Assembly (NCBI GenBank): GCA_013416795.1
Contig: RQSC01000523.1
Coordinates: forward strand, 31,538-95,537
Direction: 5' to 3'
DNA length: 64,000 bases
Source of the DNA: Prasinococcaceae sp. CCMP 1430
Taxonomy: Eukaryota > Prasinodermophyta > Palmophyllophyceae > Prasinococcales > Prasinococcaceae
Under the pieces are notes generated by a model. That model made no database searches. It had not been told where the DNA came from and saw only the letters and a list, made by a program, of their open reading frames with translations. Within the stretch, counting starts at the first letter, position 1. Each line of letters begins with the position of its first letter. Shown here piece after piece: positions 1 to 64,000 of this stretch. The translations under genes were made by a program, and so were the position numbers.

Positions 1-1939
1 GGCCAATCAGACTCAGATGGAAGCGTTCACGTCGTCACAGCACGCAAAGACTTCCTGCGTTCCGTACGCCGCAGTAAGAGCGTCGTAATCGGCGACTCCG
101 ACAGCGAGGATGAGGGCCACGCTCAGGTGGTTGTAGTTGACGCGGGCGCTGACAGCGAGGACGATGACGAGGAGGCTATTGCCAATGACTGTGAGGACGA
201 CGCGCGTGCTACCATCGAAGCTGTGCGCTTCACAAGCGCGGATGCCGACGCCTCGGACTGCGAGGAAGAAGACAGCGAGATGGACGACGAGGAAACCGCC
301 GAAGATCGCGCCTTTATAAACGATGAGAGCGAGGAGGAGGCCTCGGAGTCTGAGGGCGAGTCGGAGATAGAGATTGAGTCGGAGGGCATCGCCTCAGAGT
401 CGGACGCTGAGTCGGAGGCGGCCGCGACGCCCATCGTGGCCGAGGTGACGCCCGCGCCCGTCTCATCGACGGGCCGCCCGCGTCGCTCCACGCGCGCGCG
501 CAACACGCCCATGCCGAAGGTCTTCCTTGATGTGAGCAGCGATGAGGAGGATGGCGACGATCAGGATGCCTGTGATGACAGCGCCGAGAGTGACTTCGAC
601 CCGGATTGTGTGTCTGCCGACGAGGCCAGCGATAGCGACTTCTCTGTCGGCGAGGATGGCTCGGCGGACGAGGACACTGGCCCCGGACACCCTGGTCGCG
701 CAGGGACGCGTGGAGGCGCCGACATCCGCACGCAGCACAAGCCTATCAAGCGCAAGAGCGCGACCAAGGCCACCTCGAAGCCTGACACTGCTAGAAAGAG
801 GGCTGCAGAGGCCGCAGCCGACGCCGCAGCCGCTGCCATTGCCTCGATTGAGATAGACTCGGCCAGCGACGACGAGGACATCCCTGGGGCCATCACGCAC
901 GTGCCCGCGTCGACGTACACTCGCAAACCTGGTGGAGCAAGGGCGCCGCGGCGACCCTGGCCTGGCAAGGTCGCTCCCAGCGATGACGTCTTCGTGCTGT
1001 CCGGGGACGCTGCCAACGCCCCCGTCTCCAAGAAGCCCGCAAGCAAGCAGCCCAAGGAGGCTATGCTGGCTGGCCGCAAGTTTGCCGCAGCGCGATCCGA
1101 CCTGGCCGCCAGGCTCTTCGAAGAGTACAACGAGCGCGTCTTCGGTGGCAGCCTCCCGGGCGACCTGAGCATCGAATGGAATGCGCATTTGAAGACCACG
1201 GCTGGGCTCACCAAGTACAAACGCGTGGGCGCGGGGCCCGCAGCGGTGTACACAGCGTCGGTGGAGCTATCTACCAAGGTCATCGACGACGAGGGCAAGC
1301 TTCGCCGAACGCTCGCGCACGAGCTCTGCCATGCCGCTGCGTGGCTCGTGGACCACGTCGCCAAACCACCGCATGGCGACACCTTCCGCAAGTGGGCTGA
1401 CGCGGTGACGGAGGTGTACCCGGGGATCGAGGTCACCACGTGCCACAGCTACGAAATTGCGTACAAGTATCAGTACAAGTGCACGGGCTGCGCCAAGATC
1501 TATGGGCGGCACTCAAAGTCCATCGACCTCGATAAGCAAGGCTGCGGCGTGTGCCGCGCGCGCCTGGAGCTCCTTGGCACGCGCAAGGCGGACGGCTCCA
1601 TCACGCCCGCGCGCGCCGCGCGCCCGCCGTCTGCGTACGCCTTGTTCACCAAGGAGAACTTCGCGAGCGTGAAGGCCTCGGCGCCCAAGGGCACGCCGCA
1701 CGCACAGATCATGAAGATGCTTTCCGCCAAGGTCAGGAGAGTGCTGCGAGCGCGTGATGCCAGTGCGCATGTGGCATGGGTGTGCTTGGCGCGGCGTCCG
1801 CGATGTATGTGCATGCCCTGACGCGGAGCGCGCGCGCACGCGCGCACCTCATGTGCGCTCGCGAGCGAAGTGGAAGGAAGCCAAGAGCGAACAGAACGCT
1901 TCAGGGGCACAACGCAGTCCGCTCTCTGCGAGGAATTGA
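1..1939 (+). CDS. GCNA/ACRC-like acidic SprT metalloprotease with HMG box (5' partial)
   Basis: Exons 1-1731 and 1871-1939. Frame 1 is open from the first base, so the start lies outside the window. The intron (1732-1870, GTCAGG...AG) splits the HMG box and restores the reading MLSAK|WKEAKSEQ. In order the protein shows a long Asp/Glu/Ser-rich disordered N-terminus (to about 1000), an SprT-like domain with the HExxH zinc site HELCHAAAW (about 1315), a zinc ribbon with CTGC and CGVC pairs (about 1480-1560), and an HMG box starting PPSAYALFTKE. This order matches germ cell nuclear acidic protein (GCNA/ACRC), a nuclear relative of Spartan known from other organisms to help clear DNA-protein crosslinks. 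The family call is firm; the role in this organism is inferred. Confidence 0.85.
1732..1870 (+). other. Intron in the GCNA-like gene
   Basis: A 139-nt GT-AG intron in phase 0. It was placed because the HMG box continues only when this stretch is removed; reading through gives a short Arg/Cys-rich non-homologous tail. Confidence 0.8.
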
Positions 1940-2297
1940 TGACGGCGGCGAGTGCCGCCGTCAGCTACCGTCCTAATACGATCCGGATCGCTGCCTAGCG
2001 ACGGAGGGCGTGCATCGGCGCTGGTCGCCTTGTGTTCCGGCGGCCGCGCCGCCCGCGCCACCCTGCAGTCTTTGGGGGGAGTAAGAAGTGCTGGGCGACA
2101 CTCTAGCACGCACGACGTGCATTACAGCATTCATCTAGAGCCGCTGTGGGGAATCCGCTAGTGGCATCGCTCGGGGAAGAGCGACACGGTGGATCGTCCT
2201 TTATTGCTTCAACGTTGGTGGATGCGCGAGTGCAGCATGGCAGCACCTTTGCTCGTGGCTTCCCCCATGCGACACGCGCCTTGCTACGACAAAGGTC

Positions 2298-4209
2298 TCA
2301 CTTGAAAGTCGTCGCAGCCCCCGCGCCCGCCTCGGCATTCATCGCTTCCATCTTTCGCACCATCTCCTGGGTCTCCTCGTCCGGGGATGAGACCGCCTGA
2401 AAGCTTTGCAGCCACCCGCTCATCTCCTCCATGTTGTCTGCCGCCAGGTGGTAGATGCGATCGGCTGTGACGAGCTTTATGCAGAACGAACGCTCCATCT
2501 CGGTCGCGGCCGACGCCGTGCACGACTCCAGGTTCATCGTGCCCTTGGGCGGGGCACTGTTGGCATAGTCCTCATGGGTGCCGTAGTAGCTCAGCAAGCC
2601 GTTGTCCAGCACGAAGTAGCGCTTCTGCCACTTGGTGCGAGAGGTGGAGGCCTGCTTCTGCAGGTAGCCCTTCCGAGAGGCGAGTGCGGCCACGTCATCT
2701 GCGGTGACTTCGAAGCCCATCTCAGCGCGGAAATGGTTGAGCATGTGGGGGATGCAGCGTTCGATGATGTCGTCCCAGTGGGAACGCAGCTTGTCGCTCG
2801 AGGCAGGGAAGGCGGCGAAGTCCACCTCCGGGTTCCTCACCCAGTACTGCTGATAGGTTGCACTGTCCACGAAGTCCGACGTGGGTACGCCCGCCTCCTT
2901 GCTGATGCGGGAGTAGTAGAGCGGCAGCTCCTCCTTCATGCGCTCGATCGCCGCCGCCTTGCCCATCATTGGGGTGTTGCGGCGAAGATAGTCGAGCACC
3001 AGCATGTGTGCGCGCCCGTGGCGCAGGCGGCGCACGAAGTCGTTCACCTTGCGGTTGAGGGCGCCCTGCGGGAGCGATTTCAGGTCCTCCATGAGCTTGT
3101 CGCGCTCGGCAGACATGAAGCGCTTCATCTCCTCGTTCTTGAGCTCCTCGTTCCAGAACGAGCTCACGTAGCTGCGCTTCACCTCCGGCGTCTTGAAGAC
3201 CTTGCCGAGGAACCACAGCACGCCGCCGTAGACATGCATGAGCTCGGCGGTCGTGACGGTGTCCGACTTGTTGAGCACCAGGCGTACCTTCTCGTCGTGC
3301 GGCTGGAGCGCCAGGATGACCTCCTTGAATTCGTCAGAGATGTCGACCTTGTGGCCGTCAAACAGGAGCAGAATCTGGTCTGCTTTGTCGGCAAACCACT
3401 TGATGACCTCGAGGAAATCGTAGTTCCGCTGTTTCTGCTTCTCGCCGGCGAGGATGCCGGGGCTGTCGATGAACGAGATCTCTTTGAGGAGCGGCACGTC
3501 CGACACCTCGGAGACGGCGAACCTGTTGAGGAACGCCGCGCCGAACGAGCTCAGGTTGCAGTAGGGCGAGTTCGGATCGGCGGTCGCGGTGGTGCCGGGC
3601 ACGAGGCGCGTGGTCCTGCCGTCCTTGATCGCAACAAAGCCATCCGTGGTCGGCTCAGGACCGATGTGACAGCCGGGAAAGTCGGTGCCCCCTAGCAGGT
3701 ACCTAGTCGTTGGATCGGGCGGGCGGTCAGGCAAGATCCCGCAAAGTGTACTGAAGTGCTCCAAAAGTACAACAAGCCTCGGCAGCAGTAACTGAGCGCC
3801 CGCAATGGCGCGGCGCGCGCGCATGCGGACGCGCGCACGCACTGGATAAAGGTGGTCTTGCCCGTGGAATACTGCCCAATGAGCAGGACCGCCGGTTTCG
3901 CCTTGATCTCCGACTCAAAGATGGGCGCAGCCACATAGTCATTGAAGAGCGCGTGCTCCTCGAGCTTGGCCACGCGCTTCTCATAGAGCCCTGCCGCAAC
4001 AACGAGTCAGATCGCGCCCACGCGGGGCGCCGGTGGGGCGCGCGCGTCGCGTAGGAGGCGCTCCTGTCGGTCAGTACAGCCGCCATATGCACCCGCGCAC
4101 AGACCAACGCGGCGACAGCTCTGGCCGCGCGAGCTCGCCTGGGGCTAGCCTCACCTGCGAGTGCGCTGCGCACGTCGGTATAATCAGCCGCCGCCCACTC
4201 CTTGGGCAT
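2298..4209 (-). CDS. EHD-family dynamin-like ATPase/GTPase with C-terminal PH domain
   Basis: Exons on the minus strand are 4209-4155, 3990-3843 and 3702-2298; introns are 3991-4154 (GTGAGG) and 3703-3842 (GTGCGT). The start is MPKEWAAADY at 4209, and exon joins give the family-typical LAGLYEKRVAKLEE and KTTFIQ|YLLGG readings. Visible motifs are the P-loop GQYSTGKT, GPEPTTDGF (switch I), FIDSPGIL (DxxG) and VLNKSDT (NKxD). EHD proteins are nucleotide-driven membrane-remodelling ATPases of endocytic recycling. In place of the usual EH domain, the last ~100 residues (GYLQKQ...KWQKRYFVL...MEEMSGWLQSF) form a pleckstrin-homology domain, so membrane binding probably uses phosphoinositides rather than NPF-containing partners. 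The family call is strong; the functional consequence is inferred. Confidence 0.88.
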
Positions 4210-4852
4210 GGTGCCCGACCCTCCCTCTCAATGCGCCGTGCCGCTCAAACCCGCGGCGTCGAGATGCGTGCACGGCCGCCACTCGTTAGCCGCGTGCCGG
4301 GGCCGCCGTGTGGCACCCCGCGCCGCACGCAGCGTGTCACGTCCGAATGGGGCCGCTGCCGACGTCGTCAACACCCGAGCGAGCGCCGATGGTCTCTCGC
4401 CAGCACCGTAGGATTTTTTCTGCCGAGGAGCGCAAAAAAAAAAAAGGTGTCCGCAAATGTCTTCGCCCCACGCGCTCGACCTGCCGTGATGGCATCGTAC
4501 ACAAAATTCACCTCGTCACACCCAGTGACCACAAACTTTGGAGACGCGTTGCACTCGTGTGCTCACGGACCCTTAGAACGACCCAAGGGTGCAACCTCTG
4601 ATCTCAGCCCACCTCAATTCGTCATTATTACAGCGGCCCCGAGCAGCAGCCCCACGCACGCGCCTGCGGTCCTGTGCGCGCAGCCGTTACCGCGCTGGCG
4701 CGACGGTGTGTGTCACGCGCAGAGGCACGCCGCCACCGACCTCGGCGGCGTCGACTGACGCCTTGTGGATGAGCCAGTGCCACGGAAGGTCTTGAGCGGT
4801 GGCGAGTGTGCGGACGGAAGGCAACGGGCAAGGAAGAACGCACGCGACAACG
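4210..4852. other. Intergenic region with no recognisable gene
   Basis: It lies between the start of the EHD gene and the 3' end of the glycosyltransferase gene, both on the minus strand, so it should hold the EHD promoter and the glycosyltransferase 3' UTR. It contains an A tract at about 4434-4445. Open frames here have no family features and are treated as chance. Confidence 0.6.
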
Positions 4853-6508
4853 TTAGCTCAGTTGCACCGCATGCCACCTTGCATGTCCGCTGAGCGCAAC
4901 AGCGCGTGTCAGCAGCACACCTTGATAGTACTGGTTTAAGCGCCAACCGGGTGCGTTGGCCCAGTAGCCCGTGCGGTTGCCGTACACGTTGCCGTCCTTG
5001 CCGTTGAAGTGGAGTATCGTCGCCTGCGCGACGCGGTGGACGAGGGGCTCGATGGTCGGTCAGCACACGCGCGAGCAACCACACATGCGATGCCTGCGAC
5101 CGTTGCAGTACGAGGGGCAACAGAGCGCCTCGCGCCTCGTGGCGGCGCCTGCGCGCGCCACGCACCCGTTGCACGGTCTCAGGGAGGTGAGGGTTCTTGC
5201 CCCCGTCTGCCAGCGACACCGCCCATCCGCGCTTCGGCTGCTCGCCGAATATGCCCGGCATCTCCGATTGGGCGATGTTCATGAGCATTTGGTCGCGCAG
5301 GTGTTTCGCGTATGGGAGCCCCGTCTCGCGCAAATTGGGGTACCTGCGCATGAGCGCCTCCTGCACAACGCGCGCAAGTCAGTCAGTCACAACGTTAACC
5401 GTTGCGGGACACACGACCCAAGCGCTTGCGCGGCGCACGCGCGCGCGCGCGCATGCGCACCTGGAAGACGCTCCATAGCCCTGCACGCTCAAAGGCGCCT
5501 GTGTGCATGAGGAGCACGCCGCTGCACGTAAAGGCATCCCACTGGAAAAGCACTCTGTGGGCATTGGCCAGGTCTCGCTGGTTCCACACGTGGACAGGGT
5601 TGCTGACAAACATGGCGTCTGTGTCTAAATATATCACCCATTGCACCCTCGCTGGCAACACTGATAGCGCGTATGTCAGCATCCGGACTGACGAGAGGGC
5701 TGTGGGCGTCCACGCGTGGGCGCGGGCACGAGCGCTGCCGCGGGCGCGCGCACGCACCCTCGTAGCTGAAATATCGATACCACTGACCGATCCCACCCTT
5801 CTGCCACACGCCCACTTGGTTGCTGTGCACTGCATCGCCCATGGGGCTGCGATAGGCGATTTTGGAGGATATGTTAGCAAGCAGGTGCGCCTCCCACGCC
5901 GGTGCCCTTGCGCTCACGTCGATGAGGTGCAGCTCGAAGCGCACGGGGAAGAGCGCGCCTTCGAGCGGGCCAGACATCAGCTCCTCGCCCTGGCGCTGGA
6001 GCGTGCGATACCGCGAGGGTGTCTCGCCCGCGCGCGCCACCTGCTCACGCGCCGCGTCGATCGCGGCGCCGTCACCCACAACGAACAGTTCGACCGCGGA
6101 ACGCCGAGGGAGGTTGGCGAGCAAGCTTTTCAGGAGCGTGTCGAACTCCAGCGACAGAGCGGCGCCCTGCATGCACACGAGCACTGCGATGGGCTCCCCG
6201 TGAGAACTCGCAGCAGGTTGTTGCTGTGACTCTTGCGACGACGATTCAAACTGGGCGTTGAGCCCGCCCGACGCTGGCGAGGCTCGTGCGACCCCCTTTG
6301 CTACCTCGCTGCGCGTGCGCTCGAGGCGACTCGCGATGGCGCTCACGAGCTGCCGGGGCGACGTGGCTTTTGTCACTTGTTCGGCCCCCGGCTCCGCAAC
6401 AGCCATTTCTGCACCGGCGGTGACACCAGCCACGTCGCCCGTAGCAACCCCGACAAGCGCTGCGCTCAGGAGCAGCGCCATCACCGAGCGAGCCCGCAAT
6501 CGCCCCAT
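4853..6508 (-). CDS. GT8/LARGE-like glycosyltransferase, type II membrane protein
   Basis: Minus-strand exons 6508-5758, 5660-5461, 5360-5166 and 5023-4853 (introns of 97, 100 and 142 nt, all with GTGCG donors). The chosen start, MGRLRARSVMALLLSAAL, gives a signal anchor; an upstream ATG at 6607 is also in frame. After a Ser/Gln-rich stem comes a Rossmann-like catalytic domain with LFVVGDGAAIDAA, the donor-sugar/metal DxD motif in VIYLDTDAMFVSN, and a C-terminal part with TILHFNGKDGN, the conserved His-Phe-Asn-Gly-Lys turn of GT8 enzymes. It probably acts in the Golgi on surface glycans. Similarity is closest in style to LARGE/GXYLT xylosyl- or glucosyltransferases; donor and acceptor cannot be read from sequence. 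Exon joins are all in phase and supported by continuous motif order. Confidence 0.78.
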
Positions 6509-6904
6509 AGCTACCACTCCTCGGTGCAGGTGCCTGGCCGCGCCCGCTCGACGGTGCCTCCCGCCGCCGCCCCCGTCGCGGCGTAGTCGAGCACGAGAGA
6601 GCGGCATGCAATGTCACCCAACCCGGCCGCGTTGCGCGGCGCGCGCGACGCGGCACGCGAGGAGCCCCACCAGCGGCGGCCTGCGCCCCCGCGTGCGCTC
6701 GAGGCGGGTGCTGAGGCGCGCGCGCGCACGGTTGGTGCTGGTGCGCTGCGCATGGTACCGACACTGAGCACTCGCTGCGCCGCGGGTGCGCACATGAGGC
6801 CTCTTTCCCCCCCGTCGCATTTTTGGCCATTTGCAGCCAAATGGAACAGGAAAATCTGCGACGTGCAGCGTGAGCACGGAGGTGTACATAGCGATTGACT
6901 TGAT
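6509..6904. other. Intergenic region upstream of the glycosyltransferase
   Basis: No supported gene. It should contain the promoter of the minus-strand glycosyltransferase and the 3' end of the next minus-strand gene. Frames here are GC-rich with no conserved motif. Confidence 0.5.
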
Positions 6905-7963
6905 TTACAACAAGGGAGGAGTGGCGAGCGACACCGCGAGCGCGGCGAGCACCTCGGCCAGCAGCGCCGCCGCGAGCGCGCTCGGGCGCGCGGTGCGCCG
7001 CGCGGCCGGGGAGGACACTCCTTCCGAGTCCCGAGGCGGGGCAGTTGGCGGGCCGGGCGGAGGGAGGGCAGCCTGTGCGTCGGGGCCGTCTGAGACGGGC
7101 CCCTGAGGGCTGGCAGGGTCACGCGGAGGCGGCGTGTTCGGGGTCGCAGCGGGCTGCTGCGGCGCCGCGGGGGGCTCCTCGTATTGCACTGGTGGCGGAA
7201 GCGGCGGCGCGTTCGCTCGCGTGCCATCCGAGCAGTGGATGCGCCACGAGAGCGCGCCCATGTACGTATAAACCGTTGTCGGCGCTTGCAGGACGATCTG
7301 CAGTTGCTCGCCCGCGCACAGCGCTCGGCTGCGTGCGGGCATCCGCTCATTGTCCGCACTCTGATCCATGTAGGCGTCTCTCAGGATAAAGTCCCCTTCC
7401 GTGTCCAGTACATCAAATCCGCCCCCGCCGTCCAGCCACACCGTCACGTGAGGATCGCTGCCACTCGCGCACTCGCCGCTCGCAGCGATGTTCACAGTCA
7501 CGTTCCCGAGAGAGCCAGGATAGTGGTACGTCACCGACCCCGCGTCAGCCAAGCAGCTCAGCTCCACCGTCGGGTTCTGCGGGTCGCCTTGGTTGCCAAA
7601 CAGGGTGGTGGAGCAGTTGTTGGCCGAGTTGGCCTCCGCGGCGGACAGGCCGCTCCACTGAAACGCGCTGACGTAGACGTGGCTGTTGTGCAGCCTGCGA
7701 GGGAACAGGAGACCGAAGCACTCGTGCGCGACGAGACGCTGCCCTGCGAGCGTGCACTCGCGGGACGGCGTCGCCTCCAGCGTCCCTGTGCCCCCCGCGC
7801 CGTACGCTCGATATATGATGGTCTCCGCGTCGTTGCGGTCTGTGGTGTTGAAGCAGGTGCCATACCACTGCTGGAGGGCGGTGCTCGCGTCGTGCACGCA
7901 TGGCACCGCCGCGGGAGCAAACGTCCCTCGCCCCGCCGCGCAGCCCTCCCCGGTCGCTGCTCC
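6905..7963 (-). CDS. Hypothetical secreted protein with Pro-rich stalk and GPI-like tail (N-terminus unresolved)
   Basis: No family is recognised. The frame shows an extracellular-looking region with many Cys and N-glycosylation sequons (CFNTTDRND, NNCSTT, GNVTVN) and a beta-rich stretch SVTYHYPGSLGNVT ... DPHVTVWLDGGGGFDVL. A Pro/Ala-rich stalk follows (PPLPPPVQYEEPPAAPQQ), then a C-terminal hydrophobic tail (ALAAALLAEVLAALAVSL) that ends the protein, as in GPI-anchor signals. It is therefore probably a cell-surface protein. The N-terminus is unclear: going upstream in the same frame, the antisense register of an unrelated SNF2 helicase fragment appears at 7989-8066, so the real signal-peptide exon is missing or displaced. 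The boundary at 7963 is my estimate. Confidence 0.5.
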   Translation of the reverse strand, partial: GAATGEGCAAGRGTFAPAAVPCVHDASTALQQWYGTCFNTTDRNDAETIIYRAYGAGGTGTLEATPSRECTLAGQRLVAHECFGLLFPRRLHNSHVYVSAFQWSGLSAAEANSANNCSTTLFGNQGDPQNPTVELSCLADAGSVTYHYPGSLGNVTVNIAASGECASGSDPHVTVWLDGGGGFDVLDTEGDFILRDAYMDQSADNERMPARSRALCAGEQLQIVLQAPTTVYTYMGALSWRIHCSDGTRANAPPLPPPVQYEEPPAAPQQPAATPNTPPPRDPASPQGPVSDGPDAQAALPPPGPPTAPPRDSEGVSSPAARRTARPSALAAALLAEVLAALAVSLATPPLL

Positions 7964-7988
7964 GGCGCAGGCGAGCGCCGCCGCGGAC

Positions 7989-8066
7989 GTGCCGCTCGAT
8001 CTCGTCGCGCCACTGCCCGAGCAGCGACATGGGGCACACCACCAGCGTGCCGCCGAAGCGCACCAC
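7989..8066 (-). pseudogene. Orphan SNF2/Rad5-type helicase fragment
   Basis: Read on the minus strand this segment encodes GGTLVVCPMSLLGQW followed by RDEIERH. That is the motif Ia region of SNF2-family ATPases of the Rad5/HLTF type (TLIVCPxSLLxQWxxE). No Walker A, DEAH box or helicase C-terminal domain was found nearby. It is a lone exon piece, from gene debris, an unresolved spliced gene or an assembly misjoin. Confidence 0.55.
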
Positions 8067-8483
8067 CTGGGGACTGGCAGCACCTCCGACTTCCAGCTCT
8101 ACCGCGACGCAGAGACTATGGCCGCGGCGGGGCGCGCCCGCTGCGAATGGCGCGCCCTGGGTGCAGACGCAGCCTCGGTGCGCGGGGTCTAGTCGCTGAG
8201 GAGGAGGCCATGTGACGCCGCGCGCGCGCGGTGTGGCACGCGCCGTAGTGGAGCGGGCAAGCACGACCGAGGTTTGGGTGCGTGCTGCATGCAGAACATT
8301 TCCTGCAAGAGGGTTCCCCAAAACGGCGCATACGGCAGCACAGGCTGGCGGAGCACTGCTGCACGCTGTGGGCAGGTCGACACCACACAGCACGCTCCCC
8401 GCAGTCGCCGCGCCCTAGCCCCCCCCGGCCGAAGAGGTACAGCGCGTAGTAGATGCCGCACCAAAAGTTGGTGCCCGCCATAG
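8067..8483. other. Mosaic region between the SNF2 fragment and OGG1
   Basis: No complete gene is visible. The minus strand shows a short hydrophobic reading (TNFWCGIYYALYLFG, about 8425-8475) that looks like part of a membrane protein but lacks context. The missing first exon of OGG1 would be expected here on the plus strand but was not found, which adds to the impression of a rearranged or misassembled stretch. Confidence 0.4.
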
Positions 8484-9751
8484 CCGACGGCGTGTGGGCG
8501 GGCGCCGTCGGGCGGCGCGCGCTCGCGCTGCGCCAGACGCACGGCGATGTCGAGTTTGCGCTGCTCAACGCGGGCGAGCTGCGCGCGCGCGGCCACGGCG
8601 AGGAGGCCCCGGACGCGACGCGCGAGGTCCTGCGGGACTACTTCCACCTGAACACCGCCTCGCTTGTGGAGCTCTACGCGGACTTCGAGGCCGCCGACCC
8701 GCGGTTCGCGGCGGTCGCGCCGTACTTTGGTGGGACTCGCATGCTGCGGCAAGACCCCGTCGAGTGCCTCTTCTCATTCATATGCAGCAGCAACAACCAC
8801 ATCAGCCGCATACACGGGATGGTGAATCGCCTGTGCGCAGCGTATGGCGAGCGCATGGCGATCGATCCCGGCGCCGAGGTGCTACTGGCGCCGCCCGAGC
8901 CGGACGCGCCGGGCACGCCGAGCAAGGCCAAGCCGGAGGAGACGCTGGAGCTCTTCGTGTTTCCGACCGTGGAAGGGCTCACGCGTGCCACCGAGGACGA
9001 GCTGCGCGCCGCGGGTTTCGGCTACCGCGCGAAATTCATCACAGGGAGCGCGGCGATGCTCGCGGCCAAGGATGAGGGCGGCGACAACTTCCTGTGGCAG
9101 CTGAGGGAGGTCGGGTCCGACGAAGCCGTCAACGCCCTCATCGAGCTGCCGGGCATCGGGCCGAAGGTGGCGGCGTGCGTGGCGCTTTTCTCGCTGGACA
9201 AGCACGAGCTCATTCCGGTGGACACGCACGTGTGGCAGATCGCCGTGGAGCATTACACGCCCGAGCTGGCCGACAAGAGCCTCACGCCCAAGGTGCACGC
9301 CGCCATCAACGAGGCCTTCGAGACGCGCTTCGGTCCCTTCGCCGGCTGGGCGCACAACATCCTGTTCGTGTCGCACCTGCGCGAGTACAACAAGCGCTTG
9401 CCCGAGCACCTGCAGTCACCCCCCACGCCCTCACCCAACGCCAAGGCCGCGAAGCGCAAGGAGCACGCCAAGGCGCTCAAGGCCAAGGCAGCGCGCGCGG
9501 GGGCTGCCGAAGAAGAGGCGCCGGAGCCCAAGAAGGCCAAGAAGAAGCCCGGCACGACGACCAAGACGGCGAAGGCGCAGGGCAAAGCCAAGACTGGCGC
9601 GAAGAAGCCGCGAGCGAAGGCCGCGGAGGCCGGCGTGGGCGCAGCTGCGACGGAGGCGAAGGCGTCGGGCGCGCGCGCGGGCGGCGACGCTGGTGTCGCC
9701 CGCGCTCTGCACGCCGAGCTCAATGGCCGGCCCAGGCGCAGCCGACAGTGA
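8484..9751 (+). CDS. OGG1: 8-oxoguanine DNA glycosylase/AP lyase OGG1 (5' exon not found)
   Basis: Base-excision repair enzyme that removes 8-oxoG from DNA. The frame from the splice acceptor at 8482-8483 reads DGVWAGAVGRRALALRQT, then matches OGG1 throughout: MLRQDPVECLFSFICSSNN, GFGYRAKFI, and the helix-hairpin-helix LPGIGPKVAACVAL carrying the catalytic Lys. PVDTHVWQIA carries the catalytic Asp. The expected N-terminal exon with the GQSFRW motif is absent upstream, so the gene is 5' incomplete here; an ATG at 8453 exists but gives a non-homologous leader. The C-terminus has a Lys/Ala/Pro-rich tail of about 120 residues (about 9420-9750) resembling histone H1 tails, probably for nuclear import and DNA binding. 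The enzyme call is firm. Confidence 0.87.
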
Positions 9752-10037
9752 GGCAGTGTCGACTACAGTAATGGAAATCTCCTTCTGACTTTTCGGAACG
9801 ATGCGCGCGCCCGACGGTTATCAACCATTTTCCTGACATAAAATCGCCGCTCATGCGCGCGATGCCGCGCCCCGGCCTGTGGGACCTCGACTGCTGCTGT
9901 CGCGCAGGCGTGCCACAGTGACACGCGCGCTTGGAGGCGACAGCGTCGCCCCCCGCGGTCCCACGACAACTGGCAGCGGGTGGACCGCGGCGAGGAGGGC
10001 CAGCGCGTGGTCTTTGGCACGCGGTACACCACGGGTC

Positions 10038-11065
10038 ATGTTCGGCCCCCTGACAGCGCTCGCGGTGCGGTGGGTGTACCTACGCTGCGGCCTGAGCACG
10101 TTCAAGTCGCTCGTGGGTGCTGCACCGGCGACCGAGACGTCGAACTGGGACCAGGTCACGCCCACGCCTCCGCCTGCCGCGCTCACCTCACAGGGAAGCG
10201 TCCCTTCGAGCGATCCCAAGGCGGATGACGCGGAAGAGCCTGCGATGTGGGGCACGTTCTGGCTCGCGGCGATGCTGCTTGAGGCCATTTTCACGCTGTT
10301 CTCCGTGCCGCTGTTCTTCGTCCCGTTTTCGCCCGAAATCCGCCTGGCCGCCATCGTCTGGCTCACCCCTGGACCGTGCCAGTTTGGCTGCTGCGGCGGT
10401 GCCGCCCTCATCCACGCCCGCCTTGTGGTGCCCTTCCTGAAAAAGACTGATGGCAAGATCGATTCTAGATCGGCGCTCGCCTTTCTCGCGGAGAGCTCAA
10501 AGCAGGCTGTCGCAGACGCCGCTGTTGCGGCGAGGCGCTTTGCTGCTCCCATGGTCGCCACCGCCAACGAAGTCGTCGAGGACCTCACCGAGCAGGCGAA
10601 GGAGCTCCGGGAGGGCCTCATTGAGTCTCCAGCGGCTGCTGCTGCGGAGACACCCGACAAGAGAACGAGCTCGGAGAATGCCTCGCCAGCGCCAGTGTCG
10701 ATGCTCTCAAAGGTGCGCAGACAGTCCACGATACGTGCGCGCGGCTTTGCTTGCAATGTTTGCTCGCCCCGCGACTCTCTCTCTCCGCGCTGACGCTGAC
10801 GTTGACGTGTCCCGCAAACCACTTTGGCGTCCTGGCGGCGGGCATCGTCCATGCGGCTGTACGGCAGATTGTTGCGGCAGCAACTGAGCACGAGAAGGCG
10901 CGCCAGTCATCTGCGGCACACGAGACCGCCGCCGCCAACAAGGCGGACGAGGTCGTCGCGTTCGCCGCTGGGGCCGCAGCAGGCGTCACGGCCACGATCG
11001 CCGCAGATTCTGGACACCCCGAGACCCCGCCCGAAGACCCGGCGACGCCACCGCTCGACGACTAA
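10038..11065 (+). CDS. REEP/HVA22 (TB2/DP1)-like ER membrane-shaping protein
   Basis: Exons 10038-10712 and 10868-11065; the intron 10713-10867 has a GTGCGC donor and joins in phase 0 at SMLSK|IVAAATEHEKA. The start MFGPLTALAVRW is preferred because it precedes the first hydrophobic hairpin; an in-frame ATG at 9879 would add 53 Arg-rich residues. The core runs WGTFWLAAMLLEAIFTLFSV, FVPFSPEIRLAAIVWLTP, then GGAALIHARLVVPFLKK, which follows the TB2/DP1/HVA22 pattern (hydrophobic hairpins, an E in the second, PxxxEIR/KLxxxxWLxxP, ending VxPFLKK). These proteins curve tubular ER. The remainder is a helical Ala/Glu-rich cytosolic tail. The match is divergent, so confidence is moderate. Confidence 0.6.
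10713..10867 (+). other. Intron in the REEP/HVA22-like gene
   Basis: 155-nt GT-AG intron, phase 0, donor GTGCGC and acceptor GGCAG. It is placed by the change of open frame and matched phase; the flanking sequence is not conserved enough to prove it. Confidence 0.6.
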
Positions 11066-11308
11066 GTGATGCACGCAGGCCACAGTGGAGCGAGCAGAGC
11101 AATAATGACAGCTTCGTCGTGCGCATGGTGCATAGACGAAGGTCGACAAGCAAAGGGTACGAGGAGATGAGCGAGAACATTGCTTGTGCAGGCGCGAGCG
11201 ACGACACAACAAAACACACATTTTTTACGGCCAGGGTGGCCCCGTGCTCAGGTGGCGGGCATATACTTTAGCGCCGGTCACATGCACATCTGCTGTCAGC
11301 AGAACGCG

Positions 11309-12997
11309 TCAGGAAGCCTCCGCGGCCGGCGTCTGTGGCGCCGCGCCGTGCTTGTTGTCGGGGCGCCGGCGTTTGGCATCGATCGTGAAACCGTTGTCGC
11401 CTCCGCGCCGCAAATTGAACACGCGGTCGCGCCACGCCCGCGGCGAATCGCCGGGCTTGGTACCATCCACGCCATCAGGCACGACCCAGTCGACGGTCAG
11501 TAGCATAGCACTCAAGAGAATGAGCAGCTCGTTGGTCGCCAAGACTTGGCCAGGACACACTCGCGGTCCGCACCCAAAGGGCGTGAAGTTGGATCCGAAG
11601 GCCTTGCTGCCTCGCGCCACGCTCGAGCTCGCAGGAAGGCTCTCCAGCCAGGGGAGCCAGCGGCGCGGGTCGAACGCATCTGCATCGTCCCACGCCCCAC
11701 CGTCAGGGCGAGACATCTCGTTGAGCGCACTCCCTGAGAATAGAATCACGGTGTGGCCCTTGGGGATGTGAAATCCACCCACAACCAGGTCGTCGACGAT
11801 GACCTCGCGGAAGGCAAATGGGACCACAACCCAGAAACGCAGCGTTTCGAGCACGGTGGCGTTGAGCAGGGTGGCCGCCGCCAGCCCGTCCGGCGTGATT
11901 TCCGCGGTGACGTCCTCGATTGTGGCGCCCTCCTGCGCCGCTTTGGCAGCTGCGGCGGGCATCGCCGCCTCAACATCCGCGCGCAGCGCAGCCGTGAGCT
12001 CCGGCATGGCGTAGAGCTCGGGAAGGATGGCGCTCAGGCTCGCGGCGGTCGTCTCGATGCCACCAAATAGCATGTTCGTGATAAAGCCCTTCAGCCACGC
12101 AACGTCCACGCCCTCAACGCCCTCCGCCGCGGCGGCGCGCGCCAGGCGCCCGGCCATGCCGTCGCCCTCGAAGCTCTCCCCAGCCTCGGCGCGCGCAAGC
12201 ACGCGCCGCAGAGGGGCGTCGAGGATGTCGTCGATCACGCGCCTGCCTGCGTCCGCTGCGGCGCGCTCGGGGAACAGAGCAGACGAGAGCCACGACACGT
12301 CCACGCCCGGCAGGTGCGTGCACTCGAGCTTCGGAGAAAAGAGGCCCTTGGACACCGCATCGAAGCCCTCCTGCATGCTCGCAATCTGATCATCGCTCAA
12401 ATTCGCGTTGGGTCCCACGGCGGAGCTCACGGCTACCTCGAACGCCAGCCGGCGACACGCGGGGATCAGCACGGTCGGAGGGGGGGCGTGCGAAGACGCT
12501 GGCCCGGCTGCCCATCGGGCGAGATTGCGCCCGACGATGCGCTGCAGGTTGAGCCAATTGTCCGGCGCTTCGAGCGTTGCCGAGCTGATCGCGCCGGCGA
12601 CCGCGCGCCGCGCCCGGCGGTGCTCGTCGCCAGAGAGGTTGAGCAGCGCGCCCTCGGGGCCAAGCAGCTCCACCAACGACGACGGCCACGCCGAGCGCAC
12701 GGCGGTATCCTCGCGATTGAAGAGCTTGCGCACGTCCTCACCGCCGACGACAACGGTCACGCCTTCGGTGCTGAGGAGCGGCAGCGAGAGCTCAAACACC
12801 TCCACCGCATCTCCCTCGTCGCCACCAATTTCTCCTACGCCTCGGGCCGTGCGCACCGCTTCCGCTCCCGAGATGCACACCCGGTTGATGCCCACACCGA
12901 AGCCCTCCTCGAGCGACGCGAGGGTATGACCAAGCAGAGGCAGCCCGCCGGGCGCGAGCGGGGGGCGCGGCGCCGGCAGCGCTGGGCTCGCGGCGGC

Positions 12998-12999
<2 letters not shown>
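11309..12999 (-). CDS. Cytochrome P450 (5' end unresolved at a C-homopolymer)
   Basis: Heme-thiolate monooxygenase. The minus-strand frame shows all signatures in order: a proline-rich hinge PPLAPGGLPLLGH, the I-helix oxygen-binding motif FGGIETTAAS, ExxR in LETLRFW, the PERF-like FDPRRWL, and the heme Cys loop FTPFGCGPRVCPG (about 11550-11590). The C-terminus is a short basic tail. It sits tail-to-tail with the REEP-like gene. Upstream, the frame passes through 50 consecutive C (minus strand, 13000-13049), read as polyproline, and then a non-homologous stretch to an ATG at 13330. No convincing N-terminal membrane anchor is seen. The true start or first exon is therefore uncertain; the homopolymer may be intronic or a sequencing artefact. 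Substrate and CYP family cannot be assigned. Confidence 0.8.

Positions 13000-13049
<50 letters not shown>
13000..13049. repeat. 50-nt G homopolymer (C50 on the minus strand)
   Basis: Uninterrupted G from 13000 to 13049, followed by an A. It lies at the 5' edge of the P450 coding region. Its length is likely unstable in sequencing and assembly, and the strand could form a G-quadruplex. Confidence 0.95.
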
Positions 13050-13050
<1 letters not shown>

Positions 13051-13483
13051 GGCGTGTGTGCAAGCGCGTGTGGCTGTGGGACCGCCGCGCGCGTTCGATG
13101 CGGCGCTGCTTCGCGCCCGCGCCAAATCGTTGCACGCGAACCAGTTGACAGGCGCCCCCAACAATCCCAAACCGCAATGCATTGCATTGCCCCTCCCGGG
13201 TGTGGCATCGACGCGCGAAGATGGGAGTGCTTGTGTCAACTACTTGTCTCGTGTGATACCAAGTCATGCCGCAAGTCATCACCCCTCGACGGTGTGGTGG
13301 CACGTAGACCGCCGCGATGATGCCAGCCATGAAGGAAAGCGAGAAGAGCCCTCGCGGCGATCACAAGCGGGAGCGTGGGCCCACCACACGCGAGCTCAAC
13401 AGCGGGGCGCTGGTGGCATTGAGAGGGCGCCTCAAAAGCAGCGGGCCGTCCTCTAGCTAGGACAGTAGTACTTGTACAACATA

Positions 13484-16400
13484 TTACACATCATCCAACG
13501 CCCCGCCTTGGTCCCCAATGCGATCAAGCACGCCGCTGGCGAAAGCGCGAGAGACGCGCAGCCTCACCACGCCGTCGCCATGCACTCTCGCAGCCAGCCA
13601 CTGCGGTGCGCCCCCGTGCGAGTCGTCGCCGCCGGCCGCGCTGGTGCCTGCGGGCGTGGAGCGAATGCAGACGCTGTGGTCGGTGCTGCCCTCGCCCTTC
13701 CACGCGTTGCGCCGCGGCGGCAACTCGCCGCGCAGCAACAGCCCACCATGGCGGCCAGCGCCGCAGAGCGCACCGTCGAGAGCGGCCGCTTTCGACGGCA
13801 TATCGCCCGCGCCCACCTCGAGGCTTTCCAGCGCTCGCACTGTGGCGGCAGCTCCGAGCGCCACCACGCAGAGCGCGCGCGCCTCGCAAAGCGCCCCAAG
13901 GAGCGCAGCGCCCTCTTGCAACGGCAGCCATCCGCACGAGGAGACGTCGTCGGCCCGTGGCGCGTCATCCGCACAGAGAGCGCCACCAGGGCAGTTGTCG
14001 TCGTTCGAAAGGTCCAGCTCGAAGACGGCAGCGCCGACTCCGAGGACGCCTCCGCACGCACGGCCGACCGACTCGAGAGTCGCTGCGGCCCGCGCGCTCA
14101 CGATGACGAGGCGCGTCGGACGCACTGGCATGTCCTCCGCCGCAGCACCGCCATCGAACTCCGCGCGGATGCACGTGCGCGCGTGCGGCCGCTCGAGCAT
14201 GGCAACGAGCTCGCCGCGCTCGAATCGCGACGTGTCGATTCCGTAGGCGTCGCAGAGTCCGGTCCACCATGCAGCCTCGCCCACCCTCTCGTACGAGCGG
14301 GCGTATTCGTAGCTCCCACTTCCGCGCACGCACACGTTCGCGGCCTCGGCCACCATCGCGCCGCCATGCCCTGCGCCCTCGTCGTCATCGCCCGCCGGCT
14401 CTATCCGGGCATGGCTGGGGGGCATGGGCGCAAGCTTGCGCAGCAGCGCCACGAAGCGCCCCGAGCCGATGATCTTGTGCGGCAGCACGCGCATGCAGTC
14501 GAGCAGCACATCACTCTCGACCTCTTCAACCTCATGCACCCCACCACCGTAGCTCTGCGGGAACATGGTGCGCATGAGCGGCCCCTTGGGCGCCCTGTGA
14601 TGCGCCGCCACATCCTCCCAGCGCTCGTACATACGAAAGAGGCTCAGCCCGCCGGGGTCGGGCACTAGCCAGCTCGTGAGCCCTGGCGCGCGCTCGAGTC
14701 CCAGCAGGTCGTTCTGGCCACTCGGCGGCGGCGCGAGCTCACACGTGCCGCCCGCGCGCCGCAGCGCCGCGAGCACCACCGCCTCGTTTTCCACCGGGTT
14801 GAAGCTCGAGGTGGTGTACGACACGAGGCCGCCCACTGCGCACCTGTGCAGCGCGCACTCGAGCATGTCGAGCTGCGCGGCGTGATGCGCAAGGCAGTCC
14901 GTCGCCCTCCACGAAGCCCAAAGCTCGGGGCGCACGCGAAGGTCGCCGTCGGCAGTAGACGCCGGGGCACACAGCACGCGGTCGAAGCGCAGCGATGGCG
15001 GCGCCGCGCGAAGCACGCACGCGCAGAGCGCCAACGCGTGCGGTGCGCCCGTCTCGCGCAGCGCACGCGTGCGAACCATCACGCGCGGGCCGCTGGGACC
15101 TTCGGCGGCGGCCAACGCTGCCTCGTCGGCGCAGGTCGCGCTGCCTTCCGCGGCCGCGGCCGCGGCCGCATCCATGCCCTCTCTCTCGCGCGCGGTGGGC
15201 TGCGCGCGCTCCAACGTCGACGTGGCGAGCACCACCGCGCCTGTCACAGCCTCGTCGCCCCCAGCGAGGAAGGCCATCGCGTGCGCCGCCTGCAGCGCGC
15301 CACCGGTGCCCTCGTGCTCGGCAGCTGCCTCGCGCGCGGCCACACCGCTGGCCGGTGCCTCATCGAGCACCAGGGTTGCTTGTGCGGGGCCGGGCGCGAG
15401 CAGCGCGACGGGAAGCGCCGCCGCCGCGTCCTGAAAGGCGAGGTCGCCCGCGGCGGCCGCGCCGCGGCACATCCGCCGCAGCTGCGGCGAGCACTGGTAG
15501 TTGTACTGCGTGACCTTCCACACGCTCGCGGGCGCCGCCCAACGCACGCGCGTCCAGCGCGGGTCGGAACGCAGATCGCGCTCGAGCGCCGAACCCGGCG
15601 TGGCGTCGCGCAGGCGCACCGCTGCGGGGCTCGGGCGACGCAGCTCGTGTTCGAGCGCCTCCCACTCCTGCTCGTCCTCTGCGATGCGCTGTGCGCGGTA
15701 GTACACGCTGAAAGCCGCGCTCGAGCGCTCGGGGTCGGGCAGGTCGGCGAGTTGGTCGTCCGCAGGGAGCAAGTGCGACAGATCGGCGCCGAGCGCTTGG
15801 CCCTCGGCGCCCCCAGGCGCGCCGCCGGCGCCGCCCAGCGCGGCGCGCGCGGCCCGCTCGGCCGCGGCGAGCCGTGCCGCGAGCCCTGCAAAGCCGTTGA
15901 GGCGCGCGAGCTCCGCCGGCGAGATGCCCGAGCGATCCCTCGCGAGCAGCTGGCGCGCGCCAACGTTGGGCACCTCGGCCCCGAGCATCCACTCGACGAG
16001 GCCCGCGTGGCCATTCCACGCGGCCTTGCACAGCCCGCAGTGCCCCTGCTGGTTGCGCAGCGAGAAGTCAAGGCCGCGCTCAAGCAGCCAGCGGCACATC
16101 GCCACATCGCCCGCGGACGCCGCCCAGTGGACGGCGCTACAGCCCCAGCGGTTGAGCGCGTGGCGGTCCACGCCCACGCGCAGCGCCCAGTCTGCGGCGC
16201 CGACGTGCGCGCCGAAGACGGCCCAGTGGAAGGCGTTCACGCCGTCCTTGGTCGCGGCGTGCACGTCGGCGCCGCGCGCTGCGAGCAGCGCGCACGCGTC
16301 CTCTTTGCCGTTGCGCGCCGCCCAGTGCAGCGGCGTGCGCCCCGTGCGATTGGGCGCGTCGACGATCGCGCCCGCCGCCAGGAGCGCCTCGCACGCGCGC

Positions 16401-16976
16401 AGCTCGCCCGCTCCCGCGGCCCAGCACAGCGCAGATGAGCCGTGGCGGTCGGTCGTCTCCGGATCCCATCCCCTCGCGAGGAGCTCGGCCAGCCGCGCAA
16501 CGTCGCCCGTGCTCGCTGCGTGCAGCCCGCAGCCGGGGTCGTCCGCGCTCTCGAACTGCGCGGCAGCGCCCTCGCGGCGTGCTCGCGCTCGGCGCTCTCG
16601 CGCGGCGGCGGCGCGCGCCACGCGCTCCGCCTTGGCGCGCGCCTTCTCTCTCTTGCGCTCGCGCTTCGCCGCCTGCTTGGCCTCCTCGCACGTGGGCTTC
16701 GAGCTCGACGGCGCGTCGGTCGCTTCCGCCTCCTCCTCCTCCTCACCCTCCTCCGCCGCCACGGCGTTGGTGCCGCTGCCGCCCCCCGCGTACCCGCGCG
16801 CCGCGGCGGCGGCCGCGAGGTACTCGTCGGCGCCGGCGACCTCCGCGCGCACCAGCTCAACTTCGAGGACGACCTCCCCGGGTTGAGCGAGGACAGCAAG
16901 CGCATGCTGCGGTGGCACCGCGAGCGCGCGGCGGCGCAACGCGGTGGCCACGCGCGCCACTCGGGTGGCAACTCGA
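13484..16976 (-). CDS. Ankyrin-repeat protein fused to a catalytically dead NSUN2-like domain
   Basis: Single open frame, stop at 13484, running into an N base at 16977. The N-terminus is acidic, then a Lys/Arg-rich helix. Five or six ankyrin repeats follow (about 15950-16530: LHAASTGDVARLAELLARG, TPLHWAARNGKEDACALLAA, AVHWAASAGDVAMCRWLLER). The C-terminal half aligns with NSUN2 RNA m5C methyltransferases: FSVYYRAQRI, LRRPSPAAVRLR, FDRVLCAPASTADGDLR, GGLVSYTTSSFNPVENEAVV, DCMRVLPHKIIGSGRFVALL. Active enzymes have PCSGDG and YSTCSLNP at these two sites; here both catalytic Cys are Ser (14957-14959 and 14807-14809), and the SAM loop is degenerate (LLAPGPAQATLVLD). I infer a pseudoenzyme, possibly an RNA- or protein-binding scaffold. 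The real start is uncertain. Confidence 0.75.
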
Positions 16977-16977
16977 N
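16977..16977. other. Single undetermined base (N)
   Basis: A lone N at the 5' edge of the ankyrin/NSUN2-like gene. A plus-strand reading LNFEDDLPGLSEDSKRM (about 16856-16976) with a good upstream acceptor (CACCAG) also ends here. This fits an assembly join. Confidence 0.9.
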
Positions 16978-17149
16978 GCGAGGCCAAGGGAGGGAGAGAG
17001 GGGCAGCGTGGTGCGCGCGCCGGCGCGGCGAGGGGGCAGCGCCCTCCGCCCTCTGGACCTCAGACATGCGCAGTTTGCCAGTATCGATACACGGTACCGC
17101 ACGATTATCGAAAGGGGCGCGGCGCAGCGGCCGGCGCGGCGCGGCGCTC

Positions 17150-18421
17150 CTACGGCGGCGTGATGCGGCCGAGCACCTCGAGGAGCTTGTCGGTCTGCTC
17201 GGGCTTACCGACGGAAATGCGCACGTAGCCCGAGAGGATGGCCTTGTCGTAGTGGCGCACCATGACGCCCTCCGCCGCGAGCGCGTCCTTGAGGTCCTTG
17301 GCCGTCCAGGGGGCCTTGACGCTCATCAGCACGAAGTTGGCCTCCGAGGGGTACGGCTCGAGGAAGTCGAGCTGCTTCAGCCCGGCGTACATGCGCTCGC
17401 GCTCGCTCACCAGCGCGTCCTTGACCTCCTTGAGGTACTTGGGATTGGAGAGCGCCGCCATGCCCGCCACCTGCGCGGCCACGCTCACGTTGTACGGCTG
17501 CTTGGCGCGCCACAGGAACGGCGCCAGGCTGGCCGGGAAGGCGCCGTAGCCCAGCCGCAGGCCAGCGAGCCCGGCGCGCTTGGAGAACGTGCGCAGCACG
17601 ATCAGGTTGCTGTACTCCTCCACCCACGAGATCCGGCTCGGCGAGCTGCCGAACTCGACGTACGCCTCGTCGAGCACCACGATGCACGGCAGCTGCAGCA
17701 GCTCCAGGATGTCCTCCTCGGACATCACCGAGCCGTCGGGGTTGTTGGGGCTCGTCAGGAAGACGAGCTTGGCGTTGGTGCGCGCCACCGCGTCCTTGAC
17801 GCCCTGCACGTCCACCGAGAAGTCCTCGTTTCGCGGCACCGTCTCCACCTTGGCGGCGTTCACGTCGGCGTCGAAGGCGTACATGGTGAACGTCGGCGGG
17901 GTGTCGATGACCGTGTCCCCCGGCTCGAGCACCACGCGCATGAGCAGGTCGATGAGCTCATCGGCGCCGCATCCCACCAGCAGCAGCTCCGGGTCCACGC
18001 CGCAGTCTGCGGCGAGTGCCTCGCGCAGCTGGGTGCAGGCGGGGTCGGGGTAGATCTCCGGGAAGCTCATCGAGCCGAGGGCCTCGAGCACCTCCGGCGG
18101 CGGGCCGTAGGGGTTCTCGTTGGCGTCGAGCTTGACGATGTCCTCGGGCGCTCGCCCCAGCTGGCGGCTGAGCACCTCGAACGGCAGGATGGGCGTGTAC
18201 GGCTTCATCTCGCGCAGGTGGGGCCGCACGAGCGCCGCCGCGTCACAGCCGCCCTTCATGGCCGGCTCTGCCACGCACCGCGCCCGCGCGCGCCGCGCGC
18301 CCGCCGCCGCACGCGAGCGCGTGCGCGAGCGCGAGGGCGTGCGCCGCGCGCGCGCACTGTGGTGCGCCGCCGCGCTCGCGCTGAACCCCGCGCGCATCCC
18401 CCCGCCACAAAAGGCTCGCAT
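17150..18421 (-). CDS. hisC: Histidinol-phosphate aminotransferase, probably plastid-targeted
   Basis: PLP-dependent enzyme converting imidazole-acetol phosphate to histidinol phosphate in histidine synthesis. The frame matches HisC end to end: KPYTPILPFEVLSRQ, KLDANENPYGPP, VGCGADELIDLLMR, LTSPNNPDGSVMSEEDIL, VVLDEAYVEF, the PLP-lysine loop RTFSKRAGLAGLRLGYG, and the C-terminal VMVRHYDKAILSGYVRISVG. The start at 18421 (MRAFCGGGMRAGFSAS) gives an Arg/Ser/Ala-rich leader of about 60 residues, consistent with a plastid transit peptide. Other in-frame ATGs lie at 18451 and 18397. The gene is intronless here. It is divergent from GET3, whose start is 375 bp away, so the two may share a promoter region. 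Confidence 0.92.
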   Translation of the reverse strand: MRAFCGGGMRAGFSASAAAHHSARARRTPSRSRTRSRAAAGARRARARCVAEPAMKGGCDAAALVRPHLREMKPYTPILPFEVLSRQLGRAPEDIVKLDANENPYGPPPEVLEALGSMSFPEIYPDPACTQLREALAADCGVDPELLLVGCGADELIDLLMRVVLEPGDTVIDTPPTFTMYAFDADVNAAKVETVPRNEDFSVDVQGVKDAVARTNAKLVFLTSPNNPDGSVMSEEDILELLQLPCIVVLDEAYVEFGSSPSRISWVEEYSNLIVLRTFSKRAGLAGLRLGYGAFPASLAPFLWRAKQPYNVSVAAQVAGMAALSNPKYLKEVKDALVSERERMYAGLKQLDFLEPYPSEANFVLMSVKAPWTAKDLKDALAAEGVMVRHYDKAILSGYVRISVGKPEQTDKLLEVLGRITPP

Positions 18422-18796
18422 GAATGCATCCAGACACACATTGGATTCCATAAGATACCGCATCAAACCTCGAAACCTTCGGGTGTGGATTCCGTGCGCC
18501 GACAGCCCTATGATCTTGACGGCGGGCGCGTGCCTGCGATGCATGCAAGGCGGGCAGCCTTTGCGCCCTCCTTCTTGTGCGTGTGTCAGTGGGCTGGGTG
18601 AGATCTGATCTCGTCGGGCCTGGCTGGCCATTGGCGCTGGCGCTGCTGCGGGCTCGCGCCACACACGCGCTCGCGCGGGGCGTGGGACGGGGCCGAGGGG
18701 CGGGGCGATCGCGCGAGGCGGGGCGGGCAGAGGTGGGGGAAGGTCAGCGGTCGCTCGACCGCGGCGCTCGCGCGGCCGCCGGAGCCCGCGCGCGCC
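18422..18796. promoter_or_regulatory. Shared divergent promoter region of hisC and GET3
   Basis: A 375-bp stretch between two divergently transcribed genes, so both promoters should lie here. No TATA box is evident. The GET3-proximal half is dominated by G/C. Confidence 0.5.
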
Positions 18797-19984
18797 ATGG
18801 TGGCCGCCGGGGACGCGTTCGAGGACGCCGAAGAGTACCTCGCGCCGACGCTGGACGCGCTGGTCGACGCGTCGAGCGGCCTGCGCTGGGTGTTCGTCGG
18901 CGGCAAGGGCGGGGTCGGCAAGACGACGACGGCCTGCTCGCTAGCGCTGCGCCTCGCGGCGGTGCGGCGCTCGGTGCTGCTCATCTCGACCGACCCGGCG
19001 CATAACGTCAGCGACGCGTTCCGGCAGAAGGTCGGCCGGCATCCGACCAAGGTGGAGGGGGTGGACAACCTGTTCGCGATGGAGGTCGACCCCACGCCGG
19101 ATCCCGCCGAGATCGAGCAGGCGGGCGCGGCGGGGGGCCTGCTGACTGACCTCGCGGGCAGCGTGCCGGGCATCGATGAGGCGATGAGCTTCGCCGAGGT
19201 GCTCAAATTGGTTCAGTCGCTAGACTATGAAACGGTCGTGTTCGACACGGCGCCAACGGGCCACACGCTGCGGCTGCTGCACCTCCCCGACGCGCTGGAG
19301 CAGGGCCTGGGCAAGCTGCTGGGGATGACGCAGGGGCTGGGCGGCATGGTCGCGCAAATTGGGCAGATGATGGGGCTGCCCGGCCTCGAGAACGTTGAGG
19401 ATCTCATGGAGCGATTCAAGGAAATGAAGGTGCGCTTCGCCCACGCCCGTGCGCGCGCGAGCCAGGGCGCGGCACCGCCGCCGCTCCTGCGCGGCCTCTG
19501 ACGCTGCGCTCGGCCGTGCCTGCGCCATCCCGCCCAGGTGACCATCGAGCAGGTCAACGCGCAATTCAAAGACCCCGCGCTCACGACCTTTGTGGCGGTG
19601 GCCATCCCCGAGTTCCTCAGCCTTTACGAGACGGAGCGCCTCGTGCAGGAGCTGAGCAAGTACGACATCGATTGCCGGAATGTCGTCGTCAATCAGGTGC
19701 TCTACCCGGGCCCAGAGGACAAGGGACCCCTGCTCGCCGCGCGTGTGGCCATGCAGAACAAGTACCTCTCGCAGTTCGAGGACCTGTACGCGGCCGATTT
19801 CCACCTCGTGCGCATGCCAATGCTGCCCGCCGAGGTTCGCGGCGTGGACGCGCTCGAGAACTTCTCGCAAATGCTCACGGACCCGGCGCGCGCCGAGGAG
19901 GGCGAGATTGCACACCAGAGCGAGGTGGATGCGCTGCGAAAGCGCGTGGCCGAGCTTGAGGCCAAGCTGGCGGACAAAGCGTGA
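18797..19984 (+). CDS. GET3: GET3/ArsA-family ATPase (tail-anchored protein targeting), without CxxC
   Basis: Exons 18797-19429 and 19538-19984; the intron 19430-19537 has a GTGCGC donor and joins in phase 0 at RFKEMK|VTIEQV. Cytosolic ATPase that delivers tail-anchored proteins to membranes. Motifs: deviant Walker A GGKGGVGKTT, switch I STDPAHNVSDAF, switch II VFDTAPTGHTLRLL, and the A-loop region FVAVAIPEFLSLYETERLVQEL. The C-terminus ends in a Glu/Lys coiled coil. The CxxC zinc pair that links dimers in yeast and animal GET3 is absent: the expected region reads GPEDKGPLLAARVAMQNKYL. That resembles organelle-type or prokaryote-like GET3 forms, but the N-terminus is short and shows no clear transit peptide. 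The family call is firm. Confidence 0.9.
19430..19537 (+). other. Intron in GET3
   Basis: 108-nt GT-AG intron, phase 0, donor GTGCGC. Removing it joins two halves of the conserved GET3 fold. Confidence 0.85.
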
Positions 19985-20056
19985 GCCAAACTACTAATAT
20001 TGCTATTGCTCTAGCTATTGACTAGTCCACTAGTACGAGCTACCAGCTGAGGCTGG

Positions 20057-21287
20057 TCACTCGCGCGGCAGCCCCGCGTCCTCCGCCGCACGCTTGGCAC
20101 CCGCGCCTCGCGCACGGGCGTGCTCAGAGGCCTCGTCGCCGTCCGAGTCCGACGACAGCGCTATGACCTCCGGCGCAGCGCGGGGTCGCTCAGCGACCCT
20201 TGCCGGCAGTGCGCCTGCGTGCGCGGAGCCGTCAATGGTGCCTGCCGCGCCGCCGCCCGCGCCGCCCCTTACCCCCTTATCACGCCCGAGGAGCCGCGCG
20301 AGCGCCGCGCGTGCGGCGGCCTTGCGGCGCTCCTCTGCGGCCGCCGCCGCAACCACGCGCTGGCGCTTGCGTCGCTGCCGCGCTCGGGAGCGCACATGTC
20401 AGCGGACATGGCGCAAACGCACTCCGCGTCCCCATCCCGTCTGCGCCACGCGATGCGTCCGCACCTGAGCTTCCTCTGCTGCTGCGTCGCACCCGCTAGA
20501 GGCACACACCGCTCCGACCGCCCCTGTCCCGACTGTCTGCGTCGCTCTTGCCGCTGTAGGCGCCGCCCACGGCAGCGCGGGGCCCCCACTGCCGCCGAGC
20601 ACACGCGCGGTCCCAGCGGCACCCCAGTACGCGTTGCTGTCGCTGCCGCCAGCCATGACGCTGTCGGGTACGAAGCCAAGCTCCTGCAGCAGCGCACGCG
20701 TACGCTCGCGGATGTGCTCGAAGCGCCGCTGCCGTGAGGCGAGGCATGCATGTCAGCAGACAGAATGCACTGCCCCCTTTGTGGCACCCATCCCATCCCA
20801 TCCCATCCCACCTCCACACACGCCGCACACCAGGCACGCCTGCGCCCGCGAGCTGCGCCCTCACCTTGCCCAAGTTCTCGCCACCCCAGACGCGCGTGAC
20901 GACGACGGCAACTCCGCATGCCCGCAGGGCGTTGAGCTCGGCTCGCGCGGCTGTGCCACCGCGTGGCTCGCCGTCGTCATCGAAGGCTGCTTTGAATCTC
21001 TGCTTGCCGGCCTTGGTCACGCCGTCGGGCACGCGGTAGGCGCTCATCGCGTGGTCGATGCCTGACGCCGAGGCGTACTCGCGCCGCAGCGCCGCGGTAG
21101 CACGCTCAGCCTCGCGCACGCTCCGCACCGGCCACGCCGCGCATGCGGCGAATGCCGAGCCCCGGTCGGTGACAGCATGCGTCACCGCGGAACGCAGCGT
21201 TGTCGTGGCGGTGCTGACGCCGCCCCCGCCCGCGCGAATCTGCAGCGAGGCGCGGCGCGCGATGCACGATGGGCGCCGCGCCGCCAT
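20057..21287 (-). CDS. IMPACT/YigZ-family (UPF0029) protein with basic C-terminal extension
   Basis: Minus-strand exons 21287-20865, 20728-20465 and 20374-20057; introns 20729-20864 (GTGAGG) and 20375-20464 (GTGCGG), all joins in phase 0. The chosen start, MAARRPSCIARRASLQIRAG, looks like an organelle-targeting leader. The IMPACT domain shows DRGSAFAACAAWPV, AYRVPDGV, FDDDGEPRGGTAARAEL, VAVVVTRVWGGENLGK and, after the first splice, RRFEHIRERTRALLQELGF. These are hallmark UPF0029 motifs (DxGEPxG and VxRxxGGxxLGxxRF). Eukaryotic IMPACT proteins modulate the GCN1/GCN2 pathway through an added RWD domain; no RWD domain is seen here, so it is closer to bacterial YigZ. The last exon is a Lys/Arg-rich helix with a Ser/Asp acidic patch. 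The function is unknown. Confidence 0.8.
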
Positions 21288-21618
21288 CACGCCCGCCCTC
21301 GACGGGCAAAAGGCCCAGGTGCACGCTGTGGCGCGCGCACACGAGAGGCCCCACCCACCCACACCCGTCCGCGCCGGTGTGCACGCGGCCGGAGTGGCAC
21401 CCGGGCCGCGCCGCCGCGTGTTTTGGTTTTGCGCGCAGGTCGTCGTGCAAGGCACTATTGGTCAAGTCGAATGGGCGAATATTAGAGTTTGTCGGCGTGG
21501 GTGCACGCATGGGTGTGCACGCGCGCGCGTGTGTGGATGTGCGCGCGCGTGCGTGCGGATGTGGCTGTGGGTGTGAGTGGGGCGGTCGCAGGATGGCGTC
21601 GCCGCAGGGCATCCCTTC
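21288..21618. other. Intergenic region with a GT/GC-alternating tract
   Basis: 331 bp between the IMPACT-family start and the Fused kinase stop. It holds a purine-pyrimidine alternating stretch of GTGTG/GCGCG steps (about 21497-21570), a candidate Z-DNA-forming tract. No gene is supported. Confidence 0.6.
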
Positions 21619-24600
21619 TTAGCGCGGCGCGGCGACGGTCCGCGCGAGCTTCGCCTTGGTGAGGATGCGCGTGCAATATTTGTGCACGGTGGCGTCTGCC
21701 GACGAAGACCTGAGCGCGTCGACAGCCTCCGCGAGGCCCATCTCGAGCAGAGCGCCGCGGCACGTCGGGTGCGAGCACATGTTGCCAAGGCTGAACAGCG
21801 AGATTTTGAGCGGGCTCTGCGAGTCCAAGCCGTCGGCGTCAGCCGTGTCGAGCTTGCCCGTCTCGCCACGCGCGGCGGCGGCCGCCGCGTCGGCTGCGGC
21901 GTCGGCGGCCTCAATGACGACGTTCACAAGCGCCTCTGCGGCGCCGCGATCGACAATCTCGTCGGCGAGCGTTGACGCATTGCGCACGAGGTTGCCGAGC
22001 GCGCCAGCGGCGTTCGCCTTGGTCTTGTCGTCCGGGTCCTGAAGCAAGCCGGCGAGCAGCGGCACGGACAGCTCGAGGGAGCCATAGAGCGAGTCCGAGT
22101 GGAAGGCGGCATTGCCCAATGCGAAGCAGGCAAACTTGCGCGTGTTGGAGTCGTCATCCACGCAGCAGCTCACGAGCGCCTCGATGGCCCCGCTGGCGTC
22201 CAGTGCCGCGTAGAACGCATCGGAGTGGCGACAGAGGTTGCCGACCAGGTTGCACGCGCGCGCGCGCACCCCCGGGTCGGCGTGGCGCAGCAGTCGCGGG
22301 AGCGCTTCCACGACACCCGAGCGCCGCAGCGGGGCGTAGTGCGATACCGACAGGCGGGCGAGCTGCGAGGCGAGCAAGAGCACGTCCACCACAGCGGAAG
22401 GCGGCGCCCCTTCGCGCAGCAGCGAAGACACGAGGTCGGGCTCGAGGGCGCCGGACTGCAGCAGCGCCGATGCGAACTCAGCCGATCCCGTCGCGAGCAG
22501 AGATGCCAGGGCCACGGCGGAGCGCGCATCGCCGTGCGCGCGGCCACCTCTCGCAGGTAACGAGGACAGCCGCAGCGCAGTCACGATCCTCCCGGGAGCG
22601 CCATTGGCCATAAGCTCCGCCTGCGTGGCCTTGGCGGCCGCGGCGGCCATCCCCACCTCACGCTGGAGTGACGTGGCAGCGACGGTGGGAGTGAGGGCAA
22701 GGCTGAGAAGCACGCCGCACGCGGCGGATACCGTCGACGCGCTCACTGCGCGCGAGCCCCCGGCAGAGGCTGGGATCATCGCATCCCAGGCGGCGATGGC
22801 ATCCGCGTGGACCTCGCTCGCGCAGCTGAGCAGGCGAGGTACGAGGCCCGGCGGTGGCGGGCCCGTGTTGAGCCTACCGGCCCGTACGAGCCCGCGCAGG
22901 GCCGCGAGCACACCCCTCGGTGACAGCGCTGCGACCACCGACGAGGAGCCGCCCCTAGCCCCAGCGCCCCCTGCTGCGACGCACGCAGCCAGCGCAGCGG
23001 AGGCGCCCGAATCGTGCATGGCCAAGAGCTCCGAGCCGCCACCGCGCGCGCTCGCACCCGCCGCCAGAGCGTGTGCCAGCATGGCCGGTCCATCCGCCGC
23101 GCCGAAGCAGCAGCTCCCGCCCTCCGCGTCCGCAACCGGGGCGTACCACACGGGGCTTGCGCTGGGCTCAGGCGCGCTCGCGCGTACCTCCGCCAGCTCG
23201 GCCTCCTCTGTGAGCAGCACCGTCAACGCCGACAGTCCCGCGTGCGCTCGAAGCTCCGAGGCGAGTGCCGAAAGTTTGCCCGGATGGGCAGAGCGCCCAC
23301 GGGACGCAACGGCGCCATCCAGCTCGAGCAGCGCTGCAGCTGCAGCGCACGCCGCCCGCTGGAGGGCACCGCGACCGGCGCTGCCGCTGCCAGCTTTGTC
23401 CACGATACAGCGGGCCACGGCGTCAGCCATCTGCGCGGCGCGGCCCTCGCTCGACGGCAGAAGCTTGCTCGCCGCAAGCGAACCTGAAGTTGAGCCGTGG
23501 CCAGCAGCGAAAGCAACCTCGGCGAGCGCGAGCGCGGCGCACGCGCGCACGCCTGGCGATAGCATCCCCTCTGCGCCACCGTGGTCGGCGTCGGCGCAGT
23601 CCATCACGCTCGCCAAGCACGCGCCGAAGTCCGTCGTTGCAGATGCGATCGCGTGCGCTGCCGCCACAGAGCCGCGCGCGGCGACCAGGACGAAGCGCAA
23701 AGCTGCACATGCCGCCTCGGCCGCCTCCACCGCCACGTTTGCGGCCGCACGACCGCCGCCCTGTGCGCTCGCCAGCGCAGGGTTGGTCTTGCTCTTCACC
23801 GCCTCCACCAGCTCAAGTATGCGCGAAAGCACGTCGGGCGACGCTCGCTCGGCCGCGCTGGCTATGCACTGCGCCATATCCCCCCACTCGGGCGGCGCGC
23901 CGCGCGCGGGTCGCCCCCGGCGGTCAGGATCCTTGTCGCATGGCTCAGCTGAGACGGACGCGCCGAGCGGGTATCGCACGCTCAGACCGAACGATGGCAG
24001 GGGGCGGCCCATCGCCGCGAGCGCCTTGGCGGCGGCCGCCCCCACCGCTGCCCTGTCCTTTGGCGCCATGTCACTGTCATCCTCCGCGCCAACACAGGCT
24101 GCGAGCGCGGTGAGCACGGTGGACGGCGCATTGCATCCCACCGCCGCACTGCACAGGGAAGTGGCCGCTTCTACTGCAAGCGCGACAGCGTCCGTGGCGC
24201 CGGCGGAGCGTGCCGCGCTGTCGAGCGATTCCATGGCGGTGTGGAAGCACGCCGCGGCCTCCAGTGCAGCGTACGGGTCACCGCGGGCGGCAAGTGCCGA
24301 GCTGATTTCGAGAGCAGCCTTGCCGTACGCCCCAGGGAACGCCGCGGCGCCCGCTCGTAGGGCGTTCAGGACGTCGACGAGCAGTGAGGAGCTCACGGTG
24401 GCGCGAGCCGCATCGACCAACATGCGCGCGGCGTCCGTCTTGAGCGCGCGGCTAGCGCCGCGGGTTGAGGCCGCTGCGACGGTGCGATTGAGCAAGGCCC
24501 GCAGCGTGCGCAAGGCGGCGCGCGCGCTGGCGTCCGCAGGCGCCCTCGAGTTTCGTGAGCCTCGCCGCCCGGCCCCTCCGCGGGTCCCCAGAACACTCCC

Positions 24601-26308
24601 GGGGCCACCAAGCCCGCCTGTCGAAGGAGCCGACATGGCCGCAGCGACGGCGCTCAGCAGCTTCACGCCGGCCTCCACGTCGCCGACCAGCGCGTCGGCG
24701 CCATCCACGGTCGCAGCCTTCGCTTCAAGCGCCACCAAGGCAGCGTCGGCAACCGCGTTGGCGCCTGTGGCGTCCGGTGTACGCGTGGGCCGGAGCATGA
24801 TGTCTTCCGTGGCGCCGTTGCTTAGTCGGTCAACCCCCACGGGCGCCGTCACGGGGGGCGCCCCGGGGGCGGGTGTCGACGGCACGCCCGGACCGATGCG
24901 CGGCGTCGCATGTGTGTCGTGCCCCCTCGCAGTGCGGGCGCGAGCGGAGGCAGCGCCTCCCGACGCTTCGGTATCGAGCGGCGCTGCAGTCGCGGCGGGT
25001 GCCAGATGTGCCTGCGCGTCGGCCGAGCTGGCGGCGATCGCCACGCGTTTCTTGGCCGTTCCCGCTGCCGGCTGTTTCGGTTGCTGCGCACTTTCGTGCA
25101 GCGAGGTCTGCTCCTGCGGTGGCTCGAACCGCGCGGCGGCGGCGGTTCCATCAAAGCCCACGCCGTCGGATCGCCCGGGCGTGCCCGTGCGCGGCTGCAT
25201 CCGCCACCCAGAGCTGAGTTGGCCCACCCCCGCGCTGTGCGCACTCTCCTCGCGAGTCTGGCGCTTCGCCTGGTCCTCGGGGGTCTCCGCGACGAACGGG
25301 TGCTCCAGGAGGTCGGGCCACCCAAGCCTGCGCTTGGGATCCTTGCTGAGCAGCCCCGACAGGAAGGCGCGGAAGGAGTCGCTCATGGTGTCCGGGTACT
25401 GCACGCTGTCGTTGACGATCCTCTGCACGAGCTTGAGGATCGAGTTGGTGTAGAACGGCGGCTGCCCGACATAGAGCTCGTACAAGATGACCCCCAGGCT
25501 CCACAGATCCACCGTGTGGTTGTACGGCTGCTCCTTGACGAGCTCGGGTGCCATGTACAGCGGCGTGCCTTTGATGGAGGTGAGCATCATCGTGTTCGAG
25601 CTCATCGCGCGCGCGAAGCCAAAGTCGCAGAGCTGCACCCGTCCGTTGGCGCCGATGAGCACGTTTTGCGGTTTGAGATCCCTGTGGATGATCCTGTGCG
25701 CGTGCAGGTAGTGCAGCGCCCTCACGAGCTGCTTGGCTATGGAGCGAACCTCCTCCTCGGGCAGGCACTGGTCGTCCTCGAGGATCTCGAAGAGCTCGCC
25801 CTGCGCGAACTCGGTGACGACGCAGAACTCGGACTTGGTTTCGAAGGCGTCGAGCATCTGCACCACGCCCTCGTGCCGCAGGTCGCGCAGGATGTCGATC
25901 TCCTGGCGCAGGCTGTTCAGGTCCTTCTCCGTCTTTCCATGCTTGAGGATGAACTTGAGCGCGACGATCTGCCCTGTGAAGCGCCTGCGGCCCTTGTAGA
26001 CCTGGTCGAGCGCCAGCGGGTGGCGGGTGAGCGCGCGACCAATGAGACCGGCGCGGCGCGCAGAGGGCGCGCGCGCCGTCGCAACTGGTGCAGCGCACGC
26101 GAGCGCGCGGCGACACAGCTCGGTGCGAGCAAGGTGCTGGCGCTGCCAGCGCAGGTGGCGTGCGCGGGCTGTCGCAGCGCGAGCGTCGGACGCGCGGCTG
26201 GGGGGCGGCGCACCGCGCCGCGGCGCGCGATGGCCAGCGCGACAGCTTTCCCCGCACCTTGCCGAACGACCCCTCGCCAATGAGCTCGAGGACGTGGTAG
26301 TTGTCCAT
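21619..26308 (-). CDS. Fused-type Ser/Thr kinase (STK36/TIO-like) with armadillo repeats
   Basis: Exons 26308-26258 and 26001-21619; the intron 26002-26257 has a GTGCGG donor and interrupts the glycine-rich loop, giving [16 protein letters not shown]. The protein is about 1,477 residues. The kinase domain is complete: VALKF Lys, HRDLKPQN catalytic loop, [12 protein letters not shown], and the APE segment [13 protein letters not shown]. These are Fused-specific features. A long Ala/Ser-rich middle follows, then C-terminal armadillo/HEAT repeats (about 21650-22700: [54 protein letters not shown]). Fused homologues act in central-pair assembly of motile cilia (animals, green algae) or in phragmoplast expansion (plant TIO). 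Either role would imply microtubule work here. The start [13 protein letters not shown] is the family-conserved N-terminus. Confidence 0.92.
26002..26257 (-). other. Intron in the Fused kinase gene
   Basis: 256-nt GT-AG intron in phase 0 splitting the P-loop region of the kinase. Both sides match the family exactly. Confidence 0.9.
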
Positions 26309-27141
26309 GCCGGCGGGCCGTGGCTGTCGCCGGCCCCCCCGTTCCCCCCCAAACCGGGCGGCGGCGAGATCCCGCGCGTGTTGCGCGGCGCCCGCCCGTC
26401 CCGCCCCCCGCCGAGGCGGGTGCGCGATCCCTCCCTCCCCCGCGCGGCGCCGGCCGCGTCGCTGCAGCGGTCGCGGCGCCAAGTACCCGCGATCGCGGTC
26501 GCGATACCACGCGCTCGCGCCACCCAATCCACGTTGGGCCAATTGTTGTTGGGCCCCATCGCCGCAGGGAGAAAGAGAAAACCGTCAAAGCAAAGGTGCG
26601 CACGCGCGTGCAAAAAAAAAAACGGATGCAATGTGACGTGCGTTCTTTACATGGGAAAACACCATCTGCCGGACGCGGCCTCGCGACGCGGCGCGACGAG
26701 CGCGCGGCGCCATCAGTCGGTCGGTCGCGGCGCCGACCAACGCATTTGATGGGCGCGGCCCTCGCGCGCTGCGCGCGGCCGCCTCCGACGAATTCAAAAT
26801 TTCGCCCCGGCGGCGACCCGGAAAGCGGCGCGGGCGCGCGCGCTCCCTCCCCCCCCCCCCGCTCCCCCAGCCTGCCAGTCCGTCGGCTCGATTCGATTCG
26901 GATGAGAAAATACGACCGACGGCTCTGGCCGGCCCATTCGATTTGACGGCCGACCGACCGCCAACACGAAACGCCTCTGCCTGTGCGCCGGTCCGTGCGT
27001 CCTGCCTGATTGTCCGCCCGTTGGTTCTGGTTGTGTCGTCTGCATCGCCATGACGTGATGAGGAGGTTCCGCGCGCGGGCGCGTTGCGCAGAGGGGAATT
27101 CGAATGCGGACGCGGCGGCGCGCGTCGGGTCCGCGTCCGCA
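26309..27141. other. Intergenic region upstream of the Fused kinase gene
   Basis: No gene is supported. It should contain the kinase promoter, being immediately upstream on the minus strand, and the 3' UTR of the partial gene at 27142. A short A tract (about 26611-26620) and a C tract (about 26851-26861) are present. Confidence 0.5.
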
Positions 27142-27436
27142 TCAGAAGGGGTGGACGTGCAGGCAGACCGACTCGAAGGGCCGCGAGTGGATGTCGTGGG
27201 CGGCGGCGGCGGCGGCGGCGCGCTGCCGGCGGCGCTCGGGGTCGGGCGACTCGGCGACGGCCTCGCGGAAGCGCGCGGCGTCGAACTCGGGGCGCGCGCG
27301 CTCGTCGGCGAGGCGCGCGCGGATGTCGTCGCTGTCCTCGCGGAAGTGCTGCAGGCGGTCCTTGGCCGCCGCCGAGATGAGCGCCGCGGACAGCGGCGCC
27401 GCCGCCGACGGCGGCATGTGCAGCCCGGACATGCGA
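27142..27436 (-). CDS. Hypothetical protein C-terminus (5' lost in the assembly gap)
   Basis: Minus-strand frame open from the N gap to a TGA at 27142, with G/C third-position bias like neighbouring real genes. It reads DRLQHFREDSDDIRARL ... ARFREAVAESPDPERRRQR and ends LHVHPF. It is charged and helical; no family is recognised. Confidence 0.4.
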
Positions 27437-28152
27437 NNNNNNNNNNNNNNNNNNNNNNNNNNNNNNNNNNNNNNNNNNNNNNNNNNNNNNNNNNNNNNNN
27501 NNNNNNNNNNNNNNNNNNNNNNNNNNNNNNNNNNNNNNNNNNNNNNNNNNNNNNNNNNNNNNNNNNNNNNNNNNNNNNNNNNNNNNNNNNNNNNNNNNNN
27601 NNNNNNNNNNNNNNNNNNNNNNNNNNNNNNNNNNNNNNNNNNNNNNNNNNNNNNNNNNNNNNNNNNNNNNNNNNNNNNNNNNNNNNNNNNNNNNNNNNNN
27701 NNNNNNNNNNNNNNNNNNNNNNNNNNNNNNNNNNNNNNNNNNNNNNNNNNNNNNNNNNNNNNNNNNNNNNNNNNNNNNNNNNNNNNNNNNNNNNNNNNNN
27801 NNNNNNNNNNNNNNNNNNNNNNNNNNNNNNNNNNNNNNNNNNNNNNNNNNNNNNNNNNNNNNNNNNNNNNNNNNNNNNNNNNNNNNNNNNNNNNNNNNNN
27901 NNNNNNNNNNNNNNNNNNNNNNNNNNNNNNNNNNNNNNNNNNNNNNNNNNNNNNNNNNNNNNNNNNNNNNNNNNNNNNNNNNNNNNNNNNNNNNNNNNNN
28001 NNNNNNNNNNNNNNNNNNNNNNNNNNNNNNNNNNNNNNNNNNNNNNNNNNNNNNNNNNNNNNNNNNNNNNNNNNNNNNNNNNNNNNNNNNNNNNNNNNNN
28101 NNNNNNNNNNNNNNNNNNNNNNNNNNNNNNNNNNNNNNNNNNNNNNNNNNNN
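27437..28152. other. Assembly gap of 716 N
   Basis: Continuous N from 27437 to 28152. The partial minus-strand gene on the left runs into it. Confidence 0.98.
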
Positions 28153-28386
28153 TGCGGAGCGCCGCGGCGCCGCGGCGCGCGCGCGCGCGATCCGCGCCGG
28201 GCCGCCGAATCTCCATCCGGACGACCCGCGCGTCGGATACGAATCGACGGAATGCCACGAAGCGTCGTCGCGATGGTATCAGCGGTGTGGCGCAGGTGTT
28301 TCGGTATGAGCACAGTGGGATTGTGTGTTACATGTACAGTGGTCTCGGCGCAGGCACCGTGGTGGTGGCGACGCGGCGGGGGGAAC

Positions 28387-30274
28387 TTACTGCCGGCGCC
28401 GCCCCGAGCCGCCGCCGCCGCCGCTCGCGGCGCCGTCGTCGTCGCCGGCCGCCCGTCGGTCCTCCGCGGGGAGTGCGAGCGGACCCTCCGCGCTCCCCCA
28501 GTAGCGGTAGCTCAGCGACACGGCGCGGCCGAGCTGCAGCACGCCGATGGCCTGCCACACGCCGAGCAGCGAGTCGCCCAGCAGGCTCAGCGCCGCGCCG
28601 CCCGCCGCGGTGGCGCCGCCCATAGCCAGCGCGACGTATCCGAAATCCTTGGCGCCTTGGAGGATGCCGTCGCCCTGCGAGCGCGCGACGCGCGCGATGG
28701 AGAGGGAGAGAAGGGGGGGAGGGGGGGGGGAAGAGAGAGGGAGAGAGAGAGAGCAGGCCGCACGCACGCGCGCGCGCGTGGGTCAGAGATGCGCGCGGAG
28801 ACACATCGGCGCGCGCACGCGCTCCTCAGGCGCGTCCTGAACTCACCACGAAGACCGCAGCGTTGAGCGGCTGCAGCGCAGCCACGAGCCTGAGCGGCTG
28901 CGCCACCGCGTCCGCCACGTCCGCGTCGTTGGTGAATATGCCCGGCAGCGCCGCTCCCCCAACGTACAGCAGCCCCCCGAGCCCCGCCCCGAATGTGAGG
29001 CTGTACCTGAGGATGAGGTCCGAGACGCGGCGAGCGCCTGCCACGTTGCCGCGGCCGAGCTCGTTGGCGACGAGTCCCTGCGCCGCCACTGCGAGCGCAT
29101 CCAGACAGAACAGCGAAGTGTACCACACCTGGAGCACCACCTGGTGCGCGGCGGCGCTGCTCTCGGCGTCGAGCGACGCCGCAGAGGCGGTCGCCTCGAA
29201 CAGCAGCGCCTGCAGCGACAGGGTGCGCAGCAGTTGGCCGCCACCGCCGGCCAGCACCTCACTCAGCCCCGTGGCGGAGCCCTCGCCGCCGCCCCCGTCG
29301 CCTTCGGCGTTTCCTTCGCCGCCACCGCCGCGCGCGAACTCCAGCGCGCCGCCGAAGCGCAGCGTGCGCCCCACGTCGAGCAGCTCCCTCCGCGCGAGCA
29401 GCGTGATGAACCACCCCGCCGCGAGATACTCAGCCGCGGCGGTCGCCGCCCCGGCGCCAGCGAGGCCGAAGGGCTGCACGCCGAGCTGTGGCAGGCCGAA
29501 GATGAGGAGCGGGTCGAGCACGAAATTCAGCGCGTTGGCTGCGACCGCAACGCGCAGCGGCGTCTGCGTGTCGAGCGCGCCGCGGAAGGCGCCAACGCCG
29601 ACCGCCCCAGTGAGCGCGGCGGGCAGCGCGAGCGCGCGCACTCGCAGGTACTCTGCGGCGCCCTCGGCGAGCTCGGATCCCTGCGTCGCACCCGCGAGCT
29701 GCAGCACGTCGTCAGTGAAGAGCTCGATGCCAACCGTGGCGAGCACGCCGACGCCGAGCGCGAGGGCCATCGCGTCCGAGACGGTGGCGCGCGCGCGCGC
29801 GACGTCCCCTGCGGCGATGTCCGTCGTGACGATGGGCGCCACCACCACGCTCAGCGTCACGTTGAATACCTTGAAGCACAGGGCGAACACCGCCGAAGCG
29901 ACCGCCAGCGCGCCGAGCTCGTCCGTCCCCGCGCGGCCCACGTAAGCGCTGTCCGCGACGGTGAGCAACGGGTCGATCGCCAGCGCGAAGAGCGCGGGGA
30001 GCGCCAGTTCGAACACCTTGGACGCCAATACGCCGTCGTCTTCGGCGGCCAGCTCCTCGGCCGCGTACACTTCCTCGCTGCGCTGCCGCAGGCCGTCCGC
30101 GCCGGCGGCGCCGCCAGCGCCGCTAGCCTCGGCGTCAGCATCGCCAGCTCGCACGCTCTCCTTCCCCTCTGTGGCACCCACTACCACACCGCCGCGGGGA
30201 ACGCTGCCAATGCCTTCCCGTCGCAACTGCCGCCTGCCGCCGCCGCTTCCGACGGCTCCCGCGCGCGCCCGCAT
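28387..30274 (-). CDS. MATE-family multidrug/organic ion antiporter, possibly plastid-targeted
   Basis: Exons 30274-28847 and 28674-28387; the intron 28675-28846 (GTGAGT donor) joins AAVFV|GDGILQGAKDFGY, the conserved segment between helices 10 and 11. The start MRARAGAVGSGGGRRQL gives an Arg/Gly-rich leader of about 80 residues before the first helix, like a plastid transit peptide; an upstream in-frame ATG at 30652 would add a low-complexity stretch read from the CT repeat. About 12 hydrophobic helices are visible, including PALFALAIDPLLTVADSAYV and the LGALAVA helix. The layout resembles plant EDS5/DTX45-type MATEs. MATE proteins exchange solutes for H+ or Na+; the substrate is unknown. 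Divergent from the FtsH-like gene. Confidence 0.85.
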
Positions 30275-30410
30275 GGCGCCCGCCTGCGCGAGCTCTCTCT
30301 CTTTCCCCCCTATCCGCCTCTCCCGCCGCCGCGCCCGAGGCACCTTTCCACCCGCCGCGCGCGGCGGCGCGCGGCTGCGAGCAGGCACGCCGCCCGAGCG
30401 CGAGCCCGGG

Positions 30411-30449
<39 letters not shown>

Positions 30450-30716
30450 TCCCACCCCTCCCACCCACCCACGCCGTGCACCGCGTGCGCCGCTGTGGCA
30501 CCAACACCCACGCAGCGCACTCGGGGAGTCGTCAGCCCGGCCAGCGGCGCGCCGGCGCACCGCGTGTGCCCCCGGGATCGCCAACGAGAGACAGGGATCA
30601 AGGCACACCACCGGCGACTTGGCAGGGAATGACCCCCATACACCCCGAGCAAATCCCGGTCTGCGTGAGCAGCTATTTGCGACGCAAACCCTCGCGGCTC
30701 TCCTCATCCTGCGCCT
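30275..30716. promoter_or_regulatory. Divergent promoter region of the MATE and FtsH-like genes
   Basis: Region between two divergent genes. It contains a (CT)16 microsatellite at 30414-30446. CT-rich promoter elements are common in plants and algae, so this may be functional, but that is inference. Two T runs lie at the FtsH-proximal edge (30722-30735 and 30788-30802). Confidence 0.5.
30414..30446. repeat. (CT)n dinucleotide microsatellite
   Basis: About 16 perfect CT units in the intergenic region upstream of both the MATE and FtsH-like genes. Confidence 0.95.
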
Positions 30717-33191
30717 GTGCATTTTTTTTTTTTTTGCTCTCTGGGTTGGGCTGTGACGAAGTTCGGCTGCGACTCCGAATGCACGCCTTTTTTTTTTTTT
30801 TTGCGCCGCGGGGTTTTGGGCGGCGGCCCTCCGCAGGTTGGCGGCAGCTGCGCGGCACAGCGCGCGGCGGCGGCAGCCGCGGCTGCGCAGGAGGAGGGGA
30901 GGCTCGCCTCGTGGGTGGCGGGCGGGGGTTTCTCGGCGCCAGAGGCCGGATCGGATCCCGAGAGAGCGCCGGCGGTCACACGCGCAAAAAGCTGCGAACG
31001 CGCGGCGAGGCCGCCGCACAGCCGCGCGACTGCGCGGCGCGCGGTGGCGCGCGCAGCCGCTGGTGCCGAGGGCAAGACAACCGTGACCGAGGAGGTGTCG
31101 TACACGGACATGATCAAGGCGCTCGACAAGGGGCAGGTCGCGCGCGCGCGCTTCGCCAACGACCTCTCCGGGCGGGTGCTGCTCATCTACAAGAGCGGCG
31201 TGTGCAAGGTCGCGCAGGTCCCGCTGGACCACACCAAAACCATTCAGCGCATGAGCCGCGGCGGGGCAGAGGTGTCCTACCTCGCGCCGCCGTCGGCCTC
31301 GGGGCTCAACCAGGCCGTGGTCAGCGCCATGTCAAACGTTGGCCCCGTCGTGCTCCTCTTCGGCGTGTGGTGGCTCGTCCACACCTACGTGCAGCAGAAG
31401 GGCGACGCGGAGGACAGGAAGAAGATCCGCGCCAAGGAGATCGAGGAGAAGAAGAAGCTGGTCGACGCGGCGCGCGAGGACGCGCTGCGCCGCACGAAGG
31501 AGGCCGCCAAGGCCGCCGCTGAGAAATCCGCCAAGGAGGAGGCCGAGAGCGCCGCCAAGCGCACGGGCGCGAAGACGACGGCGCCCGCGGCGGGCGGCCG
31601 CAAGAAGAAGGGCGAGGAGGACGACGAGCCTGAAGACGACCCCGAGCAGGCGGCCGCCAAGGAGTTCCTGTCGTCCTCGGCGCGCGTGGTGCAGGCCTCC
31701 AAGTACCAGCAGTACGGGAAAGCGACGACGTTCGACGACGTGGCTGGTATCGGTGACGCCAAGGTGGAGCTCGAGGAGCTGGTGACGTTCTTCACCAACC
31801 CGGAGAGGTTCACTGACAGCGGGTGTGTGGTGCCGCGCGGCGTGCTGCTGTGCGGCCCGCCAGGCACGGGGAAGACCCTCGCGGCGAAGGCCGTCGCTGG
31901 CGAGGCGGGCGTGACGTTCTTCTACGCAAACGCCTCGGAGTTCGTGGAAATGTTCGTGGGAGTGGGCGCGGCGCGTGTGCGCGACCTCTTCGCGCAGGCG
32001 CGCGCGGCGGCGCCCTCAATAATCTTCATCGACGAGCTAGACGCCGTGGGCAAGCAGCGCGGCACAGGGGGTGGTTCGGGCAACGACGAGCGCGACGCGA
32101 CCGTCAACCAGCTCCTCACAGAGCTGGACGGCTTCGAGGGGGCGATCACCGATGCCAACGCTGTCAAGAACCGCGTGGTAATCATGGCCGCCACCAACCG
32201 GCCCGACATCCTCGACAGCGCGCTCATGCGCGCGGGGCGATTCGACCGCAAGGTCTTCATGGGGCTGCCGAGCTTCGAGGGGCGCCGACAGATTCTCGGC
32301 GTGCACGCGGGGGGCAAGCCCCTCGGCAAGGACGTCCTCGACGACATCGCCAGCCCGAACTCAAGCCTCGCGGCCAAGACTCCGGGCTTCTCAGGCGCGG
32401 ATATCGCCAACCTGCTCAACATGGCTGTGCTGAGCGCGACGCGAGAGGGCAAGGAGGCGGCCACCATGCGTGACTGCGGCGAGGCGATCGACTTGGTGCA
32501 GCTGGGCAAGCGCGTGAAGCGCGAACAGCCGCTCGAGGTGCGCCGGCGACTCGCAGCGGCGGAGGGCGCGCGCGCGGTGGTGGCGATGGCCTCGCCGCTC
32601 CTGGGGCGGGTCGAGCTGGTCTCGATCGTCCCGCGCGAGGGCAAGCGCCTGGGCACCACGCGGCTCTTCGTCGACGAGGCCGTGGTCCGCACGGGTATGT
32701 GGACGCACGCCGCGCAGAAGCAGATGCTCAGCTACGAGCTCGCGGGCCGCGCGGGCGAAGAGGCCGTGTTCGGCGACGGGCAGGCTAGCTCGGCTACGCG
32801 CGAGGGCGTGGAGCGAGCGCGCGGCCTCTCGCAGCGCATGGTTCTCACCGGCATGCGCGCGGAGCCGCTCGCCGGCAGGCGCGGTGCGCTCGGCTGGACA
32901 TTGGATGACAGCTACGGCGCGGGCGAGTCGGTGCAAATCGACTACCTGCCGGGCTCCAGCTCCAAGCGCGAGGCCGACATCGCCATGCACGAGCTGCTGT
33001 CGGACGCGTACGAGGAGAGCGCGCGGCTGCTGGAGGACAACAGGCCGTTGCTGGATGCTGTGGTCGACGAGTTGGTCACTGACGGGCAGCTGTACGCAGA
33101 CAGGCTCGAGGAGCTCGCCGCGCAGCATGGCCTGGACGTGGCCAAGCTCCCTGCCGCGAGCACCGGCCTGGCCGGCATCGGCCAGCAGTAA
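30717..33191 (+). CDS. FtsHi-like AAA ATPase with inactivated protease site
   Basis: Single frame to TAA at 33189-33191. The first ATG (30717) precedes two T runs read as polyphenylalanine, so the true start or first exon is uncertain; an Arg/Ala-rich leader ending near 31060 (RRAVARAAAGAEGK) suggests a plastid transit peptide. A membrane helix VVLLFGVWWLVHTYV is followed by a Lys/Glu coiled coil. The AAA module is intact: Walker A GPPGTGKT, Walker B SIIFIDELDAVG, second region of homology ATNRPDILDSALMRAGRFDR. The zinc protease site HEAGH is replaced by AEGAR (32559-32573), so proteolysis should be lost. Plant FtsHi proteins with this kind of loss form a plastid protein-import motor; a similar unfoldase role is inferred here. 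Confidence 0.88.
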   Translation: MHFFFFCSLGWAVTKFGCDSECTPFFFFLRRGVLGGGPPQVGGSCAAQRAAAAAAAAQEEGRLASWVAGGGFSAPEAGSDPERAPAVTRAKSCERAARPPHSRATARRAVARAAAGAEGKTTVTEEVSYTDMIKALDKGQVARARFANDLSGRVLLIYKSGVCKVAQVPLDHTKTIQRMSRGGAEVSYLAPPSASGLNQAVVSAMSNVGPVVLLFGVWWLVHTYVQQKGDAEDRKKIRAKEIEEKKKLVDAAREDALRRTKEAAKAAAEKSAKEEAESAAKRTGAKTTAPAAGGRKKKGEEDDEPEDDPEQAAAKEFLSSSARVVQASKYQQYGKATTFDDVAGIGDAKVELEELVTFFTNPERFTDSGCVVPRGVLLCGPPGTGKTLAAKAVAGEAGVTFFYANASEFVEMFVGVGAARVRDLFAQARAAAPSIIFIDELDAVGKQRGTGGGSGNDERDATVNQLLTELDGFEGAITDANAVKNRVVIMAATNRPDILDSALMRAGRFDRKVFMGLPSFEGRRQILGVHAGGKPLGKDVLDDIASPNSSLAAKTPGFSGADIANLLNMAVLSATREGKEAATMRDCGEAIDLVQLGKRVKREQPLEVRRRLAAAEGARAVVAMASPLLGRVELVSIVPREGKRLGTTRLFVDEAVVRTGMWTHAAQKQMLSYELAGRAGEEAVFGDGQASSATREGVERARGLSQRMVLTGMRAEPLAGRRGALGWTLDDSYGAGESVQIDYLPGSSSKREADIAMHELLSDAYEESARLLEDNRPLLDAVVDELVTDGQLYADRLEELAAQHGLDVAKLPAASTGLAGIGQQ

Positions 33192-33851
33192 AAGATCAGA
33201 CGCATGTGAAAGACCTACTGTGGCTAGGCCAGTCCTGTCTGCGCTCACGCGCTGGATGAGCGCGCGCGCGGGCACACACTTTCATGGGAAAATGGCATCA
33301 CATTTCGCTCTGCAATCTGTTTGTTTTTCGAATGCTTTCCTGTTTCATTTTGTCGCTTCAGCTGTGATTCTGATCAAACCCCACTCGCTCGGCGCCGTTC
33401 CCCCACATGGCCCTTTTTGACTGACGGATGCCTCCGTTCCCCCGCGCGCGCCCCCCCCCCGCCAGCGCGCGCCGCGGCCCGCGCGACCGCCGCAACCAGC
33501 CTGGCGCGGCCCGCCCGCGGCCCAGGCGCCGGGCGCGCGGGGCCATGGCATGCATGCCGGGCGCGCGGGGCCATGGCATGCATGCCGCAGGGGACGGAGC
33601 GAGCGGATGCGCCTTCCGGTTGGAGATGGTTGCGCCGCCGTCATGGTCGTGACGAGGTTGTTATTGTTACCTCCCGCGGCCCAATAATCATCGGAGGTTC
33701 AAATCGCTGGGCCGTTCGGGGAACGGGGCGCGGGCGAGGATCGTCGGCAGGCGGCGCGGCGCGGTGCGCGCGCGCGCTTCGCGGAGGGCCGCGGCGAAAT
33801 AGCAGCGCAGGCGGCGCGTGTCCAGCGCGTGCAGCGCCACCTCTACGCGCG
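33192..33851. other. Intergenic region, promoter side of the GYG-rich surface protein
   Basis: No gene is supported. It contains an AT-rich patch (about 33285-33370), a run of C (33453-33462) and a 28-bp direct repeat (33531-33586). The latter half should include the promoter and 5' UTR of the surface-protein gene. Confidence 0.5.
33531..33586. repeat. 28-bp tandem duplication
   Basis: Two adjacent copies of a 28-bp unit beginning GGGCGCGCGGGGCCATGGCA and containing the palindrome GCATGC. They lie upstream of the surface-protein gene. Confidence 0.85.
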
Positions 33852-36800
33852 ATGGCGGCACGGCGCCGCTCGGGCGCGGCGCTGGCGCTCGTGGCCGCTG
33901 CCGGCGCGGCCGCCGGCGCGGCGGCGTCGAGCGAGAGCGAACGCTTCTTGGAGCTATTCTCGATCGAGGGCTACGGCTATGGCTATGGTCACTACGGCGG
34001 CTATGGCTACGGCTACGGCTACGGCTACGGCGGAGGCTACGGCGAACCCCCGGGAAGAGGGGAACCGCCCGAACCGACGCCCCCCCCCGCTGGGGACGAA
34101 CCGACGACCCCTCCCACAGGGGGGCCGCTCGACCCGGGCGGGAGTGCTGTGTGTCCCTTCAGGTGCGCGTCCTACCATGCGGGTGCGAGCGCCAGCGATC
34201 CGCGCGTGTGCCAGTACTCGCGCTCGGGCGTCGGTGACATCGACCAAACCACCGACGCGGGCGTCGCGTGCTTCCCCGAGTTTGGGTGCGCCGCCGACTG
34301 GAACGTGTGCTATCCGGATCGCGACGTCGCTGAGGCGCCCACGCCGGACCCCGACGATGCGTGCGACGAGCTCGACACGCTCGAGCTCGGCGGCGGGGGC
34401 GGACTCTTCCCGCCCGACGGCGGCTACGTACCGCTGGCGAATGGCGGCTGGATGAAGAGCACGGGCGACATCGGGTGCGGCTGGGGCTCCACGTACGGTG
34501 GTGTCTCTCCTACTGAAGACTTCTCCCTCGAAGACTACGGTCGCGTGGAAAGGGTCCTCGAGGGTGACCAACTCGCCAACCCCGACAAGGCGTGCTGCCT
34601 GATCGCCAACGAGTACAACTCGGCGTCGCGCGAGGACGGGGGAAAGGCGATTCGCTTCGGCGTGAGGAACGGCGTGTGCAGAATTGATCGCGAGAAGATG
34701 ATGCGCGGCAACCTTGACACGAGCTCCGGCCGCGCGCTCGCGTACACCCAGGCCTGCGGCGACGAGAGTGACACGTACTACTGGCGCCACGCCGCTGGCT
34801 CTGCCGACGCGTCCAACCTCAACAGCGGCGGGCGCTGCGTGCCCAATGGCGGCTTCCAGCGGGTGGTGGGTGACTCGCCCACGCTACCGCTCGGCCGCAT
34901 TCCCGAGTCGTCGTCGTGGGAGCTGCCGAACCACGCATGCGACGGAGACACTGAGAACAACTGCGGCATGGCCTTGAGATTTAACACGATCAACACTGCG
35001 GAGGAGTGTTGCGAGATGTGCCGCTCTGGCGCCTCGACGTGGGTGGGGCCTGCCCCGATCTTCGGCGACGGTGACTGGTCCAACAACCCCTGCCTCGCTT
35101 GGCAGATCGTGGACGGCAAGTGCCGCATCCTGCGTGCCGAGTGGTTCGACAGCAAGTACGGATCGCCCGACCTCGGCCGCCATGCTGAGGGCGACGTTGC
35201 GATGACGCCCACCGAGGTCATCGAGGCGTGCACGACGGAACCTAGCGCCTGTGAGCGAGAGGACGACAGTCACGGCCACTGGGCCGATTGCGCTGCAATG
35301 GGGCCGGACACTCCCGTCGAGGACAACTGCGATTACTACTCCTTCATGTACTTCCGCACTCTGGCGGACGCGCAGGCCGATGCGGGCGCCTCGTCGAGTG
35401 ACGCCACGTACAGGAAGCTCGAGGCCATGACTGTGGGAGACGCGGGCGCCTCCGGTGACGAGACGGTCATCTCAGTATCGGCCTACGTGCACCTCTACTC
35501 GAGCCGCGAGCGTTCGCTCGACGGCGATGACGTTCGCCCGCCCGCCGCCGCGGGCGGCGGCAGCGGCATCGGTGACGGCAACTGCGCGCGCGTGGAGGTC
35601 TACGCCACGGAGGACGTTATCGCCAGCACAAGCTCCGCCAATCAGACAGTGTTCGACGAAGAGACCGCCGCGTCGCCGCTGTGCTCCTCGAACTGCATCG
35701 CTGCGGATGGAATGCTCGAGTTGTCCTGCACCGCCGACGAGGTCTTCGGCGGAGCCGGCTCGGCACGCCGTCGCCGCCTTATGGAGAGCGGCGATGGCTC
35801 CAATGTCATCATCTCGTACTCGGCCGTCGGCACCGGCTACGACACTGCCGACTTCGGTGTGGACACTGCCTCGCCTCCCGCCGGCACCCCGACCCCGGCG
35901 ACAGTCTTCACCCCCCCGCCGCCTGTCGCTCCGGTGTTGCTCGAGGACGCCCCGGTCGCGTCGCCGCCCCCGCCGGCGCGGCCAGTGGAGGAGCCTTCCG
36001 GTGGGTATGGCGACGATGAGGACTCCGGCGGCCCGTACGGCGGTCCGACTCGGGTTCCCGAGCACGCCTTCGACGACGGTCACGCTGCTGACGGCGGTGG
36101 CTATGGCGGCTACGGCAAGCCCGTTGAGGAGGAGGACGTGTGCGTGTGCGGCGTCAATGGCGAGGAGGACGTGAAGTACGGCCTCCTCAAGATCTCTGGG
36201 GATCCGTGCGAGTGCGAGGCGCCCGTGTCCGCGCCGGACGCAAAAGCATCTCCACCGCCCGCCGCGGTGCCCGAGACCGCCAAGACGCCCCTGGCAGTGC
36301 CCCCGGCGTCGCCGACGGATGAGCCCGCGACGGCCTCCCCGCCGCCGCCCGAGATCGAGGTGCTTAAGGTGATTTCGGCCACCACCTCGCTCATCGTGGA
36401 CAGCTTTGCAGGCCTCGACATCGATGCCATCAAGGCCGACTTGCTCGCTGGGATTTCCGAAGCCGCCGGCGGCGCTGACGTTACTGCGGTGGTCTCCCTG
36501 CGTGTCGTTGCTACGTACTCCTTCCCCGATGGCTTGGCATGCGCGGATATCGAGGCCGCGTACCATGTCGCCACAGGCGTGCCCTTGGATGATGTGTCGG
36601 CAGCCTGCGATGCTGCGGCGCGTCGCAGGCTCCTGGCGCAAGAGATCGAGATAACGGCGACGTTCGCCGAGTCCGAAGGTGCCGCCGCGGACGACCTCGT
36701 TGGCCTTGATCCCATCGCCGCCATGGCGGCGGAGCTGGGCGTCGACCCTTCGGACATCGCGCAGACGGTCGCGCCCAAGGCATCGATCGTCATCGAATGG

Positions 36801-37127
36801 ACTGCCGCGATCACTGACAGTGCCACTGCAGACATCGACGCGAGCACCCTGGCTGACGCATTGAAGGACGCTGTGGACGAGGTCGCCGATGCGGCCGGCG
36901 TGGTGGCTGAGCCGTTCGTTGTAGTCGAGGGAACGACGCCTGCGGACGACGGCGCGGACGACGGCGCGGACGACGGCGCGGACGACGGCGCGGACGATGA
37001 CAGTGGCCTCAACGTAGGCGCCCTCGCCGGCGGTATCATCGGCGGCGTGGTGGTGCTCGGCGCGATAGCGTTCTACGTGTGGAAGTCGTCCAAGCGCGAC
37101 AGGCACGACGCCTTCGTGGGCGTTTGA
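33852..37127 (+). CDS. Type I membrane surface protein with GYG repeats and Cys-rich ectodomain
   Basis: No known family. Start MAARRRSGAALALVAAAG gives a clear signal peptide; upstream in-frame sequence to 33321 is Arg/Pro low-complexity and rejected. A Gly/Tyr repeat (YGYGYGHYGGYGYGYGYGYG, about 33970-34045) follows, then a Pro-rich linker. The Cys-rich extracellular region includes CPFRCASYH, NTAEECCEMCRSG and NPCLAWQIVDGKCRIL (PAN/apple-like spacing, unproven). Pro-rich stalks follow, then a repeated Asp/Gly block (about 36942-36997). One C-terminal transmembrane helix, VGALAGGIIGGVVVLGAIAF, ends in a short basic tail. The pattern fits a cell-wall or adhesion protein; GYG repeats suggest Tyr-based cross-linking. 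It is intronless. Confidence 0.75.
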   Translation: MAARRRSGAALALVAAAGAAAGAAASSESERFLELFSIEGYGYGYGHYGGYGYGYGYGYGGGYGEPPGRGEPPEPTPPPAGDEPTTPPTGGPLDPGGSAVCPFRCASYHAGASASDPRVCQYSRSGVGDIDQTTDAGVACFPEFGCAADWNVCYPDRDVAEAPTPDPDDACDELDTLELGGGGGLFPPDGGYVPLANGGWMKSTGDIGCGWGSTYGGVSPTEDFSLEDYGRVERVLEGDQLANPDKACCLIANEYNSASREDGGKAIRFGVRNGVCRIDREKMMRGNLDTSSGRALAYTQACGDESDTYYWRHAAGSADASNLNSGGRCVPNGGFQRVVGDSPTLPLGRIPESSSWELPNHACDGDTENNCGMALRFNTINTAEECCEMCRSGASTWVGPAPIFGDGDWSNNPCLAWQIVDGKCRILRAEWFDSKYGSPDLGRHAEGDVAMTPTEVIEACTTEPSACEREDDSHGHWADCAAMGPDTPVEDNCDYYSFMYFRTLADAQADAGASSSDATYRKLEAMTVGDAGASGDETVISVSAYVHLYSSRERSLDGDDVRPPAAAGGGSGIGDGNCARVEVYATEDVIASTSSANQTVFDEETAASPLCSSNCIAADGMLELSCTADEVFGGAGSARRRRLMESGDGSNVIISYSAVGTGYDTADFGVDTASPPAGTPTPATVFTPPPPVAPVLLEDAPVASPPPPARPVEEPSGGYGDDEDSGGPYGGPTRVPEHAFDDGHAADGGGYGGYGKPVEEEDVCVCGVNGEEDVKYGLLKISGDPCECEAPVSAPDAKASPPPAAVPETAKTPLAVPPASPTDEPATASPPPPEIEVLKVISATTSLIVDSFAGLDIDAIKADLLAGISEAAGGADVTAVVSLRVVATYSFPDGLACADIEAAYHVATGVPLDDVSAACDAAARRRLLAQEIEITATFAESEGAAADDLVGLDPIAAMAAELGVDPSDIAQTVAPKASIVIEWTAAITDSATADIDASTLADALKDAVDEVADAAGVVAEPFVVVEGTTPADDGADDGADDGADDGADDDSGLNVGALAGGIIGGVVVLGAIAFYVWKSSKRDRHDAFVGV
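36942..36997. repeat. 12-bp tandem repeat encoding Ala-Asp-Asp-Gly
   Basis: About four and a half copies of GCGGACGACGGC inside the coding region, just before the transmembrane helix, encoding (ADDG)n. Repeat number is likely variable between strains. Confidence 0.9.
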
Positions 37128-37410
37128 GCGCACGTGGCCCTTCCCGAATGCGATTCGCGTGGTAGAGCGTCCTCCTACTGGGTCTCGACTAGATAGCAAA
37201 AGAGCTCCGGCTCGGGCTCGAGACAGAGACACAACACGGACAGAGAACGGCGACTTGCCCAGATAGACACAGTAACATGTTACACCCTGCATTGCGCACC
37301 TCAGCACGCCTCTTGCCACGCACGGACGGCTCCAAGGAAAGGGGCATGGTTGTCAGTGGTGGCATCTGCTTTGGCCTTCAAGCAACTGAACGTGCGCGCG
37401 CGCCAGCCAA

Positions 37411-40400
37411 TCAGTGACCAGAGTCGGCAGCGTCTAGCAGCGCGCGGTACGCGCCGCCCTCGCGCGTGGCCAGCTCGTGCGGCGCGCCAGTCTCAAGCAA
37501 GCGCCCGTTCCCGAGGACGCAGACCTGATCAGCGCCGGCGATTGTGTCTAAACGGTGCGCAACCACAAGCAGAGTGCGCGCGCGCCGTGTGCGGCTTGCG
37601 AGGAGCACGTTCTGGATGACCGCGTCGGTCTCGGCGTCCGTGTTTGCCGTTGCCTCATCGAGGGCTAGCACAGGCGCGCGACTGAGCAGGACGCGCGCCA
37701 GCGCGAGCAGCTGCTTCTGGCCAGCGGACAGCGCCGTGCCCAGCCCCCCCTCGAGGGGCGTGTCAAGCCCGCCACGCTCTCGAACGACCTGATCCATCTG
37801 CGCCTCGCGCAGTGCGTCCCAGAGATCGGCGTCGGCGAATCGAGCTCGAGGATCGAGGTTGTACCGAATGGAGGCCGCAAAAAAGATGGCATCTTGTGGA
37901 ATGATCGCCAGCATACTCCTCCACCTTGCGAGCGCCATGTCTCGCGAGTCCGTCCCATCAAGGCGAATTGCGCCCCCGGTGACGTCGATCAGCTTGAAGA
38001 GCGCCAAGAGCAGACTCGACTTCCCGCTGCCCGTGCGCCCGACGATGCCCAGCGAGGTGCCCCCGGGCACACAGAGCGAAACGCCTCGCAAAACGGGCGG
38101 CAAACCCGCGCGGTATCGAGCAGTCAGGTCGACAAGCTCGAGCTGGCCTGTTCCGCTGCCCTCGCCGTCACAGCCACCCCGCTGCCCCGCCCCATCCGCC
38201 GGAAGATTGCAGTAGTCGAGCATCCTCTCCACGCTTGTGAGGTGCACCTGGAGCTCCGCGCTCTGGCGCACCGCCCACTGCAGTGCCCCGCTCAGCAGCA
38301 GCGCGCTCTCGAGCGCAATGGCCACCAATCCCGGGCCCAGCGCGTCGAGTGACGCCACGGCCGAGATGGACGCCACGCTGACCAGCAGGGCACAAATGGC
38401 GTCCAGCCGGATGCCTAGCCACCTCTGAATTCCTATGAAGGTGATCAGCCACGCTGAGTTCTCGTGCAGCGCGCCGATGAAGGCCTCGTGGCTACGCTCT
38501 TGCGCCCCAAACGCCCGAACCGTCGTCAGTCCCGCGAGCGTCGCGCTGAAGCTCGCGTAGATCGGCGATCGGCTAACACCCTCGCTTCGCTTCACCTCGC
38601 GAGAACTCTGAAGGAAGGTGCGACGCAGCCACAAGAACACCAGCAGCAGGAAAAGCGCAGCAGGCAAGGAGAGCGGTAGCGCCACAGCTAGCAACCCGAC
38701 ACTCTGCGCGTTGATAGCAAAGCAGACAAAGGTATCGAGCCAGCAGTACGGCAAGAGCTCGTCGGCAGCCTGCGCATCCTTGGTGAAGCGGTTGAGGACG
38801 CGCCCAACGGGCACTGTGTGGAAGAAGCTCAGCCGCGCGCCAATCACGGAGCGCAGCATCGACGCGTGAATGCTCGAGGCCGCACTCACAAGACCGTGCA
38901 TCGCCGCCAGCGATCGCGCGGGCGCCGCCACGATCAGAAGTCCCAGCAAGATTAGATAGTTGCGCAGGTAGCGCACGTCCCCTTGGCGCTCTGCGCTGGC
39001 GTCGGACCACTCGAGCAGCACGAAGCTGGAGAGGAGTACCAGCACCTGGCACATGACAATGCCAGCGAATACGCCCCCACTGAAGAGAAAGCCCACACGG
39101 CGCATCACTTGCACGTACACGGCCGACTCAACCTTTCCCACGCGGCTGATTTCGCGAACGAGTCCGCCGTCGGCACTCTTCGCGGACACAGCCGGCTCGG
39201 CGTCCGTACTTGCGCAAGCGACAGCATTTCCTTCCTCAGGTTTGGCGCCGCGATGAGTTGCAGCGGCAGGCACAGCGACGTTGCCGACGCTGGCAACCTC
39301 CGCGCCCGCAGCGTGGCGAGTCCCGTCCTGACGCGTGCCGACCCCGGCTGCCATGGAATCATGCTCAGCCGCTGCCGCCTCGGTGGCCATCCGCTGCAGC
39401 TCCTGGGCGCTCGCTGAGTTGGTGATGGCCGCCCGCAGCGAATTCATTGAGGTGGACGCCCGCAAATCGCCATTGTCGCCAGAGTCGCCATCCGCAAGCA
39501 CGAGACTAAGCAGTTCGGGCCGGTTCTGCTGCTTGAGCTCGCGCACAACCTCTTCGTGCGTCCCGAGGGCGGCGATCTTGCCAGCCTGTAGGACGCACAC
39601 TCGGTCGCACAGAGGCAGGTATTCCCGCGAGTGCGTGGCGAGCACGACCGTGCGACCCTTGAGCGCCCCGCAGATGCACTCTACGAAGAGGTGCCTCTTT
39701 ACGGCAGAATCCACGGCGGCCAGCGGGTCGTCGAGCAAGACCGTGTCGAGTCCAGAGTACACGACGCGCGCAAGCGCCAGCCGCGCTTTCTGGCCGCCGC
39801 TCAGATTGACCCCGCGCTCGCCCAACAGCGTCGCGTCGCCGTGCGGCAACAGTTCGAGATCATGAATCAATGCAGTGCTCTCCAGGGCCAAGCGGTACAG
39901 CGCGGTGTTGTCCTTGGGTGCTTTGCTCTCGCCGCCAACTACAGCATCGCAGCCACGCCCGGTCGCTCCAAAGCAAACGTTATCGCGCACACTTCCCGCC
40001 GCCAGCCACGGCTCCTGCGCGCAGTACGCCAGTCGGCGGGGTAAGAGGGGTAGATGGTCCACCCCTGCCTCAACGACCCCATCGCTCGCAGTTGGCGCCA
40101 TGTTGCCCATGAGCGCATTCAGGAGGGAGCTCTTGCCCGCCCCCACGCTGCCCACCACCGCGATAAGCTCGCCCCGGCGCAGCGTGAGGTGTACGCCGCG
40201 CAGCGCGGGTAGCGGGGCGCTTGCGTTATCCTCAAGTGCCCCGGTTGCGCTCTCGGCTCCTTTGCTAGCCTCAGAGGGGACGTTTTCTGGCGACATCCTC
40301 GAGTCTACCCCATCACCCACGCGTGCGTGGTAGAAGTCGCAACCACGCAGCTCCGCCGCCACATCCGCGCGCGTGGGCTCCTCTGCCCCACCCGCCTCGG

Positions 40401-41694
40401 GCAGCGCCATGAAGGCGTCAATGCGCGCGCAGCTGGCCAGCGCCTCCGCGCACGTCTCCACGCCGCGTATGGAAAATATTCCGATCCAAAGTTTCGGCAG
40501 GCGCATGAGGCTCACCACGAAGAAAGTTCCCGGTATTGTGAGCACGCCGCCGCGCGCTACGAATGTGAGGATGGCCGCACCAATCGCGACGAGGTCGATC
40601 ACGAAGAAGATCGCGGAAGAGATCGCACGCAGCGAAGTCACAAAACGCAGCGAGTCCTCCTCGTCCTTGCGTAGCGCGCTCACACGCGAGATGACGCTGC
40701 GCTCGAATCCGTACATCTTGAGCGCGAGCGCGCCCTTGAGCGCCTCGGCTGTCGAGGACACGCGCGCGTCGGTGCGCGCCGCGGTGCGCGAGCGAGCCCT
40801 CGATACTTTAGTGCCCACGAAGTACTGCAGCGGAACGAGCAAAGCAAAGACAGACATGCCCGCCACAGCGGGGGCCCAGCCCATCTCCATTCCCACCAGC
40901 AGGCCCACAACGAGAGCCTCGAGGGGCCCAAAAACTACAAACGGGTAGAACGCGCCAGCTTCCTCAAATTTGCTGACGTCGTTGGAAACGAGCGACGTGA
41001 GCGTGCCCTCGCTGGCTGCACCGGCCTCGAGACGCAGCGCCTTGGCGTGAATAGCTCCGACAGCTGAGACTCTCCACCTCATGCCGCATCTCATGCCCAT
41101 CCAGAACGTCTGGTGATGGCACAGGCAGTAGGCGAAGGCACACAGGCTCATCGCGACGGCCCAAGAATACCTCTCCCGCGCGCTCGCGCGCTCGTCGTTG
41201 AGGGCCCGCAGCAAGGCGCGCAGCAACAGCGACATGCCTATCCGCTGCGCGCTCTCCAAGGCAGCCCACAAGCAGTGCAGTCCTACGTCCCAGCGGAACG
41301 CGTGCACCAGCGAGCGCGCCATTCCTCGCGACGGGCGCGGGCGGAGTCGGGCTGTCGCGCGGCTGTCGGCGCCGCCATTGGCACCGCCGCTGGCACCGCC
41401 GTCGGCGCTACGTTGCGCGGCAGCCGCGCCGTACATGCTGCTCTCAAGCCTCGCCGTGAGCACCGCCGCGGCGTCGGAGGGCGCCATCAGCGCGCGCGCC
41501 AGCTCGACATCGATGGGCGTTGGCACGGCCCCTCCCTTGGGGGCTCCGCCGGCGGCCCGCTCGGCAGCCGCGCGGGCGAACGCGCGCCCGCGCGCGAGCA
41601 CGGGCCACGCCCAGCCAAAGCTCACCCTATCGAACAGCGGCGCCGCCGCGTAGCTCGGCGGCGCCTCCACCCAATCACCGCCGCTGCCGCCCAT
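37411..41694 (-). CDS. ABCC (MRP)-type full ABC transporter
   Basis: A single 4.28-kb intronless frame of 1,427 residues, start MGGSGGDWVEAPPSY. Domain order is TMD1-NBD1-TMD2-NBD2 without TMD0, as in ABCC4-like short MRPs. NBD1: Walker A GSVGAGKSSLLNALMG, signature LSGGQKARLALAR, Walker B TVLLDDPLAAVD with the ABCC-typical Asp in place of the catalytic Glu. NBD2: Walker A GRTGSGKSS, signature LSAGQKQLLALAR, Walker B VLALDEATANTD with the catalytic Glu present. The asymmetric sites are therefore as expected for the C subfamily. Such proteins export conjugated organic anions across plasma or vacuole membranes; the substrate is not readable. A lone EHD exon fragment begins 6 bp from its start codon on the other strand, which leaves almost no room for a promoter. 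Confidence 0.93.
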   Translation of the reverse strand: MGGSGGDWVEAPPSYAAAPLFDRVSFGWAWPVLARGRAFARAAAERAAGGAPKGGAVPTPIDVELARALMAPSDAAAVLTARLESSMYGAAAAQRSADGGASGGANGGADSRATARLRPRPSRGMARSLVHAFRWDVGLHCLWAALESAQRIGMSLLLRALLRALNDERASARERYSWAVAMSLCAFAYCLCHHQTFWMGMRCGMRWRVSAVGAIHAKALRLEAGAASEGTLTSLVSNDVSKFEEAGAFYPFVVFGPLEALVVGLLVGMEMGWAPAVAGMSVFALLVPLQYFVGTKVSRARSRTAARTDARVSSTAEALKGALALKMYGFERSVISRVSALRKDEEDSLRFVTSLRAISSAIFFVIDLVAIGAAILTFVARGGVLTIPGTFFVVSLMRLPKLWIGIFSIRGVETCAEALASCARIDAFMALPEAGGAEEPTRADVAAELRGCDFYHARVGDGVDSRMSPENVPSEASKGAESATGALEDNASAPLPALRGVHLTLRRGELIAVVGSVGAGKSSLLNALMGNMAPTASDGVVEAGVDHLPLLPRRLAYCAQEPWLAAGSVRDNVCFGATGRGCDAVVGGESKAPKDNTALYRLALESTALIHDLELLPHGDATLLGERGVNLSGGQKARLALARVVYSGLDTVLLDDPLAAVDSAVKRHLFVECICGALKGRTVVLATHSREYLPLCDRVCVLQAGKIAALGTHEEVVRELKQQNRPELLSLVLADGDSGDNGDLRASTSMNSLRAAITNSASAQELQRMATEAAAAEHDSMAAGVGTRQDGTRHAAGAEVASVGNVAVPAAATHRGAKPEEGNAVACASTDAEPAVSAKSADGGLVREISRVGKVESAVYVQVMRRVGFLFSGGVFAGIVMCQVLVLLSSFVLLEWSDASAERQGDVRYLRNYLILLGLLIVAAPARSLAAMHGLVSAASSIHASMLRSVIGARLSFFHTVPVGRVLNRFTKDAQAADELLPYCWLDTFVCFAINAQSVGLLAVALPLSLPAALFLLLVFLWLRRTFLQSSREVKRSEGVSRSPIYASFSATLAGLTTVRAFGAQERSHEAFIGALHENSAWLITFIGIQRWLGIRLDAICALLVSVASISAVASLDALGPGLVAIALESALLLSGALQWAVRQSAELQVHLTSVERMLDYCNLPADGAGQRGGCDGEGSGTGQLELVDLTARYRAGLPPVLRGVSLCVPGGTSLGIVGRTGSGKSSLLLALFKLIDVTGGAIRLDGTDSRDMALARWRSMLAIIPQDAIFFAASIRYNLDPRARFADADLWDALREAQMDQVVRERGGLDTPLEGGLGTALSAGQKQLLALARVLLSRAPVLALDEATANTDAETDAVIQNVLLASRTRRARTLLVVAHRLDTIAGADQVCVLGNGRLLETGAPHELATREGGAYRALLDAADSGH

Positions 41695-41699
41695 CGCGG

Positions 41700-41789
41700 C
41701 CGCCCGCCCTCAAGGACGCCGACTTCGACGCCAAGCCCACCGTCCTGCTGCTAGGCCAGTACTCGGTGGGCAAGACCTCGTTCATAAGA
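41700..41789 (+). pseudogene. Orphan EHD P-loop exon fragment
   Basis: The plus-strand frame reads PALKDADFDAKPTVLL then LGQYSVGKTSFIR. This is the EHD core that precedes and includes the P-loop, closer to plant and animal EHDs than the complete gene at 2298-4209. It ends without a GT donor in a GCC-repeat tract, and no further EHD sequence follows. It is a truncated paralogue piece or an assembly artefact. Confidence 0.65.
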
Positions 41790-42123
41790 GCCTCGCGCGC
41801 CGCCGCCGCCGCCGCCGCCGCCGCGGCTCGGGGAACACGGCGCGTCCGCCGACCATCCAAAAACCCCACCGCAGAGACACAAAGTACAAAAATAGATCAT
41901 ATATACCGACGGGAGAGTATTGACCAGCGCTGGCGCGCCGTGGTTTGACAGGGACTGCGGCGCAGCGCCGGCGAGGCGTCCCGTCGAGTCTAATTGCTCT
42001 CGCCGACGTTGCCACACCTGTGGTGGCAGGCACCCGTCCCGACCCCCCCCCCCCTCCACCTTCCCCCGCCCGCGCGGCGAGGGTAGGGCGCGGAGGGGGG
42101 ACGGGAGGCCCTCCCCGCTGGCG
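41790..42123. other. Region between the EHD fragment and the RluA gene
   Basis: Starts with a GCC trinucleotide tract (about 41797-41825), then a short AT-richer patch (41875-41915) and a run of C (42042-42050). The RluA promoter should lie here. No gene is supported. Confidence 0.5.
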
Positions 42124-43323
42124 ATGCGCAGGGCGCGCGTGCCACAAGAGCTGCCGCGCGGGCGGCCGCGTGCGCCGTCGCTCGGCGCTCGGCGCAGTGG
42201 CCCGGCCGCGTGCGGAGGCGGCAGCGGGCGCGAGCGCCCCGTCGCCGAGCTGCTGCTGGCGGCGGACGCGTTCGGCTTTGGCTCGGTGACGGCGGCCAAG
42301 AAGGCGGTGCGCCGAGGCGAAGTCTTCGTCGACGGCGCGCGTGCGACGGTCGCGACGCGCGCGCCAGCCGGCGCATCGCTCGAGTGGCGCCGGCGGCAGG
42401 AGTCTGGTGAGCCACTGCCGCTTGCGGACGTGCCCGCGCACCTTGTGGCCGACACGCGCGTGCTCTTCGAGGACGCGCACGCTGCTGTGCTGCTCAAGCC
42501 CGCAGGGGTCCCGAGCGTTGCCTCCAACGGCTGGCACGCGGAGCGCCTCGCCGCGCACGTGTGCGCGGCCACGCGAGAGGTGGGCGCGCTGCACCGGCCG
42601 CGCGTGTGCCATCGCCTCGATGCCCCTGTGAGCGGCGTGCTCGCCGTCGCCAAGACCAGGCCGGCGCTTGAGGCCATATCGCGCGCCTTCGCTCGCCGCG
42701 AGGCGAGCAAGACCTACGTAGCGCTCGTCGCGGGCGACCTAAGCGGCGCGCCGCGCGTGGTCGACGCGCCGCTCCCCGACAAGCGCACCGGACGCGACCT
42801 CGCGGCTGTCACAGAGGTGAGCGGCGAGTTCCCGCGCTGACCGGCGCGCGCCGGCCACCGGCAAGCCCACTTCTCGTGGAGCGCTGACAAAAATGGCCCG
42901 CGTGTATCCACACCCCTCCCTCTCCTTTGCACACTGCGCACGCTTCGGCGTCGGCGAGGGCAGCTCGAGCCGCTTGGCGCGCACGCGAGCGCTCGCCATG
43001 GCGCCGTAACGCTCGTGCGCCTGCGCCCGCGCACGGGCTACTACCACCAGCTGCGACGCCACCTCGCCCTCCTGGGCCACCCCATCCTGGGTGACCGCGC
43101 GCACGGTGCGGAATCTCTCGCGGGCGGGCGGATTGCGTTCGACGCCCTCGAGCGGGAGCTCGAGCGCGCGCCCGCGGGCGACGCGGGCGGCCTGATGCTC
43201 TTCGCCGCTGAGCTCGAGCTGCCGCTCGCGAGCGCGCCCGGCGGTGTGCTTCGTGCGCGCGCCGAGCTGCCCTCCCGCTTCGAGCGGAGGCTCGAGCTCG
43301 AGGCGTGCCGAGCGCGCGCGTAA
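42124..43323 (+). CDS. RluA-family RNA pseudouridine synthase with S4 domain
   Basis: Exons 42124-42816 and 42964-43323; the intron 42817-42963 (GTGAGC donor) joins in phase 0 at AAVTE|LEPLGAH. It isomerises uridine to pseudouridine in rRNA or tRNA. An N-terminal S4-like RNA-binding segment (VAELLLAADAFGFGSVTAAK ... GEVFVDGA) is followed by the catalytic motif CHRLDAPVSGVLAVAKT with the essential Asp. Then come KTYVALVAGDL and the closing motif RTGYYHQLRRHLALLGHPIL. All are standard RluA landmarks. The start MRRARVPQELPRGRP gives a basic leader compatible with organelle targeting; an ATG further upstream (41920) is in frame but low-complexity. The target RNA is unknown. Confidence 0.9.
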
Positions 43324-43486
43324 GCCGGCCACGGACACCGGCAGTGGTGCGTGCCGCCATCGTGTATCATATCAAGTAGTACTAGCTAGAGAAGGAGTTA
43401 CGGGTGCCATAACGTGCGTATGGGGTGTAGGCAAAATTAAGACGAGCATGGCCTGGATCGAGGGCGTCGTGCGGGGTGCGCTCGGC

Positions 43487-45322
43487 TCACTCCAGCCTGC
43501 TGCCTGGCAGCGTAGCGCTGATGGAGGCGCTTGTGAACGCGATGGCGGCGGCGATGCCGCACGAGATGGCGTAGTTGCCCATCCGGTCGAAGAGCGCGCC
43601 CGCCATCAGCGGTGCGAGCACCCCTGCCGCGCCCCACGTGGCGAAGACGCGGCCGTACACGTCGCTGAAGCGCTCTGGGAAGAGGCGAGAGGTCACCGCC
43701 GGGAGGCATGTCATCGTGGCGCCATAGCAGCACCCCACCACGGCCAGCGCGACGCCCGCGAGCCCCCCGGGGCCGGCCGCCAGAGTGGCGCACGCCAGCG
43801 CCGACACCGTGCTGGCCCCCACGAGCACTCGCTTGGCGCCGCGCGGCGAGGCGTCGGCGGCGGCGCCCGCGCCGATCCGGCCGAAGAAGTTGGCCAGCGA
43901 AGCGCCCGACACCACGCTCGCGGCGGCACAGGCCGCACCGCCCGCGGCCTGCCAGATGCCCGCGGCGTGCGCGATGGTCATCAGCCCCGCGGTGGCGCCT
44001 GTGGCGCACGCGAGCTGAAGGCGGAGCACGGCGCTGCCGGCGGCGGCCGTGGGCTGCCGTCGCGCGGGCGAGGGAAGCTGGGGTCAGAGGCACGCCACGG
44101 CAGCGCCATTAGCGCTACGCAGGCAGGCCATGCGCGCGCACAGGGCACGGCAAGCGCACGGCGCGCTCACAAGCGCGTGTGCATATGCGCGTGCATGTGC
44201 GTGCGCCTGCGCGCGCGCGCGCGCGTCCCACCTTGGCGTCCCCGCTCGCGGCCTTTGCCGGTTTCTTGGGCATAGGCAGCTGCAGACCCGACGCGGCGTA
44301 GAGCGCCCACGCGGGGATGGCGAGCGCCACCAGGATGATCCCCAGCTGCAAAAGGGTGGCGTGGGCACCGAATTCGGCGACGCGCGCCTGTCCGTGCGCG
44401 TGCGCGCGTGTGTTGCGAGTGATGCGCCGATCGATCCTCTGTCAGAATCCCGTACTCCTACGCCAGCTGCGACGCGCCAACAGAGCGCGCAGAGGGGCAA
44501 GGGCAGACGACGCAGTCGCCAGCGCGCGCACCTTGAGCAGCTGCGAGAAAAACACGGGTGTGGCGACGTAGCCGCCCACCGCGAGGCCCGTGGCGATGCC
44601 CTTGGGCAGCCTCTCGAAAGCGCTGCCCTTGACGCCCATCATGTTGGCGGTGGCGAGGGACGCGCCGTATCCGATGCCGTTGGCGGCGCCGAAGCACAGC
44701 CCGAAGCCGATGAGGAGCGCCGCGAAGGACTGCGGCAGCCCGCCCGCGAGAGCGAGGCCCACGCCGCCAAGCGCGAGTGAGGCGCCCGCGGCGAGCGGCG
44801 TTGGCGCGCGCGCGACCAGGCGCGGTGCCACGGCCATCGTCGTGGCGAATGTCGCCGTCGCCAGGCCGAAAGGCACGGACAGCGCCGCGCGGCCCATGCC
44901 AGTGGCCTCCTGCAGCGGGGCCAGGAACACCGACCAAGTGTACAGGCTGTGCGCGCGCGCGCGTGCGCGCACGTGCGTGTGCGTGCGTGTGTGTGCGAGC
45001 GCGGGCCGCGCCGTGTGAGCTCGCGAGCGATTTCGGGGCAGCACTCGCGCTGCGAGCGCGCGGCCTTTGATCTCTCGCGCCCTCCCACGCCCACCCACAC
45101 TCCCTCTTGTCACGCTCGAGCGTGCACGTACGCGCAGGCGCGCTGCCCCACCTTCCGAGCGCGACGTTCAGGATGATCGCGCCCGAGACGGCACACAGCG
45201 GCGCCGCGATCGACGCAGCGAACGACGTGATGGGCTCCTCCGGGTCGGCGTCCACGACGGCAGCGCCAGCCGCGGCTGCGCGCGCGGCCACCCTTCGCGG
45301 CGCTGGCGCGCGCGCGCGCTTC
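43487..45322 (-). CDS. Major facilitator (OFA, oxalate/formate antiporter-like), 5' partial
   Basis: Minus-strand exons >45322-45152, 44946-44532, 44345-44232 and 44077-43487; introns of 205, 186 and 154 nt. The first exon runs into the N gap. Splicing reconstructs the family signature G|SLYTWSVFLAPLQ after the first helix. Helices such as AALLIGFGLCFGAANGIGYG (the OFA glycine-rich helix) and ACATLAAGPGGLAGVALAVV follow. The last exon carries SLANFFGRIGAGAAAD, the MFS loop between helices 8 and 9, and FATWGAAGVLAPLMAGALFD. Exon 3 encodes one helix plus a Lys-rich loop. OFA members carry monocarboxylates or oxalate/formate; the substrate here is unknown. The exon 3/4 acceptor at 44078-44079 was chosen by phase. 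Confidence 0.8.
44947..45003. repeat. Alternating GC/GT tract inside an intron
   Basis: Almost pure purine-pyrimidine alternation (GCGCGCGCGCGTGCGCGCAC...GTGTGTG) next to the acceptor of the first MFS intron. It is a Z-DNA candidate and typical of several introns in this window. Confidence 0.8.
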
Positions 45323-45907
45323 NNNNNNNNNNNNNNNNNNNNNNNNNNNNNNNNNNNNNNNNNNNNNNNNNNNNNNNNNNNNNNNNNNNNNNNNNNNNNN
45401 NNNNNNNNNNNNNNNNNNNNNNNNNNNNNNNNNNNNNNNNNNNNNNNNNNNNNNNNNNNNNNNNNNNNNNNNNNNNNNNNNNNNNNNNNNNNNNNNNNNN
45501 NNNNNNNNNNNNNNNNNNNNNNNNNNNNNNNNNNNNNNNNNNNNNNNNNNNNNNNNNNNNNNNNNNNNNNNNNNNNNNNNNNNNNNNNNNNNNNNNNNNN
45601 NNNNNNNNNNNNNNNNNNNNNNNNNNNNNNNNNNNNNNNNNNNNNNNNNNNNNNNNNNNNNNNNNNNNNNNNNNNNNNNNNNNNNNNNNNNNNNNNNNNN
45701 NNNNNNNNNNNNNNNNNNNNNNNNNNNNNNNNNNNNNNNNNNNNNNNNNNNNNNNNNNNNNNNNNNNNNNNNNNNNNNNNNNNNNNNNNNNNNNNNNNNN
45801 NNNNNNNNNNNNNNNNNNNNNNNNNNNNNNNNNNNNNNNNNNNNNNNNNNNNNNNNNNNNNNNNNNNNNNNNNNNNNNNNNNNNNNNNNNNNNNNNNNNN
45901 NNNNNNN
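45323..45907. other. Assembly gap of 585 N
   Basis: Continuous N from 45323 to 45907. It truncates the MFS gene on its left and probably hides upstream exons of the small gene at 46386. Confidence 0.98.
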
Positions 45908-46385
45908 CGGCGCGCCCCTGCGCCGCGCTGCGCCCACGCGCGCAGCGCAGAGGGCGGACGACGCCCCCGCCGCCCCGCTGAAAAAAACTACGATACCAGT
46001 TGCTCAATTTTTATTTATTTTATTTTATTTTATTTCATTTTATTGGGCCGCAAGGCCAGAGGCCCAGCCGGCGAGGCGGGGGGCGCGAGGCAGCCGCTGC
46101 GCGCTCGCTCGCATGCGAGAATTTAACGCCTACTTTTTTCACTTCAATTTCGAGCCATATACGGAAAGATTCATATTCGTATATACTACAGGTGTCGGCA
46201 TTTGCGTCCCGTCGAAAAACTGGACGCCGCGCGCCCTAATGGGTGGCGTGCGTCGCGCGCGCCGCTCCGCCTCACGCCGGCGTGTGCCCGCGCTCTAGCG
46301 CCCGTCGCCGCGCCCGACGGCGGGCGGGCGCTGCCGGCGCGCGAGGTGCGCGGCGCTCGACGTCGACGCGTCGACCGTCCTGCAG
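45908..46385. other. Region right of the gap, with AT-rich repeat patch
   Basis: Contains an AT-rich stretch of imperfect TTTTA/TTTAT units (46007-46043) and more AT-rich sequence to about 46195, unusual for this GC-rich window. No gene is supported except the possible 5' leader of the next exon. Confidence 0.6.
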
Positions 46386-46793
46386 GGGGTGCCCGCACTG
46401 GCCATCGTGTTCGCGGCGCGCGGCCTCGCGCTGGGCGCGGGCAAGAAGATGCTCGACATGAAGATGCAGGAGAACCTCGCGGCGTGCGAGGAGCGCGGCA
46501 TCGACATCAGCGACATGTACGCGGACGAGGAGACGTACGGGGAGGCGTACAGGAACCGACCGTGGTTCCTCGTGGGCCCGTGGACGCCCATCAAGCCGGG
46601 CGAGCCCAAGTTCGAGCCGACCAAGTTCAACGGCGTGCTCCGCCAGTGCGTGAAGATCCACGACGCGAGGATCGAGGCCAAGGAGCTGGGCGTCGACCTC
46701 AGCGACGTGACGGAGGAGACGTACGGCATCAAGCAATGGCAGGAAATCTACAAGCGCATGGAGGCCGGCCGCAAGGCCGCGGGAAAGGCCTGA
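46386..46793 (+). CDS. Small hypothetical protein, last exon
   Basis: Not recognised. The frame from a pyrimidine-rich acceptor (GTCCTGCAG) reads GVPALAIVFAARGLALGAGK, a hydrophobic helix, then KMQENLAACEERGIDISDMY, RNRPWFLVGPWTPIKPGEPK and VTEETYGIKQWQEIYKRME, with the internal echo Y-[AG]-[DE]-E-T-Y-G. Codon bias is like neighbouring genes. One membrane helix followed by a hydrophilic tail might suit a small organelle membrane protein; this is a guess. Upstream exons probably lie in the N gap. Confidence 0.55.
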   Translation, partial: GVPALAIVFAARGLALGAGKKMLDMKMQENLAACEERGIDISDMYADEETYGEAYRNRPWFLVGPWTPIKPGEPKFEPTKFNGVLRQCVKIHDARIEAKELGVDLSDVTEETYGIKQWQEIYKRMEAGRKAAGKA

Positions 46794-46913
46794 GACCGCG
46801 CGGGCGCCGTAAATCCCCTGGAGAGCTCTCACCCCCTGCCGCCCTCCCAAGCCCCAGCCCCAGCCGCGGCCGCCGCCGCGAGCGGAGGCCTCCAGGCTGA
46901 GTCGCTCGCTCAC

Positions 46914-47798
46914 AACCTCCACCTCAATCGCTGCCGGCGCCATATTGACGCCGACGGGTGTCGCGGCTGCCCTGCGCGAGGCCATCGCACTGTAATTGAC
47001 TCCCACGCACCCGGCAATGTCGACATCGTCCAGCATTGGAATGCCGCTTCGAGGATGCCACCACTGCTCGTCCGCGTCCAGCACGTCCAGCGCGCTCAGG
47101 CGCAGGCCTGCGATGTCAATGCTGATTTGTATGCCACCGCGCTCATCTGGCTCGCTCACCACTACAACGTGAGACGCGCGACCTGTGAGCGCCCGTCCTG
47201 ACTCAGTGTTCTGAGGCAACGCGATGAGGGGATCGTTGACGCGCACCGACACGCGGGATTTGAACTCGTCCTGGGCTGCCACCGTTTTGGCAGCCTCGGC
47301 GGCCGCCTCCGCTACAGCGTCCACAGTTGGTTTCAGGAAGGTCCAGAAGGCCGGGTCCAAGAAGAATGCGGTAACATCGAGGATGAAGCGGTTGAGATAC
47401 ACAACGCGAACGCCGTGAATGACCATTTCGACCAAGCAGTCCATGTTTGTGTTGGATCTCGCCTTGGCGCGCTCATCGCCGAGCAGGGTCATTTCGAAAG
47501 TCGCTAGGACGCCATCGTCTGCCTCGCCGATCGGCGACAAAAGGGTGCGCCACACTTCGGCGCGTCGGTCACCGTCGATCACCACGAGATTGTTGGCGCG
47601 CACCCAGAGCTTCGTGTCGCCCTCCCGCTTCTCAGCACTCGCACTCACGCCGCTGAGATCAAAGACGCCCATCGCGGGCCCGGTGCCGGCGCGAAGCGCC
47701 AGAATGACCGCACCACATTCAAAATGGACTCTCCACGACGCAAGGGCAGTCGGCATGCTTGCGCTGCGGTCATCGCCAGCTTCAACGTAGACTCGAGT
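46914..47798 (-). CDS. VPS13-family (bridge-like lipid transfer) fragment
   Basis: Minus-strand frame open from the N at 47799 to a plausible donor after 46914 (GTT|GTGAGC). It reads EMVIHGVRVVYLNRFILD, FFLDPAFWTFLKP, VSVRVNDPLIALPQNTES and SHVVVVSEPDE. This resembles the repeated beta-rich segments of VPS13 proteins, which are rod-like lipid-transfer proteins at membrane contacts and usually over 3,000 residues. Both ends are missing: 5' at the N, and 3' where the frame would run antisense through another exon. It is either an internal exon of a split gene or a misassembled piece. Family assignment is moderate. Confidence 0.5.
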
Positions 47799-47799
47799 N
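47799..47799. other. Single undetermined base (N)
   Basis: Separates a truncated VPS13-like frame (minus) from a truncated PGR5 transit-peptide region (plus). Consistent with an assembly join. Confidence 0.9.
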
Positions 47800-48070
47800 A
47801 CCGCGCGCGGCGGTGGCGCCGGCCGCCGGCCGCCGCGACGCTGCGCGCATGGGCAACTCCAACCCGAACGGCCTCTTCGCGCCGATCGTCCGGCTGACCG
47901 CCAACATCATGGGCCGCAAGAAGTTCAACAGCTTCAGGGGTAAGATCATCGCGAAGCACTCGAACGTGATCGGCGCCTTCTGCACCACCATGGGCGCCGA
48001 CAACCAAATGAAGAAGGGCCTCATCAAGCTCGCGAAGGACAACGGCGGCGAGCTGGGCTTCCTCGCGTAA
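47800..48070 (+). CDS. PGR5: PGR5, proton gradient regulation protein (5' partial)
   Basis: Thylakoid-associated protein needed for antimycin-sensitive cyclic electron flow around photosystem I. The mature part is complete, starting near MGNSNPNGLFAPIVRL (47849) and continuing GRKKFNSFRGKIIAKHSNVI, FCTTMGADNQMKKGLIKLAK and the diagnostic C-terminus GELGFLA. It matches plant PGR5 over its full mature length. Upstream, only an Arg/Ala-rich tail of the transit peptide (RAAVAPAAGRRDAAR) is seen before the N at 47799, so the start and perhaps a first exon are missing. This is the clearest evidence that the organism is photosynthetic and that the gene is nuclear-encoded. Confidence 0.92.
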
Positions 48071-48456
48071 GCGCGGCCTTGCTGGAGAGCGTGTCGGCGG
48101 CGCCCGGCGCAGACCTCGCGCACGCACGCACGCACGCACGCAAGCACGCACGCGCACCGGAGGTAACGCACATGCACATTTTTTTAGCCTCGAGGAGTCA
48201 GTGCCTGGGCCGAGGGCGCGCGCGGGGGCGCGCCTGCGCGCACTGTGTGCATCGCGCGCGCGCGCGTGACTGCCCTCGCGTCCGAACGAGTGCTGGTGTC
48301 GATGACGAGATATTAGAAGTAGTACATAGTGCACACACACGCGCGCGCGCGCGCGTGAGATGGTGGTGACTGGGAAGAGGTGCCGTCGCGTCGCACTACG
48401 CCGCCAGGGCGGCCTCACGAGGCCTGCCGAGGAGCGCTCGCCGCGCCGCGCCCGGC
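48071..48456. other. Intergenic region with simple repeats
   Basis: Holds the PGR5 3' UTR, a (CACG)n microsatellite (48119-48154) and a CA/CG alternating tract (about 48331-48356). No gene is supported. Confidence 0.7.
48119..48154. repeat. (CACG)n microsatellite
   Basis: About nine near-perfect tetranucleotide units downstream of PGR5. Confidence 0.9.
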
Positions 48457-48965
48457 TCACTGCACGCAGGAGCTGCGCTGCGCGCTGGAAAGCCTGCCGT
48501 CTTGCTCTTGCTGCTGCTCGAGGAACATGGCGAGCTGTTCGGCGGCGCATTCCTGCTCGTCCAGGGCGAATCCAGTCGCGCTGGCGGCGCCGCTGCCGGC
48601 GAACACCAGGCTCGCCTCGCGTCGGAACACCCACTGCGCGCCATGTGCGATGACGCTCAAAAGGCCGTGCGTGCTCGTGCTCGTGGGGGCACTGACGTGC
48701 GAGTTGGCGCGATGCCTGCGCAGGCGGAGGAGCGGCGCTGGATGGGAGCGGGTGCCGCGCCATCTCATGCTGCCGGCGCTCTGCGTGCCGCCTGCGGGGG
48801 CGAACACCTTGGAGCTCCCGTCGGCAATCGCGCTCACGGCGTCGCGCGCAGCCGCCGCCCGCCGCATGGCCTCGCTCGCGCGCCGGCGCGCCCACAACAC
48901 GTACCCGCGCGTCACTCCGCGGCGCCGGGACGCCACCGCCGCCGAGTCCGCATCGGCGGCGGCCA
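48457..48965 (-). CDS. Hypothetical protein, 5' truncated at N (uncertain)
   Basis: Minus-strand frame from the N at 48966 to a stop at 48457. It shows ARRRASEAMRRAAAARDAVS, LSVIAHGAQWVFRREASLVF and a Gln/Glu-rich end (LAMFLEQQQEQDG). A competing plus-strand frame is equally long, and no family is recognised. Kept because coding bias is reasonable and it abuts an N like other truncated genes. Confidence 0.3.
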
Positions 48966-48966
48966 N

Positions 48967-50034
48967 GATGGGTGCGACGAAGCAATCCTTGTTGCTGCCC
49001 CTTCCCGACGTGCCTCCACTAGCTCCTCTTTCCGCGTTTGCGCCCGCCCAACTCCCCTCGACATCCACAGTCCGTCCCGTTTCGGTGCCCCTGACGTTCT
49101 CAGCTTCACCGTCTTGTGCAGCGGCCGCGCGCCGCGCGCGCGGCCTCCCGCCTGCCTCACGCCCGGATCGGGATCGCCCCGCACCCGCTAAAAAAAAAAA
49201 ATCAAACCCCATCAGTCTAATCACCAGTCAGCGTCCTCGCCCGGTTGGGCCGTAGCGCGGTCGGTCAGTCAGTCAGGCGCACTTCGATCCGAAACGCAAC
49301 GCGGCGGCTCGAATTGCGTGCCATCTGTCTGACGTGCGCGCGAGCGAGCGCCATTGCAGGACTTACATGTACAACAAGCCCTCAATTTCAGACCCTGCTC
49401 TACTTTACCCCAATTATGCCATTTGGAACGCGGACGGCGTGCAGACAGGCAGGGGTGCCCAAAAGCATCGCTCGCCTCGCCGGGCGGATGCACGCCCGGC
49501 TAAGAGCGGGTTCCAGCGCGCGCCGCTCGCGGCCGGGGCGCGCGGTTCCGGCTCTATCCCCCGCCGCTCATCGAGGCTTTGCACGGTACGCACAGTGTAC
49601 CATCACTCTGCTCCGTGTTGAATTTAAAAAAGTGACTCGTTCGTTTTGATATACGTATAGGGTCTTACCCCAATGGTGCGTACATTCGCGTGTGGCACCC
49701 GAACCTCCGGCCCGCGCGATCCGGCGCCCCGGCCCCGTTGCTCCGCGGGCGCCGAAAAACCCTTGTTCGCGCGCCGCCGCGCCGCGCCCCGCGAAAAAAA
49801 GAAAAAAAAGAGGTTGAGGTCCGGATGTTTGGGGGAGGGTTCGTATGTCGTGCACATCGCGTTGATTGCGATGGGGCGGAAGCGTCACGACCGGACGTCG
49901 CGCGGCGCCGGGCGGGTCCCGGTCCGTCGGCCGGCCAAAAAAAAGAAAAAAAGAAAAAAAGGGATGGATGGCGGGCTGTGACTGCGGTGGGAGGGAGGGA
50001 GGGCGTGCGGGCGGTGAGGGGGCGGGGGGCCGCG
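48967..50034. other. Long intergenic region before the epsin gene
   Basis: About 1.07 kb with no supported gene. It contains A tracts (49190-49202; about 49796-49808 and 49937-49959) and an AT-richer patch (49330-49440 and 49610-49670). The epsin promoter and 5' UTR should lie in the last few hundred bases. Confidence 0.5.
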
Positions 50035-51416
50035 ATGGCGCAGTGGCTGAAGGACTCGTACTCCAAGGCGCGCAAGGCCGTGCTGGACCTCTCCGATGAG
50101 GAGGCGCTGGTGGAGGAAGCCACCAACGAGGAGCCGTGGGGCCCTCACGGCCAGACGATGTCGAAGATCGCCGACGCGACGCACTCGCGCGACATGGAGA
50201 AGTTCTCCGACATCATGAGGACACTCTGGCGCCGCATCGCCGAGGGCACCAAGCCCGGGGGCAACGAGCGCTGGCGGCGCTCGTACAAGGGGCTGCTCGT
50301 GGTGGACCACCTGCTCAAGCACGGGAGCACGCGCTGCGTGGACGAGATCTCCAGGCAGACGCACGTCATCGAGACGCTGTACCGCTTCAAGTTCGTCGAC
50401 GACAAACAGCGCGACCAGGGCCTCAACGTGCGCGAGAAGGCCAAGAAAATCGGCGAGCTGCTGCAGGACACGGACCGGCTCAAGGCCGAGCGGCAGAGGG
50501 CGCGCGAGAACAAGTCCAAGTACTCGGGGATGAGCTCGGTGGACTACCGCTCGGGCGGACTCGGCGGCGGGGGCTACACCAGGCCGTCGACCCAAGACGG
50601 CGGCCGCATCGCCAGCCAGGGCTTCGGCTCGAGCTCGGCCGCGAGCGGCGGCAGCAGCAGCGTCGGCGGGAGCAACAGCAACGACATCGGCGCCTCTCCG
50701 GCGCGGCGCGCAGGCGCGACGTCCGGCGCGGAGGACGACGAGGCGCTCAGGGCGTACAAGGCGCAGATGGCCGCCAAGCGCGCAGCTGCTGCGGGCGGCG
50801 CTGCGCCTGCGCCCGCACCCGCGCAGGCCCCAGCCGCCCCGCTGCCAGACCTGATTGGAGGCTTCGACGAGGCGCCGGTGGCCGCTGCGCCGCCGCAGGA
50901 AGATCTCTTCGCCGCGGCGCCAGCCGTCGCGCCGCCGGTCCCCCCGCCCTCGGCCGCGGCCGTGCCCAAGCTCGCGCCTCCCGGCGGTGCCGCCGCCGCA
51001 GCGCCCGCGGTCGACAACAGCTGGGGCGCTTTCGACAGCGCGCCCAACGCGGGCGCGCCCGCTGCTGCGGCGGACCCCTTCGCACCGGCACCCTCAGCGC
51101 CGGCGCCTGCACCCGCACCCTCGGGTGACCCGCTCGGCGGATTGGAGGACCTCTTCGGTGGCATGTCAACCGGGGCGAGCGCGCCGGCGCCTGCCCCCGC
51201 CGCTGCCCCGACGGCCGTCCCCGCACTTGACGAGAACTTGTTCAGCAGCGTGCCGCAGCAGCAGGGCATGGGCTCGATGCCGCCGGCGCAGCAGCAGCAA
51301 CAGCAGCAAGGCTTCGCTGCGTTTGGCGGTGGGAAGCCTGGGGGCAACGCGGGCATGGGTATGGGCATGGGCATGCCGACTCAACAGAGCATGGGCGTGG
51401 GCACGGGCATGGGCAT

Positions 51417-51448
<32 letters not shown>

Positions 51449-51831
51449 GGCAGCATGCCTTCGCGACGTTCGGCGGCCAGCAGGTGGGCAGCAACGCGGG
51501 CATGGGCATGGGCATGCCGACGCCACACATGCAGGCGTCGCAGCAGGCGCCTCTCCAGCAGGACTTCGGCGCATTCAACACCGCGCCGGGTATGAGCATG
51601 GGTGGGCAGCCTCAGCAGCGGCAACAGCAACAGCAGCGCTCGCCTCCGATACCGATGGGCGTCGGCGCAGGCAGGTTGCCGCCGACGAACACGAACATGT
51701 TCGCCGGCCACAGTCTATCTCCGCAGAAGTCTGGCGAGGGCCTTCTCAACGCCGGTGTGATCGGCGGGCTGACGCCGCAGCCGACTGGCGCCCTCGATGA
51801 CGACTTCGCGGGGCTGTACACCAAGAAGTGA
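50035..51831 (+). CDS. Epsin-like ENTH-domain clathrin adaptor
   Basis: Start MAQWLKDSYSKARKAVLD at 50035 begins the ENTH domain directly; upstream in-frame sequence is low-complexity. The ENTH fold (about 150 residues) shows VEEATNEEPWGPHGQTMSKI, FSDIMRTLWRRI, KGLLVVDHLLKHGS, IETLYRFKFVDDKQRDQGLN and VREKAKKIGELLQD. It binds PIP2 and bends membrane during clathrin-coated vesicle formation. The C-terminal two-thirds is disordered, rich in Ala/Pro, then Gln/Met/Gly, with a DPF motif (AADPFAP) and several Trp/Phe peptides (NSWGAFDSAP, DDDFAGL) that fit adaptor and clathrin binding. It lacks obvious UIM repeats. It is intronless. Confidence 0.92.
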
Positions 51832-52001
51832 GCACGGAGCGTTCGGGCGGCCGCGAAGCACAGGCCGACAAGCCTGTCGCTCGCGCGCCGGGTGGCACCA
51901 GGCTTTGGTCGCGCGGTTGCGCAGGTATATGTTACAGGATTACAGCGCCCGCCCATTTGGTGTGCGGTATAGTACAACTGTCGGATGTTGGAGTCTTTCG
52001 G

Positions 52002-52930
52002 TCACCTTTTCTTGCGCTTGCCCGCCTTGGGCGTGTTCGCCGTGACGATGCCCGCCTGGCGCTCGAGCTCCCTCTGTGCGGCCTCGCGCTTGGCGGACTT
52101 CTTGCGGATGCCCTGCAGCATGCGCAGCGGCATTTTCTGGCCTTTCTCCTTGCGCGCGCCCAACGCGAGCAACTTGCGCGTCTCATACTCCTTCTTTGCC
52201 TTGCCCTCGAGCTGCGACGCGCCCAGCTCGGTCACCTCCTTCTGCAGGGAGGCGAACTCGGCGCGGAAGGCTGCGGCCTCGCTCAGGGGCTGGCCGTCGA
52301 CACCGAGGTTGGCCTTTGCCTTGCCCCCATCGGCCTTCGCCGCAGGCTGGAGCGCGCAATGCATGCCGTGTCAGCCGCGCGTGGCTCGAGAGAGAGTCTC
52401 CGCAACACTCGCTCAAGGCCGAGCGGCGCGCACGCCGGCGCCGGCGCCTCAAGCCTACCTTGCTGAAGATTGCGTCGATGTCCGATGACAGCAGCGCCTT
52501 GCGCTCCGCGCGTAGCTGCTCGGCGCTCATGTGACCCGCTCGTCGCTCACCCGCTCCGTCCCTCGCGTCGGCCTCGCCCAGCCTTTTGCGTTTGGCCGCC
52601 TTGGCCGCCTGGCGGGCGCGCGCAGGTGCGAGCGGGTCAGCTCATGCGTGGCGGCGCGTTGTGGGCCGAGCGCATCGTGCGTTGCAGCAGAGGCTATGCA
52701 ATCGCGGGCAAGGGCAGGGGTGGGGGGAGGGAAGCCAGAGCGCGCGCACGCACCCTCCTCTCGGCGTCCTTGGCCTCCCTACGCCTCCGCTCCTCCTCCG
52801 CGCGCTCTTCGCGCTGCCGCCGCCGCGCCGCGGCGGCCGCCTCGTCCCGCCGCCGCTCCTCGGCGTCGTCGAACGACGCCATGAAGCTCTCGCCGAGCGC
52901 TGCGAGCACGTCCTCCGCGGAGCGACCCAT
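52002..52930 (-). CDS. DUF4602/C1orf131-like nucleolar protein
   Basis: Minus-strand exons 52930-52754, 52608-52459 and 52346-52002; introns 52609-52753 (GTGCGT) and 52347-52458 (GTAGGC, the only GTA donor I found). All joins are phase 0. The start is MGRSAEDVLAALGESF. The protein is about 223 residues and highly charged: a Glu/Arg helix, a Lys-rich KRKRLGEAD, then MSAEQLRAERKALLSSDIDA. The C-terminal block VTELGASQLEGKAKKEYETR, LALGARKEKGQKMP, ends in a basic GKRKKR tail. This block resembles DUF4602 (human C1orf131), a small-subunit processome component in ribosome biogenesis. The structure is well supported; the family call is moderate. Confidence 0.6.
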
Positions 52931-53606
52931 CGCGACCGCCTCGCCGAGTGCGCCGCGGGCGCGCTCTGGCGCGCGAGCGCGCCAGCCCTTCCCCCCTCCC
53001 AGCCGCCGCCCACACAGCGCCAGCGAGGCCGCCCCCGGCCGCCGCCCAGGGACACGAGCGCGATACCAGTTACAGTACGAGCTGTCGAGAAGCCGCGCTG
53101 GCCGCGCTGTCCCTCAAAAATCCGATGTATCTGACGGTCGTCTCGCCCCGGCGCAGCGCACCGGTCTCGCGTGGTGGCGCTCTCGACCACGTATTTCATC
53201 CACTCCCGCGTCCGCGCGACGACATCGCGGGCTGGCCGGCTGGCCGTCGACGAAGAAGAAGATCGCGCGAAGCTCCCCGCATCGCCGGTGATCGTGATCG
53301 CGCCCGTATCAAAACGAAAGTGACGATGCTTTTTATACCAAAGTGATCGTCCGGAGAGCCGCGCCGAAACTGCACACCCCGTCATTTCTGATGGATGACT
53401 TACATTATCGATCGAACCACTCCGCCTTCCAAATGAGATATGGAAACTATATCAAAAAGGATGGCGCCGCCACCCCGCCGGGAAAATGCATGAAGTTTCG
53501 CCTCAGTGCGCTTTTGGCTGCCGCGCACCTTCGCCTTCGGTGGTGGCGCGCGGCGTGGCGCCGGGCGCCACAGCGCGCCCGCAGACCGCCCCCCCCCGTC
53601 GCAGCC

Positions 53607-54430
53607 ATGATCAACGACGCCGGCGAGAACATCGACCTCTACATCCCGCGCAAGTGGTGCGTGCTCGCGCGCTGTGCGCGCCACGCGGCGATCGCGCGAG
53701 GCACGGCCACCGCACCCGAATGGGCGTTGGCGGCTGCGTGCTAGGGTTCCGCAGCAAGCGGCGCAGAGGGCGGGGGCGGCGGCTGCGCGCTTGCGCCTGG
53801 GGAGAGGGCGTGACGGCGGTCGAAGGACTCCGTCGGCCGCCGCTCGCTCCCCCACGAACCCGCCCTTGCGCGCCGTCTGCAGTCCTGTGGACGCGCCGCG
53901 GAGGGCAGCGCTGCGCGTCGCCTGCGGCGACTGCGAGCGCCCGCATCTGTGAGCGCATGCGTTTTGATGGGTTGGAGGCACCGGCCACCAGCAGGGGTCG
54001 GGAGGTGGCTGGCGCCGCGAGCGCGCGGGCGGGCGCGCACCTGCCCATGGAGCGGCCCGGGGCGTCGCGCTCGCCCAGAGTGCTCGTGGTGGGCGCGCGC
54101 GGGCGCTCGGTGGCGTTGCTTGGGACAGGAGGGCCTGTGGCGACTGCGATATGCTGGCGCCCCTAGCGATGATGTGCCGCTGACCGCCCGGCCGCCGCTC
54201 CCGCTGCTCGCAACCACGCTACAAACAGCTCGTGGACCAACAGGCTGATCACGGCCAAGGACCACGCCGCCGTGCAGCTTAACATCGCGCACCTGGACGA
54301 GTCCGGCGTGTACACCGGCGCGTGCACCACCTTTGCGATCGCTGGCAAGACCCGCTCCATGGGCGAGTCGGACAGCGCGCTCGACCACCTCTGGTCCAAG
54401 AAGAAGGGCGAGGTTGGGCAGCACTTCTGA
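53607..54430 (+). CDS. RPS21: 40S ribosomal protein S21e
   Basis: Exons 53607-53656 and 54229-54430. The intron (53657-54228, GTGCGT donor, CAG acceptor) interrupts a codon and yields [18 protein letters not shown]. The product is 83 residues, the usual length of eukaryotic S21. It starts [16 protein letters not shown] and continues [35 protein letters not shown], ending KGEVGQHF. Small-subunit ribosomal protein involved in late 40S maturation. The intron, at 572 nt, is the longest in this window. Confidence 0.95.
53657..54228 (+). other. Long intron in RPS21
   Basis: 572 nt, two to six times the local norm, with GTGCGT donor. Ribosomal protein introns often host snoRNAs; I looked for paired C/D boxes and saw only a weak ATGATGT-CTGA pair near 54167-54181, spaced too closely. 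Confidence 0.85.
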
Positions 54431-54785
54431 GTGGCTACACATCGCGCATGCCCTCTCTGCGCCAGTAGGGAGGGGTAGCGCGCGCACTCAAACGCAGCTG
54501 CAGCGGGACTTGTAATGTTGATTGCCGGTGGCGACCGGTCTTTCCCCTCGTGAGGCACTCGCGCGCCTTGAGAAGGCGAAACGCGAGACCAGGCGCGAGG
54601 GGCGGCCGGCGCCTCCCCGAGTGCCACGCGCGCGCTGCCCTGACGGCGGCAGGTCCCAGGTGTGATTGCGCGGTATTACATCACCAAGGGTGCACGAGCG
54701 GAGGGCCTCGGCTGGCCGCCCGCGGGCATCTGCGCCAGGAATCGCGGGCGCTGGACAGGCGCGCCGCTGCCTTACAGGTGACCTG
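54431..54785. other. Convergent 3' region between RPS21 and the IPT protein
   Basis: Two genes converge here, so it should hold both 3' ends. No gene or clear motif. Confidence 0.5.
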
Positions 54786-56880
54786 TCAGGCGAAGAATGA
54801 AGTCGTGTCGCCGCACCCGACCGTCTCGACGCCCAGCAGCGAGAGCACGCCCGTATTTATCACGCTCTCCGCGGCGTTTCTGTCGCCCGACTGGAGCAGC
54901 GCCGGCACGCCTGAGGAGCCACAGATCAGGCTCGACTTCGAAAATTCCTCCGCCTTGAGCTCCACCATCTTGCCATTGGCGGAGAGGCCTTTACAGAGCG
55001 CAGATTATGAGCGCGGGGAAGGTGTGCAGGAGTGTGTCAGCAGACTGGCGCGCACTCGGCGCGCAAAGACCCCCTCACGCACCACACAGCACGCGCGCAT
55101 CGCGAGTGCGCGCGAGCTGTCGGCGACGCACCAATATTGCCAAATCCGGTGTAGTCCGCAGTCATCAGGATGACCCTGTCCCTGTTGATGTAGTGCGCGA
55201 AGCCGCGCCTGCTGGCGCCGCGCATCTCCGTACCCGTGAGTCCCTCGTTCTTGTACACGTAGTGCGAGCGCGGGTGGTCCAGGGCCATGTCAATGCCGCG
55301 CTGGATGGACTGGTACGGCTTGTCGGGCGTCCCCTCGCCAGTGAAGTCCGAGCCGGACACGGACACATACACGTCGCAGTAGAACACGCGCGCGTGCTCG
55401 CTCACGGCGGAATAGCTCACGCCGCCGTCATTGCTGACCTGCAGGTCCTTGAAAAAGCAGGGACGCTGCGTTGTGTATTGCCTGCCACCCGGCAGCGAAC
55501 CGTCGCCCGGATGCGGGTCCTGCCTGGGCGCGATGCAGCGGATCTGCTCGGAGGTGTCGTAGTGCCCCGGGAACACCATCTCCACGTTGGTCAGATTGTC
55601 GCTGAGCTTGCAGAGGATGCCATCGGACGGCAGGAAGTTCTGGCCGCGCACGGTGAGCTCTGCGTTGCCTTCGAAGGGCACCCTGCTCGGATATGCGCCC
55701 TCGTTGCCCGACGTGGTCACCTCGAGCACATCTGGCCGCGCGCTTCCCACGTTGAAAACCCAGCTGTCGCCGACGGCGTGGCCGGTGGTCGCGCCGAAGC
55801 TCACCGTCACGCCGTAGGACAGCTCTTGCTCGCCGCCGGTGATGCCGACGCCCGATACGTACTCGACACTCGCCATATTGTCCAGGCGCCACTTGAAGGT
55901 GTCCGGAGTGCCCGCGGAGTCGATGACGACCTCGTACGCGTATCTGCCATCGCCAGCGAAGTTGCCGCCAGTCATGAGGTCGTCGAGCGCGTTGGCCCCG
56001 TGTTCGTCGTCCGGCGGATCCTCGACGTAGCCCTCGCCCCCGCCGTCGCCCGAGTCGTAGTAGCTGAACGTGACGTTGCCGTCGACATACTCGACGCCGT
56101 CGTTGGAGACGTACACGGTCACCTGCGTGCCGGCTGCGAGGCCGTCCTCGTCGTCGCCAGGCTCGGCCTCGGGCGACACGCACATGATCTTGCCGTAGTT
56201 GTCCCAGCGCGCGGAGACGGCCACGGAACCGAACTTGCATTTGAGGGCGCTGCCCGGCAGGAAGTTTGCGTCGCTGAGGCGCGTGCTGGTGTGCAGGACC
56301 GCGTTCTGTATGGTGACCTCCGTGCCCCCGACAGCAGGCCCCGTGGAGTTGTCGGTGAGCCACACCTCGTCGCTCGCGTCCTCGACGCCCATGGGCGCGT
56401 TCTCCGAGTAGTGGAAGGTGAGGTACGTCCCCTCCCTCTCCATGACGTTCGGAAACGCCGTGAAGATCGTGCCGTCGTTGGACACCGTCACGTGGGCCGG
56501 CAGCGCGCTATTGCGCGCGGGCGTGACACACGTGATGCGCCCGGCGTTGACATACGTCGCGGGCACCTCGTCAACCTCGCCAGACGAGTCAGAGAAGCGC
56601 ACCGCGGCGCCGAGCGAGCGCACGAAGGGCCCGCCGCGGATGGTGATGCGCGTGCCCCCCACCGTGTGACCCTTGTCCGGGTACAGCAGCTGCAGCGCCG
56701 GCGCCTCTGCGAGCTGCGCCGCAACGAGCCGCACGGCGCTGCCCGCGGCCCGCGCCGCGCCTGGCGACGCCCCGCGCGCGCCGTGTGCCGCGCCGCGCCG
56801 CGGCCAACGCTCGAGCCGCAGCCGCTCTGACCTTTGAAATACAGCAACTCTCCCGTGGGTGATCGTTTGAACTTTGCCAC
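54786..56880 (-). CDS. IPT/TIG-domain secreted protein with beta-helix start (5' partial)
   Basis: Minus-strand exons 56880-56832, 56706-55132 and 54988-54786; introns 56707-56831 (GTCAGA) and 54989-55131 (GTGCGT). The upstream start is not found. The protein has several IPT/TIG immunoglobulin-like domains with the typical opening LYPDKGHTVGGTRITIRGGP, GPAVGGTEVTIQNA and PFEGNAELTVRGQNFLPSD. Strand pairs such as ITCVTPARNSALPAHVTVSN also recur. Then follows DVYVSVSGSDFTGEGTPDKP YQSIQRGID, the opening of a pectate-lyase-like beta-helix, continuing after the splice as LSANGKMVELKAEEFS. This combination occurs in extracellular adhesion or polysaccharide-binding proteins. The 3' end may be incomplete: the beta-helix is short. 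Confidence 0.75.
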
Positions 56881-57211
56881 CTGCGTGCCACCTGGCGCCG
56901 TGCGAGCTCAAGAAAAGAAAAAAAAGGAGAGTGGCCGGCCGCTCGCCCTTCCATCTGAAGTCGCGATTTTTTTTTAGATTTCCGATTTTTCGCCCATTTC
57001 TTCCAACTCGGCTCGAGGTTCCGCACGTCGCTCGCGTGCACACATGAGCTCGTTGGGATCATGGAAATGCCATGACCCAAAGTATATTAGGGTTGTATTT
57101 GGTAGGGTCCGTGTTGTGGAATAGATAAGGCGTTCTCGGCGGGCGTGCGCGGCCGCGGGCCCGCGAGGGCTTGCGGCGGGCGGCCACCGCCACACGAGAA
57201 GCCCGGACGGC
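56881..57211. other. Divergent upstream region with AT-rich patches
   Basis: Lies between the 5' end of the IPT gene and the next plus-strand gene, and should hide missing first exons of both. It contains an A tract (56911-56926), a T tract (56967-56976) and an AT-rich segment around 57060-57130. Confidence 0.5.
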
Positions 57212-58235
57212 TTGCGCCTGGCTGCGGCGAGCGGCGGTGACGGCGACGGCGGCGTGCACGCTGGCGCGGCGTTCCTGCACCTCTTCGTGGAGGCGCGCCC
57301 TCCTGGGAGGTCGCTCATCGAGACGGGGCGATTCAAGACCTTCCTGGACTGCAACCTGCACTGCCTCGAGGTCGAGCGCTACCACCCGGCCTACCTCGCG
57401 TCGGCGTCGCACGCGTCCGTGCTGCTCGAGGACGAGGACAAGAACGCGGCCGACCTGCAGCTGCCGTACTTCAATCTGAGCGTGTACGAGGAGAGCGGCA
57501 AGGCACCCACCTCGGGTGGCGTGGGCGCGCTCTTCGAGGCTCACCTCGACTTCGTAGAGGCGTGTGAGATTGCTCACCAGGACCAGGTGCACGTGCCGAT
57601 GACGGCGACGGAGGTCGCGTCGGTCGGAACGAGCGGCGCAAGGGCGCTCGCGGAGTTCGACGGTCAGCCGACCGCCGAGGGCCAGATCACGGTGCTCGCA
57701 CTGCTGCCCAAGGCGATGGACGATCAGTGGCAGCAGTGGAGCGGCGCGGACGCGTGCGCCGCCGTGGAGGGCCACAGCGGCGCGAGCCTGTACGCCGTCG
57801 CAGACGAGGACATCAACGGGGAGGGAGGTGCGTGCGTGCGATCACGCGCGCGCGCGCGCGGCTTGCAGCGATCCAGCTGCGGCGTACTGATGCCAACTGC
57901 GCCACGGATGCGCACATGCTGCGACGCGCGCGCTCGCAGACGACGTGCTCTGCCGCACGGTTCTCGTCGCCGAGTATGAGCAGGGCGCGCTCGACGACGA
58001 CGCGGCGCTCAAGCTGCTGGATGACGTCAAGGCCGCCGCCGGACCTGACGCCACCGTTGGGCTCTACCAGCGCCGCCTGCGCGCCAAGCGTGGCGGCGTG
58101 CCCGTCGGGGCGGCAATCGCGCTGGTTGAGAAGGCCAGGGCCGACATGCGCGAGGACATGATGCAGAAGCTGCGCGACGCCACCAAATCGGGGGAGGGTG
58201 CCTCCGCGGGCGAGAGCTTTTTTTCCGACTTGTAA
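57212..58235 (+). CDS. Unrecognised two-exon protein (5' unresolved)
   Basis: Exons to 57827 and 57940-58235; the intron 57828-57939 (GTGCGT donor, phase 1) gives GEG|DDVLCRTVLVAEY. No in-frame ATG is present at the left end, so a first exon is missing. Readings include LIETGRFKTFLDCNLHCLEV, YHPAYLASASHASVLLEDED, ITVLALLPKAMDDQWQQWSG, and after the splice LDDDAALKLLDDVKAAAGPD and DMREDMMQKLRDATKSGEG. It is acidic and soluble-looking with no signal. Strong G/C third-position bias and clean splicing support a real gene. I do not recognise a family. It converges with Trm1. Confidence 0.65.
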
Positions 58236-58297
58236 CGTTGACGACGTGATTGGCTGCCCATGCCCCGTGAATTACATCGCAGACGCCGTGACGCCGA

Positions 58298-59683
58298 TCA
58301 CTCGCGCTCACCCACGAGCAGCGCGGCGGCCTTGACGATGTCTGCTACGCTCGCAGTCGTCTTGACTGCCTCAGTGCTCACGTGGCTGACGCACGCGGCG
58401 TGGCCGGCGTCGCGCAACGCACGAACGAGCTTGCTCACCGAGGGCGTGCCACGCAGGCCCTGCCCCTTGAGCACGTTTGTGACCTTGTAGTACGACGCAA
58501 TATGCGCGATGCCCTCCACACACTCCTCCGCCATGCTGTCGATGAGCCTGGCGAGCCTGCGCTGATCGACGTCGCCGTCGGCCTTCGCCCAGCCGCAGTC
58601 AAGCGCGCGGCGGCGCAGCTCGGCGACGTGCGCTTCGTCGTGCATCGGTCCGAGCCACATCGGTCCAGACAATGTGAGCGCTCCTGCTGCGCCGCACGCG
58701 TTGCAGGTGCCCGTGTAACCCGCGCCGAGCGCATCCATGCCGACTTGCCCCGCCTCGCCGCAAGCACTGCAATGGGAGGCATAGCCCACCTCGCTCTCGC
58801 ACGGCAGCGAGCCAGCACGTGTGCGTTCCACGCGAAGCATGACCCGCCACACTGGTCCGTGCGCAGCGTACAGCGAGAACAGCGGCCTCGCGCGCAGGCC
58901 TCGCGCAGCAGCCTCGCGAACGGCGTGCGCGGTGAGCGCGCGAAGCTGGTGCTCGTTCGCCGAAGGCACCGGCCGCGTAAAGCTGCCATACATCGCCCAT
59001 GATCGCATCGTGCGGTGCCCGCCGGCTGCGAGACCATCTGTGGAAGTCACGTACAGCAGGCCGCCGTCGTGCCGCACACACTCGAGCGCAGCGCCCACGA
59101 ACCGGCTGTCGCTGCCGAAACTGTCGACGTCAACGAGATCGAAATATGTGCCGGCGAGCGCGTGCGCGTGGCAAGCCTTGACGGCATCACCACAAGTCAC
59201 GGTTGAGCGCCCTCCCTGTGGGTCGACGCTCGCAAGATTAGACGAGCACGCTGCCGCCGCTGCCTCCGAGGCGTCGTTCGCATGCACGTGCGCTGCTCCG
59301 CCGTGGACGAGGTACCTCGCGGCGCGCCCCCCACTACCCGCAAGCGCATCGAGCACAACTACGCCACAGCCGTCGGCGCTCGTGGTTTGGTGCGCCCCCG
59401 AGGCCCCCGCGACGGGCGGCGCTGGCACATCACCGCCCCCTTCGGCACGCGCGCTCGCACACCGCGCCGCGCGCGCCCTCTCGTCCGCGTGCATGCGCAG
59501 TGTCAATGCTGCGAGGTCACGGCCATACATGCTCTCGCGCCGGTAGAAGGCACCGGCGGTGTCGAATACGACGCCGCGCTCGTCCGCGGGGGCGGTCCCG
59601 GCGTCCTCGGCATCCATGACGGCCGAAGCTGCCGGCTGCGCTGCGCCACGCCGCCTCCAGGCGCGCGGGCCCGCCCGGGGCAT
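58298..59683 (-). CDS. tRNA (guanine26-N2)-dimethyltransferase, Trm1 family
   Basis: Class I methyltransferase adding two methyls to G26 of tRNA. The start MPRAGPRAWRRRGAAQPAAS (59683) gives an Arg/Ala leader that may target an organelle; an ATG at 59617 is the alternative. Family features: ESMYGRDLAALTLR (substrate loop), VLDALAGSGGRAARYLVHGG (SAM motif I), HANDASEAAAAACSSNL, LVDVDSFGSDSRFVGAALEC in the position of the usual DPFG, and DGGLLYVTSTDGLA. A C-terminal zinc module has CSACGEAG and CNACGAAG pairs. The SF instead of PF after Asp is worth noting but the rest of the site is present. The frame upstream of 59683 continues into an unrelated SLC44 transporter fragment. Confidence 0.87.
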   Translation of the reverse strand: MPRAGPRAWRRRGAAQPAASAVMDAEDAGTAPADERGVVFDTAGAFYRRESMYGRDLAALTLRMHADERARAARCASARAEGGGDVPAPPVAGASGAHQTTSADGCGVVVLDALAGSGGRAARYLVHGGAAHVHANDASEAAAAACSSNLASVDPQGGRSTVTCGDAVKACHAHALAGTYFDLVDVDSFGSDSRFVGAALECVRHDGGLLYVTSTDGLAAGGHRTMRSWAMYGSFTRPVPSANEHQLRALTAHAVREAAARGLRARPLFSLYAAHGPVWRVMLRVERTRAGSLPCESEVGYASHCSACGEAGQVGMDALGAGYTGTCNACGAAGALTLSGPMWLGPMHDEAHVAELRRRALDCGWAKADGDVDQRRLARLIDSMAEECVEGIAHIASYYKVTNVLKGQGLRGTPSVSKLVRALRDAGHAACVSHVSTEAVKTTASVADIVKAAALLVGERE

Positions 59684-59695
59684 GGCATTGCTGTC

Positions 59696-59809
59696 GCCGC
59701 GTGCCCAGTAAAAAGTCGCCACGGCGCCCGCAATGGTCGTCAGCGCAATGCCAACTATCACCTGGTTGGTCCACAGGTAACCGAACAGGTGGTACAGGAA
59801 CATGTAGCG
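59696..59809 (-). pseudogene. Orphan SLC44 choline-transporter-like fragment
   Basis: The minus-strand frame from the N at 59810 reads RYMFLYHLFGYLWTNQVIV then GIALTTIAGAVATFYWARG. This is the characteristic SLC44/CTL segment (HxFGxLWTxQFI...AGAVxxWY). It is in frame with, but unrelated to, the Trm1 protein that follows. The rest of an SLC44 gene is absent, so it is truncated by the N or is a misjoined exon. Confidence 0.65.
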
Positions 59810-59810
59810 N
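59810..59810. other. Single undetermined base (N)
   Basis: Lies between the SLC44 fragment (minus) and the truncated DUF2470 gene (plus). Probable contig join. Confidence 0.9.
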
Positions 59811-60684
59811 CACGCCGTGCGCGCGCGTGCGCGCGCGCGCAACCGCCGCCGAGGCGGGCGCGTCTGCCGAGGAGGACACCGACGCGCTCATGGCCTCGCT
59901 CACGCGCATCAACGAGCACAACGCCGCAGTCGCGCGGCCGGCGCCGGCCGACGACTGCCGCACGCTGCTTGCGACGCAAAAGATGGGCGTGCTCAGCACC
60001 AACGCCTCGCAGGGCGGAGCGCTGGAGGGCTTCCCCGCGGGCGCCGTCGCGAGCTTCGCAGCGCAGGCGGACGGCCTGCCGGTGTTTGCGCTGAGCCGTC
60101 TGAGCGCGCACATGCGCGACCTGCGCGCCGACGGACGGTGCTCGCTGGTGGTGGCGGAGGATGGCGCCGAGGGCATGAACTCCGCGCGCGTGACGCTCAT
60201 CGGCACCGTCGAAGAGGTCGCTGACGAGGAGGAGCAGGCCGCGTGCCGCGAGGCTTACCTCGCGCGCCACCCGGACGCGTTCTGGGTGGACTTCGGCGAC
60301 TTCTCGTGGTTCAAAATGCGCAGCGTGGCCACCGTGCGGCTGGTTGGTGGGTTCGCCCGCGCGCACACCGTGAGCGCCGAGGCATACGCCGCGGCGAGTC
60401 CCGACCCGGTCTCGGCGTTCTCCGGCCCGGTGTGCGCACACATGAACGATGACCACACCGACTCGACGGCGGCCATCGTCGCGCGCGCCTCGGGCGTGAG
60501 CGTGGACGCCGCCAAGATGTTGGGCATCGACCGCCTGGGCATGGATGTGGAGTGCGAGCTCGGTGGCGAGCGCTTCAACGTGCGCTGCGCGTGGGAGAGC
60601 CCGGCGGAGAGCCGCGCGGACATCAAGGCCAGGATCGTGGAGCTCAGCAAGCTCGCCGCGACTGAGGCCGCGACTGAGGCGTAG
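59811..60684 (+). CDS. Plastid PPOx-like flavin/heme-binding split-barrel protein with DUF2470 (5' partial)
   Basis: Open from the N at 59810. After an Arg/Ala tail of a likely transit peptide, the protein has a pyridoxamine-phosphate-oxidase-like split barrel: ADDCRTLLATQKMGVLST, FAAQADGLPVFALSRLSAHM, DLRADGRCSLVV, SARVTLIGTVEEV and DFSWFKMRSVATVRLVGGFA. A C-terminal DUF2470 follows with the motif VCAHMNDDHTDSTAAI. The same pair of domains is found in HugZ-type heme proteins and in the plastid glutamyl-tRNA reductase-binding protein, which regulates tetrapyrrole synthesis. A role in heme or chlorophyll metabolism is inferred. The start codon is missing. Confidence 0.8.
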
Positions 60685-61462
60685 GGCGGCGACCAGCTGT
60701 AGGTCGCCGGGGACGAGGAGGTGGGGAGCGTGCCGTGGGGACAGGACGGACCGGGGTGGGTGAGGAAGAGGATAGTCTGCCGCCAGCCGCGCGCCGGCGC
60801 TCGCGCCGGCCTCCGTGACCCTCGCGCGTGTTGCTGTGTATTCATAGTCTATTGTGTTACGCTCGGAGGGGTAGCGACGCGCGCGCGCCCCGCCGCCGCC
60901 GCCGCGCGCTCGCCCGCGCACAGGGAGAGCGACGCCACTCCCGCGCTCACGCACCCGACAGCGGCGTCGCTCACCGCCACGGCGCGGGCGTGGGCGCCTC
61001 CTCCGCCCCGCAACCACCGACCGGAGACCGGCCAGCTGGCTGGCTCGCCGGCGCGCCGAGGTGCTGTACCTGCCTGCATCGCTCGCCACGTGCGAGCGCG
61101 TGGCGCGCGCGCGCGCTGAAATTAAACCCTGATTTGAAATACCTAAATCGTCCTCTTTTCTAACCTCAACGAGGCGAGGGGTCGTTCTGGCCGGGGGCTC
61201 GGAGCTCTCCGCCGGCGCGCGTGGCCCGAAGGGGCACGGGTGCGCTGGCCGTGCGGCCGGCGGGGTGCCGGCCGCGCGGCCCTCGCGGGCGCCGTCACGG
61301 ACGAGGGGGGGGGGGGGGGGGAGGGGGAAAGGTCACTCGCGCGCGCGCACGCGCGCGCGTGGAGGGGAGGGGAGGTCGCGCGAGAAGGGGAGGGGAGGAG
61401 AGGGACGGAATTGCCGCGAAGAGGCGTCGGCCGGCGCGCGGTCCGGGCCGGATCGGCAGGCG
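60685..61462. other. Intergenic region with G17 tract
   Basis: No gene is supported. It includes a 17-nt G run (61305-61321) and several purine-rich (GGGGA) stretches between 61320 and 61400, possible G-quadruplex sequence in the 5' UTR of the next gene. Confidence 0.6.
61305..61321. repeat. 17-nt G homopolymer
   Basis: Run of G in the region upstream of the hypothetical gene at 61463. Confidence 0.95.
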
Positions 61463-63082
61463 ATGGTGTGCTCGGCGAAGGACGACGTGGTCGGATGGGA
61501 GGAAGATGAGGGCGACGATGGGCTGCGCGCGCTGCAGGCGGTGCTCGAGGGTACCCACGGCGCGGCCTCCGGCGCCGCGTCGCCGCGCACGTCATCGTCA
61601 TCGCGGCAGTGCCTGGCCGAAAGTTGCGACGGCACTGGCGAAAAGCAGAAGATGACGCAGAGTCAAATCGATGCACCGTACGGCGTGGCTGGCCACGACT
61701 TCTTCATGCGCGGTGGGATCGTCGCCCCGAAGGTGCTCAAGGCACACGGCGTGGCGCAAAGTAGCTGGCGGCGCAATGGGTCGGCGACGACACTGCCTCA
61801 GGACAACGAGCGCACGCGGCGCTCGACGTCCGAAGTGAAGCGCGAGGAGAAGGTGCGCACGGTTGCGTGGACGCAAGCACGCGCACTGGCTGCGGCAAAG
61901 CAGCTGTGGAACGAGCGCGCGTCGGCACGTGCACATGGCAAGGGCGGTCGGCTGCTGAGACTGCCCATCGATGAGGCCACTGATGACCGATGGAGTCAGC
62001 CGCAGGGATTCTGCCGCAGTGAATGGGCGCCCTACTCGGACGCGCTGCAGGCGCTCGTGACGCGACACAGGCGCGAGACGGGTGGCAGCCACTTGGGGCT
62101 ACCCAGCGTGGACGGCAAGCGCATCGGGACTCGCACTCGAGGTCGTCGCGGCGCCGCAGACGCGCACCAGGGTCGGGTTGACGATGGCGGTGACGATGAG
62201 AGAGGCAGCGGAGGATGCGATTCTCCAAATGTGTACGAGCGTACGGATGGTAGGACGGCGGCACGCGCGCATGCGCGTGCACTGCCGGCGCGACCGTCGA
62301 CATCTCCGCCGCCTGGTCAGCGCCCACGCACCGCCGTCACCTCGGCGACACACACGCGCATGCCACGCCGCACAACACCCGCGTCAGAGGAGCGCGCGTG
62401 GAGCCTGCACTTTTCCCCAGCTGTGCAAGCTCCGACGGCACAGCCCACTGGTACGTCGGGATCACGGCGCGTGGCGGCCGGCGATGGGGTATTGTCTAGA
62501 AAGAGAGGGCGCGGTGGTGTGCGAGATGGTGGCTGCAGCAATGGTGCCTCCGTTGAGTCTTCAGGCGGTGCATCGTCGCCTCCTCAGCAGTCAAAGGCAA
62601 GCATCACGTTGGGCAGCGCTCCCATTGGTGCGGGTGTAATGACGCTGCCTGGCTTCGGTGCGACGCACACGCACCGTGCGGCTGCGGACGCCGAGCGGTG
62701 GTCGGCCGCTGAGCTTAGCAAGGGCCTTGGCATTTCGTGGCATCCCACCGCCGACACGCGCATGTGCGCGCAGGTGCGCACGTACGCCCAGGTGCGCAAC
62801 GACAGGGCGGGTTCCATGGCGGGCGGCGGTAATACGCGCGCGCACCCGGGCATCGCCGGCAGGCACGCGCGTGGCCGCGCCGATGCGCGCACAGGCGCTG
62901 ACGGTCAGCTTGGCATTCTAGTCGCCGGAGCAAAGATGGACCTGGTCACGCTGCCATTGTCCTTGCCGCGCTGGCGCACCCCGTCGCGGGTGCTGCCGCC
63001 GTCGCCCCGTCGGTCCCCGTCACCTCGCCGGCCCATCGGTGTGCACATTCCCTGCGAAGTGCTCATCGAGCAGCCTCTCTGA
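61463..63082 (+). CDS. Low-complexity hypothetical protein
   Basis: A single long frame of about 539 residues from ATG 61463 (MVCSAKDDVVGWEEDEGDD). No family is recognised. Most of it is Arg/Ala/Ser/Gly-rich and disordered; more ordered patches are APYGVAGHDFFMRGGIVAPK, TQARALAAAKQLWNERASA and GVMTLPGFGATHTH. The Gly-His-Asp-Phe-Phe-Met-Arg-Gly-Gly stretch and the final RPIGVHIPCEVLIEQPL look conserved-like. Arg- and Ser-rich composition suggests a nuclear or RNA-associated protein. Base composition is less strictly G/C at third positions than in neighbours, so a chance frame cannot be excluded. Confidence 0.45.
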   Translation: MVCSAKDDVVGWEEDEGDDGLRALQAVLEGTHGAASGAASPRTSSSSRQCLAESCDGTGEKQKMTQSQIDAPYGVAGHDFFMRGGIVAPKVLKAHGVAQSSWRRNGSATTLPQDNERTRRSTSEVKREEKVRTVAWTQARALAAAKQLWNERASARAHGKGGRLLRLPIDEATDDRWSQPQGFCRSEWAPYSDALQALVTRHRRETGGSHLGLPSVDGKRIGTRTRGRRGAADAHQGRVDDGGDDERGSGGCDSPNVYERTDGRTAARAHARALPARPSTSPPPGQRPRTAVTSATHTRMPRRTTPASEERAWSLHFSPAVQAPTAQPTGTSGSRRVAAGDGVLSRKRGRGGVRDGGCSNGASVESSGGASSPPQQSKASITLGSAPIGAGVMTLPGFGATHTHRAAADAERWSAAELSKGLGISWHPTADTRMCAQVRTYAQVRNDRAGSMAGGGNTRAHPGIAGRHARGRADARTGADGQLGILVAGAKMDLVTLPLSLPRWRTPSRVLPPSPRRSPSPRRPIGVHIPCEVLIEQPL

Positions 63083-63257
63083 TACGCGCCTAGAGCTGTC
63101 GCGAGGGCGAGACGAGGCTGTACACGCACATAATAAGCTTGTCTACATGATACAAGGACGCAACGCGCCGTCACTGAGCGTACACGCTTGGGGCATACGA
63201 CGGCACGCCCCTTGGCGCGCGCGGACGCTGCGCCCCGAAGCCTTGCGGGAGCCGAGC

Positions 63258-63792
63258 TCACGCCAGCAGCTGGGCCGAGGCTGTGCGCCTGTCGCCGAGC
63301 ATGAGGCGCTCCGCGCTGCCGCCGCAGCGCAGTGCCGCAAGGAACACGTAGCATGCGGCGGTCCAATTGCCCAGGACCATCATGGCGACGGTCCACGGCA
63401 GGCCGTAGAGCACGCCATCACGCAAGATAATCCAGCACGAGAACACTTGGAGCGATGTCGAGGGCAAGCGTGCGAGAGACAGAGAATGCCGGACGTCGTC
63501 AGCGCCTCGTGCAAACAGTGGCAAGGAGCAAAACCGAACACGCGCCTGCATTCGAGTGGGGCCGGGAAGGGGGTGGGGGGAGAGAGGGGCGGGCGCACGC
63601 ACGTGAAAACCCTGTGTACAGGTCGACGAGGCTCACGACGCCCCACGGCATCTCGAGCAGCTGCTTGAGCTCCGCGCCCGCGTCGCCGACGACGAGCGCG
63701 CGCCCGATGACGGCCGTCATTGCGACGACTCCCACCGCGGCGCCTGCGGCGAGCGCACGCGCAGGCACCCGGGCGCCGCCGGGCGCAGCCAT
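63258..63792 (-). CDS. DUF1475-family membrane protein
   Basis: Exons 63792-63603 and 63445-63258; the intron 63446-63602 (GTGCGT donor) interrupts a codon and gives LYTGFS|LFSCWIILRDG. The protein is about 125 residues with three hydrophobic segments: ALAAGAAVGVVAMTAVIGRA, MPWGVVSLVDLYTGFSLF and PWTVAMMVLGNWTAACYVF. The pattern MPW-x-x-x-x-LVDxY, W-I-I-x-R-[DE], and LGN-x-x-x-x-x-YVxxAL is that of DUF1475, a small uncharacterised membrane family of plants and algae. The start MAAPGGARVPARALAAG is favoured; an in-frame ATG at 63927 would add a basic leader. The function is unknown. Confidence 0.75.
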
Positions 63793-63980
63793 GGGCGAGG
63801 CGCCGCCTGCGAACGCGAGCCTGCGTCGCACGCGTGGGCCACCTATGGTGCCTCGCCGCGACGTGCGGCGCCCCGAGCGCCCCGCCCGCGCGCGCTCCGT
63901 CCCCTTCCGCTGCCCGGCCCGCGCCAAACGCGCCCCTACGCGCGACGCAGAGCGCGTGGGTGAGGGTGAAGGGGCGAGGA

Positions 63981-63999
63981 GGGGGGGGGGGGGGGGGGG
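63981..63999. repeat. 19-nt G homopolymer at the window edge
   Basis: Run of G followed by C at the last base of the window. Confidence 0.95.
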
Positions 64000-64000
64000 C

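Follow-up and report, generated by a model that had tools for sequence, protein, structure and literature searches.

The window analysed here is a stretch of 64,000 nucleotides from Prasinococcaceae sp. CCMP 1430 (assembly GCA_013416795.1, contig RQSC01000523.1, positions 31,538-95,537, forward strand), the assembly as a whole comprising 24.5 Mb in 145 contigs with about 69% GC. On the minus strand a single open frame (16987..13484) was identified in which ankyrin repeats lie upstream of a domain resembling the tRNA/mRNA m5C methyltransferase NSUN2 (TRM4). At 13000-13049 the minus strand has some 50 consecutive C, which fall within the 5' portion of a P450-like frame; upstream of the run that frame is doubtful. 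The features of the ankyrin-NSUN2-like gene, in window coordinates, are:

13484..16850, minus strand: native part of the ankyrin-NSUN2-like open frame, 1121 codons and a TAA stop, incomplete at the 5' end
16851..16977, minus strand: assembly join, a single N and a 126-base copy of sequence from contig C65, outside the gene
16570..16690, minus strand: basic, charged, probably helical segment (KRERKREKARAKAERVARAAAARERRARARR), recognised from the sequence
15857..16543, minus strand: ankyrin array of about seven repeats, counted by eye (Pfam Ank_2/Ank_4/Ank; paralogous modules on contigs C60 and C131)
15611..15727, minus strand: NSUN2-specific N-terminal segment (FSVYYRAQRIAEDEQEWEALEHELRRPSPAAVRL), supported by z-scores from shuffle tests
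14999..15508, minus strand: eroded SAM-binding half with motifs X, I, II and III
15344-15370, minus strand: remnant of motif I, VLDEAPASG
14729..14998, minus strand: core holding motifs IV and VI, well conserved (z 18-29 in comparisons with NSUN2-type proteins)
14957..14959, minus strand: TCT serine codon replacing the release cysteine of motif IV (human C271), from the alignment
14807..14809, minus strand: TCG serine codon replacing the nucleophile cysteine of motif VI (human C321), from the alignment
14414..14728, minus strand: NSUN2-like region beyond motif VI, scoring z 15.8 with human NSUN2
13487..14413, minus strand: C-terminal tail in which neither Pre-PUA/PUA_NSUN2 nor another family was detected by Pfam or shuffle tests

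Pfam recognised the ankyrin repeats clearly (Ank_2, 5.5e-26, 91.4 bits, above the curated cut-off) and the methyltransferase domain Methyltr_RsmB-F (PF01189) close to its limit (1.1e-6, 28.9 bits with the cut-off at 27, residues 659-737 only). From ankyrin repeat 6 to the NSUN2 N-terminal segment the sequence contains no in-frame ATG. The nearest ankyrin modules in the genome, with 42% identity, belong to proteins encoded on C60 and C131, which differ in that a zinc-finger-like C-x2-C...H (C2H2-like) motif comes first and is followed by the ankyrin repeats, with no methyltransferase domain seen. A tandem cluster of ankyrin-repeat frames is also found at C129:28986-39219. Neither the protein nor the NSUN alignment, used as queries, found a relative in the viral contigs.

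The first-pass annotation had described one frame encoding a protein with ankyrin repeats and an NSUN2-like domain. Pfam and the single open frame bear this out, but the first 42 codons of the frame as it was then read are foreign and the true 5' end is missing. Positions 16851-16976 are an exact 126-base copy of C65:57961-58086 which adjoins a single N at 16977, and in C65 the opposite strand reads through this tract in what is apparently the open frame of another gene, for which reason we exclude these codons from the protein. The native frame begins at 16850 or further upstream. It has no in-frame ATG upstream of residue 251, which already lies within an ankyrin repeat; the gene is thus cut short at its 5' end in this assembly, and the true N-terminus is missing.

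The C65 tract is one of six such copies examined, and every one of the six has a single N exactly one base from its start. These copies are exact or near-exact, extend from 126 to over 1000 bases and come from other contigs. In the window, single Ns with adjacent copies occur at 16977, 47799, 48966 and 59810; for two further window segments the N is on the other contig, namely 11046-12112 (copy on C11, N at C11:118890) and 14261-15511 (identical 1,251-base partial copy on C78, N at C78:501861). We read the six tracts as wrong extensions at contig joins, a systematic artefact that yields spurious duplications and spurious gene ends. The copy on C78 starts at the N, truncates the NSUN2 homology and continues into a frame resembling a ketol-acid reductoisomerase (named by eye). 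With a single N at its edge and its homology cut short, it is unlikely to be a real second gene or a recent duplication, and it looks like a join artefact of the same kind as the C65 tract. Where a single N is close by, neither a gene end nor an apparent recent "duplication" in the CCMP 1430 assembly should be trusted.

An assembly with so many wrong joins, one of which made 42 codons of this very frame foreign, raises the question of whether the ankyrin and NSUN parts are themselves different genes joined by assembly, the more so since a chimeric extension carries no N on its native side. We consider this very unlikely. The stretch from 16850 to 13484 is free of Ns, the frame and the codon-position signal continue through the linker, and the sole internal copy tract (14261-15511) has its N on C78, where the NSUN2 homology is cut, whereas C101 retains colinear homology 5' of that tract.

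The best match among solved structures is human NSUN2 (1.5e-22), the alignment beginning at the motif IV strand and running past motif VI. In shuffle tests the homology was strong in the motif IV-VI core (z 18-29) and clear after motif VI (z 7-16). The NSUN2-specific N-terminal segment scored z 7.5 against the canonical NSUN2 of the same genome (contig C24) and 5.8 against human NSUN2, and had no match in the NSUN2-like paralogs on C75 and C92. The SAM half (motifs X-III) gave weak homology only (z 2.4-4.8) and the last 300 residues gave none. Pfam found Pre-PUA and PUA_NSUN2 in the C24 protein and nothing in the tail of the window protein; a Pre-PUA match seen by eye in this tail was rejected, its profile and alignment scores being no better than those of shuffles. 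Close resemblance to NSUN2 over the C-terminal half, with the flanking structural motifs kept, had been proposed initially; motifs IV-VI and the N-terminal segment bear this out, motifs X-III do so only weakly, and the C-terminal tail does not.

In the phylogenetic tree the window protein falls on the side of NSUN2 and the Marine Group II (MGII) archaea, apart from NOP2 and RsmB (96/97), its exact place within that side not being fixed, and its branch is very long (4.64, where those of the paralogs measure 0.59-0.95). Human NOP2 belongs to a different subfamily from NSUN2 and retains its catalytic motifs. The MGII archaea (Poseidoniales/Thalassarchaeaceae) have NSUN2-like proteins with 31-45% identity to the C24 NSUN2, and an old transfer of an NSUN2-like gene between eukaryotes and MGII archaea is possible. 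In the genome itself, the NSUN2-like paralogs on C75 and on C64/C92 retain both cysteines, and the portions of them that were read gave no detectable match to the NSUN2-type N-terminal segment; over a stretch of at least 2164 bases the copies on C64 and C92 do not differ.

The catalytic and cofactor-binding residues were compared in a MAFFT alignment of the window protein with human NSUN2, the canonical NSUN2 (C24) and the two NSUN2-like paralogs (C75, C92). The replacement of both catalytic cysteines by serine and the degeneracy of SAM motif I, which had been read from the sequence at the outset, were confirmed, and the loss proved to be wider. Motif I DMCAAPGSKT (DxCAAPGSKT) has become VLDEAPASG, motif IV DVPCSG has become APASTA with loss of its Asp, and nothing in the window protein convincingly matches the acidic residues of motifs II and III. 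Of the positions that do not vary among the human, C24, C75 and C92 proteins, the window protein retains 4 of 17 with catalytic or SAM roles and 39 of 66 others (Fisher p=0.013), a count that is approximate because the alignment of motifs I-III is uncertain. All 80 NSUN2-like relatives from archaea have both cysteines intact, as do all complete NSUN paralogs in the genome (NOP2, RsmB-type, NSUN2 and NSUN2-like), and three further loci have at least the motif VI cysteine. In a check of all six frames no other frame restored the SAM motifs, and the idea that a frameshift conceals an intact motif I was rejected. Sequencing error is an unlikely source of the serine codons, as TCG is two base changes away from a cysteine codon and the whole surrounding motif differs.

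The two NSUN cysteines serve catalytic attack and release (PMC11045063), and their joint absence, along with the loss of motif I, of the residues of motifs II and III and of the Asp in motif IV, stands against a methyltransferase that is still active by means of serine nucleophiles or another cysteine. A few pocket residues are kept, for example D274, G275 and R278 (human numbering), and would suit such an enzyme, which we nevertheless regard as highly improbable.

A structural model was predicted from an alignment that included 33 archaeal relatives. Its mean pLDDT is 51.6, with a confident core at about residues 260-360, and it superposes on m5C methyltransferases with Foldseek E-values down to 3.4e-13 and VIA Z of 20-28 (up to 28.3) over residues 1-448. 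Since the alignment includes canonical active enzymes, which pull the prediction towards their own fold, the model supports retention of the fold without proving it. Taken with Pfam, the structure match, the alignment and the shuffle tests, it suggests that the proposal of a recognisable m5C-methyltransferase fold with lost catalysis, in frame with ankyrin repeats, was sound.

Such losses could also be those of a decaying pseudogene, an NSUN2 duplicate that landed behind an ankyrin gene, lost catalysis and has stayed open by chance. The very long branch, the eroded SAM half and C-terminal tail and the ease with which a GC-rich sequence keeps frames open (many overlapping ORFs are seen) speak for this reading. 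Neutral decay was simulated on the 759 NSUN codons, with 100 runs at each GC setting. In decay to 60% identity 5.5-8.8 stops were expected and none of the 100 runs remained open at any setting; in decay to 50% at most 1 run in 100 did. Moreover, the codon-position GC signal is strong over most of the frame and the GC3 of the gene (0.834) is like that of the intact paralogs on C75 and C92 (0.84-0.85), although it drops to 0.667 in the final stretch, and the losses are concentrated at the catalytic residues while neighbouring motifs are retained. The open frame and the GC3 are evidence of long constraint on the frame, though they are not a dN/dS measure. A frame of this length, open at such divergence and with GC3 like that of intact paralogs, makes a decaying pseudogene unlikely, if less so than a chimera.

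What is observed here is a fusion frame with NSUN2 homology, in which both cysteines and the SAM motifs are gone, in a genome that also encodes an intact NSUN2. In common with NSUN2/TRM4 (human and C24), the window protein has the N-terminal segment, the core with motifs IV-VI and the part that follows motif VI; it differs in having serine for both cysteines, in the loss of the SAM motifs, in the absence of a detectable PUA domain and in the added N-terminal ankyrin array. We think it probable that it is a long-diverged NSUN2 (TRM4) paralog which has lost its catalytic and SAM residues and acts, in frame with an ankyrin array, as an RNA- or protein-binding adaptor or competitor. The loss of key catalytic residues and the ankyrin fusion suggest that the protein probably binds RNA or a partner rather than methylating RNA, and the RNA-binding or scaffold role suggested for it at first is plausible as far as sequence can tell. 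According to this model, the protein would be made and would not methylate RNA, the retained target-side half of the fold would contact RNA or NSUN2-type partners, and the ankyrin array would recruit another protein, so that the net effect would be that of an adaptor or of a competitor of the active enzyme. RNA methyltransferase pseudoenzymes elsewhere serve as partners or scaffolds.

A special case of this adaptor model is that of a dominant regulator, which would pair with the intact NSUN2 (C24) or compete for its substrate. The presence of a canonical NSUN2 in the genome would fit, as would the documented non-catalytic role of human NOP2/NSUN1, an NSUN-family protein that acts in part without catalysis within RNA-protein complexes (PMC9561284); no PUA domain was detected in the window protein, and we hold this special case to be improbable, somewhat more so than the pseudogene.

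The adaptor or competitor that we favour has a parallel in Arabidopsis TRM4A, which is without motif I and whose mutant loses no tRNA m5C (PMC4535395). Both are TRM4/NSUN2 paralogs that lack a key motif and stand beside an active or active-looking copy. The description of TRM4A, however, gives motif I as missing and makes no mention of an ankyrin array, whereas the window protein has lost both cysteines and the residues of motifs I-IV. Judging from the sequence and the predicted model, the window protein appears to show the three marks of a dead NSUN paralog of the TRM4A kind, namely a kept fold, a lost catalytic motif and an active-looking paralog in the genome. Within the literature library consulted, a search for NSUN pseudoenzymes and ankyrin-NSUN fusions returned no description of such a protein. 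The first-pass annotation had put forward the whole arrangement as one not known to be described; inactive NSUN2/TRM4 paralogs do have a precedent in TRM4A, but the ankyrin fusion with a double serine appears to be new.

To our knowledge, dead NSUN2 paralogs have hardly been studied. The occurrence of a dead NSUN2 copy beside an intact NSUN2 in one organism would permit the NSUN2 fold to be tested apart from its catalysis. We are tempted to suggest, tentatively and with more doubt than confidence, that an ankyrin-NSUN2 pseudoenzyme kept by selection may serve as an m5C-independent RNA reader or as a regulator of NSUN2, which would be a use of the NSUN fold undescribed in green algae.
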